Assembly (NCBI GenBank): GCA_014859375.1
Contig: JACUUH010000021.1
Location: forward strand, 1-39,685
Direction: 5' to 3'
DNA length: 39,685 bases
From: Gammaproteobacteria bacterium
GTDB lineage: Bacteria; Pseudomonadota; Gammaproteobacteria; Nitrosococcales; Methylophagaceae
Shown here: piece after piece, positions 1 through 39,685 of the stretch
How positions within the stretch are numbered: position 1 is the stretch's first letter
Layout of the letters: each line of letters begins with the position of its first letter
Position numbers and translations under genes: made by a program
The notes under the pieces: model-generated
The model's input: the letters and a program-made list of their open reading frames with translations, nothing else
Told to the model about the DNA's origin: nothing
Databases searched by the model: none

Positions 1-68
1 TGAACGACTGTATTTTCAGAATCAGAAAAGTGTCGAGTAAACTCAGGCCTTACCAAAATGGGGCAGTT

Positions 69-173
69 TTAAAGTGAAACGGCTGTCTCGCCAGCACCGG
101 AAATATCTCGTATCTGTTTATTGGTATAGCCTTTATTGATAATGAGCTTGCCGTATTCAAGCTTTTGCTCTGC
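69..173 (-). pseudogene. IS3-family OrfA transposase fragment (N-terminal HTH region)
   Basis: Read on the minus strand, a 34-codon stretch starting AEQKLEYGKLIINKGYTNKQ and continuing IRDISGAGETAV matches the helix-turn-helix start of IS3-type OrfA proteins, which bind the element ends. It is preceded in frame by a TAA (174-176) and ends in a TAA at 69-71 just after the conserved SGAG turn, so both the start and the rest of the protein are missing. It is a dead remnant abutting the IS982 remnant to its right. The family assignment comes from motif recall, not a database search. Confidence 0.55.
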
Positions 174-201
174 TTAAATGTAGCCCCTGTTTTTCGGGGG
201 G

Positions 202-594
202 ATTACAACACCAGCTAATGTTGATGACCGAAAACCAGTTCCTGAACTTGTCAAAGAGCTGAGTGGAAAATTATATGCTGATAAAGGTTATATCAGTAAA
301 GCATTATCTGGTGACTTAGCCGATAAAGGGGTTGAGCTAGTCACTAATGTAAAGAAAAATATGAAGGTAAAATTACTTTCTGCATGGGATAAGGCTATGC
401 TTTCTAGACGTTTTATCATTGAAACCATCAATGATCAGCTTAAAAACATTACTCAAGTTGAACATTCTAGACACCGCAGTGTGCATGGTTTTATGCTGAA
501 TATCATTGCTGGGCTTATCGCTTACTCACTTAAAGAGAACAAGCCATCATTGAAAATTACTAGTGAAGAATTCAAGATGATGGTCGTCTCTTAA
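202..594 (+). pseudogene. IS982-family transposase, C-terminal half
   Basis: The frame reads ITTPANVDDRKPV, then GKLYADKGYIS, then KNMKVKLLSAWDKAMLSRRF, then a stretch ending EHSRHRSVHGFMLNIIAGLI. This is the catalytic C-terminal half of an IS982 DDE transposase: the VDDRKPV segment, the YADKGY motif and the closing E within RRFIIETINDQLKN. The frame is interrupted upstream (TAG at 181) and the first roughly 170 residues are absent, so translation from the ATG at 361 would give only a 77-residue tail. The right inverted repeat follows at 589-608. The matching N-terminal half of such a protein lies at 28669-29082 on the opposite strand. Confidence 0.8.
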
Positions 595-608
595 ACCGAT
601 CTCAGGTT
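589..608 (+). repeat. Right terminal inverted repeat of the IS982-type element
   Basis: The reverse complement (aacctgagatcggtttaaga) matches 17 of 20 positions of the left end at 29159-29178 (aacctgaactcgggttaaga). It overlaps the transposase stop codon, the expected place for the right end of an IS982 element. Confidence 0.75.
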
Positions 609-611
609 AAC

Positions 612-1067
612 TTAAACATGTATAGTCTGCTTTGTAGATTGCTTATCAGCAACATGTGTATGATCCGGCGTTGCTATATCCTGTAATGCTTGAAGTATAT
701 GGTGGCGGGTAATAGTGCCAACTAGACGATTATCCTTGACCACTGGATATCGTTTAAATGTACCATTTAAAAATAACTCTGCAACTTCAAGGATAGGTGC
801 ATCAACGTCAATTGTATCAACGCCTGTGGTCATAAATTCAAATACATGTCCACCAGCACCATCTTGTTGGTAGGCAGTATTTAAGGCTACTTGCATACAG
901 TCTTTTTCAGATAAGAATCCAATCAGGTTGCTATGTTGATCGATAACAGGGGCGCCTGACAGACCGAATTCCAGCATCTTGTGAATTGCTCGTAATACAT
1001 CCATATCTGGTGTAAATGTTATCTTGGTCACGGCCATGTAATCTTTTACTTTTAATGATGCGAGCAT
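612..1067 (-). CDS. Two-CBS-domain protein
   Basis: A 151-residue cytosolic protein made almost wholly of a CBS pair: the first repeat around residues 8-65 (VKDYMAVTKITFTPDMDV, then SGAPVIDQHSNLIGFLSEKD) and the second around 75-130 (MTTGVDTIDVDAPI, then RYPVVKDNRLVGTITRHH). CBS pairs usually bind adenosine nucleotides and act as regulatory modules. No fused effector domain is present, so the partner is unknown. The start is supported by a GGAG Shine-Dalgarno eight bases upstream. It lies 17 bp after nqrM and is probably the last gene of the nqr transcript; a link to Nqr assembly or energy sensing is inference from position only. The C-terminus (HTHVADKQSTKQTIHV) is polar and probably disordered. 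Confidence 0.85.
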   Translation of the reverse strand: MLASLKVKDYMAVTKITFTPDMDVLRAIHKMLEFGLSGAPVIDQHSNLIGFLSEKDCMQVALNTAYQQDGAGGHVFEFMTTGVDTIDVDAPILEVAELFLNGTFKRYPVVKDNRLVGTITRHHILQALQDIATPDHTHVADKQSTKQTIHV

Positions 1068-1084
1068 GGTTTTCTCCGATATAT

Positions 1085-1285
1085 TTAAGTATTATCGTTT
1101 TGTTTGCGTTTAGCGCATTCTTGTTTTTCAGTCGCAGAACAAGCCCCGCTACAGCTTCCAGATAAGCCTATTTGATTTAAGCCACCACAGCTACCTTTAA
1201 TTGCTGGTCTACCCACAATGACACCAATTGCCATGGCAATAATGGCAATAGCTATGATGATAAATGTTGCTATGAAAACTGACAT
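1085..1285 (-). CDS. nqrM: Na+-NQR maturation factor NqrM (DUF539)
   Basis: A 66-residue protein with one N-terminal membrane helix (about residues 1-25) followed by a cysteine-rich tail (SCGGLNQIG, then CSGACSATEKQECAKRK). This is the NqrM family, required for assembly of the Nqr complex, probably for delivering iron to the NqrD/NqrE cysteine site. The ATG at 1285 shares one base with the nqrF stop (TGATG), so it is translationally coupled; an in-frame TTG one codon upstream is a less likely start. Its position directly after nqrF is the usual one. Confidence 0.9.
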   Translation of the reverse strand: MSVFIATFIIIAIAIIAMAIGVIVGRPAIKGSCGGLNQIGLSGSCSGACSATEKQECAKRKQNDNT

Positions 1286-2505
1286 CAACCACCAAAGTCA
1301 TCAAGGAAGATATTGTCACGTTCAACACCAAGATCTTCGAGCATATTTATAACAGCTGAATTCATCATAGGTGGCCCACACATGTAATATTCACAATCTT
1401 CTGGCGCAGGATGATCTTTTAGATAATTATCCCGTAAAACATTATGTATGAATCCGGTGTAACCCTTCCAATTATCTTCTGGCATTGGATCAGAGAGTGC
1501 AACATGCCATTGGAAATTATCATTCTCAGCTTGAAGTGCATCAAAATCTTCGACATAAAACATTTCACGGACACTACGCGCACCGTACCAGAAGGATATC
1601 TTACGCTTACTATGTAAACGGCGTAATTGGTCAAAAATATGTGAGCGCATAGGTGCCATACCAGCACCACCACCAATAAATACCATTTCTTTGTCGGTAT
1701 TTTTGGCAAAGAATTCACCAAATGGTCCTGAAATAGTAACTTTATCACCTTCTTTCAAATTAAATATGTACGACGACATTTGCCCAGGAGGCGTATCGTC
1801 ATTAGCACCAGGAGGAGGTGATGCGATGCGAACATTGAGCATTATCAGGCCTTCTTCTAATGGATAGTTAGCCATAGAATAGGCACGAATTACATCATTT
1901 TTTACGACTGATTTATAGCGCCACATATCGAAACGATCCCAATCTTCACGATATTCATCGGCTATAGCAAAGTCTTTGTATTCACTTATATGAGGTGGAC
2001 ATTCGATCTGAATAAAGCCACCTGCTTTAAAGTCTACTTTTTCACCTGCGGGTAGCTCTAAAACAAGTTCCTTGATAAAGGTGGCCACATTATCATTAGA
2101 ACGTACAGTACATTGCCATTTTTTTACACCAAATACCTCTTCAGGTACCTGGATCTTCATATCTTGTTTGACAGCGACTTGACATGATAAACGATCACAT
2201 TCAGCAGCTTCGCGTTTGGTAATGTGTGATTCTTCTGTTGGTAAGATTGAGCCACCGCCTTCAAATACCTTAACTTTGCATTGACCACATGTGCCACCAC
2301 CACCGCAGGCTGATGAAACAAATAAATTTGCATCAGCTAAAGCACCTAACAGTTTTCCGCCAGCAGATGTCGTGATTACTTTCTCATCATTGATAGTGAT
2401 GGTTATGTCACCAGTAGATACTAATTTTGAGCGCGCACCAATGATCAAAAAAACCAATGCCATGATAATGATTGTGAACAGCGCAATGCCGAGTACGATT
2501 TCCAT
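1285..2505 (-). CDS. nqrF: Na+-translocating NADH:quinone reductase subunit F
   Basis: A 406-residue NADH-oxidising subunit, the electron entry point of Nqr. It has an N-terminal membrane helix (residues 1-24) and a ferredoxin-type [2Fe-2S] domain with C67, C73, C76 and C108 ([11 protein letters not shown] and LSCQ). An FAD domain follows with RAYSMANYP, then a NADH domain with [12 protein letters not shown] and [10 protein letters not shown], and the typical end FLDDFGG. Length and every cofactor motif match the family. The start codon overlaps the nqrE stop by one base (TAATG), and the stop overlaps nqrM. Confidence 0.97.
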
Positions 2506-3113
2506 TAAAGTTGAATCCCCGAGAATGCCATAAAACCGAGTGCCATAAGCCCTGCGGTAATAAATGTAATACCCAAGCCTTGTAGACCATCTGGTACATC
2601 AGAATATTTTAGTTTTTCTCTAATACCTGCAATTGCAGTAATTGCCATGGCCCATCCTAAGCCACTACCAACACCATAGACTGCACTCTCAGCGAAATTA
2701 TAATCACGCTCAACCATAAATAACGTTCCCCCTAAAATGGCACAATTGACTGTAATTAGAGGTAAGAAAATACCTAGGGCGTTATAAAGTGCTGGTGCAT
2801 ATTTATCCATTGCCATTTCAAGAATTTGTACCATGGCTGCAATGACACCGATATAACTGATCAGGCCTAAAAAGCTTAAATCAACATCAGGTAATCCGGC
2901 CCATGCCAGTGCGCCGTCTTTTAATAGGAGTTGGTATATCAGATTATTCGCCGGCACCGTGATCGCTTGAACCATCACCACTGCGATGCCTAGCCCCAGT
3001 GCTGTTTCAATCTTTTTTGATACAGCAAGGAATGTACACATTCCCAGAAAGAACGATAAGGCTAAATTTTCAATAAAAATAGACTTAATAAAGAGGCTTA
3101 AATAATGCTCCAT
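2505..3113 (-). CDS. nqrE: Na+-translocating NADH:quinone reductase subunit E
   Basis: A 202-residue integral membrane protein with about six helices, starting [20 protein letters not shown]. With NqrD it forms the membrane pair that coordinates the intramembrane iron centre; cysteines typical of this pair are seen in [12 protein letters not shown] near residue 26 and in NCAILGG near residue 120. The ATG directly follows the nqrD stop. The sequence is full length with no anomaly. Confidence 0.97.
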
Positions 3114-3776
3114 TTATAGCACCTCCGTCCGATGAACCTGATGAATTTGATAATCAGCAGGTTCAACTTGTTCTTTTTTGACACTACGGATCAGCCAGAT
3201 CAGTAGACCTATAACGAAAAATGCACTTGGAGGTAATAACATCAATCCATTTGGAATATACCAACCACCTTCATTAGCAACCGGAATAATTTGATGACCA
3301 AATAATTTACCTGCACCAAGTAACTCACGAAAAAATGCTACGACAAGCAATATAAGACTGTAACCCAAGCCATTACCAATTCCATCGAAGAAGCTCAACA
3401 AGGGAGGATTCTTCATAGCAAACGCCTCTGCACGACCTAAAACGATACAATTAGTAATAATCAAACCAACAAATACAGAGAGCTGTTTGCTTGCCTCATA
3501 AGCATAAGCCTTGAGAATTTGATCAACAACAATAACCAGTGATGCAATGATTGTCATTTGGACGATAATACGAATACTGGACGGAATATGGTTGCGAATA
3601 GAGCTGATAAAAGCACTTGAAAAGGCAGTTACTGTTGTTAGAGCAATACTCATAATGACAGCCGCCATCATATTCGTAGTAACAGCTAAAGCTGAACAGA
3701 CACCTAATACCTGTAACGTGATTGGATTGTTATCGATTAGCGGATCGATGACACTAGATTTTATTACGTTAGCCAT
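3114..3776 (-). CDS. nqrD: Na+-translocating NADH:quinone reductase subunit D
   Basis: A 220-residue membrane subunit, paralogous to NqrE and arranged with inverted topology in the complex. Recognised by [20 protein letters not shown] at the start and [18 protein letters not shown] in the middle, with cysteines at about 27 and 110 that fit the iron site shared with NqrE. The start lies four bases after the nqrC stop. The C-terminal tail after the last helix ([20 protein letters not shown]) is cytosolic and variable in the family. Confidence 0.97.
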
Positions 3777-3779
3777 TGT

Positions 3780-4601
3780 CTAATTTCCTACTTCTGAACG
3801 CATTTTCTTCAAATAAGGACCAAAAGCATTGTCACCTAGCCAGTAGTTAACTAAGTTTGAAACACCTTTACTGGTAAGTGATGCTCCCGATAGACCATCA
3901 ACCTGATGTTGAGCATCTGCCATTTTATAATCAACATGGCCACGAATGACTTTGATTTTCAATTCGCCATTTTGATCAAATGCTTTTTTACCTTGCCATA
4001 GTTGACGCCATTTAGGATTATCAACTTCACCGCCTAATCCTGGCGTTTCGGCATGGGCATAAAAACGCAGACCACTGATTGTATTAAAGTCATTTTCAAA
4101 CGAAATAAAACCATATAATGTCGACCATAATCCATAGCCATGAATGGGTAAAACTACTTGTTTAATCGCATTATCTTCTTTCAAAATATACACTTTAGCC
4201 AGTTTAGCTCTGCTACCAATATTGGCTATATCCTGCTCCTTGGTTAGTTTTATACTTTGTGCAGGATCTCCAGCTGCTTTACGTTGGTCATAACTAGTAG
4301 CATCAATATCAGTTGCATAGGCACCTGTTTCAAGATCAACTAGCTGTATCTCAAATTGTTCAAACACTTTATCGATATCAGTTTTAGCATTCAGCATGCC
4401 TGTTACCGCTAATATGTTTTTCTTGATATCAGCTTGCTTATTGACAATTTGCTTGGATTTAAGCGCAATAGCAGAGGTTGAAACCAATACCGAACAAACC
4501 AGACATAACAGCGCTGCCACGATGATAGTTTTGGTTGGATTATCATTTGGCAAGCTTAATATTTGGCCAATGATCCCTTGTTTTTGTGTGTTCTCTGTCA
4601 T
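3780..4601 (-). CDS. nqrC: Na+-translocating NADH:quinone reductase subunit C (covalent FMN)
   Basis: A 273-residue subunit with one N-terminal helix (about 24-48) and a periplasmic FMN-binding domain. The GLRFYAHAETPGLGGEV segment (about 178-193) is typical of FMN-binding domains of this type. The flavinylation motif near the C-terminus reads DGLSGASLTSKG, with serine 241 at the position where the well-studied NqrC proteins carry the FMN-linked threonine (SGAT). The general ApbE-type flavinylation signature allows T or S, so the protein is probably still modified. It sits between nqrB and nqrD with a four-base gap to each. Confidence 0.97.
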   Translation of the reverse strand: MTENTQKQGIIGQILSLPNDNPTKTIIVAALLCLVCSVLVSTSAIALKSKQIVNKQADIKKNILAVTGMLNAKTDIDKVFEQFEIQLVDLETGAYATDIDATSYDQRKAAGDPAQSIKLTKEQDIANIGSRAKLAKVYILKEDNAIKQVVLPIHGYGLWSTLYGFISFENDFNTISGLRFYAHAETPGLGGEVDNPKWRQLWQGKKAFDQNGELKIKVIRGHVDYKMADAQHQVDGLSGASLTSKGVSNLVNYWLGDNAFGPYLKKMRSEVGN

Positions 4602-4605
4602 AGCA

Positions 4606-5814
4606 TTAACTTCGTTTTAGTCTGCGTTGAACATTGGCACGAACGACAAAATAGTCGATTAATGGTGCAAACAGGTTTGCAAATAAGATGGCTAGCATAA
4701 TACCTTCAGGAAACGCAGGATTAATAACACGAATCAATACGGTCATAAAGCCAATTAAAACACCATAAATCCAGCGACCTTTATTTGTCATTGATGCTGA
4801 AACAGGATCGGTTGCCATGAAAATCATGCCGAAAGCAAAGCCGCCCAGAGTTAAGTGCCAATACCAGGGCAAGGCAAACATTGGGTTTGTATCACTACCA
4901 ATTAAGTTAAACAGTAGTGAGGTTGCGACCATGCCAAAAAACACACCGAAAATGATGCGATAGGAGGCGATGCGAGTATAGAGTAGAAACGCTGCACCTA
5001 ATAGGCAGGCCAGGGTTGATGTTTCCCCTAACGAACCTTGCATAGCGCCAAGAAATGTTTGCGACCATGTGAAACCGGCATTGGTGATTGCTTCTAATCC
5101 GCCTGCCGCGCCTAATGCTAACGGTGTGGCACCACTAAAGCCATCAATTGCCGTCCACACGGCATCACCAGACATTTGAGCAGGATAGGCAAAATATAAA
5201 AATGCACGACCAGTTAAGGCTGGATTAAGAAAGTTTTTACCAGTACCACCAAAGACTTCTTTACCTAAAACCACACCAAAAATAATCCCTAATGCGACTT
5301 GCCATAGAGGTGTTGATGGTGGAAGTATCAATGAATAAAGCATTGATGTAACAAGAAAACCTTCGTTTACTTCGTGGTTGCGAACGGCTGCAAACAGCAC
5401 TTCAAACGTACCACCTGCAATCAACGTTGTAAGGTAAATAGGTAAGAAATACAGCAAGCCGTGAAACATATTGGCAAATAGGCTATTAGGATCAAAACCT
5501 ATTCCTAACACGTTCATTAAAGTGCCACGCCAGCTATCAAGCTCGGTCATGTTAAGTTGAGCCATTGCAGAATTGGCTTGATAGCCAGTGTTCCAAAGCA
5601 TCATCAGGATGACTGGAAATGTTGCTAACACCACAAACGACATTATGCGTTTTAAATCAATCGCATCGCGGACATGAGGCGATCCTCGTGTCGTATCTGC
5701 GGGTGAATACAGGAATGTATCAACCATCTCATACACAGCGAAATACTTATGGTATGGACCGCCCTTCTGGAATGACGGTTCTATCCGGTCAAGGAAACGT
5801 CGCAAACGCGTCAT
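4606..5814 (-). CDS. nqrB: Na+-translocating NADH:quinone reductase subunit B (covalent FMN)
   Basis: A 402-residue polytopic subunit that carries a phosphoester-linked FMN and much of the Na+ and quinone path. The flavinylation motif [11 protein letters not shown] places the modified threonine at residue 230. [22 protein letters not shown] (about 184-205) and [14 protein letters not shown] are family hallmarks. The N-terminal cytosolic arm (residues 1-50) includes the ...[20 protein letters not shown] segment. The start follows the nqrA stop by two bases, with GAAGGA as ribosome binding site. Confidence 0.97.
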
Positions 5815-5816
5815 AT

Positions 5817-7163
5817 CTATCCTTCTTTTTCTATTTGAGTGAGATTAGTTCGTAACACAGGGCCATAATCAAACTTGCCTGAGCAGACGAAAGAAAATAA
5901 AGCCAAATCATCTTCTTCAAGTTCGAGACAGCCCAGCGCTTGAGCGTTATCAGTATCCTTGACTACCAGTGCTCGCAATAATTGCGTTGGCAAGATATCA
6001 AGAGGTGTAATCATTTCAAAAGCGCCAACAGGCACCATCGCACGAGGGCTACCATTTTGTGATGTGGTCATATCAAATGACTTTTTGCCTAACAAGCGTG
6101 ATGTGAATACGTTTAACAAGGAGAACTTATTACTACCCGGTTTTATCCAGCCAAATAATTCTCGTTCTGTCGGTTCTGCAATAACTGAAATTTGGTTATG
6201 GAATCGACCAAGATGGCCTGCCCAGTTTGTTGCAGTATGGCCAGATAATACCGAGCCTGAAATAACCCGAGATTGTACCTTATCAACTTCATTTGCAACC
6301 AACTGTTCGGTGTTTGCACCAAGGCGTGTACGTAATAAGCGTGGGTTCTTTACTAATGGGCCAGCCAATGAAATGATGCGTTCAACCGATAATTTGCCGG
6401 TAGTGAACAGTCTGCCAATGGCGATTACATCTTGATAGTTAATTTGCCAGACAGTTTTATTGGCACTGACAGGATCTAAAAAGTGGATATGTGTGCTTGG
6501 CAGACCGGCAGGATGTGGGCCAGAAAAGGTATGAGTTTCAATGTTTAAAGATGCATTACTATGATCTGTGTTGCCCTGATTTTGACAGACAAATACCTTG
6601 CCATCAGTAAGCTGACTTAAGATGGTTAAGCCATTGTTAAAATCATTAGCAGATAATGAAATGATAACAGCGGGATCAGCTGCTAATGGATTGGTATCGA
6701 TAGCAGTAACAAAAATAGAATGTGGGCTAGTCTTTGGATGTGGTGTTTTGCTATACGGTCTGGTTCGAAGCGCAACCCATAGACCAGAATCAAGTAAATT
6801 TTTTGTAATTGTTTCGCGGCTCAAGCTGCTGAGCTTGGATGTCTCAAATGTGTCAAAAGTGACTTGTTCATCACCATCAAGTTCAATAATTACAGCTTGT
6901 AAGGCTCGTTTAGCACCGCGTTTGATCGCGGTGACGGTACCAGCTCCAGGTGAAGTGTATAAGACAGCTGGAATTTTTTTGTCTGAAAATAAGGCTTGGC
7001 CTAATTTTACGCGCTGCCCCTGTTCAACGAGCATGGTCGGTTTCATGTCAATATATTCATTGCCCAAAACCGCTACAGTACTGACTGACGGAGCATCGTC
7101 GATAGTTTGCACGGGAGTTCCCGTGATGGGCAAATCGAGCCCTTTCTTTAATGAGAAATGCAT
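5817..7163 (-). CDS. nqrA: Na+-translocating NADH:quinone reductase subunit A
   Basis: A 448-residue peripheral cytosolic subunit and first gene of the nqr operon. It begins [19 protein letters not shown], the usual NqrA start, followed by [20 protein letters not shown] of the barrel-sandwich-like domain. [20 protein letters not shown] and [20 protein letters not shown] are internal hallmarks. The length matches the family. There is no good Shine-Dalgarno directly before this ATG. Instead a short reading frame with a good site overlaps it (see 7148-7183), suggesting translational coupling. Confidence 0.96.
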
Positions 7164-7183
7164 AGACGTCTAATCGGAGACAT
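7148..7183 (-). CDS. Possible 11-residue leader peptide overlapping the nqrA start
   Basis: On the minus strand an ATG preceded at good distance by GAAGG opens an 11-codon frame, [11 protein letters not shown], whose stop lies 15 bases inside nqrA in another frame. The nqrA ATG itself has no clear ribosome binding site. This arrangement is typical of translational coupling, but it rests on one sequence and could be chance. Confidence 0.3.
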
Positions 7184-7228
7184 TTTTATTGCCTTCGATC
7201 CCAACTCCTTTTTTCTAAGATGTCGATA

Positions 7229-7257
7229 ATTATAAGGATTGTAGGCTGATATTGGAA
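7229..7257 (-). promoter_or_regulatory. Sigma-70 type promoter of the nqr operon
   Basis: TTCCAA (7252-7257), a 17-bp spacer and a perfect TATAAT (7229-7234), read on the minus strand. It sits in the only gap between the MFS gene and nqrA, with a predicted start near 7222 and a leader of about 60 nt. Confidence 0.65.
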
Positions 7258-7277
7258 GGCAATATAGCTTAATTTTT

Positions 7278-8423
7278 CTATGATTTTGCCAGCCAACGCC
7301 ATCCAATTAGGCATGCAATCAAACTTATTATTGCGGCTAGGCTAAAAGTGAAGGTCGGCCCTGGTGCTAACCAAAGATAACCACTAAATAAACTGCCAAC
7401 CGCGCCACCTGCACCGAAGCCAACGCTACTGTATAAAGCTTGACCTCGACCTTGATTTTTTCCAGTGAAGTGTTGATGAACCCAGGCTATTGCTGCTACA
7501 TGAAATGTACCAAAACTTGCTGCATGTAGGAGTTGGGCAAAAATCAGTAAGGGTAAATTATCGGGATAACAGCCGATAATGAACCAACGAGCAGACCCGA
7601 GTAATGTGCTGATAAGCAATACTTTTTTTATGCCGAGAGCGGGCAGCCATTGATGCATGAATAAAAATACAATCACTTCGGCTATGACACCAATAGCCCA
7701 AAGTTGACCAATCAAGCTTCTACTGTAGTAATGCTGTTCAAGATAAATGGTATAAAAAGTGTAAAAAGGCCCGTGGCTAATTTGAACCAAAAAACAGATA
7801 GCTAAAAACGCAATGACTTCGGGGCGTTTTAATACTGTTAACAGTGCTGTGGTGGTAAGTGTCATGTGGCGTGAAGATGATTCGGGCACACTCAGACTAA
7901 CTAACCAAATTCCAGACATTGCGATTAACATTGCATAAGGAACAATATTGGCGTCAAACTGTTCAAGTAATGTGCCTAAAATAGCAACTGTGGCGATAAA
8001 ACCTATTGAGCCCCATAAGCGAATTTTGCTGTAATGATGGCTATGGTCACCAAGGTGTTGCAGAGTAGTGGCCTCAAATTGAGGTAATGATGCATTCCAA
8101 AAGAAACTGAAGATCAGCATGGTGCCGGCAATCCAGATATAGCTGTTATCGAATAATAAAATTGAGAAAGCGATGACACCGCATAAGCTTGCAAAGCGTA
8201 CAATTCGCATTCGCTGCCCATGATGATCAGCAATCCAGCCCCAAACATTAGGCGCAATGATGCGTGTTGCGAGTAATATCGCTGTCAGTTCACCGATCTC
8301 TTTTGCAGAAAACCCTTGCCACTGGAGATATAAACCCCAATAAGGTACGAGTACACCTAAGGAAGCAAAATAACAGAAATAGAAACCGGACAAACGCCAA
8401 TATGGGGTGTGTTTTAGCGGCAC
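7278..8423 (-). CDS. MFS transporter, HcaT/LacY-like (MFS_1_like)
   Basis: A 381-residue inner-membrane protein with about 12 predicted helices, starting TPYWRLSGFYFCYFASLGVL. The loop between helices 2 and 3, with GWIADHHGQRMR (about residues 62-73), is the major-facilitator motif A. The SGFYFCYFASLG start and SKIRLWGSIGFI segment are typical of the group that includes the E. coli putative 3-phenylpropionate transporter HcaT and nucleoside symporters. The substrate cannot be read from sequence. It follows aroC by 12 bp on the same strand, so it is probably co-transcribed; a direct link to chorismate metabolism is not shown. Confidence 0.85.
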   Translation of the reverse strand: MPLKHTPYWRLSGFYFCYFASLGVLVPYWGLYLQWQGFSAKEIGELTAILLATRIIAPNVWGWIADHHGQRMRIVRFASLCGVIAFSILLFDNSYIWIAGTMLIFSFFWNASLPQFEATTLQHLGDHSHHYSKIRLWGSIGFIATVAILGTLLEQFDANIVPYAMLIAMSGIWLVSLSVPESSSRHMTLTTTALLTVLKRPEVIAFLAICFLVQISHGPFYTFYTIYLEQHYYSRSLIGQLWAIGVIAEVIVFLFMHQWLPALGIKKVLLISTLLGSARWFIIGCYPDNLPLLIFAQLLHAASFGTFHVAAIAWVHQHFTGKNQGRGQALYSSVGFGAGGAVGSLFSGYLWLAPGPTFTFSLAAIISLIACLIGWRWLAKS

Positions 8424-8435
8424 TCTAGATCTAAA

Positions 8436-9527
8436 TTATGCTTGTGCAGGGATAATAGGTGTATTGCTAACAACATCCATATTTTGTGCACGATGACGTA
8501 ACATATGATCCATTAAGACGATAGCTAACATTGCTTCTGCTATTGGTGTTGCGCGTATACCAACACAAGGATCGTGGCGGCCTTTAGTCACAACGTCAAT
8601 CGCTTCACCACGGGTATTGACGCTTTTACCGGGGATACTAAGACTGGATGTGGCTTTAAGTGCCATACTGACCAAAATATCTTGACCACTTGAAATACCG
8701 CCCAAAATACCGCCTGCATTATTGCTCAAAAAGCCTTCAGGGGTGATTTGATCACGATGTTCAGTGCCTTTTTGAGTGACGGAGTTAAAACCAGCGCCAA
8801 TTTCAACACCTTTAACGGCATTGATGCTCATCATGGCATGTGCAATATCCGCATCAAGACGATCAAAGATAGGTTCTCCTAAGCCAGGTGGTACATTGCT
8901 AGCGATAACATTGATGCGAGCACCAATAGAATCACCTTTTAGACTTTGCATATAGTTCATTAGTGCTTGTTCTTTATTAGGATCAGGATTGAAAAAGGCA
9001 CTTTGTTCTAGATGCGACCAATCAAGGTTTTCAATTATTACAGGACCAAGTTGAGCTAAATATCCCTGAATTTCGATGCCGTATCGTTGGCGCAGATATT
9101 TTTTGGCGATACCACCGGCAGCAACGCGCATGGCTGTTTCACGAGCAGAGGAGCGGCCACCACCACGATAGTCACGAAAACCATATTTCTGATGATAGGT
9201 GTAATCAGCATGAGCAGGACGAAATTGTTGTGCAATATTGCCATAATCTTTTGAACGCTGATCAGTGTTTTCTATAATCATTCCAATTGGTGTGCCAGTC
9301 GTCTTGCCCTCAAATACACCAGATAAAATTTTGACTTGATCGGCTTCACGGCGCTGGGTGACATAGCGCGTTTTGCCTGGTCTACGACGATCTAGATCAG
9401 CTTGTAAATCCGCTTCAGTTAATGCTAGTCCTGGAGGACAGCCATCAACGATACAGCCGATCGACGTACCATGGCTTTCACCAAAAGAGGTGACGGTAAA
9501 TAATTTTCCGAAACTGTTGCCTGACAT
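8436..9527 (-). CDS. aroC: Chorismate synthase
   Basis: A 363-residue cytosolic enzyme that converts 5-enolpyruvylshikimate-3-phosphate to chorismate, the last shikimate step, using reduced FMN. The signatures are present: [18 protein letters not shown] at the N-terminus, [13 protein letters not shown]-type segment (here [20 protein letters not shown], with [17 protein letters not shown] following), and [11 protein letters not shown] near residue 275. Full length. It lies 24 bp after mgtE and 12 bp before the MFS gene, so the three are likely one transcript. Confidence 0.97.
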
Positions 9528-9551
9528 AACGTAACCTAAGTAAAAATCTGA

Positions 9552-10907
9552 TTAAACAAGAAATAGAGTAGCAAATCCTAAGAAAGCCATAAAACCAACG
9601 ACATCAGTTACGGTCGTTAATAGCACGCCACCTGATAACGCAGGATCGATACCAAAATGTCGCAACATCAATGGAATTGTGACTCCCGCTAGTGCTGCGG
9701 CAACTAAATTAATGATGATTGCACTTCCAATTAAAAAGCCAAGCTCAATATTGCTAAACCAGAAACTGGTCACAATCGCGATAGCTATAGCCCAAATCAA
9801 TCCATTACTAGCACCTACTGCCAGTTCTTTGCGTAATAACCAATTTTGATTGCTTTTATTTAATTGACCCAATGCCATAGATCGGATAACAAGCGTTAAG
9901 GTCTGGCTACCAGCAACGCCCCCCATACTGGCGACAATAGGCATTAAAATCGCCAGTGCGACTTGTTTTTCGATAGTGGTATCAAATAATCCAATGACCC
10001 ACGCTGCTAAAAACGCCGTTAACAAATTAACACCTAGCCATAATGACCGGCGGTGAATACTTTTTTTAACTGGAGCAAAGGTATCTTCATCTTCACTCAA
10101 ACCGGCCATACTTAACATGGAGTGTTCAGCTTCATCTCGAATAACGTCAACCACGTCATCAATAGTGATACGACCTAATAATCGATTATTTTTATCTACA
10201 ACCGGTGCTGAGATAAGATCATGTTTTTCAAAGCGATGAGCAACATCACGATCGGGCATATTGGCATTAATCGCTTCGATTTGATGTGACATGGTCTCAC
10301 TCACCGTTAAGGAGCGGCTACGACTGACTATTTGGGATAATGCTAAGGTGCCTAGATAATGATCTTCATGGTCAACAACATAAAGACTATCGGTATTTGT
10401 TGGAATAGTCCCCAGCATTCTTAAATACCGTAATACAACTTCCAAGGTGATATCTGAGCGAACGGTAATGACGTCGGTATTCATCAAACCACCGGCCGTA
10501 TCTTCCTCATAGGCAAGAACTTGCTCGACACGACGTCGATGTTGGCTGTCCATGGTTTGCAAAACTTCGCGCATGATATGTTCAGGCAAGTCCTGCAAAA
10601 TATCGGCAACATCATCGGCATCTAGATCTTCGGTGGCATTAACAAGGTCAGCGGTATCCATGTACTGAATAAGGTCGAGACGTACATCCTCACCGAGATA
10701 GGTTAATACATCACCACGGAGATCGGGATTGATAATTGGCCAACATACTTTTCGTTCTACTGGTGGTAATGATTCAAGTAAATGAGCTGTTTCAGCTGGG
10801 TGAAGACTGGCTAGTAGACGACGCATGCGCACATAACGGCCGCTTTTCAGTGCTTCATTTAGCGTATGTATGGGCTGATTAAGTACGTTGTGAGTTTGAT
10901 CAGGCAT
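9552..10907 (-). CDS. mgtE: Magnesium transporter MgtE
   Basis: A 451-residue protein with the full MgtE layout: an N-terminal helical domain (about 30-130), a CBS pair (about 140-260; EEDTAGGLMNTDVITV and DKNNRLLGRITIDDVVDVI), a connecting helix and five C-terminal membrane helices. The pore segment is recognisable in PIVASMGGVAGSQTLTLVIR. In MgtE the acidic N and CBS domains bind Mg2+ and close the channel when Mg2+ is high. It is 84 bp downstream of ptsI; in many proteobacteria mgtE follows the PTS-Ntr genes in this way. Confidence 0.95.
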   Translation of the reverse strand: MPDQTHNVLNQPIHTLNEALKSGRYVRMRRLLASLHPAETAHLLESLPPVERKVCWPIINPDLRGDVLTYLGEDVRLDLIQYMDTADLVNATEDLDADDVADILQDLPEHIMREVLQTMDSQHRRRVEQVLAYEEDTAGGLMNTDVITVRSDITLEVVLRYLRMLGTIPTNTDSLYVVDHEDHYLGTLALSQIVSRSRSLTVSETMSHQIEAINANMPDRDVAHRFEKHDLISAPVVDKNNRLLGRITIDDVVDVIRDEAEHSMLSMAGLSEDEDTFAPVKKSIHRRSLWLGVNLLTAFLAAWVIGLFDTTIEKQVALAILMPIVASMGGVAGSQTLTLVIRSMALGQLNKSNQNWLLRKELAVGASNGLIWAIAIAIVTSFWFSNIELGFLIGSAIIINLVAAALAGVTIPLMLRHFGIDPALSGGVLLTTVTDVVGFMAFLGFATLFLV

Positions 10908-10991
10908 CGTCAGTCCAATTTGGCTAATGAGTGAGAGGCGAAATTTATCGCTCTATTTTAGCCTGCTTAAGGTCTGACTGGATAGGTTTTA

Positions 10992-12746
10992 TTAGAGTCC
11001 AATACGATGCGTATTATTGATTTTATCTAAAATTTTCTCAGCATCAAAAGGATTAGACATATTCAAGATCTGCAATGTATTCTCGGGTAGATTTTTTAAG
11101 TTAGATTCATTAATGATTTTCTTTACTTCAAGTACCGCATTGGGATGCATACTAAAAATTTCTAAGCCCATAGCAAGCAATAAACGAGTAAAACGAGGAT
11201 CGCTCGCCATCTCACCACACATTGATACAGGAATGTTCTGATGTTTTCCTGCCTGCAATGTCATAAAAATCAGTCGTAACACAGCGGGATGTAGCGGATC
11301 ATAAAGATAGTTAACCTGATCATCAATACGATCAATGGCGAGAGTATATTGAATTAAGTCGTTGGTACCAATGGACAGGAAATCTACCTCTTTGGCAAAG
11401 ATCTCGGCACATACCGCACTGGCAGGTATTTCGATCATCACACCGATTTCAATATGACGGTCATAGTCTAAACCTTCGTTATCGAGCTCTTGCTTGCAGG
11501 ACTCAAGTAATAATTTAGCTTGTGTCAACTCTTGCATGGTCGACACCATTGGGAACATGATTTTGATTTTGCCAAAGGCAGAGGCGCGTAAAATTGCCCG
11601 CAGTTGAGTTCTAAAAATGTTTGGTTGATTTAGGCATAAACGAATAGCACGAAGCCCCAGTGCCGGGTTGGTTACTGTCTGACTTAAATTGCGTCCACCA
11701 TCAACCGTTTTATCTGCGCCCAAGTCAAAGGTACGAATAGTGACAGGCATATTATTCATGCTTTCTACTACGTCACGATAGGCCGATAGTTGTTCTTCTT
11801 CTTCTGGTGGAGCGCTGCGGTTCATGTATAAGAACTCGGTACGATAAAGACCTATACCTTCAGCACCAGAGTTACTAATTGTTTTGATATCTTCAGGTAA
11901 TTCAGCATTCGCCAATAACTTAATTGCCTTATTATCTTGAGTCTGCGTTGGCTGAGATTTATAACGACTAAGCGAGGCGATATGTTGTTTAAACGCGATC
12001 TGACGTTGTTGATATTCGGCAGTAATAGCGTCATCAGCACCAGCGATCAATGTGCCAGTTTCACCATCAATAATCAGTAGTTCATTATCTTGAATATAGC
12101 GTCGAACTGACTCAATGCCGACAATGGCTGGAATGCCTAAGCTTCGGGCTAAGATAGTAGTATGAGAAGTCGCACCACCATGCTCGGTAACAAATGCAGC
12201 AATTTCCTGGTGTTGCATTAACACAGTATCAGCAGGGGTTAGATCTTCAGCAATAATGATATGACCTTTTAAACGGCCATCAGGAATTTCATGGTCTGCC
12301 ACATTTTCATCAGCCAAAATCCGATGAATACGGTTGACGACATGATCCACATCATCTTGACGAGTGCGTAGATAAGGATCATCCATTTCATTAAATACAT
12401 TAATTAATGCATCACGTTGAAGTTGTAACGCCCACTCAGCGTTACATAAGCGTGAGCGTATCATTTCAATAGGGACTTGAGTTAATGAGGAATCATTGAG
12501 CATCAATAAGTAGGTATCGATAAATGACGCAACATCAGTCGGGGCATTGGCAGGAATATGTTGACGAATTGAACGCAGTTGTTGGCGCGCACCTTCAATT
12601 GCTGCTTGTAAGCGGTCAACTTCTTGTTCGACACTAAATTTGGGGATCAGGTATTCACGAACATCCGGTTGGTTGTGAAATAAAATGTGTGCCTTGCCGA
12701 TAGCGATACCACGTGAAACGCCAATCCCTTGTAATTCAAGTGTCAT
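10992..12746 (-). CDS. ptsI: PTS enzyme I (phosphoenolpyruvate-protein phosphotransferase)
   Basis: A 584-residue cytosolic enzyme that takes phosphate from PEP and passes it to the HPr-like protein encoded just upstream. The phosphorylated histidine is H195 in GGATSHTTILARS. The PEP-binding part shows GIGLYRTEFLYM, GIGTNDLIQYTLAIDR-type (here SIGTNDLIQYTLAIDR) and MCGEMASDP with the catalytic cysteine. There is no N-terminal GAF domain, so it is PtsI-like rather than the PtsP seen in enterics. The start overlaps the ptsH stop by four bases (ATGA). Confidence 0.95.
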   Translation of the reverse strand: MTLELQGIGVSRGIAIGKAHILFHNQPDVREYLIPKFSVEQEVDRLQAAIEGARQQLRSIRQHIPANAPTDVASFIDTYLLMLNDSSLTQVPIEMIRSRLCNAEWALQLQRDALINVFNEMDDPYLRTRQDDVDHVVNRIHRILADENVADHEIPDGRLKGHIIIAEDLTPADTVLMQHQEIAAFVTEHGGATSHTTILARSLGIPAIVGIESVRRYIQDNELLIIDGETGTLIAGADDAITAEYQQRQIAFKQHIASLSRYKSQPTQTQDNKAIKLLANAELPEDIKTISNSGAEGIGLYRTEFLYMNRSAPPEEEEQLSAYRDVVESMNNMPVTIRTFDLGADKTVDGGRNLSQTVTNPALGLRAIRLCLNQPNIFRTQLRAILRASAFGKIKIMFPMVSTMQELTQAKLLLESCKQELDNEGLDYDRHIEIGVMIEIPASAVCAEIFAKEVDFLSIGTNDLIQYTLAIDRIDDQVNYLYDPLHPAVLRLIFMTLQAGKHQNIPVSMCGEMASDPRFTRLLLAMGLEIFSMHPNAVLEVKKIINESNLKNLPENTLQILNMSNPFDAEKILDKINNTHRIGL

Positions 12747-13012
12747 TGACCTTCTCCAAAAAAGTCATTGATCAGGGTTTCAATTTCGTGCATTGCTTGA
12801 ACGGCATCATCACCTTGTGCACAGACATGGATTTCAGTATCTTTAGCTGCAGCTAACATCATTAAGCCCATGATGCTTTTTCCGTTTACCGTACGACCAT
12901 TGCGCGTGACCTGAATATCAGCATTAAATTGTGATGATGTTGTTACGAATTTAGCAGCGGCACGAGCATGTAAGCCTAATTTATTGATAATAGTAAATGT
13001 TTTTTCAATCAT
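12743..13012 (-). CDS. ptsH: HPr-like phosphocarrier (NPr type)
   Basis: An 89-residue phosphocarrier of the PTS. It carries the phosphorylatable H15 in GLHARAAAKF and S46 in VNGKSIMGLMML, the site modified by HPr kinase in other systems. The ATG at 13012 forms a four-base ATGA overlap with the manX stop, so I prefer it to a start 24 bases upstream. With PtsI and PtsN it makes a nitrogen-type PTS relay; no sugar permease is seen here. Presence of S46 fits the neighbouring hprK. Confidence 0.93.
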   Translation of the reverse strand: MIEKTFTIINKLGLHARAAAKFVTTSSQFNADIQVTRNGRTVNGKSIMGLMMLAAAKDTEIHVCAQGDDAVQAMHEIETLINDFFGEGQ

Positions 13013-13413
13013 GTTTGACACCCACTGTGGTGGCAACGAACAATGCCCTCTTGGCCACCGCTTAACGCCTTTTCTTCCAGCTCATCCAAGGTCAGATTGG
13101 GGTAATTTAGAACACGAATCAACATGGGTAAATTTAAGCCAGAGACAACCCTAACATCTGACCGATCCGATACTGTACAGGCTATATTGCTTGGTGTGGA
13201 GCCAAACATATCAGTCAACACTAAAATACCATTACCTTGATCCAATTCAGCTAATCGTTGTTCAAATTTGAGTCTAACCTGATCAGGGTTATCTTTAATT
13301 TCGATTGAGATTACCTTGGCTGGAAGCGGGCAACAGGTCAGCATCTGACGCGCTGTATTAATGAGCTCGGTACCAATATGGTTATGGGAAACAATGAGTA
13401 TGCCAACAGCCAT
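13009..13413 (-). CDS. manX: PTS EIIA component of the mannose/fructose family
   Basis: A 134-residue cytosolic EIIA-Man domain with the phosphorylated H10 in ILIVSHNHIG and the conserved LTDMFGSTPSNIA segment. No EIIB, EIIC or EIID partner is present, so it is a lone EIIA of the kind found in proteobacterial PTS-Ntr clusters, where it is thought to be a regulatory phosphate acceptor. It overlaps ptsH by four bases and lies 55 bp after hprK. The gene symbol follows cluster convention. Confidence 0.9.
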   Translation of the reverse strand: MAVGILIVSHNHIGTELINTARQMLTCCPLPAKVISIEIKDNPDQVRLKFEQRLAELDQGNGILVLTDMFGSTPSNIACTVSDRSDVRVVSGLNLPMLIRVLNYPNLTLDELEEKALSGGQEGIVRCHHSGCQT

Positions 13414-13468
13414 AGTTATGCTCTATGAAAGACGTGATCTGGAAATAGCGTCATAGTCCTTACTCTAT

Positions 13469-13990
13469 TCATTGGATTATCATTTGCTTATTTTGGCGAT
13501 TTTGCAAAATCACTTCAGCATGGATATCAGATGATTGCATCTTTAACCATGTCGTTAAACGATGAACAATCGATGCAGGTGAATTTAGCTCTAAACAGAG
13601 TGTTGGAAATGACTGACCGCACACCGTATAGAGCTCTGGTTTTACTGTAAGTGAGACCGCGTTGTTGCTGTGATCCACCAGCTCAATAATATAATCTAAT
13701 TTCTGCTGGTGGCGATATGCTTCAGAACCAAATAGCTCAGATACATTGATTAAACCCAAATCACGACAATGTAGCAGCCCAGCTAACATTTCTGGGCAAC
13801 GAGCAATGACATTATTATCAGTAGCCAGGCTAAATTCAACACTATCATCAGCGATTAACTGATAACCATAATGGAGTAACTCTAACGCTAAACTACTTTT
13901 CCCGATGTTTGGCTTGCCAATGATCAGTACACCTAAGTCATTAACACGCATCATAACGCCATGGTGGTTTTGTTCTTGGTGGCGGGTCAT
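13469..13990 (-). CDS. hprK: Short HPr kinase/phosphorylase (catalytic domain only)
   Basis: A 173-residue protein equivalent to only the C-terminal kinase domain of HprK, which is usually about 310 residues. It shows the HHGVMMRVND start, a P-loop GKPNIGKS (residues 25-32, K31), the LIADDSVEF acidic pair, and LLHCRDLGLINVSELFG in place of the usual EIRGLGIINVRELFG signature. Relative to the family the P-loop is altered (GDSGIGKS is usual) and the E and G of the EIRG loop are changed. Short HprKs exist in alphaproteobacteria. It follows ptsN by five bases. Kinase activity is likely but phosphorylase activity is uncertain. Confidence 0.85.
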   Translation of the reverse strand: MTRHQEQNHHGVMMRVNDLGVLIIGKPNIGKSSLALELLHYGYQLIADDSVEFSLATDNNVIARCPEMLAGLLHCRDLGLINVSELFGSEAYRHQQKLDYIIELVDHSNNAVSLTVKPELYTVCGQSFPTLCLELNSPASIVHRLTTWLKMQSSDIHAEVILQNRQNKQMIIQ

Positions 13991-13995
13991 GGGAG

Positions 13996-14460
13996 TTAGT
14001 CGTCGTCAATCGCAAGCAAAAGATCAAACAGGGATTCAGGATCTGTGGTTGAACGAATTGAGTCACATACCTTTTCATCCCTGAACTTTGTGACTAATCG
14101 TGACAGGTTTTGAAGGTGATGTTCATTACCATCTTCAGGCACTAATAAACCAAAAATGATATCGACAGGTTTATTATCTGGTGCATCGTAATGTATAGGT
14201 GTCTTCAACGTTATCATTGCGGCTATGGTGTGAGAAATACCAGGCATTCGGGCGTGGGGGATTGCCACGCCCTTGCCTAGACCGGTACTGCCTAGTCGTT
14301 CTCGTTCCAATAAACCATGGTATATTGCATCTGCTGTTATTGCCTCAGTATTTGCAGCGAGTAAATGACTCATGATTTCAATAGCACGTTTCTTGCTTGA
14401 ACAGGTATCATCTTGACAATCTATATTGTCGGCACTGGAGAGTAATGAGGCAATTAGCAT
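13996..14460 (-). CDS. ptsN: PTS EIIA-Ntr regulatory protein
   Basis: A 154-residue cytosolic EIIA domain of the fructose/nitrogen type. The phosphorylatable histidine is H69 in GKGVAIPHARMPG, preceded by RERLGSTGLG. In enterobacteria its phosphorylation state regulates potassium transport and kinases. It is the end acceptor of the PtsI-PtsH relay encoded downstream. It lies 17 bp after hpf and just upstream of hprK. The acidic C-terminus (LLLAIDDD) is usual. Confidence 0.95.
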   Translation of the reverse strand: MLIASLLSSADNIDCQDDTCSSKKRAIEIMSHLLAANTEAITADAIYHGLLERERLGSTGLGKGVAIPHARMPGISHTIAAMITLKTPIHYDAPDNKPVDIIFGLLVPEDGNEHHLQNLSRLVTKFRDEKVCDSIRSTTDPESLFDLLLAIDDD

Positions 14461-14477
14461 GATTTTATATTCCAGTC

Positions 14478-14804
14478 TTATCCAGCATTGTTTTTCATTT
14501 CTACACCATCAGCTTGGTGGTGATTTTTAATTTTATCTTTATGCTTGATGATTTGACGATCAAGTTTTGCAACCAAATGTTCGATTGCAGTGTACATATT
14601 TTCGTTTTCATCTGAGGCAAATAAATCGGCACCACTAACGTGGACTGTTGCTTCTGCTTTTTGACGTTGTTTCTCAACGGCTAACACAACATGAACATTG
14701 GTCATGTGATCAAAGTGGCGTGTCAATTTTTCAAATTTACTATTCACATGGTCACGAAGACTGTCTGTGATTTCAATATGTTGTCCACTTAGGTTAAGTT
14801 GCAT
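14478..14804 (-). CDS. hpf: Ribosome hibernation promoting factor (short form)
   Basis: A 108-residue protein of the HPF/YfiA family, starting MQLNLSGQHIEITDSLRDHV, with the usual basic patch (EKQRQKAEATVHVSG) and the DMYTAI-type segment (here NENMYTAIEHLVAKLDRQI). Short HPF promotes 100S ribosome dimers with RMF in gammaproteobacteria. A strong AGGAGAA site precedes the ATG. It lies between rpoN and ptsN, the standard location. Confidence 0.95.
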   Translation of the reverse strand: MQLNLSGQHIEITDSLRDHVNSKFEKLTRHFDHMTNVHVVLAVEKQRQKAEATVHVSGADLFASDENENMYTAIEHLVAKLDRQIIKHKDKIKNHHQADGVEMKNNAG

Positions 14805-14837
14805 AATGCATTCTCCTATTTTAAATAATAGCCAGCG

Positions 14838-16286
14838 TTATACTAGCCGTTTCCGCTCATTTGAGGGCGGGATTGATAATGTTTCACGATATTTGGCTAT
14901 TGTTCTTCTTGCAACATTGATACCCTGTTCACCAAGAATATCAGCGATTTTACTATCACTCAGTGGTTTTCTTGGATTTTCTGCCAAAACTAATTTTTTT
15001 ATAATGGCGCGAATGGCTGTTGCTGAGCATTCGCCACCACTATCCGTACTAACATGACTCGAGAAGAAGAATTTTAGTTCAAAAATACCGCGTGGGGTAT
15101 GCAAATATTTTCGAGTTGTGACGCGTGAAATAGTCGATTCATGCATTTCTACTGCTTCAGCAATATCGTGCAAGACCAGTGGTCGCATCGCTTCATCGCC
15201 ATGCTCAAGAAAACCTGTTTGGCGGTCAACAATGGCTTGCGTCACTTTTAACAAAGTCTCATTGCGGCTTTGTAAGCTTTTTAAAAACCAGCGTGCTTCT
15301 TGTAAGTTGTTTTTTAAGTAAGTGTTTTCGGCACTATTATCAGCGCGTTTAATCAATTGAGCATAGTGTTCTGCAACTTGTAAACGCGGTGCATTATCGG
15401 GGTTTAATGATAACTGCCAACGACCATTAATTTTTTGTACATAGACATCTGGCACAATATATTCAGTAGTATCAATCTGAACCTGGCTACCTGGACGTGG
15501 ATTAAGAAGTTGAATCAGCCGGACTAAATCGGTTAATTCTTCATCACTTATTTTCAATGCGCGTTTTATTTGTACGTAATCTCGTTTGGCTAACGCGTCG
15601 AGATGATGATCAACAAGCAGGGTTAATAAACCTAGGTGAGGTGTAGTTTTATCAAGTAATTTTAATTGAATTAATAGGCATTCGCGAAGATCGCGTGCTG
15701 CAACACCGACAGGATCAAAATGTTGAATCCGATGTAACACGGCTTCAATTTCATCCAGTTCAGCAGGATAGTCATCTCCAAGACTTTGTTGAATATCTTC
15801 CAGAGATAATTTGATATAACCATCATCTTCAATAGCGTCAATAATAACGGTTGCTATAGCTTGTTCCTGCTCTGAAAAAGGTGTTAACTGCATCTGCCAT
15901 AACAAGTGTTGTTGCAGGCTATTGCCGCTTTCATCTTCATTATCACGTTCGATACCGGGATCCATTTGCTGTGAGTGCATAGTAATAGGGGCGGTATCGA
16001 AGGTATCTTCCCACTCGCTATCTGTGGGCAATTCATCTGGAATATCAGCATGTTCAAGTTGACTGATATCTTGCTGAGTATCGTCTTTGGTATTTTTTTC
16101 TAGCTCTGGCGCATTAAGGTCATAGTCACTATTTTCTTCAACTTCCAGTAATGGATTTGTTTCCAGCGCTTCCTGAATTTCAGCTTGAAGTTCTATTGAG
16201 GAGAGTTGCAATAAGCGAATGGCTTGTTGCAATTGCGGCGTCATCGATAGGCTTTGACCTACACGAAGTTGAAGCGAGGGTTTCAC
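14838..16286 (-). CDS. rpoN: RNA polymerase sigma-54 factor
   Basis: A 482-residue sigma-54. Region I begins KPSLQLRVGQSLSMTPQLQQ; region II is acidic (about 55-120); the core-binding and HTH parts follow; and the RpoN box ARRTIAKYRE lies at about 459-468, the motif that reads the -24 element. Translation starts at GTG (16286), chosen because the N-terminus matches the family exactly; the ribosome binding site is weak. Upstream is not lptB, the usual neighbour, but the tungstate-type ABC ATPase gene. A sigma-54-like promoter precedes it at 16330-16344. Confidence 0.96.
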   Translation of the reverse strand: MKPSLQLRVGQSLSMTPQLQQAIRLLQLSSIELQAEIQEALETNPLLEVEENSDYDLNAPELEKNTKDDTQQDISQLEHADIPDELPTDSEWEDTFDTAPITMHSQQMDPGIERDNEDESGNSLQQHLLWQMQLTPFSEQEQAIATVIIDAIEDDGYIKLSLEDIQQSLGDDYPAELDEIEAVLHRIQHFDPVGVAARDLRECLLIQLKLLDKTTPHLGLLTLLVDHHLDALAKRDYVQIKRALKISDEELTDLVRLIQLLNPRPGSQVQIDTTEYIVPDVYVQKINGRWQLSLNPDNAPRLQVAEHYAQLIKRADNSAENTYLKNNLQEARWFLKSLQSRNETLLKVTQAIVDRQTGFLEHGDEAMRPLVLHDIAEAVEMHESTISRVTTRKYLHTPRGIFELKFFFSSHVSTDSGGECSATAIRAIIKKLVLAENPRKPLSDSKIADILGEQGINVARRTIAKYRETLSIPPSNERKRLV

Positions 16287-16329
16287 GATGGTTGACGATT
16301 AAATACGTTGTTCATGGCTTTATGTTACC

Positions 16330-16344
16330 GCAAAGATTATGCCA
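16330..16344 (-). promoter_or_regulatory. Sigma-54-type (-24/-12) promoter before rpoN
   Basis: On the minus strand the 15-mer TGGCATAATCTTTGC carries TGGCA and TTGC with GG and GC exactly 12 positions apart, the spacing required by sigma-54. The predicted start is about 30 nt before the rpoN GTG. An enhancer-binding site was not identified. It could be a chance match in a 95-bp gap. Confidence 0.5.
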
Positions 16345-16381
16345 TTGCCTATAGGTAGACACATAAATTTTGTTGGTTTAT

Positions 16382-17368
16382 CTAGAACACGCTAACGGCC
16401 TGTGATTTGAAGCTTATCCAGATGCTTTGTCCCAACTCAAGTTTTAACTCGTGTAATGAGCTGTGGGTGATGATTGCGTGGAAACGTTCCTGGCAGTCAA
16501 CGGTCACTCTGACTTCATTTGCCTCTTCTGCGATGCTGATAATTCTGCCTTGAAACTGATTTCTCATGCTGGATCTAATTGCTTGATGTGACACGATAAT
16601 TTCATGAGGATCGATAGCAACATGACGGACTTCATCTTGCATTGAATTGGTGTGAATGTGCAATTTTCCGGTATCAAAAATGGCCTGTTTTAATGTGCCA
16701 TCATAGACATTGATTAGTGGACTTTTTGTGGTTTTGCCATCAACAAGATTGATGACGTCATTAGCCAAGGCTCGACCTTGCAAGCGATTATGTGTTGAAA
16801 AAATGACCGTTGTTTCTGTTTGATCAGCAAGCTGCGCAATAATCGTTTCCAATGACTGAATGTGACTTTGGTCGAGGTGCGAGAATGGCTCGTCCAGCAA
16901 TAAAATTTCTGGGTGATAACTGATGGCACGGGCAATGGCAGCCCGTTTTAGTTCACCACCTGATAAGGTGCTGGCGGCTTGGTTAGCTAAGTGAGTTAGC
17001 CCAACTTGCTCTAAGGCTTCAGCAATTAAACGTGGATGCCTTTTGGTCTCAGTATTTTGTAGCTTTAGCGCGAGACGAATATTATCACTAACACTACCTG
17101 ATAATAAGAAAGGATGTTGACTGACATAGCCTATTTTACAACGTTGAGCAGGTAATAACGGTAGTGTTACTGGCATTCCACTTAGGAAAACCTTGCCCTC
17201 ACTTGGTGTTTTAATGAAGGCTAATAGGTCAAGCAAGGTTGATTTACCCGCACCATTATCGCCAAATAAGGCGATGCAATCTGATTTAGGTAAGATAAGA
17301 GAAGGGATATCAAGGATACAGTTTTGCTGGCGAAACACCTTGATATTGTGTAATTCATAGGCGGTCAT
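16382..17368 (-). CDS. tupC: ABC transporter ATP-binding protein, tungstate/molybdate type
   Basis: A 328-residue ATPase. Walker A is GDNGAGKST, the signature is LSGGELKRAAIARA and Walker B is ILLLDEPFSHLDQ, followed by the FSTHN switch histidine. The extra 110 residues at the C-terminus end in a TOBE-like beta segment (RNQFQGRIISIAEEANEVRV), as in ModC and TupC/WtpC oxyanion importers. The ATG at 17368 overlaps the permease stop by four bases and is preferred to one 21 bases upstream. Substrate choice between tungstate and molybdate is inference from the permease type. Confidence 0.8.
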   Translation of the reverse strand: MTAYELHNIKVFRQQNCILDIPSLILPKSDCIALFGDNGAGKSTLLDLLAFIKTPSEGKVFLSGMPVTLPLLPAQRCKIGYVSQHPFLLSGSVSDNIRLALKLQNTETKRHPRLIAEALEQVGLTHLANQAASTLSGGELKRAAIARAISYHPEILLLDEPFSHLDQSHIQSLETIIAQLADQTETTVIFSTHNRLQGRALANDVINLVDGKTTKSPLINVYDGTLKQAIFDTGKLHIHTNSMQDEVRHVAIDPHEIIVSHQAIRSSMRNQFQGRIISIAEEANEVRVTVDCQERFHAIITHSSLHELKLELGQSIWISFKSQAVSVF

Positions 17369-18057
17369 GGTTGTGCTCGCTGTAACCAAGATAGCAAGAA
17401 GTTAATGCCAAAAGCGATGAATAACAACAGTAAACCTAAGGCCAAACCAACTTCAAATTCGCCTTTGCTGGTTTCCAGAGCAATAGCGGTGGTCATGGTT
17501 CGGGTATAACCTTCAATATTTCCGCCCAACATCATGGCTGCACCGACTTCACCAATGGCACGACCAAACCCAGTGATCACGGCAGCTAAAATGGCAAAGC
17601 GACAATGTTTTATTACGTGAAAAAGTAATTGTCCAGGTTTGGCGCCTAGACTAATTAAAGTGGGTACCAAGCGCGTATCACTTGAGGTGACGGCGACTAC
17701 AGTTAAATTCATCATGATTGGGAAAATTAATATCGCTTCTGCGATGATTACCGCTGTTGGTGTGTAGAGTAATTGTAAATAGCCGAGTGGCCCTAAACGA
17801 CTAAACAAGCCATAGAGCAATAAGCCAATGACAACCGTCGGTAAAGCCATCAAGGTGTTAAGCAGATGCTGCAATAGGTGTTTGCCACGAAACTCATGAA
17901 GCCCCATCAGTGTTCCAGCAGGGATAGCCCCGGTTGCCGCAATAATCGCAGCAACGATGGATATTGATAAAGAGGTAATAACAATGTGATAAATGTCTTT
18001 ATCAAATGACGTTATCAACGCTACTGCTGTAGAAAGTGAATCAGCAAAATAGCTCAT
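17365..18057 (-). CDS. tupB: ABC transporter permease, tungstate type (TupB-like)
   Basis: A 230-residue membrane permease with about five or six helices. The segments MALPTVVIGLLLYGLFSRLGPLG (split around residues 69-91) and GFGRAIGEVGAAMMLGGNI (about 164-182, the EAA coupling loop) are typical of TupB/WtpB-type oxyanion permeases. Only permease and ATPase are here: the periplasmic binding protein normally encoded first is missing, and metF lies just 18 bp upstream. The system therefore needs a binding protein encoded elsewhere. Confidence 0.82.
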   Translation of the reverse strand: MSYFADSLSTAVALITSFDKDIYHIVITSLSISIVAAIIAATGAIPAGTLMGLHEFRGKHLLQHLLNTLMALPTVVIGLLLYGLFSRLGPLGYLQLLYTPTAVIIAEAILIFPIMMNLTVVAVTSSDTRLVPTLISLGAKPGQLLFHVIKHCRFAILAAVITGFGRAIGEVGAAMMLGGNIEGYTRTMTTAIALETSKGEFEVGLALGLLLLFIAFGINFLLSWLQRAQP

Positions 18058-18075
18058 AAGACACTATCGATGTCG

Positions 18076-18927
18076 TTAGCGAATAAGGCCAAGGCGTTGA
18101 CATATTGTTAATGTCGGATCAACACGGTTCATCGTGTAAAAATGCAAACCAGGCACACCAACATCAATCAACTTTTGAGTAAAATCAGTTAAAAAATCTA
18201 AGGTAAAGGCCTGTAGTGATTCAGTGTCGTCATGAAATTCTTCTAGACGTTTACGTAACCAACGTGGAATTTCAGCACCACAGCTCTCTGAAAAACGGGC
18301 TAACTGAGAATAATTATTTATCGGCATAATGCCAGGAATAATAGGGATATCTATGCCATTAGCCTGACAGCGATCGATAAAATAGCGATAAGCATCAATA
18401 TTATAAAAATACTGTGTTAAGGCGCTGTTGGCTCCCGCATCGACTTTTCGTTTGAAGTTAAGCACGTCAGCGTGTGCTGAGTTTGCTTGAGGATGAACTT
18501 CAGGATAGGCCGCCACTTCAATTGAGAAATGATCGCCTGTTTCCTTGCGAATAAATTCAACCAGTTCATTGGCATATCGAAAATCGCCAGGGTCACGCAT
18601 TCCCGAGGGTAAATCACCACGTAGCGCGACTAAGCGTCGAATTCCATTATCTTTATAAGTGGCAAGTATGTCGCGCAGACGTTCAGTTGTCGAACCGACA
18701 CAAGATAGATGAGGTGCAGCATCTATGCCTGTTCTTACTTTATCTTGTTGAATTTCGACGACGGCATCTAAAGTATTTTCTTGGGTCGAGCCACCCGCAC
18801 CAAAGGTAACCGAATAAAATTTCGGATTGAGGGGTATTAGGCGCTCACGTACGGCACGCATGTTTTCAATACCTTTATCGGTTTTAGGAGGGAAAAATTC
18901 GCAACTGATAGTAAGCTTATGTGACAT
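18076..18927 (-). CDS. metF: 5,10-methylenetetrahydrofolate reductase
   Basis: A 283-residue FAD enzyme that makes 5-methyl-THF for methionine synthesis. It starts SHKLTISCEFFPPKTDKG with the family glutamate in EFFPPK, and shows SVTFGAGGSTQENT, PHLSCVG and VALRGDLPSG. Length is typical. It completes a methyl-cycle set with metK and ahcY upstream, but a perfect palindrome plus T-run lies between ahcY and metF, so its expression may depend on readthrough. Confidence 0.96.
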   Translation of the reverse strand: MSHKLTISCEFFPPKTDKGIENMRAVRERLIPLNPKFYSVTFGAGGSTQENTLDAVVEIQQDKVRTGIDAAPHLSCVGSTTERLRDILATYKDNGIRRLVALRGDLPSGMRDPGDFRYANELVEFIRKETGDHFSIEVAAYPEVHPQANSAHADVLNFKRKVDAGANSALTQYFYNIDAYRYFIDRCQANGIDIPIIPGIMPINNYSQLARFSESCGAEIPRWLRKRLEEFHDDTESLQAFTLDFLTDFTQKLIDVGVPGLHFYTMNRVDPTLTICQRLGLIR

Positions 18928-18949
18928 GGTTCGACGTCTGTTTGTGTGT

Positions 18950-18976
18950 AAAAAAAGGGCTAACCTAGGTTAGCCC
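18950..18976 (-). terminator. Intrinsic terminator between ahcY and metF
   Basis: On the minus strand a perfect 20-base palindrome, GGGCTAACCTAGGTTAGCCC (18957-18976), is followed directly by seven T (18950-18956). This is a textbook Rho-independent terminator, about 20 bp after the ahcY stop and 22 bp before metF. Confidence 0.85.
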
Positions 18977-18995
18977 AGTAGTTAAGTTTCTATTT

Positions 18996-20300
18996 CTAGT
19001 AACGATAGTGGTCAGGCTTATAAGGACCTTCTTTACTTAGGCTTAAGTATTTTGCCTGCTCATCGGTAAGTTCTGTTAATTGAGCGCCAATTTTACCCAA
19101 ATGTAATCGTGCTACTTTCTCGTCTAACGACTTAGGTAGAACATAGACTTCATTTTTGTAATTATCGCTATTGTGCCACAACTCAATTTGAGCCATGACT
19201 TGGTTACTAAATGATGCTGACATAACAAAGCTAGGATGACCGGTTGCACAACCTAAGTTTACCAAGCGACCTTCTGCTAACAAGGTGATGCGTTTGCCAT
19301 CAGGGAAGATAACTTGATCTACCTGCGGTTTAACATTTTCCCATTCATATTGGCGTAATGATGCCACATCAATTTCAGAATCAAAGTGACCGATATTACA
19401 AACGATAGCTTCATTTTTCATCGCTTTCATATGGTCATGCGTGATCACGCGTACATTACCGGTAGTTGTAACAAAGATATCACCTAATGCAGCGATATCA
19501 TCCATAGTGACGATACGGTAGCCTTCCATTGCTGCTTGTAGCGCACAAATTGGGTCAATTTCAGTCACCATGACGGTTGCACCCATACCGCGGAATGCTT
19601 GTGCACAGCCTTTACCGACATCACCATAACCTAACACGACACAGATTTTACCGGCAATCATGACATCAGTGGCACGTTTAATCCCGTCTAATAATGATTC
19701 ACGGCAACCGTATAAATTGTCGAATTTTGATTTTGTAACTGAGTCATTAACGTTAATTGCTGGCACTTTTAATGAGCCGTCTTTCATCATTTCATAAAGA
19801 CGATGCACACCAGTGGTTGTTTCTTCTGATAGACCTTTGACGTCAGCAAGCAATTCAGGATACTCATCGTGCATGATTTGCGTTAAATCACCGCCATCAT
19901 CCAAAATCAGATTTGGTCGCCAGCCGTTAGGACCAAAAATAGTTTGTTTAATACACCAGATAGCTTCTTGTTCTGTTTCACCTTTCCAGGCAAACACAGG
20001 AATAGCTTGCGCGGCAATAGCAGCGGCAGCTTGATCTTGGGTTGAGAAGATATTGCATGATGACCAACGTACTTCTGCGCCAAGTTCTACCAATGTTTCA
20101 ATTAACACGGCAGTTTGAATGGTCATGTGTAAGCAACCGGCAATCCGTGCACCAGCTAATGGTTTGTTGCCAGCATATTGTTCGCGAATTGCCATTAAGC
20201 CAGGCATTTCTGTTTCAGCAATTTTGATTTCTTTTTTGCCCCAGTCAGCCAGATTCATATCGGCGACTTTATAGTCAGGCGTAAGGTTCTCAATTGTCAT
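18996..20300 (-). CDS. ahcY: S-adenosylhomocysteine hydrolase
   Basis: A 434-residue cytosolic enzyme that reversibly splits SAH into adenosine and homocysteine, removing the product inhibitor of methyltransferases. It has [18 protein letters not shown], the NAD-binding [18 protein letters not shown], the [11 protein letters not shown] segment, and the conserved C-terminus ending KPDHYRY that closes the cofactor site. An AAGGA site precedes the ATG. It lies 103 bp after metK, with a hairpin repeat in that gap, and is followed by an intrinsic terminator. Confidence 0.97.
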
Positions 20301-20334
20301 GTTTTTGTGTCCTTAAATATTTTGGTCGTTAATC

Positions 20335-20380
20335 GTAGGTTGGACTTTAGTCGAACATGTTGGGTTGAACCCCAACCTAC
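20335..20380. repeat. Hairpin-forming intergenic repeat between metK and ahcY
   Basis: Arms GTAGGTTGG (20335-20343) and CCAACCTAC (20372-20380) are perfect inverted repeats, and GTTGGG (20359-20364) can alternatively pair with CCCAAC (20371-20376). The GTAGGTTGGG...AACCCAAC theme is common as a dispersed intergenic repeat in many gammaproteobacteria. No T-run follows on either strand, so it is probably not a terminator; it may affect mRNA stability. Confidence 0.6.
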
Positions 20381-20403
20381 AATTTGCGTAAATTTCTTGT
20401 AAT

Positions 20404-21564
20404 TTAGATACCAGCAGCATCACGTAATGTGTCCGCCAGATCGGTTTTTTCCCAAGTGAACTCAGGATTTTCACGACCAAAATGACCATAGGCCGCTGTA
20501 GCTTGATAAATTGGGCGAATAAGATTGAGCATGTTGACCAGTCCAACTGGACGCAAGTCAAAATGGTCACGTACCAATGCTTCTAATTTTTCTGAATTGA
20601 TCTTGCCAGTGCCAAACGTTTCGATACTGATAGATGTCGGCTGGGCAACACCGATAGCATATGAAACCTGGATTTCGCAGCGATCCGCCAGACCGGCAGC
20701 AACAATATTTTTGGCAACATAACGTCCAGCATAGGCTGCACTGCGATCCACTTTTGATGGATCTTTACCAGAAAAAGCACCACCACCATGACGTGCCATA
20801 CCGCCATAGGTATCAACAATGATTTTGCGACCTGTTAAGCCACAATCACCGACAGGCCCACCGATAATAAATTGACCTGTTGGATTGATATGAAAAGCAG
20901 TGTCTTTAGTAATCCAGTGTTCAGGCAATGTTGGTTTGATGATGACTTCCATCACCGCTTCTTTAATATCGGCTTGAGAAATGTCAGGGTTATGTTGAGT
21001 AGATAAGACTACGGCATCAATCCCAACTGGTTTGCCATCCTCATAAACAAAGGTTATTTGACTTTTGGCATCAGGGCGAAGCCAAGGTAACGTGCCATTT
21101 TTACGCACTTCTGCTTGGCGTTTTACTAAACGATGAGCATAAGTAATTGGTGCGGGCATTAAAACGTCAGTCTCATTACTGGCATAACCAAACATCAAGC
21201 CTTGGTCACCAGCACCTTGGTCTTCAGGTTTGTCGCGATCAACACCCATTGCAATATCACTTGATTGCTTGCCAATCAGTGACATGACGGCACAGGTCTG
21301 ACCATCAAAACCGACTTCAGAGCTGTTATAACCAATATTGGTAATGGTTTTACGAACGACTTCTTCTAAATCAACCCATGCTGAGGTACTGATTTCACCT
21401 GCAATAATAGCTGCACCGGTTTTAATTAACGTTTCACACGCAACACGGGCATTGGGATCTTGGCGAAGAATTTCATCTAAAACTGCATCAGAAATCTGAT
21501 CGGCAACTTTATCTGGATGGCCTTCTGAAACGGATTCAGAAGTAAAAATTGAACGGTTACTCAT
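20404..21564 (-). CDS. metK: S-adenosylmethionine synthetase
   Basis: A 386-residue enzyme that makes SAM from methionine and ATP. Signatures: [20 protein letters not shown] at the start, [12 protein letters not shown] around residues 116-127, and [18 protein letters not shown] in the phosphate-binding loop. The ATG at 21564 ([11 protein letters not shown]) is chosen because the alternative two codons upstream is a TTG. It is first in metK-ahcY, and the leader in front of it contains the SAH riboswitch. Confidence 0.97.
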
Positions 21565-21642
21565 AAACAATATGCCTCATTACTTGAATGACGTAGTTAA
21601 TGAGTGTTGGCGAAGATAGTGTGATGTAGACTGTTCGGACAA

Positions 21643-21668
21643 CGCTCATTATTTTTAAATAATGAGCG
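21643..21668 (-). promoter_or_regulatory. Palindromic hairpin acting as likely riboswitch expression platform
   Basis: A perfect 12-bp inverted repeat with two central bases (arms CGCTCATTATTT and AAATAATGAGCG on the minus strand). Its first arm overlaps GCGCTC (21664-21669), the predicted pseudoknot strand of the SAH riboswitch, so hairpin and pseudoknot should exclude each other. It is not followed by a T-run. Confidence 0.6.
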
Positions 21669-21728
21669 CGGTTAAAAAATTATGTGAATAAGCCTAGCAG
21701 GAAAGACCTGTTGCAGCGCTCCTTATTC
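21664..21728 (-). ncRNA. S-adenosylhomocysteine (SAH) riboswitch
   Basis: On the minus strand the leader of metK-ahcY shows P1 GAATAAG (21722-21728) paired with CTTATTC (21686-21692), and the core AGGAGCGCTGCAA (21711-21723), identical to the conserved core I recall for SAH riboswitches. A small stem CAGG/CCTG (21707-21710 and 21698-21701) with a five-base loop follows, then CTAGGCTT where the consensus has CCAGGCTC. GCGCTC downstream (21664-21669) is the exact complement of GAGCGC in the core (21716-21721), the expected pseudoknot P4. The RNA starts just after a promoter and lies about 100 nt before metK. Known members sit before ahcY, often with metH or metF, and turn genes on when SAH accumulates. 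Confidence 0.9.
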
Positions 21729-21737
21729 TGGCCAATA

Positions 21738-21766
21738 ATTGTAGTCCTTTAAATTAAAAAAGACAA
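21738..21766 (-). promoter_or_regulatory. Promoter of the SAH riboswitch-metK-ahcY transcript
   Basis: TTGTCT (21761-21766), a 17-bp spacer and TACAAT (21738-21743) on the minus strand. The expected start falls a few bases before riboswitch stem P1. Confidence 0.7.
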
Positions 21767-21800
21767 GGCGTTAACGATTGGCTTGCGGTGTCTGCTGAGC

Positions 21801-22922
21801 TTAGTGCAAGCACAATAGATCGGGATTGCTTTCAGCACTTTCAACCATTTTTTCTAAATTATGGATCACATCCATGCTCGCTACTTCCATGCTATTTAAT
21901 GCGGCAAGGGTTGTGGCAATATCATTGGCATAAAAAGCATCCAGTGCGATTGCACCTTGTTCATGTACGATTTTATGTGGTGAGGCGATTTCTTGATAGC
22001 CTTGTAGTTTAGAGAAGAACTCTACGCCTTCGCCTTCAAAATACCATTTACCTAGACGGCATTGTGTATGCTTAGAGAGTTCAGATGATGTTTTTTGAGA
22101 TAAGCCCATCATCACCCGATAAATTTCAAACTTCCACACGATGTGGTCGAGTTTAGCTATTTCTACAAAGCCGCGTAACGCCGAACCAGTGATGGTTTTT
22201 TCCATATTTTTTGAGATACCAAGCATCTTATGCATGTCGGATACAACCGTCTCAACTCTGCCACCAAAAGCTGACGTGTCAGCGGTAACACCCTGCATTA
22301 AACTGCTGGCATGTTCGGTTTCATTCTGAATATTGCCAACCAGTTCAGATATTTGGGTACTGGCTTCACGTGCACGGGTAGCGAGGGTTCTAACTTCATC
22401 AGCAACCACTGCAAAGCCTCGACCGTGTTCACCCGCCCGTGCCGCTTCTATTGCAGCATTTAGAGCCAATAAATTGGTTTGTTCAGAAATGTTGCTAATA
22501 ATTTCAACAAAACCACTGATTTTCTCAGCATTATCTTGCAGTGATTTAACCCGTGATGCTGATTGATCCATTTGGCCGGTGATATTGCTCAATCCAGATG
22601 CGACAGATTCAATGTGTTCTCTTACATGGATAGATGTTTCGGAACCTTCAATAGCAGAGGCGCGTTCAGCACTTAAAGTCGTTGCCATTGTACCTAAACT
22701 GAGATGAAAGCCACCTAAGCTGATACCGAAGCTTTCCAGATTATTAAATAATCGTGTTGTCCAATCATGCTCTAATTGACGTTGTTCTACTTGTTGTTCA
22801 AGGTTGTTATATCGCTGTTGTAATTCCTGCTGTTGTTCATTTAATGCACTGATGGTGTTATCGCGATCTTTAAGTTGTTGTTGTAACGCAGCAATGTCTT
22901 TTTTATAGTTCCAAAATGCCAT
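21801..22922 (-). CDS. Soluble methyl-accepting chemotaxis protein with CZB zinc domain
   Basis: A 373-residue chemoreceptor without membrane helices. Residues 5-55 are a glutamine-rich coiled coil ([20 protein letters not shown] onward). The signalling tip is canonical: [20 protein letters not shown] then [20 protein letters not shown]. The C-terminal chemoreceptor zinc-binding (CZB) domain is seen in [26 protein letters not shown] and SPHKIVHEQ, giving the 3 His + 1 Cys zinc set. CZB receptors sense zinc-linked cues such as oxidants. No che genes are nearby, so it is an orphan receptor gene; the full length of the signalling hairpin is short. Confidence 0.9.
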
Positions 22923-23001
22923 GGAATTATCCTTGATTGAAAAATGACGTTATATATAGATGATGTTGAGTTTTAGCAGATATCATGCCATTAACATAAG
23001 C

Positions 23002-23700
23002 TTATAACTCAAGACAATAGCCATTGATTTTGAGCCAATTGCGTGCAGAGCGATAGTCAGGCATATAAGTCGTAACCAAATGCCAAAAAGCAGCTGAATG
23101 GTTATGCTGTTTGGTATGGCAGAGCTCGTGAATGATCACATAATCAATCACATCAGGCGGTGCCATTAACAGCTTCCAGTTATAGTGAATATGACCAGAC
23201 ACGGTGCAACTACCCCAACGTGCCCGATAGGTTTTTATGGTTATTGATTGTGCTTGTAGGCCTGTTTGTTGTGAAATTTTGTCGCTACGTTCAGTCAGAT
23301 AAGACTGTGCTTGCTGCTTGTACCAGGCAATAAAAGCGGCACGAATTGCCGTTTTTGTGATTTTATCCAAGCGTGCGTGGCAAATTATGTTGTTACCAGC
23401 TATCACGATCTGTGGCCTTGACTGCGCGTTTTTAAACTGTAATGAATATGATTGACCCAAAAACAGCATCATTTCACCATCAACAAACTGTCTTTCAAGC
23501 ACGGGCTGTTGAGATTGTTGCTCAAGTTTTGCTTTGATCCACGATGATTTTTCATCGATAAAATCGCGAGCAAAACTAAGTGGTAAGCGTGAGGGAATGC
23601 GAATTGTCACGCCCTGTTGTTCCACTTTTAATGACATGGTTTTTCGGCGATTAGTTTTAATAACGTGTACCGAGAACCCATCACCTTTAATTGTCTTCAT
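23002..23700 (-). CDS. YgjP-like zinc metallopeptidase-fold protein (DUF45/M48)
   Basis: A 232-residue cytosolic protein with the zinc motif HELCHTKQHNHSAAFW near the C-terminus (HExxH, with a third ligand from HNHSAAFW), preceded by RARWGSCTVSGHIHYNWKLL. This matches the YgjP/DUF45 family. E. coli YgjP has been reported to act as a UTP pyrophosphatase rather than a peptidase, so the biochemical role here is open. Divergent from dusA. No signal peptide. Confidence 0.85.
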   Translation of the reverse strand: MKTIKGDGFSVHVIKTNRRKTMSLKVEQQGVTIRIPSRLPLSFARDFIDEKSSWIKAKLEQQSQQPVLERQFVDGEMMLFLGQSYSLQFKNAQSRPQIVIAGNNIICHARLDKITKTAIRAAFIAWYKQQAQSYLTERSDKISQQTGLQAQSITIKTYRARWGSCTVSGHIHYNWKLLMAPPDVIDYVIIHELCHTKQHNHSAAFWHLVTTYMPDYRSARNWLKINGYCLEL

Positions 23701-23781
23701 TTTAATTGATTTTAGTTTAAAACAAGTATTTTACGCTGGGATTTGAGAAAATGATGCACATTACTATTTTGTTGCTTTGCT

Positions 23782-24795
23782 ATGTCACCTTCTGATTTTG
23801 ATATTCATAACGCACATCGCTTATCTGTAGCCCCAATGCTCGATTGGACAGATAGAGATTGTCGCTATTTTCTCAGGCTTATTTCCAAACACACTCTGCT
23901 TTACACCGAGATGGTGACGACTGGCGCTCTAATTCATGGGCAGAGGCAGCGATTTTTAGATCATGATGTTAGTGAGTTTCCGCTAGCGTTGCAGTTGGGT
24001 GGCTCTGATCCTGATGCCTTAGCGCTGTGTGCCAAATTGGGTGAGCAAGCGGGTTATTGTGAAATCAATCTTAATGTTGGATGCCCAAGCGATCGCGTTC
24101 AGTCTGGACGTTTTGGTGCCTGTTTGATGGAGTATCCCAAATTGGTGGCAGAAGGGATCATTGCCATGCAGTCTCAAGTATCTATCCCTGTTACGGTAAA
24201 AACACGCCTTGGTATTGATGAACTTGATAGCTATGCGTTTTTATATGACTTTATTGCTCAAATTACCCAAGCCGGGTGCAAGATGGTTATTTTGCATGCT
24301 CGCAAAGCCTGGTTATCTGGTTTGAGTCCTAAAGAAAATCGAGATGTGCCGCCATTAGATTATCAACGCGTCTATGATATTAAACGCGATTTTCCTGAAC
24401 TTCATGTCGATATAAATGGGGGTATCCACACCTTGGCACAAGCACAGGAACATTTAAACCACGTCGATGGGGTTATGATGGGGCGAGCTATTTATCATGA
24501 TCCTTATTTATTGGCAGAAGCAGACAGGCTGATCTTTAAGCAGCACACAGCAACGCCATCTCGTCATGAAGTGATTGAATACATGTTGCCATATATCGAA
24601 CGACGTATGGCACAAGGTCGACCTCTAAAATCGATTACCCGTCATCTATTAGGTTTGTTTCAAAGTCAACCCGGCGCCAAGGCTTGGCGTCGTCATTTAA
24701 GTGAAAACGCACATAAAAATGGTGCAGGGATTGATGTATTACAACACGCCTTGGATTTAGTTTCTGATCCCAGTGCCGCGATGGAGCAGGAATAG
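23782..24795 (+). CDS. dusA: tRNA-dihydrouridine synthase A
   Basis: A 337-residue FMN enzyme that reduces U20/U20a in the tRNA D-loop. It begins [19 protein letters not shown]. The catalytic cysteine is C101 in [20 protein letters not shown], and [20 protein letters not shown] and DINGGIHTL are DusA-specific. The 3' end overlaps the convergent ABC permease gene by 39 bp. Confidence 0.95.
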
Positions 24796-25539
24796 CGCAA
24801 AACAGGTCAGTGCTGTGATGCACGTTAGAATCATGGCAAATGCGGTCGTAACTGCAATATCTGAAATACCTAACATGCCATAACGAAAGGCATTAACCAT
24901 ATACAGAATTGGATTGGCTAAAGAAACATGTTGCCAAAAATCAGGCAATAAACTGATCGAGTAAAACACGCCACCGAGATAGGTTAGTGGCGTTAATATA
25001 AACGTTGGGATGATGGCAATTTCATCAAAACTTCTGGCATAAATACCATTGATAAACCCGCCCAAAGCGAACATCACTGCGCTTAATATAACCATACTGA
25101 ACGTAATAAAAACATGTGCTATCGAGAGCTGGGTAAAAAACAGAGAGACCAATGTCACTATAAAGCCGACACATAATCCCCGTGCCGTACCACCAGCAAC
25201 ATAGCCCGCCAGAATAAGATAATTTGGAATGGGTGCGACCAGCATTTCTTCAATATGATTCTGAAATTTTGAACTAAAAAAGGATGAAGCGACATTGGCA
25301 TAGGCATTGTTGATGACCGACATCATAATAATGCCGGGTGCAATATAGTCCATGTATCTAAAACCATCCATCTCACCGATTCGCGTACCAATCAGGTTGC
25401 CAAAAATAATGAAATACAGTGTCATGGTAATGGCTGGTGGCAGTAATGTTTGTGGCCAAATACGGAGAAAGCGACGGACTTCACGGCTAAATAAGGTATA
25501 AAACGCTATCCAATGACGATAGTGAATGCTGCTGTTCAT
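24757..25539 (-). CDS. ABC-2 type permease (YadH-like)
   Basis: A 260-residue inner-membrane protein with about six helices: [20 protein letters not shown] before helix 1, then [20 protein letters not shown], and the [17 protein letters not shown] loop typical of YadH/ABC-2 exporters. It pairs with the ATPase encoded immediately upstream (four-base overlap). Substrate unknown. Its 3' end runs 39 bp into dusA on the other strand. Confidence 0.9.
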
Positions 25540-26459
25540 AGCGTTGCCTCAGATTTTTCGACTAGACCCAGGAACAACTCTTCCAAGCGATTGGCTTTAT
25601 TTTTCATGCTACAGACTTCAATATTTTGCTGGGTTAATGCGGTGAAGATGCTGTTCAGTCCAGTATCACCATCGATCTCAATTTCTATCGTAGTGTCATC
25701 GAGTTTTAGATAATCAGCAATGGGTAGTGTGAAATCGTTGGGCAATACTGATTTAAGATAAAAGATAAATGTCTCTTTATGCAGCTTGTTTAGCAGTGAT
25801 TTCATATCAGTATTTTCAATAATATTACCGTGATCAATAATGGCGATATTACGGCATAAATTCTCAGCTTCTTCGAGATAATGTGTGGTGAGAATAATGG
25901 TTGTGCCTTGTTGGTTAATTTTGCTTAGGAATGCCCACATAGAACGTCTTAATTCAATATCAACACCAGCCGTCGGTTCGTCAAGAATAAGCAATTGAGG
26001 GTTATGGACAAGGGCGCGAGCTATCATTAAGCGTCGTTTCATGCCACCAGATAAGGCTCGTGCTGGCGTGTTACGTTTATCCCATAAACCTAATTGATGT
26101 AGCAGTTCATCCGCTCTCGGTTCAGCTAATTTTGCCGGCACACCATAATAACCAGCTTGAGCAATGAGAATATGTTTTACTTGTTCAAAGCCATTGAAAT
26201 TAAACTCTTGGGGAACAAGACCAATAAACGATTTCGCTCGTTCAGGGTCTTTTTCAAGATCGGTTCCAAAAATAGTAATTGAACCCGATGATTTGGTGAC
26301 CAGTGAACTGATAATCCCAATGGTGGTTGATTTGCCAGCGCCATTGGGCCCTAATAACGCAAAAAAATCACCGCGATTGACATCGAGATCAATCCCTTTT
26401 AAAGCGGTGAGACCATTACGATAAGTTTTGGTTAAGTTTCGAATCGACAGTGCAGTCAC
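25536..26459 (-). CDS. ABC transporter ATP-binding protein (YadG-like)
   Basis: About 307 residues. Walker A GPNGAGKST, Q-loop in LVPQEFNFNGFEQV, signature LSGGMKRRLMIARAL, Walker B LLILDEPTAGVD, then the LTTHYLEEAE switch. The segment STTIGIISSLVTKSSG and the length fit YadG. I chose the GTG at 26459 (start VTALSIRNLTKTY) by analogy to YadG; GTG at 26471 or TTG at 26477 remain possible because none has a clear ribosome binding site. Divergent from mutH with a short gap. Confidence 0.9.
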   Translation of the reverse strand: MTALSIRNLTKTYRNGLTALKGIDLDVNRGDFFALLGPNGAGKSTTIGIISSLVTKSSGSITIFGTDLEKDPERAKSFIGLVPQEFNFNGFEQVKHILIAQAGYYGVPAKLAEPRADELLHQLGLWDKRNTPARALSGGMKRRLMIARALVHNPQLLILDEPTAGVDIELRRSMWAFLSKINQQGTTIILTTHYLEEAENLCRNIAIIDHGNIIENTDMKSLLNKLHKETFIFYLKSVLPNDFTLPIADYLKLDDTTIEIEIDGDTGLNSIFTALTQQNIEVCSMKNKANRLEELFLGLVEKSEATL

Positions 26460-26535
26460 GATTGTTATCACACGCAAAAATAAAGCGTTCTAGGTTATCA
26501 TGCTACTCATCTTAATTAAATCTTATTAACCACAT

Positions 26536-27204
26536 ATGATCACACCGCCGACGTCACAAAAAGAGTTATTAGCAAGATGTGAGCTATTAACAGGCAAGAC
26601 GCTTGGTCAGATTGCAGCACAACTCACGTTAACGGTTCCTATCGATTTGCAACGGCATAAAGGGTGGGTTGGAAGTTTATTAGAAAAAGCATTGGGTGCT
26701 GATGCTGGCAATTTGGCTGAACCCGATTTTGTCGCTTTGGGCATAGAGATGAAAACATTGCCTTTGAATGCAAATGGTCTTCCAAAAGAATCGACCTACG
26801 TTTGTACAGTAGCGATGCACCAAACAGGTGAGGTAAGCTGGCAAGATAGTTGGGTCAGACGAAAGTTGGCTCATGTTTTGTGGGTGCCTGTCGAAGCTGA
26901 TAATGCAATCCCACTGGCTGAACGTTATATTGGGCAAGCCTGGTTGTGGCAGCCTACACCGTATCAAGAATCTTGCTTACAGCGCGATTGGGAAGAATTG
27001 ATGGATCGTATTATTCTTGGCGAGCAGGATGAAATCACGGGCTTAGAAGGTGAATACTTACAGCTAAGACCCAAAGCCGCACATAGTCGTATTGTTGCCA
27101 AAGGCATTTCTGACACGGGAACAATGCACAAGATAAACCCAAAAGGATTTTATCTTAGAACACAATTTACCCGACAATTATTGCAAAATAGGGAAAGCAA
27201 TTAA
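26536..27204 (+). CDS. mutH: DNA mismatch repair endonuclease MutH
   Basis: A 222-residue nuclease that nicks the unmethylated strand at hemimethylated GATC when activated by MutL. The catalytic set is present: D64, E71 and K73 in EPDFVALGIEMKTL. The segments QRHKGWVGSLLEKALGA and PKGFYLRTQFTRQLL are typical. MutH occurs only in gammaproteobacteria with Dam-directed repair. mutL is about 6 kb away in this window. Confidence 0.96.
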   Translation: MITPPTSQKELLARCELLTGKTLGQIAAQLTLTVPIDLQRHKGWVGSLLEKALGADAGNLAEPDFVALGIEMKTLPLNANGLPKESTYVCTVAMHQTGEVSWQDSWVRRKLAHVLWVPVEADNAIPLAERYIGQAWLWQPTPYQESCLQRDWEELMDRIILGEQDEITGLEGEYLQLRPKAAHSRIVAKGISDTGTMHKINPKGFYLRTQFTRQLLQNRESN

Positions 27205-27246
27205 GTCATCACCAAGGGATTGGCAATGTAACATTAGGCGAATTAT

Positions 27247-28551
27247 ATGCGTAAGTTAAATTCATTGGTCATAGATAATGATCCTGCTTTTCTAGAAATA
27301 GCTCGCAATTTACTAGAAGCAGCGGGCTTTAGTGTCACGACATGTGGAACAGGTCAAAAAGCATTAGATCTGGCACAGCATGAATCGTTCAGGTTAGTGT
27401 GCTGTGGTCAAAATTTATCTGACATTCATGGTTGTGAATTTTGTGGGCAGCTGAGATCAATAGTTGGTTACGATTTTAGTTCACTTATAGTGTTAACAGA
27501 TGAGGATAATTCAAGAATACTTAAACAAGCCCTGCTTGCTGGGGCCACAGACATTTTTAGTAAAAACGATCTTGATGAACTGTCAATCTACTTACAGCGC
27601 TATGCAGACAGAGAGCACAGACAATTATCAGGGCGCGTTTTATTGATTGAAGATTCCCGTGTTGCGCAAGAAATCGTACTTGATTTACTGACAGATATGG
27701 GGCTAGATGTCGATGTCTATACCCATGCTGAAGATGGTTGGGAAGCGTTTCAAAATGGGCACTATGATCTTGTGATCACCGATGTCATGCTGGAAGGAAA
27801 TATGAGTGGCATCACCTTGGTTAGAAAGATACGCCGATTATACGGTGAGCATGGAAACGTTCCCATTCTGGCGACATCAGGTTTTGATAATATTTCGCGT
27901 AAAATTGAGCTTTTTCATCTGGGCGTAAACGATTATGTGGCAAAACCGGTGGTGCGAGAAGAGCTGCGTCAACGTGTGTTTAATCATGTCACCAGTTACC
28001 AAAAAATGTTGGAGCTACACTCACAACAACAATCCTTATACAGTTTGGCCATGTTAGATGAACTTACTCAATTATTTAACCGTCATGCCCTGCGAGAGTT
28101 TTCTGGTAAATATTTTAGTGAAGCCTCACGATTTAATCGGCCACTCACATTAGCGGTGCTCGATATCGATCATTTCAAGAAAATCAATGAAGTGGCAGGT
28201 CATGCCAAAGCCGATCAGATACTTGCAGAATTAGGTACGTGGTTTAAGCGTTTTGTCAGAGATGAGGATATGGTGGCTCGCTGGAGTGGTGAAGAGTTTA
28301 TCTTCTTATTGCCAAATTGTGATAGTGATACTGCTTTCGCTTTAATGACACGATTACAAAAGCGTCTTTCACAATTTAAGCCAGCCAATGTAGTAATCAC
28401 GGTTAGTATTGGTTTAGCAACAACCGAGGACGATTCAAAACATAATCTAAATAGTTTGTTTGAACTTGCTGACCGTGCCATGTACCAAGCCAAAATGGCA
28501 GGTCGTGATTGTATAAGAGTTTATGAAAGCGAGTCAGTCGGTTCAGAATGA
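27247..28551 (+). CDS. Double-receiver GGDEF protein (PleD-like diguanylate cyclase)
   Basis: A 434-residue cytosolic protein: receiver 1 (about 4-120), receiver 2 (about 128-250) and GGDEF (about 265-430). Receiver 2 is intact, with E135/D136, phospho-acceptor D179 and K233. Receiver 1 has G54 where the phospho-acceptor Asp belongs (LVCCGQNLSDIHG), so it is a pseudo-receiver. The cyclase loop is SGEEF (347-351), an accepted variant, and the RDED inhibitory site (338-341) lies exactly five residues before it, so product inhibition by c-di-GMP is likely. The layout resembles PleD. No partner kinase is adjacent. Confidence 0.92.
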   Translation: MRKLNSLVIDNDPAFLEIARNLLEAAGFSVTTCGTGQKALDLAQHESFRLVCCGQNLSDIHGCEFCGQLRSIVGYDFSSLIVLTDEDNSRILKQALLAGATDIFSKNDLDELSIYLQRYADREHRQLSGRVLLIEDSRVAQEIVLDLLTDMGLDVDVYTHAEDGWEAFQNGHYDLVITDVMLEGNMSGITLVRKIRRLYGEHGNVPILATSGFDNISRKIELFHLGVNDYVAKPVVREELRQRVFNHVTSYQKMLELHSQQQSLYSLAMLDELTQLFNRHALREFSGKYFSEASRFNRPLTLAVLDIDHFKKINEVAGHAKADQILAELGTWFKRFVRDEDMVARWSGEEFIFLLPNCDSDTAFALMTRLQKRLSQFKPANVVITVSIGLATTEDDSKHNLNSLFELADRAMYQAKMAGRDCIRVYESESVGSE

Positions 28552-28616
28552 TAGCGTTCAGCTAATGCCGGAAAGGTGGGTTTTAAAGTGTTGTTGACAC
28601 GTTCTTTTCGGATCAT
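28521..28616 (-). CDS. Possible 31-residue small protein
   Basis: On the minus strand an ATG at 28616, with AGGA six bases upstream and a TATAAT further up, opens a frame beginning MIRKERVNNTLKPTFPALAE and ending in TAA at 28521. It overlaps the last 31 bases of the GGDEF gene in antisense. No family recognised. The region upstream was broken by the IS982 remnant, so it may be the surviving start of a gene. Confidence 0.25.
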   Translation of the reverse strand: MIRKERVNNTLKPTFPALAERYHSEPTDSLS

Positions 28617-28668
28617 AGTGATTCCTAGTAATTTCTAAAATTATAGGCTATAAATTACTTCACTTTTA

Positions 28669-29082
28669 TTAGACCACTACACCCGCAAACGTTTTATGTC
28701 GCTCAATACGTAGGTTATGACACACTTTAAGGCTAGTTGAATCCACAAATTCAATCCCAGTAGGCTGACCTTTAATGTGCGTAAAATAAGCACATAGTGG
28801 CGTTAACGTTTTAGGCATGACTTCAAAAAATCGTGTGTAACTGAGTCGTGTTGGAAAGTGCGACTTCCAATATCGTGCGACTAACCCTAGGTAGTAATTT
28901 TTAAAATCGCGATGATTTGACATGTGAAAAGCAATAATGATGGTTATGATTTCACTCATACTCATTCTGCTTTGCCTATTTCGTTGTCGAGTGCCATCAG
29001 TGATAAGTTGTTTTTCCCATTTTGGAATAAAAACACGACAAAAATCATCGACATCACAGAATATTTCCGTTAATTTGTTCAT
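28669..29082 (-). pseudogene. IS982-family transposase, N-terminal half
   Basis: A 137-codon frame starting MNKLTEIFCDVDDFCRVFIP and containing MSMSEIITIIIAFHMSNHRD, RLSYTRFFEVMPK and GIEFVDSTSLKVCHNLRI, the N-terminal half of an IS982 transposase including the first catalytic Asp (FVDST). It is cut after HKTFAGV: the next codons (VV, stop) do not belong to the family. The left inverted repeat lies at 29159-29178. The C-terminal half of such a protein is at 202-594 on the plus strand; about 30 residues are found in neither. Confidence 0.85.
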
Positions 29083-29158
29083 GGGCCTGTTTTCCGTTCA
29101 TCAAAATCTTTTGTGGTAAAAGATCTGATCGGTGAACAGGCTTTTTAGTTCCCTAGGT

Positions 29159-29178
29159 TCTTAACCCGAGTTCAGGTT
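29159..29178 (-). repeat. Left terminal inverted repeat of the IS982-type element
   Basis: Read on the minus strand, aacctgaactcgggttaaga. It matches the right end at 589-608 at 17 of 20 positions and lies about 80 bp before the transposase ATG, as expected for IS982. Confidence 0.75.
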
Positions 29179-29248
29179 AATTATTATGTGACCTTTAATG
29201 TCGCACATCATAAATATAATTACACCATCACAATTTATGGAGATGAAT

Positions 29249-29533
29249 ATGAACCAGAGTTTCAACAATGTACCTAAAGACAAAGGGACACGGATTATAG
29301 ATCAGCAAGAACTAACGATTGATACACTAACCGCTCTAAAACAGCGTTGGATATGGGATGGCGTATTAGCAGACAGTTTAATTTTCCACAGCCATGATAT
29401 TGAAGGACTTGATGACGATGCACTGCTCTCCTTTATCAATCTACATACAGATACTATGATTATTGGCAGTGTGACTTTTAAGCGAAATCAGAGTGGATAT
29501 TGCTTCGTTAATTTTAATTTTGTTTCGTTTTGA
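29249..29533 (+). CDS. Hypothetical protein
   Basis: A 94-residue protein of no recognised family, starting MNQSFNNVPKDKGTRIIDQQ. The ATG at 29249 is preferred to one at 29198 or 29243 because GGAG lies six bases before it. It is acidic in the middle (DIEGLDDDALLSFINLHTDT) and ends in a beta-like stretch (SGYCFVNFNFVSF). No membrane helix or signal peptide. It lies just outside the IS982 left end in a gene-poor accessory stretch, so it may be mobile or decaying. Confidence 0.45.
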   Translation: MNQSFNNVPKDKGTRIIDQQELTIDTLTALKQRWIWDGVLADSLIFHSHDIEGLDDDALLSFINLHTDTMIIGSVTFKRNQSGYCFVNFNFVSF

Positions 29534-29671
29534 TTACCGATCATAATTAAAACAGAACTCAAATAAACTTATAAATATTCTTATAACAACCGTGCTGAAA
29601 TAGAAACGTCGGCGTATGTATCCATACGCTGCCGCCAGACTTATAAGGTTCTATGTTACACCAATAGTTTA

Positions 29672-29913
29672 ATGGGCAACATGACACCCTATGCCTCGCT
29701 GCTGATTGCTATCTTTCTTAAACAGGAATTCTTGCCCAAGACCGACCATCAATTCCTCAGGTGTTAATTGTTGTATTGGGCTCAGGCATCATCTTGCTAT
29801 TTATGGAATTGTTCTCCCCGCTGGCCATTCCACCGTTGGTGCTACCGTCGCTGATCATCGGCTTGGCATTGATGGCGGGGTTGGCGTTAAGTCACTTACA
29901 GAAGAAGATATGA
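29672..29913 (+). pseudogene. Frameshifted membrane-protein remnant
   Basis: One frame from ATG 29672 reads MGNMTPYASLLIAIFLKQ, and a second frame from about 29725 continues GILAQDRPSIPQVLIVVLGS, then two hydrophobic segments (GIILLFMELFSPLAIPP and LVLPSLIIGLALMAGLAL), ending SHLQKKI and TGA at 29911. Each frame is closed by a stop where the other takes over, so a frameshift near 29725 has broken a small membrane protein or the end of a larger transporter. The family is not recognised. Confidence 0.5.
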
Positions 29914-30023
29914 GGCCTCGATTAATGGTCACTAAAATCGTCACTAAGACAGCACGATAACATCGGGACATGATATGAATATCTGACTTATTCACATCAT
30001 AATTAGATTGAATTGTGTGTGTT

Positions 30024-30048
30024 ATTCGAATCATGATATGATTTGAAT
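30024..30048. promoter_or_regulatory. Palindromic operator candidate upstream of the Fic gene
   Basis: Arms ATTCGAATCAT and ATGATTTGAAT form an imperfect 25-bp palindrome with one mismatch in 11 arm positions. It lies 29 bp before the Fic start and overlaps a possible promoter (TTGTGT 30013-30018, 18 bp, TATGAT 30037-30042). A related 10-mer, CATGATATGA, occurs both here (30032) and at 29969. Confidence 0.5.
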
Positions 30049-30077
30049 GTGCTGTTATTTAAATCAAAGGCGATAAT

Positions 30078-31184
30078 ATGTGGATCTGGCAACAAGCTAA
30101 TTGGCCAAACTTTATCTGGGATAAAAAAGTCATTGAACCTAAGTTACGGGACATTCGCTTTCACCAAGGAATGCTGTTGGGCAAGATGTCGAGCCAACCT
30201 AAAGACCAAAAGCAAAGTATGTTAGACACGCTATTGGCGAACATTATTCATTCGAGTGCCATTGAAGGTGAGAAGCTCAATGCTTTTTCTGTTCGTTCGT
30301 CGTTGGCTAATAAGCTCGGTCTTTCTGAACAAAAGCCATTTCCAACTACCGAACGTACTGATGGCCTAGCAGAAATGATGTTAGATGCAGTGGAGAATTT
30401 AGACGCACCGCTCTCACTTGAGAGAATATTACAATGGCATAAACGACTGTTTCCAGAAGGTTACACCTTGTTCAATCCTGTGATGGGGGGACGGTTGCGC
30501 GGGGACGAACTTATGCAGGTTGTGTCGGGTAGGATTGATAAACCAACGGTGCATTTTGAAGCGCCAAGCCGAAATGTGCTTGAGCTCGAACTAGACGTGT
30601 TTATCAGCTGGTTTAATGACTCTTGTGAGGACTCAGCTTTAGACCCTTTGCTTAGAGCTGCGATAACACACCTTTGGTTTGTGACTCTTCATCCTTTGGA
30701 TGACGGCAATGGCAGGATCACCCGCTTACTCACTGATTTAGCACTGGCACAGGCTGAGCGCCAATCTGTCCGTTTTTATGCGATGTCAGTGGCGATTTTA
30801 GCGAACCGTAAAAGTTACTACGAAATATTAGAGCAATCCCAAAAAGGTGAGCTTGATATTACCGCCTGGCTTATGTGGTTTTTAAATACCTTAGGTGAAA
30901 CATTCACCAATGTGCTTGAAGAGATCGATCAAACGATTTTTAAAACAAACTTCTGGCGAAATATCGATCAAACGCAGCTGTCCTCAGAACAAGTAAAAGT
31001 GCTCAATCGAATGCTTGATGGGGATTTTGACCAAGGTATTAATACGTCGCAATATCATAAAGTGGCGAAAGTGAGTAAGCCAACAGCTTCACGTCATTTA
31101 GCGGCTTTGCTAGAACTAGGTTGCTTGGTAAAAAGTGAAGCCGGAGGAAGGAGCACTCGTTATAAGCTCGCGCACTTTAGTTAA
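30078..31184 (+). CDS. Fic family protein with DUF4172 and C-terminal winged-helix-like region
   Basis: A 368-residue cytosolic protein. The N-terminus WIWQQANWPNFIW is the DUF4172 start. An autoinhibitory motif S59-SAI-E63-G64 fits (S/T)xxxE(G/N), here N-terminal to the Fic core (class II). The catalytic loop is HPLDDGNGR from H205, with L where the consensus has F. Residues about 300-368 look like a winged helix (KVAKVSKPTASRHLAALLELG), so DNA binding and self-regulation at the upstream palindrome are plausible. Fic enzymes usually AMPylate protein hydroxyls; the target here is unknown. No antitoxin gene adjoins it, as expected if inhibition is internal. Confidence 0.9.
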   Translation: MWIWQQANWPNFIWDKKVIEPKLRDIRFHQGMLLGKMSSQPKDQKQSMLDTLLANIIHSSAIEGEKLNAFSVRSSLANKLGLSEQKPFPTTERTDGLAEMMLDAVENLDAPLSLERILQWHKRLFPEGYTLFNPVMGGRLRGDELMQVVSGRIDKPTVHFEAPSRNVLELELDVFISWFNDSCEDSALDPLLRAAITHLWFVTLHPLDDGNGRITRLLTDLALAQAERQSVRFYAMSVAILANRKSYYEILEQSQKGELDITAWLMWFLNTLGETFTNVLEEIDQTIFKTNFWRNIDQTQLSSEQVKVLNRMLDGDFDQGINTSQYHKVAKVSKPTASRHLAALLELGCLVKSEAGGRSTRYKLAHFS

Positions 31185-31188
31185 AAAT

Positions 31189-31251
31189 AAGAGGAATGAA
31201 GAGGGTCAAGCTGAAGTGTCAGATCAGAATGAAGAGGAATGAAGAGGGTCA
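31189..31251 (+). repeat. 20-bp direct repeat pair
   Basis: AAGAGGAATGAAGAGGGTCA occurs at 31189-31208 and again at 31232-31251, 43 bp apart. The second copy runs into the left arm of the inverted-repeat element at 31245. Confidence 0.8.
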
Positions 31252-31334
31252 GGTCTTGAATTTTGCAAAATCAATTATATAAATATGTCTTGAGTTAAAT
31301 GAATTAGCCCTGCTGTACTGCAAGACCTGACCCT
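31245..31334. repeat. 90-bp inverted-repeat element (MITE/REP-like)
   Basis: Perfect 14-bp inverted repeats AGGGTCAGGTCTTG (31245-31258) and CAAGACCTGACCCT (31321-31334) flank an AT-rich core with no reading frame. GGGTCAGGTCTTG...CAAGACCTGACCC sequences are, as I recall, common dispersed elements associated with REP-type transposases. The element could also act as a bidirectional hairpin after the Fic gene. Confidence 0.75.
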
Positions 31335-31440
31335 ATTTTTCCTATTTTTCTGTTTAGAATGGGTCGGGTGAAGTGATATTTTTAGGTCACCGTAATTCAT
31401 TTAAAATCACGATAAAAAGTTACACCTGAGTCACACCAAC

Positions 31441-31473
31441 AAAAAAGCCCCAGCAGGTTAAATTGCTGAGGCT
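31441..31473 (-). terminator. Intrinsic terminator of tRNA-Phe
   Basis: On the minus strand AGCCTCAGCA (31464-31473) pairs with TGCTGGGGCT (31446-31455) with one wobble pair, and TTTTTT follows directly (31441-31446). It lies 10 bp after the tRNA 3' end. Confidence 0.9.
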
Positions 31474-31483
31474 TTGAATTTGA

Positions 31484-31559
31484 TGGTGGCTCGACCTGGA
31501 ATCGAACCAGGGACACAGGGATTTTCAATCCCTTGCTCTACCGACTGAGCTATCGAGCC
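31484..31559 (-). tRNA. tRNA-Phe (GAA)
   Basis: A 76-nt cloverleaf on the minus strand including an encoded CCA. Acceptor arms GGCTCGA and TCGAGCC pair fully; the D arm contains AGCTCAGTCGGTAGAGC; the anticodon loop TTGAAAA gives anticodon GAA; the T arm has GGTTCGATTCC. Discriminator base A. Confidence 0.97.
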
Positions 31560-31572
31560 ATCAAGGTCGGGT

Positions 31573-31601
31573 ATTAAACCCGTTAGAGCGAGGTGTGTCA
31601 A
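31573..31601 (-). promoter_or_regulatory. Promoter of tRNA-Phe
   Basis: Consensus TTGACA (31596-31601), 17-bp spacer and TTTAAT (31573-31578) on the minus strand, followed by a GC-rich discriminator (ACCCG) of the kind seen at stringently controlled stable-RNA promoters. Confidence 0.8.
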
Positions 31602-31698
31602 GTAATCTGACTATTTTATTTGTTTGTAGCCTTGTTCATAGTGTGTGGGCGTGGCGTAATGTCGGGCTTGATTTACGATTTTATAGAATGGATGAGTA

Positions 31699-32159
31699 AT
31701 GACGTTTGGCGCTAAGTTTCGATTTTGGCTGCCAATTATTATTATATTAGCGGCTGTAATAGTTGTTGCACCTGCCGTTTCTAAAGCGTCGTTGGTAGAG
31801 ATTGTTTCTCAATGGTTGAGTGGCTATAACGAGGCTGTGAGTGATGTTGAGGCGGAAGATGACTACGAAGCTGAAACTAAAAAAGCGAGCGAATCGAGCC
31901 TGGTGGTGCATATAGATGGCAATGTGCTGGGGTCGAGAATATTGAAATAAAGCATTTAGTAAAAAATGTATTTTACTCACAAGCAATAGTAACTGTGGTT
32001 GATTTCACGCTTATGTTGGCTGTGAGAGTTCGAACAGCCCAAACAGCTATGCTAAAAGTGGCAGAACAGCTTGTAGCTAAACAAAAATTGCGATTACAGG
32101 TTTTGGTAAAGGCAACCAAGAGTGTTGCCAAGTATTATGCTGCGATTTGGCCAGTTTGA
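31699..32159 (+). pseudogene. Frameshifted efflux periplasmic adaptor (HlyD/RND type) remnant
   Basis: The first frame (31699-31950) gives an N-terminal signal-anchor (FWLPIIIILAAVIVVAPAV), an acidic linker and SSLVVHIDGNVLG. A second frame, from about 31932 to the TGA at 32157, continues GVENIEIKHLVKNVFYSQAI and then RTAQTAMLKVAEQLVAKQ and LVKATKSVAKYYAA. That second part resembles the alpha-helical hairpin of RND/HlyD-family membrane-fusion proteins, and the join GN-VLG/VEN is where such proteins have ...GV/IE.... A frameshift around 31932 and loss of the C-terminal two thirds make it non-functional. Which efflux system it came from is not visible. Confidence 0.6.
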
Positions 32160-32171
32160 GGCTAAACAACG

Positions 32172-32249
32172 TTAGTCTTTTTTGGCTGCGATAAATGCTG
32201 CAATAACAATGACTGCGACGATTAACAAAAAGGCGAGTTCTAAAATCAT
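32172..32249 (-). CDS. Possible 25-residue single-helix membrane protein
   Basis: An ATG-to-TAA frame that encodes MILELAFLLIVAVIVIAAFI followed by AAKKD: an almost ideal transmembrane helix with a positive end. It follows the 372-residue hypothetical gene by 14 bp on the same strand. No clear ribosome binding site, and no family recognised; could be chance. Confidence 0.3.
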   Translation of the reverse strand: MILELAFLLIVAVIVIAAFIAAKKD

Positions 32250-32263
32250 TAACTAAAGACTTG

Positions 32264-33382
32264 CTATGGTGCGATCGGGAAAGTTTCGACCTCTTGATTG
32301 CGTTTATCGGAGAAGAATTGATAAATGTCTGTTAACTCTTGTGACGTAAAGTGAATCAAAATTAATTGCTGACCCGGATAAATGCGATTGGGATCATGGC
32401 TCATTGCATGTGTGCTGAAGTTATAGATATAACTTGATGTGACTTTATCATTTAATATTTTGCCTAAAAATGAGCTCAGACCAGAAGGTAGTTTTTCATC
32501 AGCATCGGCAGGGATAATCGCATGAACCCTATCTTTATTATAGTTAATGCCTTCAATATGCACACCTTCTCTAAACTTATCGATTAAGCCGGTTTGTATT
32601 ATTCCCCATAGACCTTGTTGATCAGCTTCTGTCACGCGATGTAAATAAAATAAAGCATTATCAGGCATGGTGCCGTTGTCGATGATGTCTTTAATCGTTA
32701 ACTCTTGTACGCCATGATTGATGCTTGCAACAACCGATTGTTGATTATCGATATCGGTGATGCTAGCCAGATCGCCCGCTTTAATTTCTAAATTATGTTT
32801 TTGTTCAATAAGCACTGAAATAGGTGCTGTTAAATCAGCATTTGGATCACTTAAAAATTCAAACAGTGGTTTAGTTTGTTTTTCGCCATGTTTATCAATG
32901 AGTGTGATGAGGGTAGTGTGATCCTCATAATCATCACTTAGCTGAGCAAGGGTAGTAGTTACTTGTTCTTTAGTTGTATATTGCAGCGTTATAGGTGTGT
33001 CTGCAGATAGATTCGGATCGGCTAATAATCCATCAATCGATGTCACGCGATGTTCAAGGTTGGGCAAGATAATGGTATTGTCATGGCGAACAAAGCGATC
33101 TTGATTTTCATTTATTGTTATCGATTGTTGTTTTTCATCAGCAAGCCCATCAATAAAAGCAATTGCTTCTTGTTGTGTTGTTTGTTCTGGACTTGGATTT
33201 TGTGCTTGCTTGATAATCGTGACTGGTTGCTGTAGCTCAATCAATTCTATCGGCGGGTTTACAGTGTGCTCTGTGCGTTTAGGTTCTTGAACACTAAAAA
33301 CAAAATAGCCAACTATCATTAAGACAGCCAGTGCTAAAAATGCCGGAATTAAAGAAAGTGCTGAACGCCCATTTGTTGCCAT
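32264..33382 (-). CDS. Hypothetical single-pass membrane protein with LysM-like C-terminal segment
   Basis: A 372-residue protein with a short basic N-terminus, one membrane helix (about residues 10-31, LIPAFLALAVLMIVGYFVF) and a long polar region presumably in the periplasm. The end contains SHDPNRIYPGQQLILIHFTS, which resembles the second half of a LysM peptidoglycan-binding repeat; the rest is acidic, glutamine-rich and not recognised. It lies 32 bp after mutL, where many gammaproteobacteria have miaA and hfq. A cell-envelope role is a weak inference from the LysM-like end and the amiB neighbour. Confidence 0.6.
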   Translation of the reverse strand: MATNGRSALSLIPAFLALAVLMIVGYFVFSVQEPKRTEHTVNPPIELIELQQPVTIIKQAQNPSPEQTTQQEAIAFIDGLADEKQQSITINENQDRFVRHDNTIILPNLEHRVTSIDGLLADPNLSADTPITLQYTTKEQVTTTLAQLSDDYEDHTTLITLIDKHGEKQTKPLFEFLSDPNADLTAPISVLIEQKHNLEIKAGDLASITDIDNQQSVVASINHGVQELTIKDIIDNGTMPDNALFYLHRVTEADQQGLWGIIQTGLIDKFREGVHIEGINYNKDRVHAIIPADADEKLPSGLSSFLGKILNDKVTSSYIYNFSTHAMSHDPNRIYPGQQLILIHFTSQELTDIYQFFSDKRNQEVETFPIAP

Positions 33383-33414
33383 AAAATTTGCCTTTGCTAA
33401 ACATTAGCCCAGAG

Positions 33415-35064
33415 TCAGAATAAGCTACTAAGTGTTTGTTGATCAAGTCGCTGACACCATTGGTTTGATTTTAATCGCTCTGGTAGTTGTTTTAGAATGA
33501 GATCTGCTTGTTGTAATGAGCTGACCGCGATCATCGGTAGCTGTTGTTCAAGCAAGGTACTGAGTTGTTCGAGTGAGGCTTTTTGTTGAACTAGGTGTGA
33601 TGCAATTGAACGAATTAATTCGACTATATCGACATGGGTTAAAAGGCTTGGTATAGCTTGAATAATAAGCTGATCATGTTGCGTCGTAAACGTTATTCCT
33701 AATGTAGCCAAATCTGTTTGATGATTAATCATTGCCTGATGTTGTACTGCTTCTAATGTCACTGTTATTGGTACTAGGATAGGGCGTGAACGTAGCGAAT
33801 TTGTTGCTAATGCATGTCTGAATTGCTGTTGTCGTAATGCGCGCTCAGCGAGTTGCAAATCGATTAACCATGGTTGCGCATCTTCAATAGTGGCGATGAT
33901 ATAGCGTTGATGTAATACATTGGCAATTTGGTAGCTTAAATATGCTGTTTGTTCCGGCTTTTTATGACGACGAGCCTCGACGTCATATTGTTTCGGTTTT
34001 TCAGCAATGTTGTTGTAGTTCGGCATGTTACTATCTAAGCTTGCTTGCTTTATCACCTCAGATTTTTGTTCTGTTACTAATGCATCTTGTAGCGCACGTG
34101 TGATTAAGCCATGTACCAAACGCGCATCACGAAAACGTACTTCATGTTTGGTCGGATGAACATTGATATCAACTTTATCGAGCGGTAGCGTCAGATATAA
34201 CACAAATGCGGGATGTCGACCGGCAGGTATTAAATCAGCATAAGCTTGGCGTATGGCGTGATTGATAACGCGATCACGAATGACACGACCATTAATAAAG
34301 AAATAATTTACATCGGTTTGTGGACGATGTGCTTGTGCTGTACCTAGCCAGCCTTTTAATGCAATCTCATCGAATTGCTGTTCAATATAATGGCTGTTTT
34401 TGATAAAGGCATGGCCGCAGAGTTTGGCAATACGTTGTTGCTGTTGTTCCGTTGTACTTGCGATGGGCAGTTTAATAATCGAATGTGTGCCAGAGTGGTA
34501 GTGAAACCCAATATCAAATTTGCTTAACGCCAAACGGTATAGCGTTGTTGTTATATGATGAAGTTCTGTTTTATCACCACGTAAAAAATGCTTACGAGCG
34601 GGTAGATTAAAAAATAATTCACGTACTTCAATTGTGGTTCCGAGTGGATGAGCGAGCGGTGTTGGTTGGTGTGTCTGTCCAGTGATTTGCCAGCCACACT
34701 CACTATCGTCTTGGCGTGAGCTTAAACTGAGATTGGATACAGAAGCGATACTGGGCAAAGCTTCACCACGAAAACCTAAACTGGCAATATGACTTAATTG
34801 TTCACTTGAATGTAACTTGCTGGTGGCATGGCGACTTAATGCCAGAGCAAGATCATCGGGATGGATACCGATACCGTTATCACGCACCCTAATTAAGTGA
34901 CTGCCAGCACCCTCAATGTCGATATATATCTGTGTTGCACCAGCGTCGATACTGTTTTCAACTAACTCTTTGACAACTGAAGCAGGACGTTCAATGACTT
35001 CACCAGCAGCAATTTGATTGGCTAAATGAAGCGGGAGAGCTTGAATACGATGTGTTAATGACAT
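33415..35064 (-). CDS. mutL: DNA mismatch repair protein MutL
   Basis: A 549-residue protein. The N-terminal GHKL ATPase has all motifs: IAAGEVIERPASVVKELVEN, DAGATQI, RVRDNGIGI, SRHATSKL and LGFRGEALPSIASV. The C-terminal dimerisation domain is degenerate relative to endonuclease-type MutL: the DQHAxxExxxxE metal motif is absent and the equivalent stretch reads WLIDLQLAERALRQQQF. That is the form expected when MutH supplies the nick, and mutH is in this window. It follows amiB by 47 bp. Confidence 0.96.
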   Translation of the reverse strand: MSLTHRIQALPLHLANQIAAGEVIERPASVVKELVENSIDAGATQIYIDIEGAGSHLIRVRDNGIGIHPDDLALALSRHATSKLHSSEQLSHIASLGFRGEALPSIASVSNLSLSSRQDDSECGWQITGQTHQPTPLAHPLGTTIEVRELFFNLPARKHFLRGDKTELHHITTTLYRLALSKFDIGFHYHSGTHSIIKLPIASTTEQQQQRIAKLCGHAFIKNSHYIEQQFDEIALKGWLGTAQAHRPQTDVNYFFINGRVIRDRVINHAIRQAYADLIPAGRHPAFVLYLTLPLDKVDINVHPTKHEVRFRDARLVHGLITRALQDALVTEQKSEVIKQASLDSNMPNYNNIAEKPKQYDVEARRHKKPEQTAYLSYQIANVLHQRYIIATIEDAQPWLIDLQLAERALRQQQFRHALATNSLRSRPILVPITVTLEAVQHQAMINHQTDLATLGITFTTQHDQLIIQAIPSLLTHVDIVELIRSIASHLVQQKASLEQLSTLLEQQLPMIAVSSLQQADLILKQLPERLKSNQWCQRLDQQTLSSLF

Positions 35065-35111
35065 GCCGTCATTTTATACCCAAGTGCATGGGGATGACAG
35101 TCGCGTTTTAA

Positions 35112-36455
35112 TTAAGGAATCATCAATACATCGCCCACTTTTAACTGCGATGTTTTCAAAGAATTAGATGCTTTAAGTTCGTTGAGCGACACCTGATAGC
35201 GCTGAGCAATAGTACTTAAAGTGTCGCCACTGTTGACGATATGTTGCTGTGGCACTTTGGTTCCAGGTAAGGGGTTGCGTTGGAAGTAGTGTCGAATACC
35301 GGATAACATCGCCTGAGCAAGTTTATTTTGATGACTGGATGATTTTAATTTGCGCTCTTCATCAGGGTTGGAAATAAACGCTGTTTCAACCAATATCGAG
35401 GGAATATCGGGTGATTTTAGCACCACAAAAGCCGCTGATTCCACCTGTTTTTTATGGACATTGCCAACACGTTTTAGACCGGATAACACGGTGTTGGCCA
35501 CTTCCAGACTCGCTTCCAGACTTGCCGTTTGTGACAAATCAAGCAAAACAGACGCTAATAAATCATCTTTATCTTCCAGGCTAATACCCCCAGCCAGATC
35601 GGCCGCATTTTCTTTGTCGGCCAATAATTTTGCAGCTTCACTACTGGCGCCCCGTTCAGATAAGACAAACACTGACGCACCGCGTGCATTTTGATTATGA
35701 AAGGCATCAGCATGAATGGATATAAACATATCTGCATTATTTTGACGTGCACGTTTAATACGTTGGCGTAAGCTCAGGAATACATCTCTATCTCGGGTTA
35801 AGTAAGCACTCATTCCTGGCTCATCATCGACTAGCTTGGCCAAGCGACGGGCAATGGCTAACACAACATCTTTTTCACGGGTACCGTGTCTACCTACAGC
35901 GCCAGAATCCTGTCCGCCATGGCCGGCATCAATTGCAATAACGATATTACGAGCTGGATTTGGTGTCGTTATTTTGGCGATAGTTGGTGTTGCTGCCTTG
36001 ACAATTACGGGTTCAGCTTTAGGTTCACTAACCGTTTTTTCTGGTGAAATAACGTCAGCTACTTTTTTTATGGCTGAATCGTGCAAGTCTATAACTAATC
36101 GAGACGGCATGGTTGTGTTTGCGCTCAGTGTTTGGCTGGTAAATTGGACTGGTTTTTTCAGATCTAACACCACACGAAGCGTATTTTTTTGCCAGATACC
36201 ATAGCGAATGGTTTGTATGGGTGAATCAGACAATGTAGGCAGAGTGAGTTCTTGCGGTTTCTGTGTTGATTTAAGATCAATTACAACACGATCGGGGTTA
36301 GCCAAGCTAAAAATAGCATGTTCTATGTGTGTACTTAAATCGAACACCAGTCGTGTATCGGCTTCGTTATGAGACAAACGAATGCCTTCAATCGTTGCTG
36401 CAACACTGGAATGAATAAAAAATAGTAATAGTAAACTTAGTAATAATCTAAGCAT
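35112..36455 (-). CDS. amiB: N-acetylmuramoyl-L-alanine amidase (AmiB/AmiC type) with AMIN and LysM
   Basis: A 447-residue periplasmic zinc amidase that cleaves septal peptidoglycan cross-links. Order: signal peptide (MLRLLLSLLLLFFIHSSVAA), AMIN domain (about 22-130), linker, Amidase_3 (about 170-395) with IDAGHGGQDSGAVGRHGTRE, SIHADAF and ILVETAFISNPDEE, and a C-terminal LysM repeat (HIVNSGDTLSTIAQRYQVSL). The helix GGISLEDKDDLLASVLLDLS matches the autoinhibitory insert opened by EnvC-type activators. It lies 100 bp after tsaE. Confidence 0.95.
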   Translation of the reverse strand: MLRLLLSLLLLFFIHSSVAATIEGIRLSHNEADTRLVFDLSTHIEHAIFSLANPDRVVIDLKSTQKPQELTLPTLSDSPIQTIRYGIWQKNTLRVVLDLKKPVQFTSQTLSANTTMPSRLVIDLHDSAIKKVADVISPEKTVSEPKAEPVIVKAATPTIAKITTPNPARNIVIAIDAGHGGQDSGAVGRHGTREKDVVLAIARRLAKLVDDEPGMSAYLTRDRDVFLSLRQRIKRARQNNADMFISIHADAFHNQNARGASVFVLSERGASSEAAKLLADKENAADLAGGISLEDKDDLLASVLLDLSQTASLEASLEVANTVLSGLKRVGNVHKKQVESAAFVVLKSPDIPSILVETAFISNPDEERKLKSSSHQNKLAQAMLSGIRHYFQRNPLPGTKVPQQHIVNSGDTLSTIAQRYQVSLNELKASNSLKTSQLKVGDVLMIP

Positions 36456-36555
36456 GACCTTATCTCTAAGAGTTACTTGAACAACATTGTGAAAGGATAG
36501 AATGAAAAAATCAAGTTATTCTTTAATAATAAGTGACATAGCGCCTAAAGTTGAA

Positions 36556-37011
36556 TTATTTGTTAAGTTTTTCCAGGAGAGTGTGACCTGCTTCAGTTTG
36601 TGGTGACAGTTCGGCTTGACGACCATCGTTTTGGTAAGTGAACGTAATAACAAGATCAGGAGTAGGCAGATAACCTTGTCCCTGTTTTGCCCATTCGATA
36701 ATGCAAAGTGACTGATTTGAAAGGTAGTCATCCAGACCTAAATAATCGAGTTCTTCAGGATCTGCGACACGGTATAAATCGAAATGGAAGACAGTTCTAT
36801 GTTCTAAGTCATAGCGCTCAACAATTGTATAGGTTGGGCTTTTTACATTGCCAGTATGACCTAGAGCATGAAGTAGACCACGTGTTAAGGTTGTTTTGCC
36901 CGCACCTAGTTCACCTTCTAAATGAATGATGAATAACTGATGCGGGCATAAAAGCGCTATGCGTTTGCCCAGTTCCAGCGTTGCCACTTCATTTTCTAAA
37001 TACAGTGTCAC
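36556..37011 (-). CDS. tsaE: tRNA threonylcarbamoyladenosine biosynthesis ATPase TsaE
   Basis: A 151-residue P-loop ATPase that works with TsaB, TsaC and TsaD to make t6A37 in tRNA. Walker A is EGELGAGKTTLTRGLL (GAGKTT), followed by GNVKSPTYTIVERYD and FHFDLYRVADPEELDYLGLD, all family-typical, and IIEWAKQG. It lies eight bp after nnr on the same strand, the usual order. Confidence 0.96.
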   Translation of the reverse strand: MTLYLENEVATLELGKRIALLCPHQLFIIHLEGELGAGKTTLTRGLLHALGHTGNVKSPTYTIVERYDLEHRTVFHFDLYRVADPEELDYLGLDDYLSNQSLCIIEWAKQGQGYLPTPDLVITFTYQNDGRQAELSPQTEAGHTLLEKLNK

Positions 37012-37019
37012 GCAAGCAA

Positions 37020-38504
37020 TTAATAAATTAAATTAGCTAAATGTCTTAAGTGTGGTACTAAGTCCATCGCTAACATACCACGCTCACCATCTTGTTCAGC
37101 AGCTTTATCACCAGCCATACCATGTAAGGTAACACCAACACATGCGGCATCCATTAATGGGAAGCCTTGTGCTAATAACCCGCCAATAACCCCAGCAAGC
37201 ACGTCTCCCATGCCACCGCTACCCATTCCTGGATTGCCCCAGGTCGATAGACGAGTAATGGAACTGCCATCGTGGATCAGGGTGCCTGACCCTTTTAGTA
37301 CAGCAACACCACCATAGCGTTGCTGAAGTTCTCTGACCGCATTAAAACGATCGGCCTGAATTTCTGCCGATGTACAATCAAGTAAACGTGCAGCCTCACC
37401 AGGATGGGGGGTTAAGATCCAGTTGTCATGATAGTGTGGTTTTTTACTGATTAAATTCAGGGCATCCGCATCAACTACCATTGGCAAGTTACTGACGATA
37501 GCTTGTTCAAACAGCATTTGCCCCCATTCACCCTGTCCTAAACCAGGGCCAACGGTGAGTGAATTAGCACGTTCTACCAAAGGTGCTAAATCGGCTGGTG
37601 TTTCTACGCCGTAACACATCAGTTCTGGTCTAGCCAGATTTAGAATAGGGCCATGTTCAGAACGTGTTGCAATACTGGTTAAACCTGCCCCAACACGAGC
37701 ACCTGCTTCAGCCGCAACTCGCGCGGCACCTGACATGCCGTAATCACCACCAATAATCAAAAGATGGCCATACAAACCTTTATGGCCAGTACGTTCACGC
37801 GGGGCGAGTAATTCCGCATCATATTCAAGACTGACACGACGTGCAGTTGGTGTCAGTTCTTTATAAAGAGCAGAGGGAATTTGTAATGAATCGAAACAAA
37901 CAGTACCTGAGTAATTAGGGCCTTCACCAATAAATAGGCCTTTATTTAAGCCCATAAAGCTTAGACAGAGAGTGGCTTTAACTGCTGCACCCATGTGACT
38001 GCCTGTATCGGCATGCAGACCAGATGGAATGTCCAAAGATAAAACGGGAGTGCGTTTGTTTTTGTTAATTGCTTCGATGGCTAATTTGTAGTCACCGACA
38101 ATTTCACGGTTAAGCCCCGTTCCTAATAATGCATCAACAATAATGTCGGTAGAAGGGAGTTTGCCTTCGAATGTATGGACTTCGCTACCCGTTGCTAAAA
38201 AAGCGTCTTTTGCAGCCGCTGTTTCATTGCTCATAGCATCATTGCCGACTTGATAGACCACCACACGATAACCAGCATCAAGCGCCTGCCTTGCTAATTC
38301 AAAACCATCACCGCCATTATTACCTGTTCCGCAAATCACCAGTAAGCGTTCGGCTTGTGGCCAATGATTTTTGATTGTTGATAATGCAGCAGCACCAGCA
38401 CGCGCCATTAGCTTGGCTGTAGAAACATTGTGTTGTTCAATAACAATGCGATCCAGTTCGCGGGTTTGATCGGCGGTATAAAGATCGTGAGGTATATTTA
38501 GCAT
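37020..38504 (-). CDS. nnr: Bifunctional NAD(P)H-hydrate epimerase / ADP-dependent dehydratase
   Basis: A 494-residue repair enzyme. The N-terminal YjeF_N domain (about 1-215; VICGTGNNGGDGFELARQAL) epimerises damaged NAD(P)HX; the C-terminal kinase-like domain (about 225-490; HKGLYGHLLIIGGDYGMSGA, LTPHPGEAARLL, GNPGMGSGGMGDVLAGVIGG) dehydrates it with ADP. I prefer the ATG at 38504 (MLNIPHDLYTADQ) because GGAA lies seven bases upstream and the N-terminus matches the family; starts at 38510 and 38537 are possible. Divergent from queG. Confidence 0.94.
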   Translation of the reverse strand: MLNIPHDLYTADQTRELDRIVIEQHNVSTAKLMARAGAAALSTIKNHWPQAERLLVICGTGNNGGDGFELARQALDAGYRVVVYQVGNDAMSNETAAAKDAFLATGSEVHTFEGKLPSTDIIVDALLGTGLNREIVGDYKLAIEAINKNKRTPVLSLDIPSGLHADTGSHMGAAVKATLCLSFMGLNKGLFIGEGPNYSGTVCFDSLQIPSALYKELTPTARRVSLEYDAELLAPRERTGHKGLYGHLLIIGGDYGMSGAARVAAEAGARVGAGLTSIATRSEHGPILNLARPELMCYGVETPADLAPLVERANSLTVGPGLGQGEWGQMLFEQAIVSNLPMVVDADALNLISKKPHYHDNWILTPHPGEAARLLDCTSAEIQADRFNAVRELQQRYGGVAVLKGSGTLIHDGSSITRLSTWGNPGMGSGGMGDVLAGVIGGLLAQGFPLMDAACVGVTLHGMAGDKAAEQDGERGMLAMDLVPHLRHLANLIY

Positions 38505-38538
38505 AGTCATTTCCAATGTATAAAATTTCGAGCTCACC

Positions 38539-38544
38539 TATAAT
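38539..38544 (+). promoter_or_regulatory. TATAAT -10 element placed for a leaderless queG
   Basis: A perfect TATAAT lies seven bases before the queG ATG at 38552, so a normally placed transcript would start at or next to the ATG. No good -35 element and no ribosome binding site are visible. Confidence 0.35.
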
Positions 38545-38551
38545 AGCCTGC

Positions 38552-39631
38552 ATGAGTAAGATAAATACAGCTTTGACAGAAATTGATTTAATCGATGAGT
38601 TGCAGGTTTGGGCAAAATCATTTGGATTTCAACAGCTTGGTATTAGTGATATTGATCTTGAGCAAGCAGGCGAATCATTAAATCAATGGGTAAATGCTGG
38701 ATTTCATGGCGACATGGATTATATGGTTCGTCATGGTAGTATGCGTACCCACCCCGAACAGCTTGTGCCAGGCACAATTCGTGTTATTTCTGTTCGAATG
38801 GACTATCTGCCGGAACAGACTACCGAGTCATGGAGCGTATTAAACAATGATCAAAAGGGTTTTGTGTCACGTTATGCTTTGGGGCGTGATTATCATAAAT
38901 TAATGCGAAAACGTCTACAGAAACTGGCGCAGAAAATTGAAGCAGAAATTGCTGATATGGGTTTTCGTGTTTTTTGTGATAGCGCGCCTGTTATGGAAAA
39001 AGCATTAGCACAAAAGGCAGGGCTAGGCTGGGTTGGAAAGCATAGTAATATTCTCAATCGTGAGCATGGTTCTTATTTCTTTTTAGGCGAAATTTATACC
39101 GACTTACCATTACCGTTGACAGAACCGACAACAGAGCATTGTGGTTCTTGTGTTGCGTGTATTGATATCTGTCCGACCAAGGCGATAGTGTCACCTTATC
39201 AGGTTGATGCCAGACGTTGTATTTCATACTTAACTATCGAATTACGTGATGCTATTCCAGTTGAATTTCGCTCAATGATGGGTAACCGTATTTATGGTTG
39301 TGATGATTGCCAGTTAGTTTGCCCCTGGAATAAGTTTGCACACATTACCCAAGAAAATGATTTTTTACCCAAGCATGGTTTAGATGCACCAGACTTACTC
39401 GAATTATTTGCCTGGACAGAGCAAGAGTTTCTAACGAAATTAGAAGGCAGTCCTATACGTCGGATCGGTTATGACTGTTGGTTACGTAATATTGCGATTG
39501 CACTTGGAAATGCGGCATTTTCTGATGCGATTGTGTCGGCACTCACTGCCCGTTTAGCTGATTGTACTGATATGGTTAAAGAGCATATCGAGTGGGCATT
39601 AAAACAACAGGCTAAGCATTTTGATAGTTAA
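38552..39631 (+). CDS. queG: Epoxyqueuosine reductase
   Basis: A 359-residue cobalamin and [4Fe-4S] enzyme that makes queuosine from epoxyqueuosine in tRNA. Two ferredoxin-type cluster motifs are seen: CGSCVACIDICPTKAI and CDDCQLVCPWNKFA. The segments YALGRDYHKLMRKRL and CDSAPVMEKALAQKAGLGWV carry the catalytic region, and the C-terminal HEAT-like end contains GYDCWLRNIAIALGNAAF. The ATG at 38552 (MSKINTALTEIDL) is preferred over one at 38516, which would overlap the nnr start. Complete at its 3' end. Confidence 0.95.
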   Translation: MSKINTALTEIDLIDELQVWAKSFGFQQLGISDIDLEQAGESLNQWVNAGFHGDMDYMVRHGSMRTHPEQLVPGTIRVISVRMDYLPEQTTESWSVLNNDQKGFVSRYALGRDYHKLMRKRLQKLAQKIEAEIADMGFRVFCDSAPVMEKALAQKAGLGWVGKHSNILNREHGSYFFLGEIYTDLPLPLTEPTTEHCGSCVACIDICPTKAIVSPYQVDARRCISYLTIELRDAIPVEFRSMMGNRIYGCDDCQLVCPWNKFAHITQENDFLPKHGLDAPDLLELFAWTEQEFLTKLEGSPIRRIGYDCWLRNIAIALGNAAFSDAIVSALTARLADCTDMVKEHIEWALKQQAKHFDS

Positions 39632-39685
39632 CCTATTTAACCTCAGTTCTGGATAAGAATAGTCAGCTACCCTATAACGAACAAT

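Follow-up and report, generated by a model that had tools for sequence, protein, structure and literature searches.

We report that the element heading a minus-strand metK operon in the window (the whole stretch of DNA analysed, 39,685 nucleotides) belongs, by its sequence, to the known class of SAH riboswitches and is well conserved, and that the position of metK as first gene behind it is a family-wide trait. High SAH inhibits methyltransferases, and where an RNA controls SAM synthetase it is usually taken to sense SAM. Here, we propose with a probability of about 0.82 that the riboswitch turns on metK-ahcY-metF when SAH builds up, through an exchange of RNA strands; SAH binding and the ON sign are carried over from the known class. 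The features on which this reading draws are as follows.

21738-21766, minus strand: promoter-like sequence TTGTCT-17-TACAAT, whose end lies 7 nt upstream of the aptamer model
21657-21730, minus strand: SAH riboswitch aptamer (RF01057), from a 54.1-bit match and covariation
21728-21722 with 21692-21686, minus strand: aptamer helix P1 (GAATAAG/CTTATTC), from sequence and model alignment
21710-21707 with 21701-21698, minus strand: aptamer helix P2, from the model alignment
21721-21716 with 21669-21664, minus strand: aptamer pseudoknot P4 (GAGCGC/GCGCTC), from sequence and model alignment
21642-21669, minus strand: hairpin A:B, mutually exclusive with P4 (arm A 21669-21658, loop 21657-21654, arm B 21653-21642)
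21598-21609, minus strand: strand C (CAACACTCATTA), complementary to arm B and the next TTG with one mismatch (4+7 pairs)
21575-21582, minus strand: strand D (TAATGAGG) with the Shine-Dalgarno sequence GAGG (21578-21575), possibly pairing with C
20404-21564, minus strand: metK, SAM synthetase (TIGR01034, 624.7 bits, above the NCBIfam cut-off)
18996-20300, minus strand: ahcY, SAH hydrolase (TIGR00936, 654.2 bits, above the NCBIfam cut-off)
18076-18927, minus strand: metF, methylenetetrahydrofolate reductase (TIGR00676, 328.3 bits, above the NCBIfam cut-off)

The Rfam model RF01057 matched positions 21730-21657 of the minus strand over its full length with 54.1 bits, where the gathering score is 37, and the window's own genome gave no other RF01057 match at E<=0.001; the SAM/SAH model RF01727 and the SAM-Chlorobi model RF01724 gave no match in the window at their gathering scores. 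An earlier note on this DNA had read an SAH riboswitch here, with P1, a conserved core, a small stem and P4, and the covariance search bears it out: all four elements are present on the minus strand, the core being AGGAGCGCTGCAA. The same note had named covariation across relatives as a check. The alignment for this check comprised 33 non-redundant leaders, which remained of 50 (46 genomes of the window's family and 4 Cycloclasticus records) once near-identical ones were dropped. Of the 561 cells that P1, P2 and P4 occupy in this alignment, 99.6% are paired, four of their pairs have changed on both sides, and 15 cells show such double changes versus 2.0 in shuffles; covariation by further pair types is not above chance in these leaders (7 observed, 8.5 in shuffles). 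The most variable pair of P4 is A-U in 27 leaders and G-C in 6. The assignment to RF01057 is thus based on a score above the cut-off, on covariation in P1, P2 and P4, and on a site before the SAM-cycle genes metK, ahcY and metF. Neither of the outcomes named in the note as refuting its reading, a missing model hit or a lack of P1/P4 covariation among relatives, was seen. The promoter that had also been placed in the leader corresponds to the promoter-like sequence at 21766-21738, which is weak on its own because 8 such sites occur in 1751 bases where 3.7 are expected.

The gene order is shared well beyond the window. An RF01057 match was found in 46 of 57 genomes of the family, a group of methylotroph-like bacteria, and riboswitch, metK and ahcY follow one another on the same strand in all 46; metF comes after ahcY in 13 of the 16 family loci that reach beyond it. 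Of the 27 named loci tested, exact leader identity links 19 with family genomes, the named loci shown being from Methylophaga (M. muralis and M. aminisulfidivorans), a Piscirickettsiaceae bacterium and uncultured Gammaproteobacteria, and in four Cycloclasticus records a riboswitch above the cut-off is likewise followed by metK. Eleven family genomes lacked an initial match. One of them (G009) gave 40.4 bits in a looser search, and another without a reported model match (G008) has what looks by eye like an intact SAH riboswitch before metK; both stand outside the counts of 46 genomes and 33 leaders and enter only the 35-leader Shine-Dalgarno stem test described below. Two more (G022 and G003) carry metK with no RF01057 match at E<=1 and none visible upstream, and in the other seven no complete metK start was found. 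The six other genomes of the order gave no riboswitch match. A local rearrangement or an assembly accident as the source of the metK-first order is ruled out by the 46 of 46 relatives. The earlier note had called this order unusual: it is real and contradicts a printed statement (below), but it is a trait of the family that recurs elsewhere, not a local oddity.

The window's genome also has metH. Within the window, at 16382-18057, an ABC permease ORF (PF00528) starts 18 nt past metF, and behind it comes an ABC ATPase with a TOBE domain; the operon may extend past the SAM-cycle genes into these transporter ORFs.

A class-wide sample gave a riboswitch match in 161 of 370 genomes. Among the matches listed, we read 110 loci outside the window's family, with ahcY as first gene in 103, metK in 4 and another gene in 3; the four metK-first loci come from f69 (3 genomes) and f128 (1 genome), two families other than the window's. 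When these two were surveyed, f69 had a riboswitch in 59 of 63 genomes, with two matches in 20 of them, and f128 in 47 of 54, with two matches in 5 of the 54. We read 29 loci of f69: 27 are metK-first and the remaining 2 are second copies between metK and ahcY, so that riboswitch-metK-riboswitch-ahcY arrays occur in this family. Of 30 loci read in f128 (L303-L332), 10 are metK-first, 19 ahcY-first and one is too short to classify. In three loci (L212, L270 and L271), from genomes with two matches each, the riboswitch stands before a gene other than metK, ahcY or metF, which by eye resembles metH in its motifs. No SAH riboswitch was found in two named methane-oxidiser loci matching the DNA pattern (L051 and L068).

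Downstream of the aptamer, the window's leader can form a hairpin (21669-21642) of 12 pairs, the outermost a G-U, closing a 4-nt loop, with a folding energy of -14.3 kcal/mol; shuffled sequences average -2.5 (sd 2.0; z -5.9), and none of 200 folds as well. A perfect 12-bp hairpin had been described at this place. The stem is indeed the same, but that register would leave a loop of 2 nt. The 3' strand of P4 (21669-21664) doubles as the 5' arm of the hairpin, and it does so in 33 of 33 non-redundant leaders, which upholds the claim that the two structures exclude each other; the varying base of the P4 strand faces its hairpin partner as C-G in 6 leaders, U-G in 19 and U-A in 8. Because the strand is shared in all 33 leaders and the window hairpin stands at z -5.9, the predicted exclusion between P4 and hairpin is a conserved design.

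The P4 strand is used differently elsewhere in the class. In ahcY-type leaders the aptamer model ends a median of 27 nt before the projected start (103 loci), and the P4 strand has its best stem over the ribosome site or start in 55 loci out of 102, upstream in 9 and within the gene in 10, with no stem or an unreadable one in 28. This count was run without a chance control and leaves out one locus lacking a start codon; rows with no P4 pattern (9 ahcY, 1 metK) are included in the best-stem totals. All 26 readable loci of the 27 in f69 have a P4 strand that pairs with the metK AUG over 7-11 bp, beyond dinucleotide shuffles (p<=0.05) in 25 loci, which suggests that it can hide the metK start codon itself. 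The first metK codons in f69 loci such as L193, L272 and L274-L279, ATGACTGAG or ATGGCTGAG, find their complement in the P4 strand GCGCTCAGTCAT. The metK copies of f128 resemble the window, with the hairpin well upstream of the ribosome site in 10 of 10. Because of this distance, the signal needs a further carrier in both the window's family and f128.

A third strand, new here, is a candidate for this role. The distance from the beginning of strand C to the start codon is 34-58 nt in 32 of the 33 leaders and 91 nt in the other, and the duplex energy of C with the hairpin loop and 3' arm, set against dinucleotide shuffles, has a mean z of -1.90, with 26 of 33 leaders below -1 and 7 above. Hairpins match their own leaders more closely than those of swapped genomes, overall and within hairpin types (p 5e-5, the lowest value that the test can give; long-loop group p 1.5e-4, short-loop group p 0.013), p values that are optimistic because the leaders are related and not independent. 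When the P4 hexamer is masked in a partition-function model, A:B falls from 10.5 to 2.6 pairs and B:C rises from 3.2 to 11.1, a larger shift than in shuffled leaders under the same masking (1.4 to 6.4; p 0.004), in an equilibrium treatment that ignores kinetics and the pseudoknot. In f128, B:C complementarity is weak (mean z -0.48 over 10 leaders) despite a similar upstream hairpin. Taken together, these results suggest that hairpin and strand C form a platform for strand exchange.

In the mechanism that we propose, P4 (21721-21716 with 21669-21664) would keep hold of arm A while SAH is bound and so block the full A:B hairpin, and the freed arm B would then pair with strand C (21609-21598). 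In the absence of SAH, A:B would form and the leader would be OFF. More tentatively, and with a probability clearly below one half, the exchange could run in two steps: the ligand traps A, and B, with the loop as toehold, invades C, which sets expression from within a Rho-loading stretch or as an anti-Shine-Dalgarno strand. Such a platform would accompany the move of metK to first gene.

As the output of the OFF state, we regard premature Rho-type termination between the hairpin and the Shine-Dalgarno sequence as the most likely candidate, although we would put it somewhat short of an even chance. Without SAH, A:B would expose a C-rich Rho-loading stretch, which B:C would mask when SAH is bound. 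This stretch has a mean C content of 0.29 and a mean G content of 0.11, and in 26 of the 33 leaders C is twice as frequent as G or more; the same bias stands upstream of only 2 of 33 ORFs of the window, one being metK itself, although these control ORFs were called mechanically and all come from one window. Such a composition fits Rho loading, but C-richness is partly inherent in a strand complementary to B, and a C-rich, G-poor leader may reflect just selection for unstructured RNA. Only 5 of 33 leaders have 5 or more U among the 8 nt that follow the hairpin. The window itself has 2 U in the 8 nt past the stem, as expected from the earlier remark that the hairpin lacks a T-run; no terminator-like site was found at the window hairpin, and an intrinsic terminator is rejected for want of a U-tract, so that the guess of another kind of output stands. 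Ranked second, and a little less probable than Rho-type termination, is occlusion of the ribosome site through C:D: without SAH, C would be free to pair with D (CTCATTA/TAATGAG) and ribosomes would be blocked, whereas with SAH, B would take C and D would open. The C:D repeat spans 7 bp in the window, with 7-8-bp versions in several relatives, and the P4-strand stem lies over the ribosome site or start elsewhere in the class (55 of 102 ahcY loci; over the metK AUG in 26 of 26 in f69). Masking the P4 hexamer also raises the opening of the Shine-Dalgarno sequence from 0.28 to 0.42, compared with 0.20 to 0.23 in shuffles (p 0.012), when 3 nt of the gene are included, but the effect is gone with 15 or 30 nt (p 0.15 and 0.99). 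Folding of whole leaders raises the opening in only 18 of 46, with changes above 0.1 upward in 8 and downward in 13, and the mean goes from 0.31 to 0.30; C:D complementarity has a mean z of -0.40, with 9 of 33 leaders below -1; and the local Shine-Dalgarno stem beats its shuffles at p<=0.05 in none of 35 leaders (Fisher p 0.42). With whole-leader folding and two shuffle-controlled complementarity tests negative overall, we reject a Shine-Dalgarno relay as the general output and keep it as a rival. The remaining probability falls to RNA stability or something else.

A reading of another kind would take the inverted repeats, of which the window holds two with an identical half-site (CTCATTA/TAATGAG), as DNA sites of a regulatory protein that overlap the riboswitch incidentally. 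We consider this very improbable: arm A shares bases with the P4 strand in all 33 leaders, and the downstream half-sites are not conserved in other lineages, whereas hairpin and strand C co-vary. An SAH riboswitch that acts by strand exchange remains our preferred reading.

The published record bears directly on the metK-first wiring. In the consulted sections of a survey of about 200 proteobacterial genomes (Leyn et al., 2014; PMC4239095), metK is said not to be under the control of SAH riboswitches, which are placed upstream of ahcY in every genome surveyed. The wiring described here contradicts that printed statement. The sections covered of other literature, including PMC2864571, PMC3766115, PMC10907184, PMC2891591 and PMC9481103, held no statement contrary to Leyn et al., the original descriptions of the RNA lying outside this scope. 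The window shares with RF01057 the aptamer sequence, P1, P2, P4, the SAM-cycle operon and the use of the P4 strand in an alternative hairpin; it differs from the usual arrangement in that metK comes first and the alternative hairpin lies far upstream of the ribosome site, facing a third strand. Two other RNAs come close in their target genes, as far as the consulted parts of one paper describe them (PMC2864571). The SAM/SAH riboswitch RF01727 of Rhodobacterales controls metK and can bind SAH, but it has another fold, belongs to another family and is read by its authors as SAM-responsive, while the SAM-Chlorobi motif RF01724 precedes operons with metK and ahcY but is a different motif, found in Chlorobi. 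Closest in logic is SahR, whose core regulon in other proteobacteria, according to the sections consulted of PMC4239095, comprises ahcY, metH, metF and metK under joint SAH-responsive control; SahR is a DNA-binding protein, whereas the regulator in the window is an RNA. Since that core regulon also holds metK with ahcY, metH and metF, an SAH-driven metK is credible and not paradoxical.

In this family, high SAH would be expected to switch on together SAH removal by AhcY, methyl supply by MetF and SAM regeneration by MetK, and their joint induction would restore the SAM/SAH ratio. The window's leader offers a testable case of a pseudoknot aptamer that relays its signal across about 100 nt. Across the 46 of 46 riboswitch-bearing family genomes read, Cycloclasticus and two more families, the metK-first wiring would tie SAM synthesis to SAH, the product of methylation, so that the SAM/SAH ratio would be steered from the waste side.
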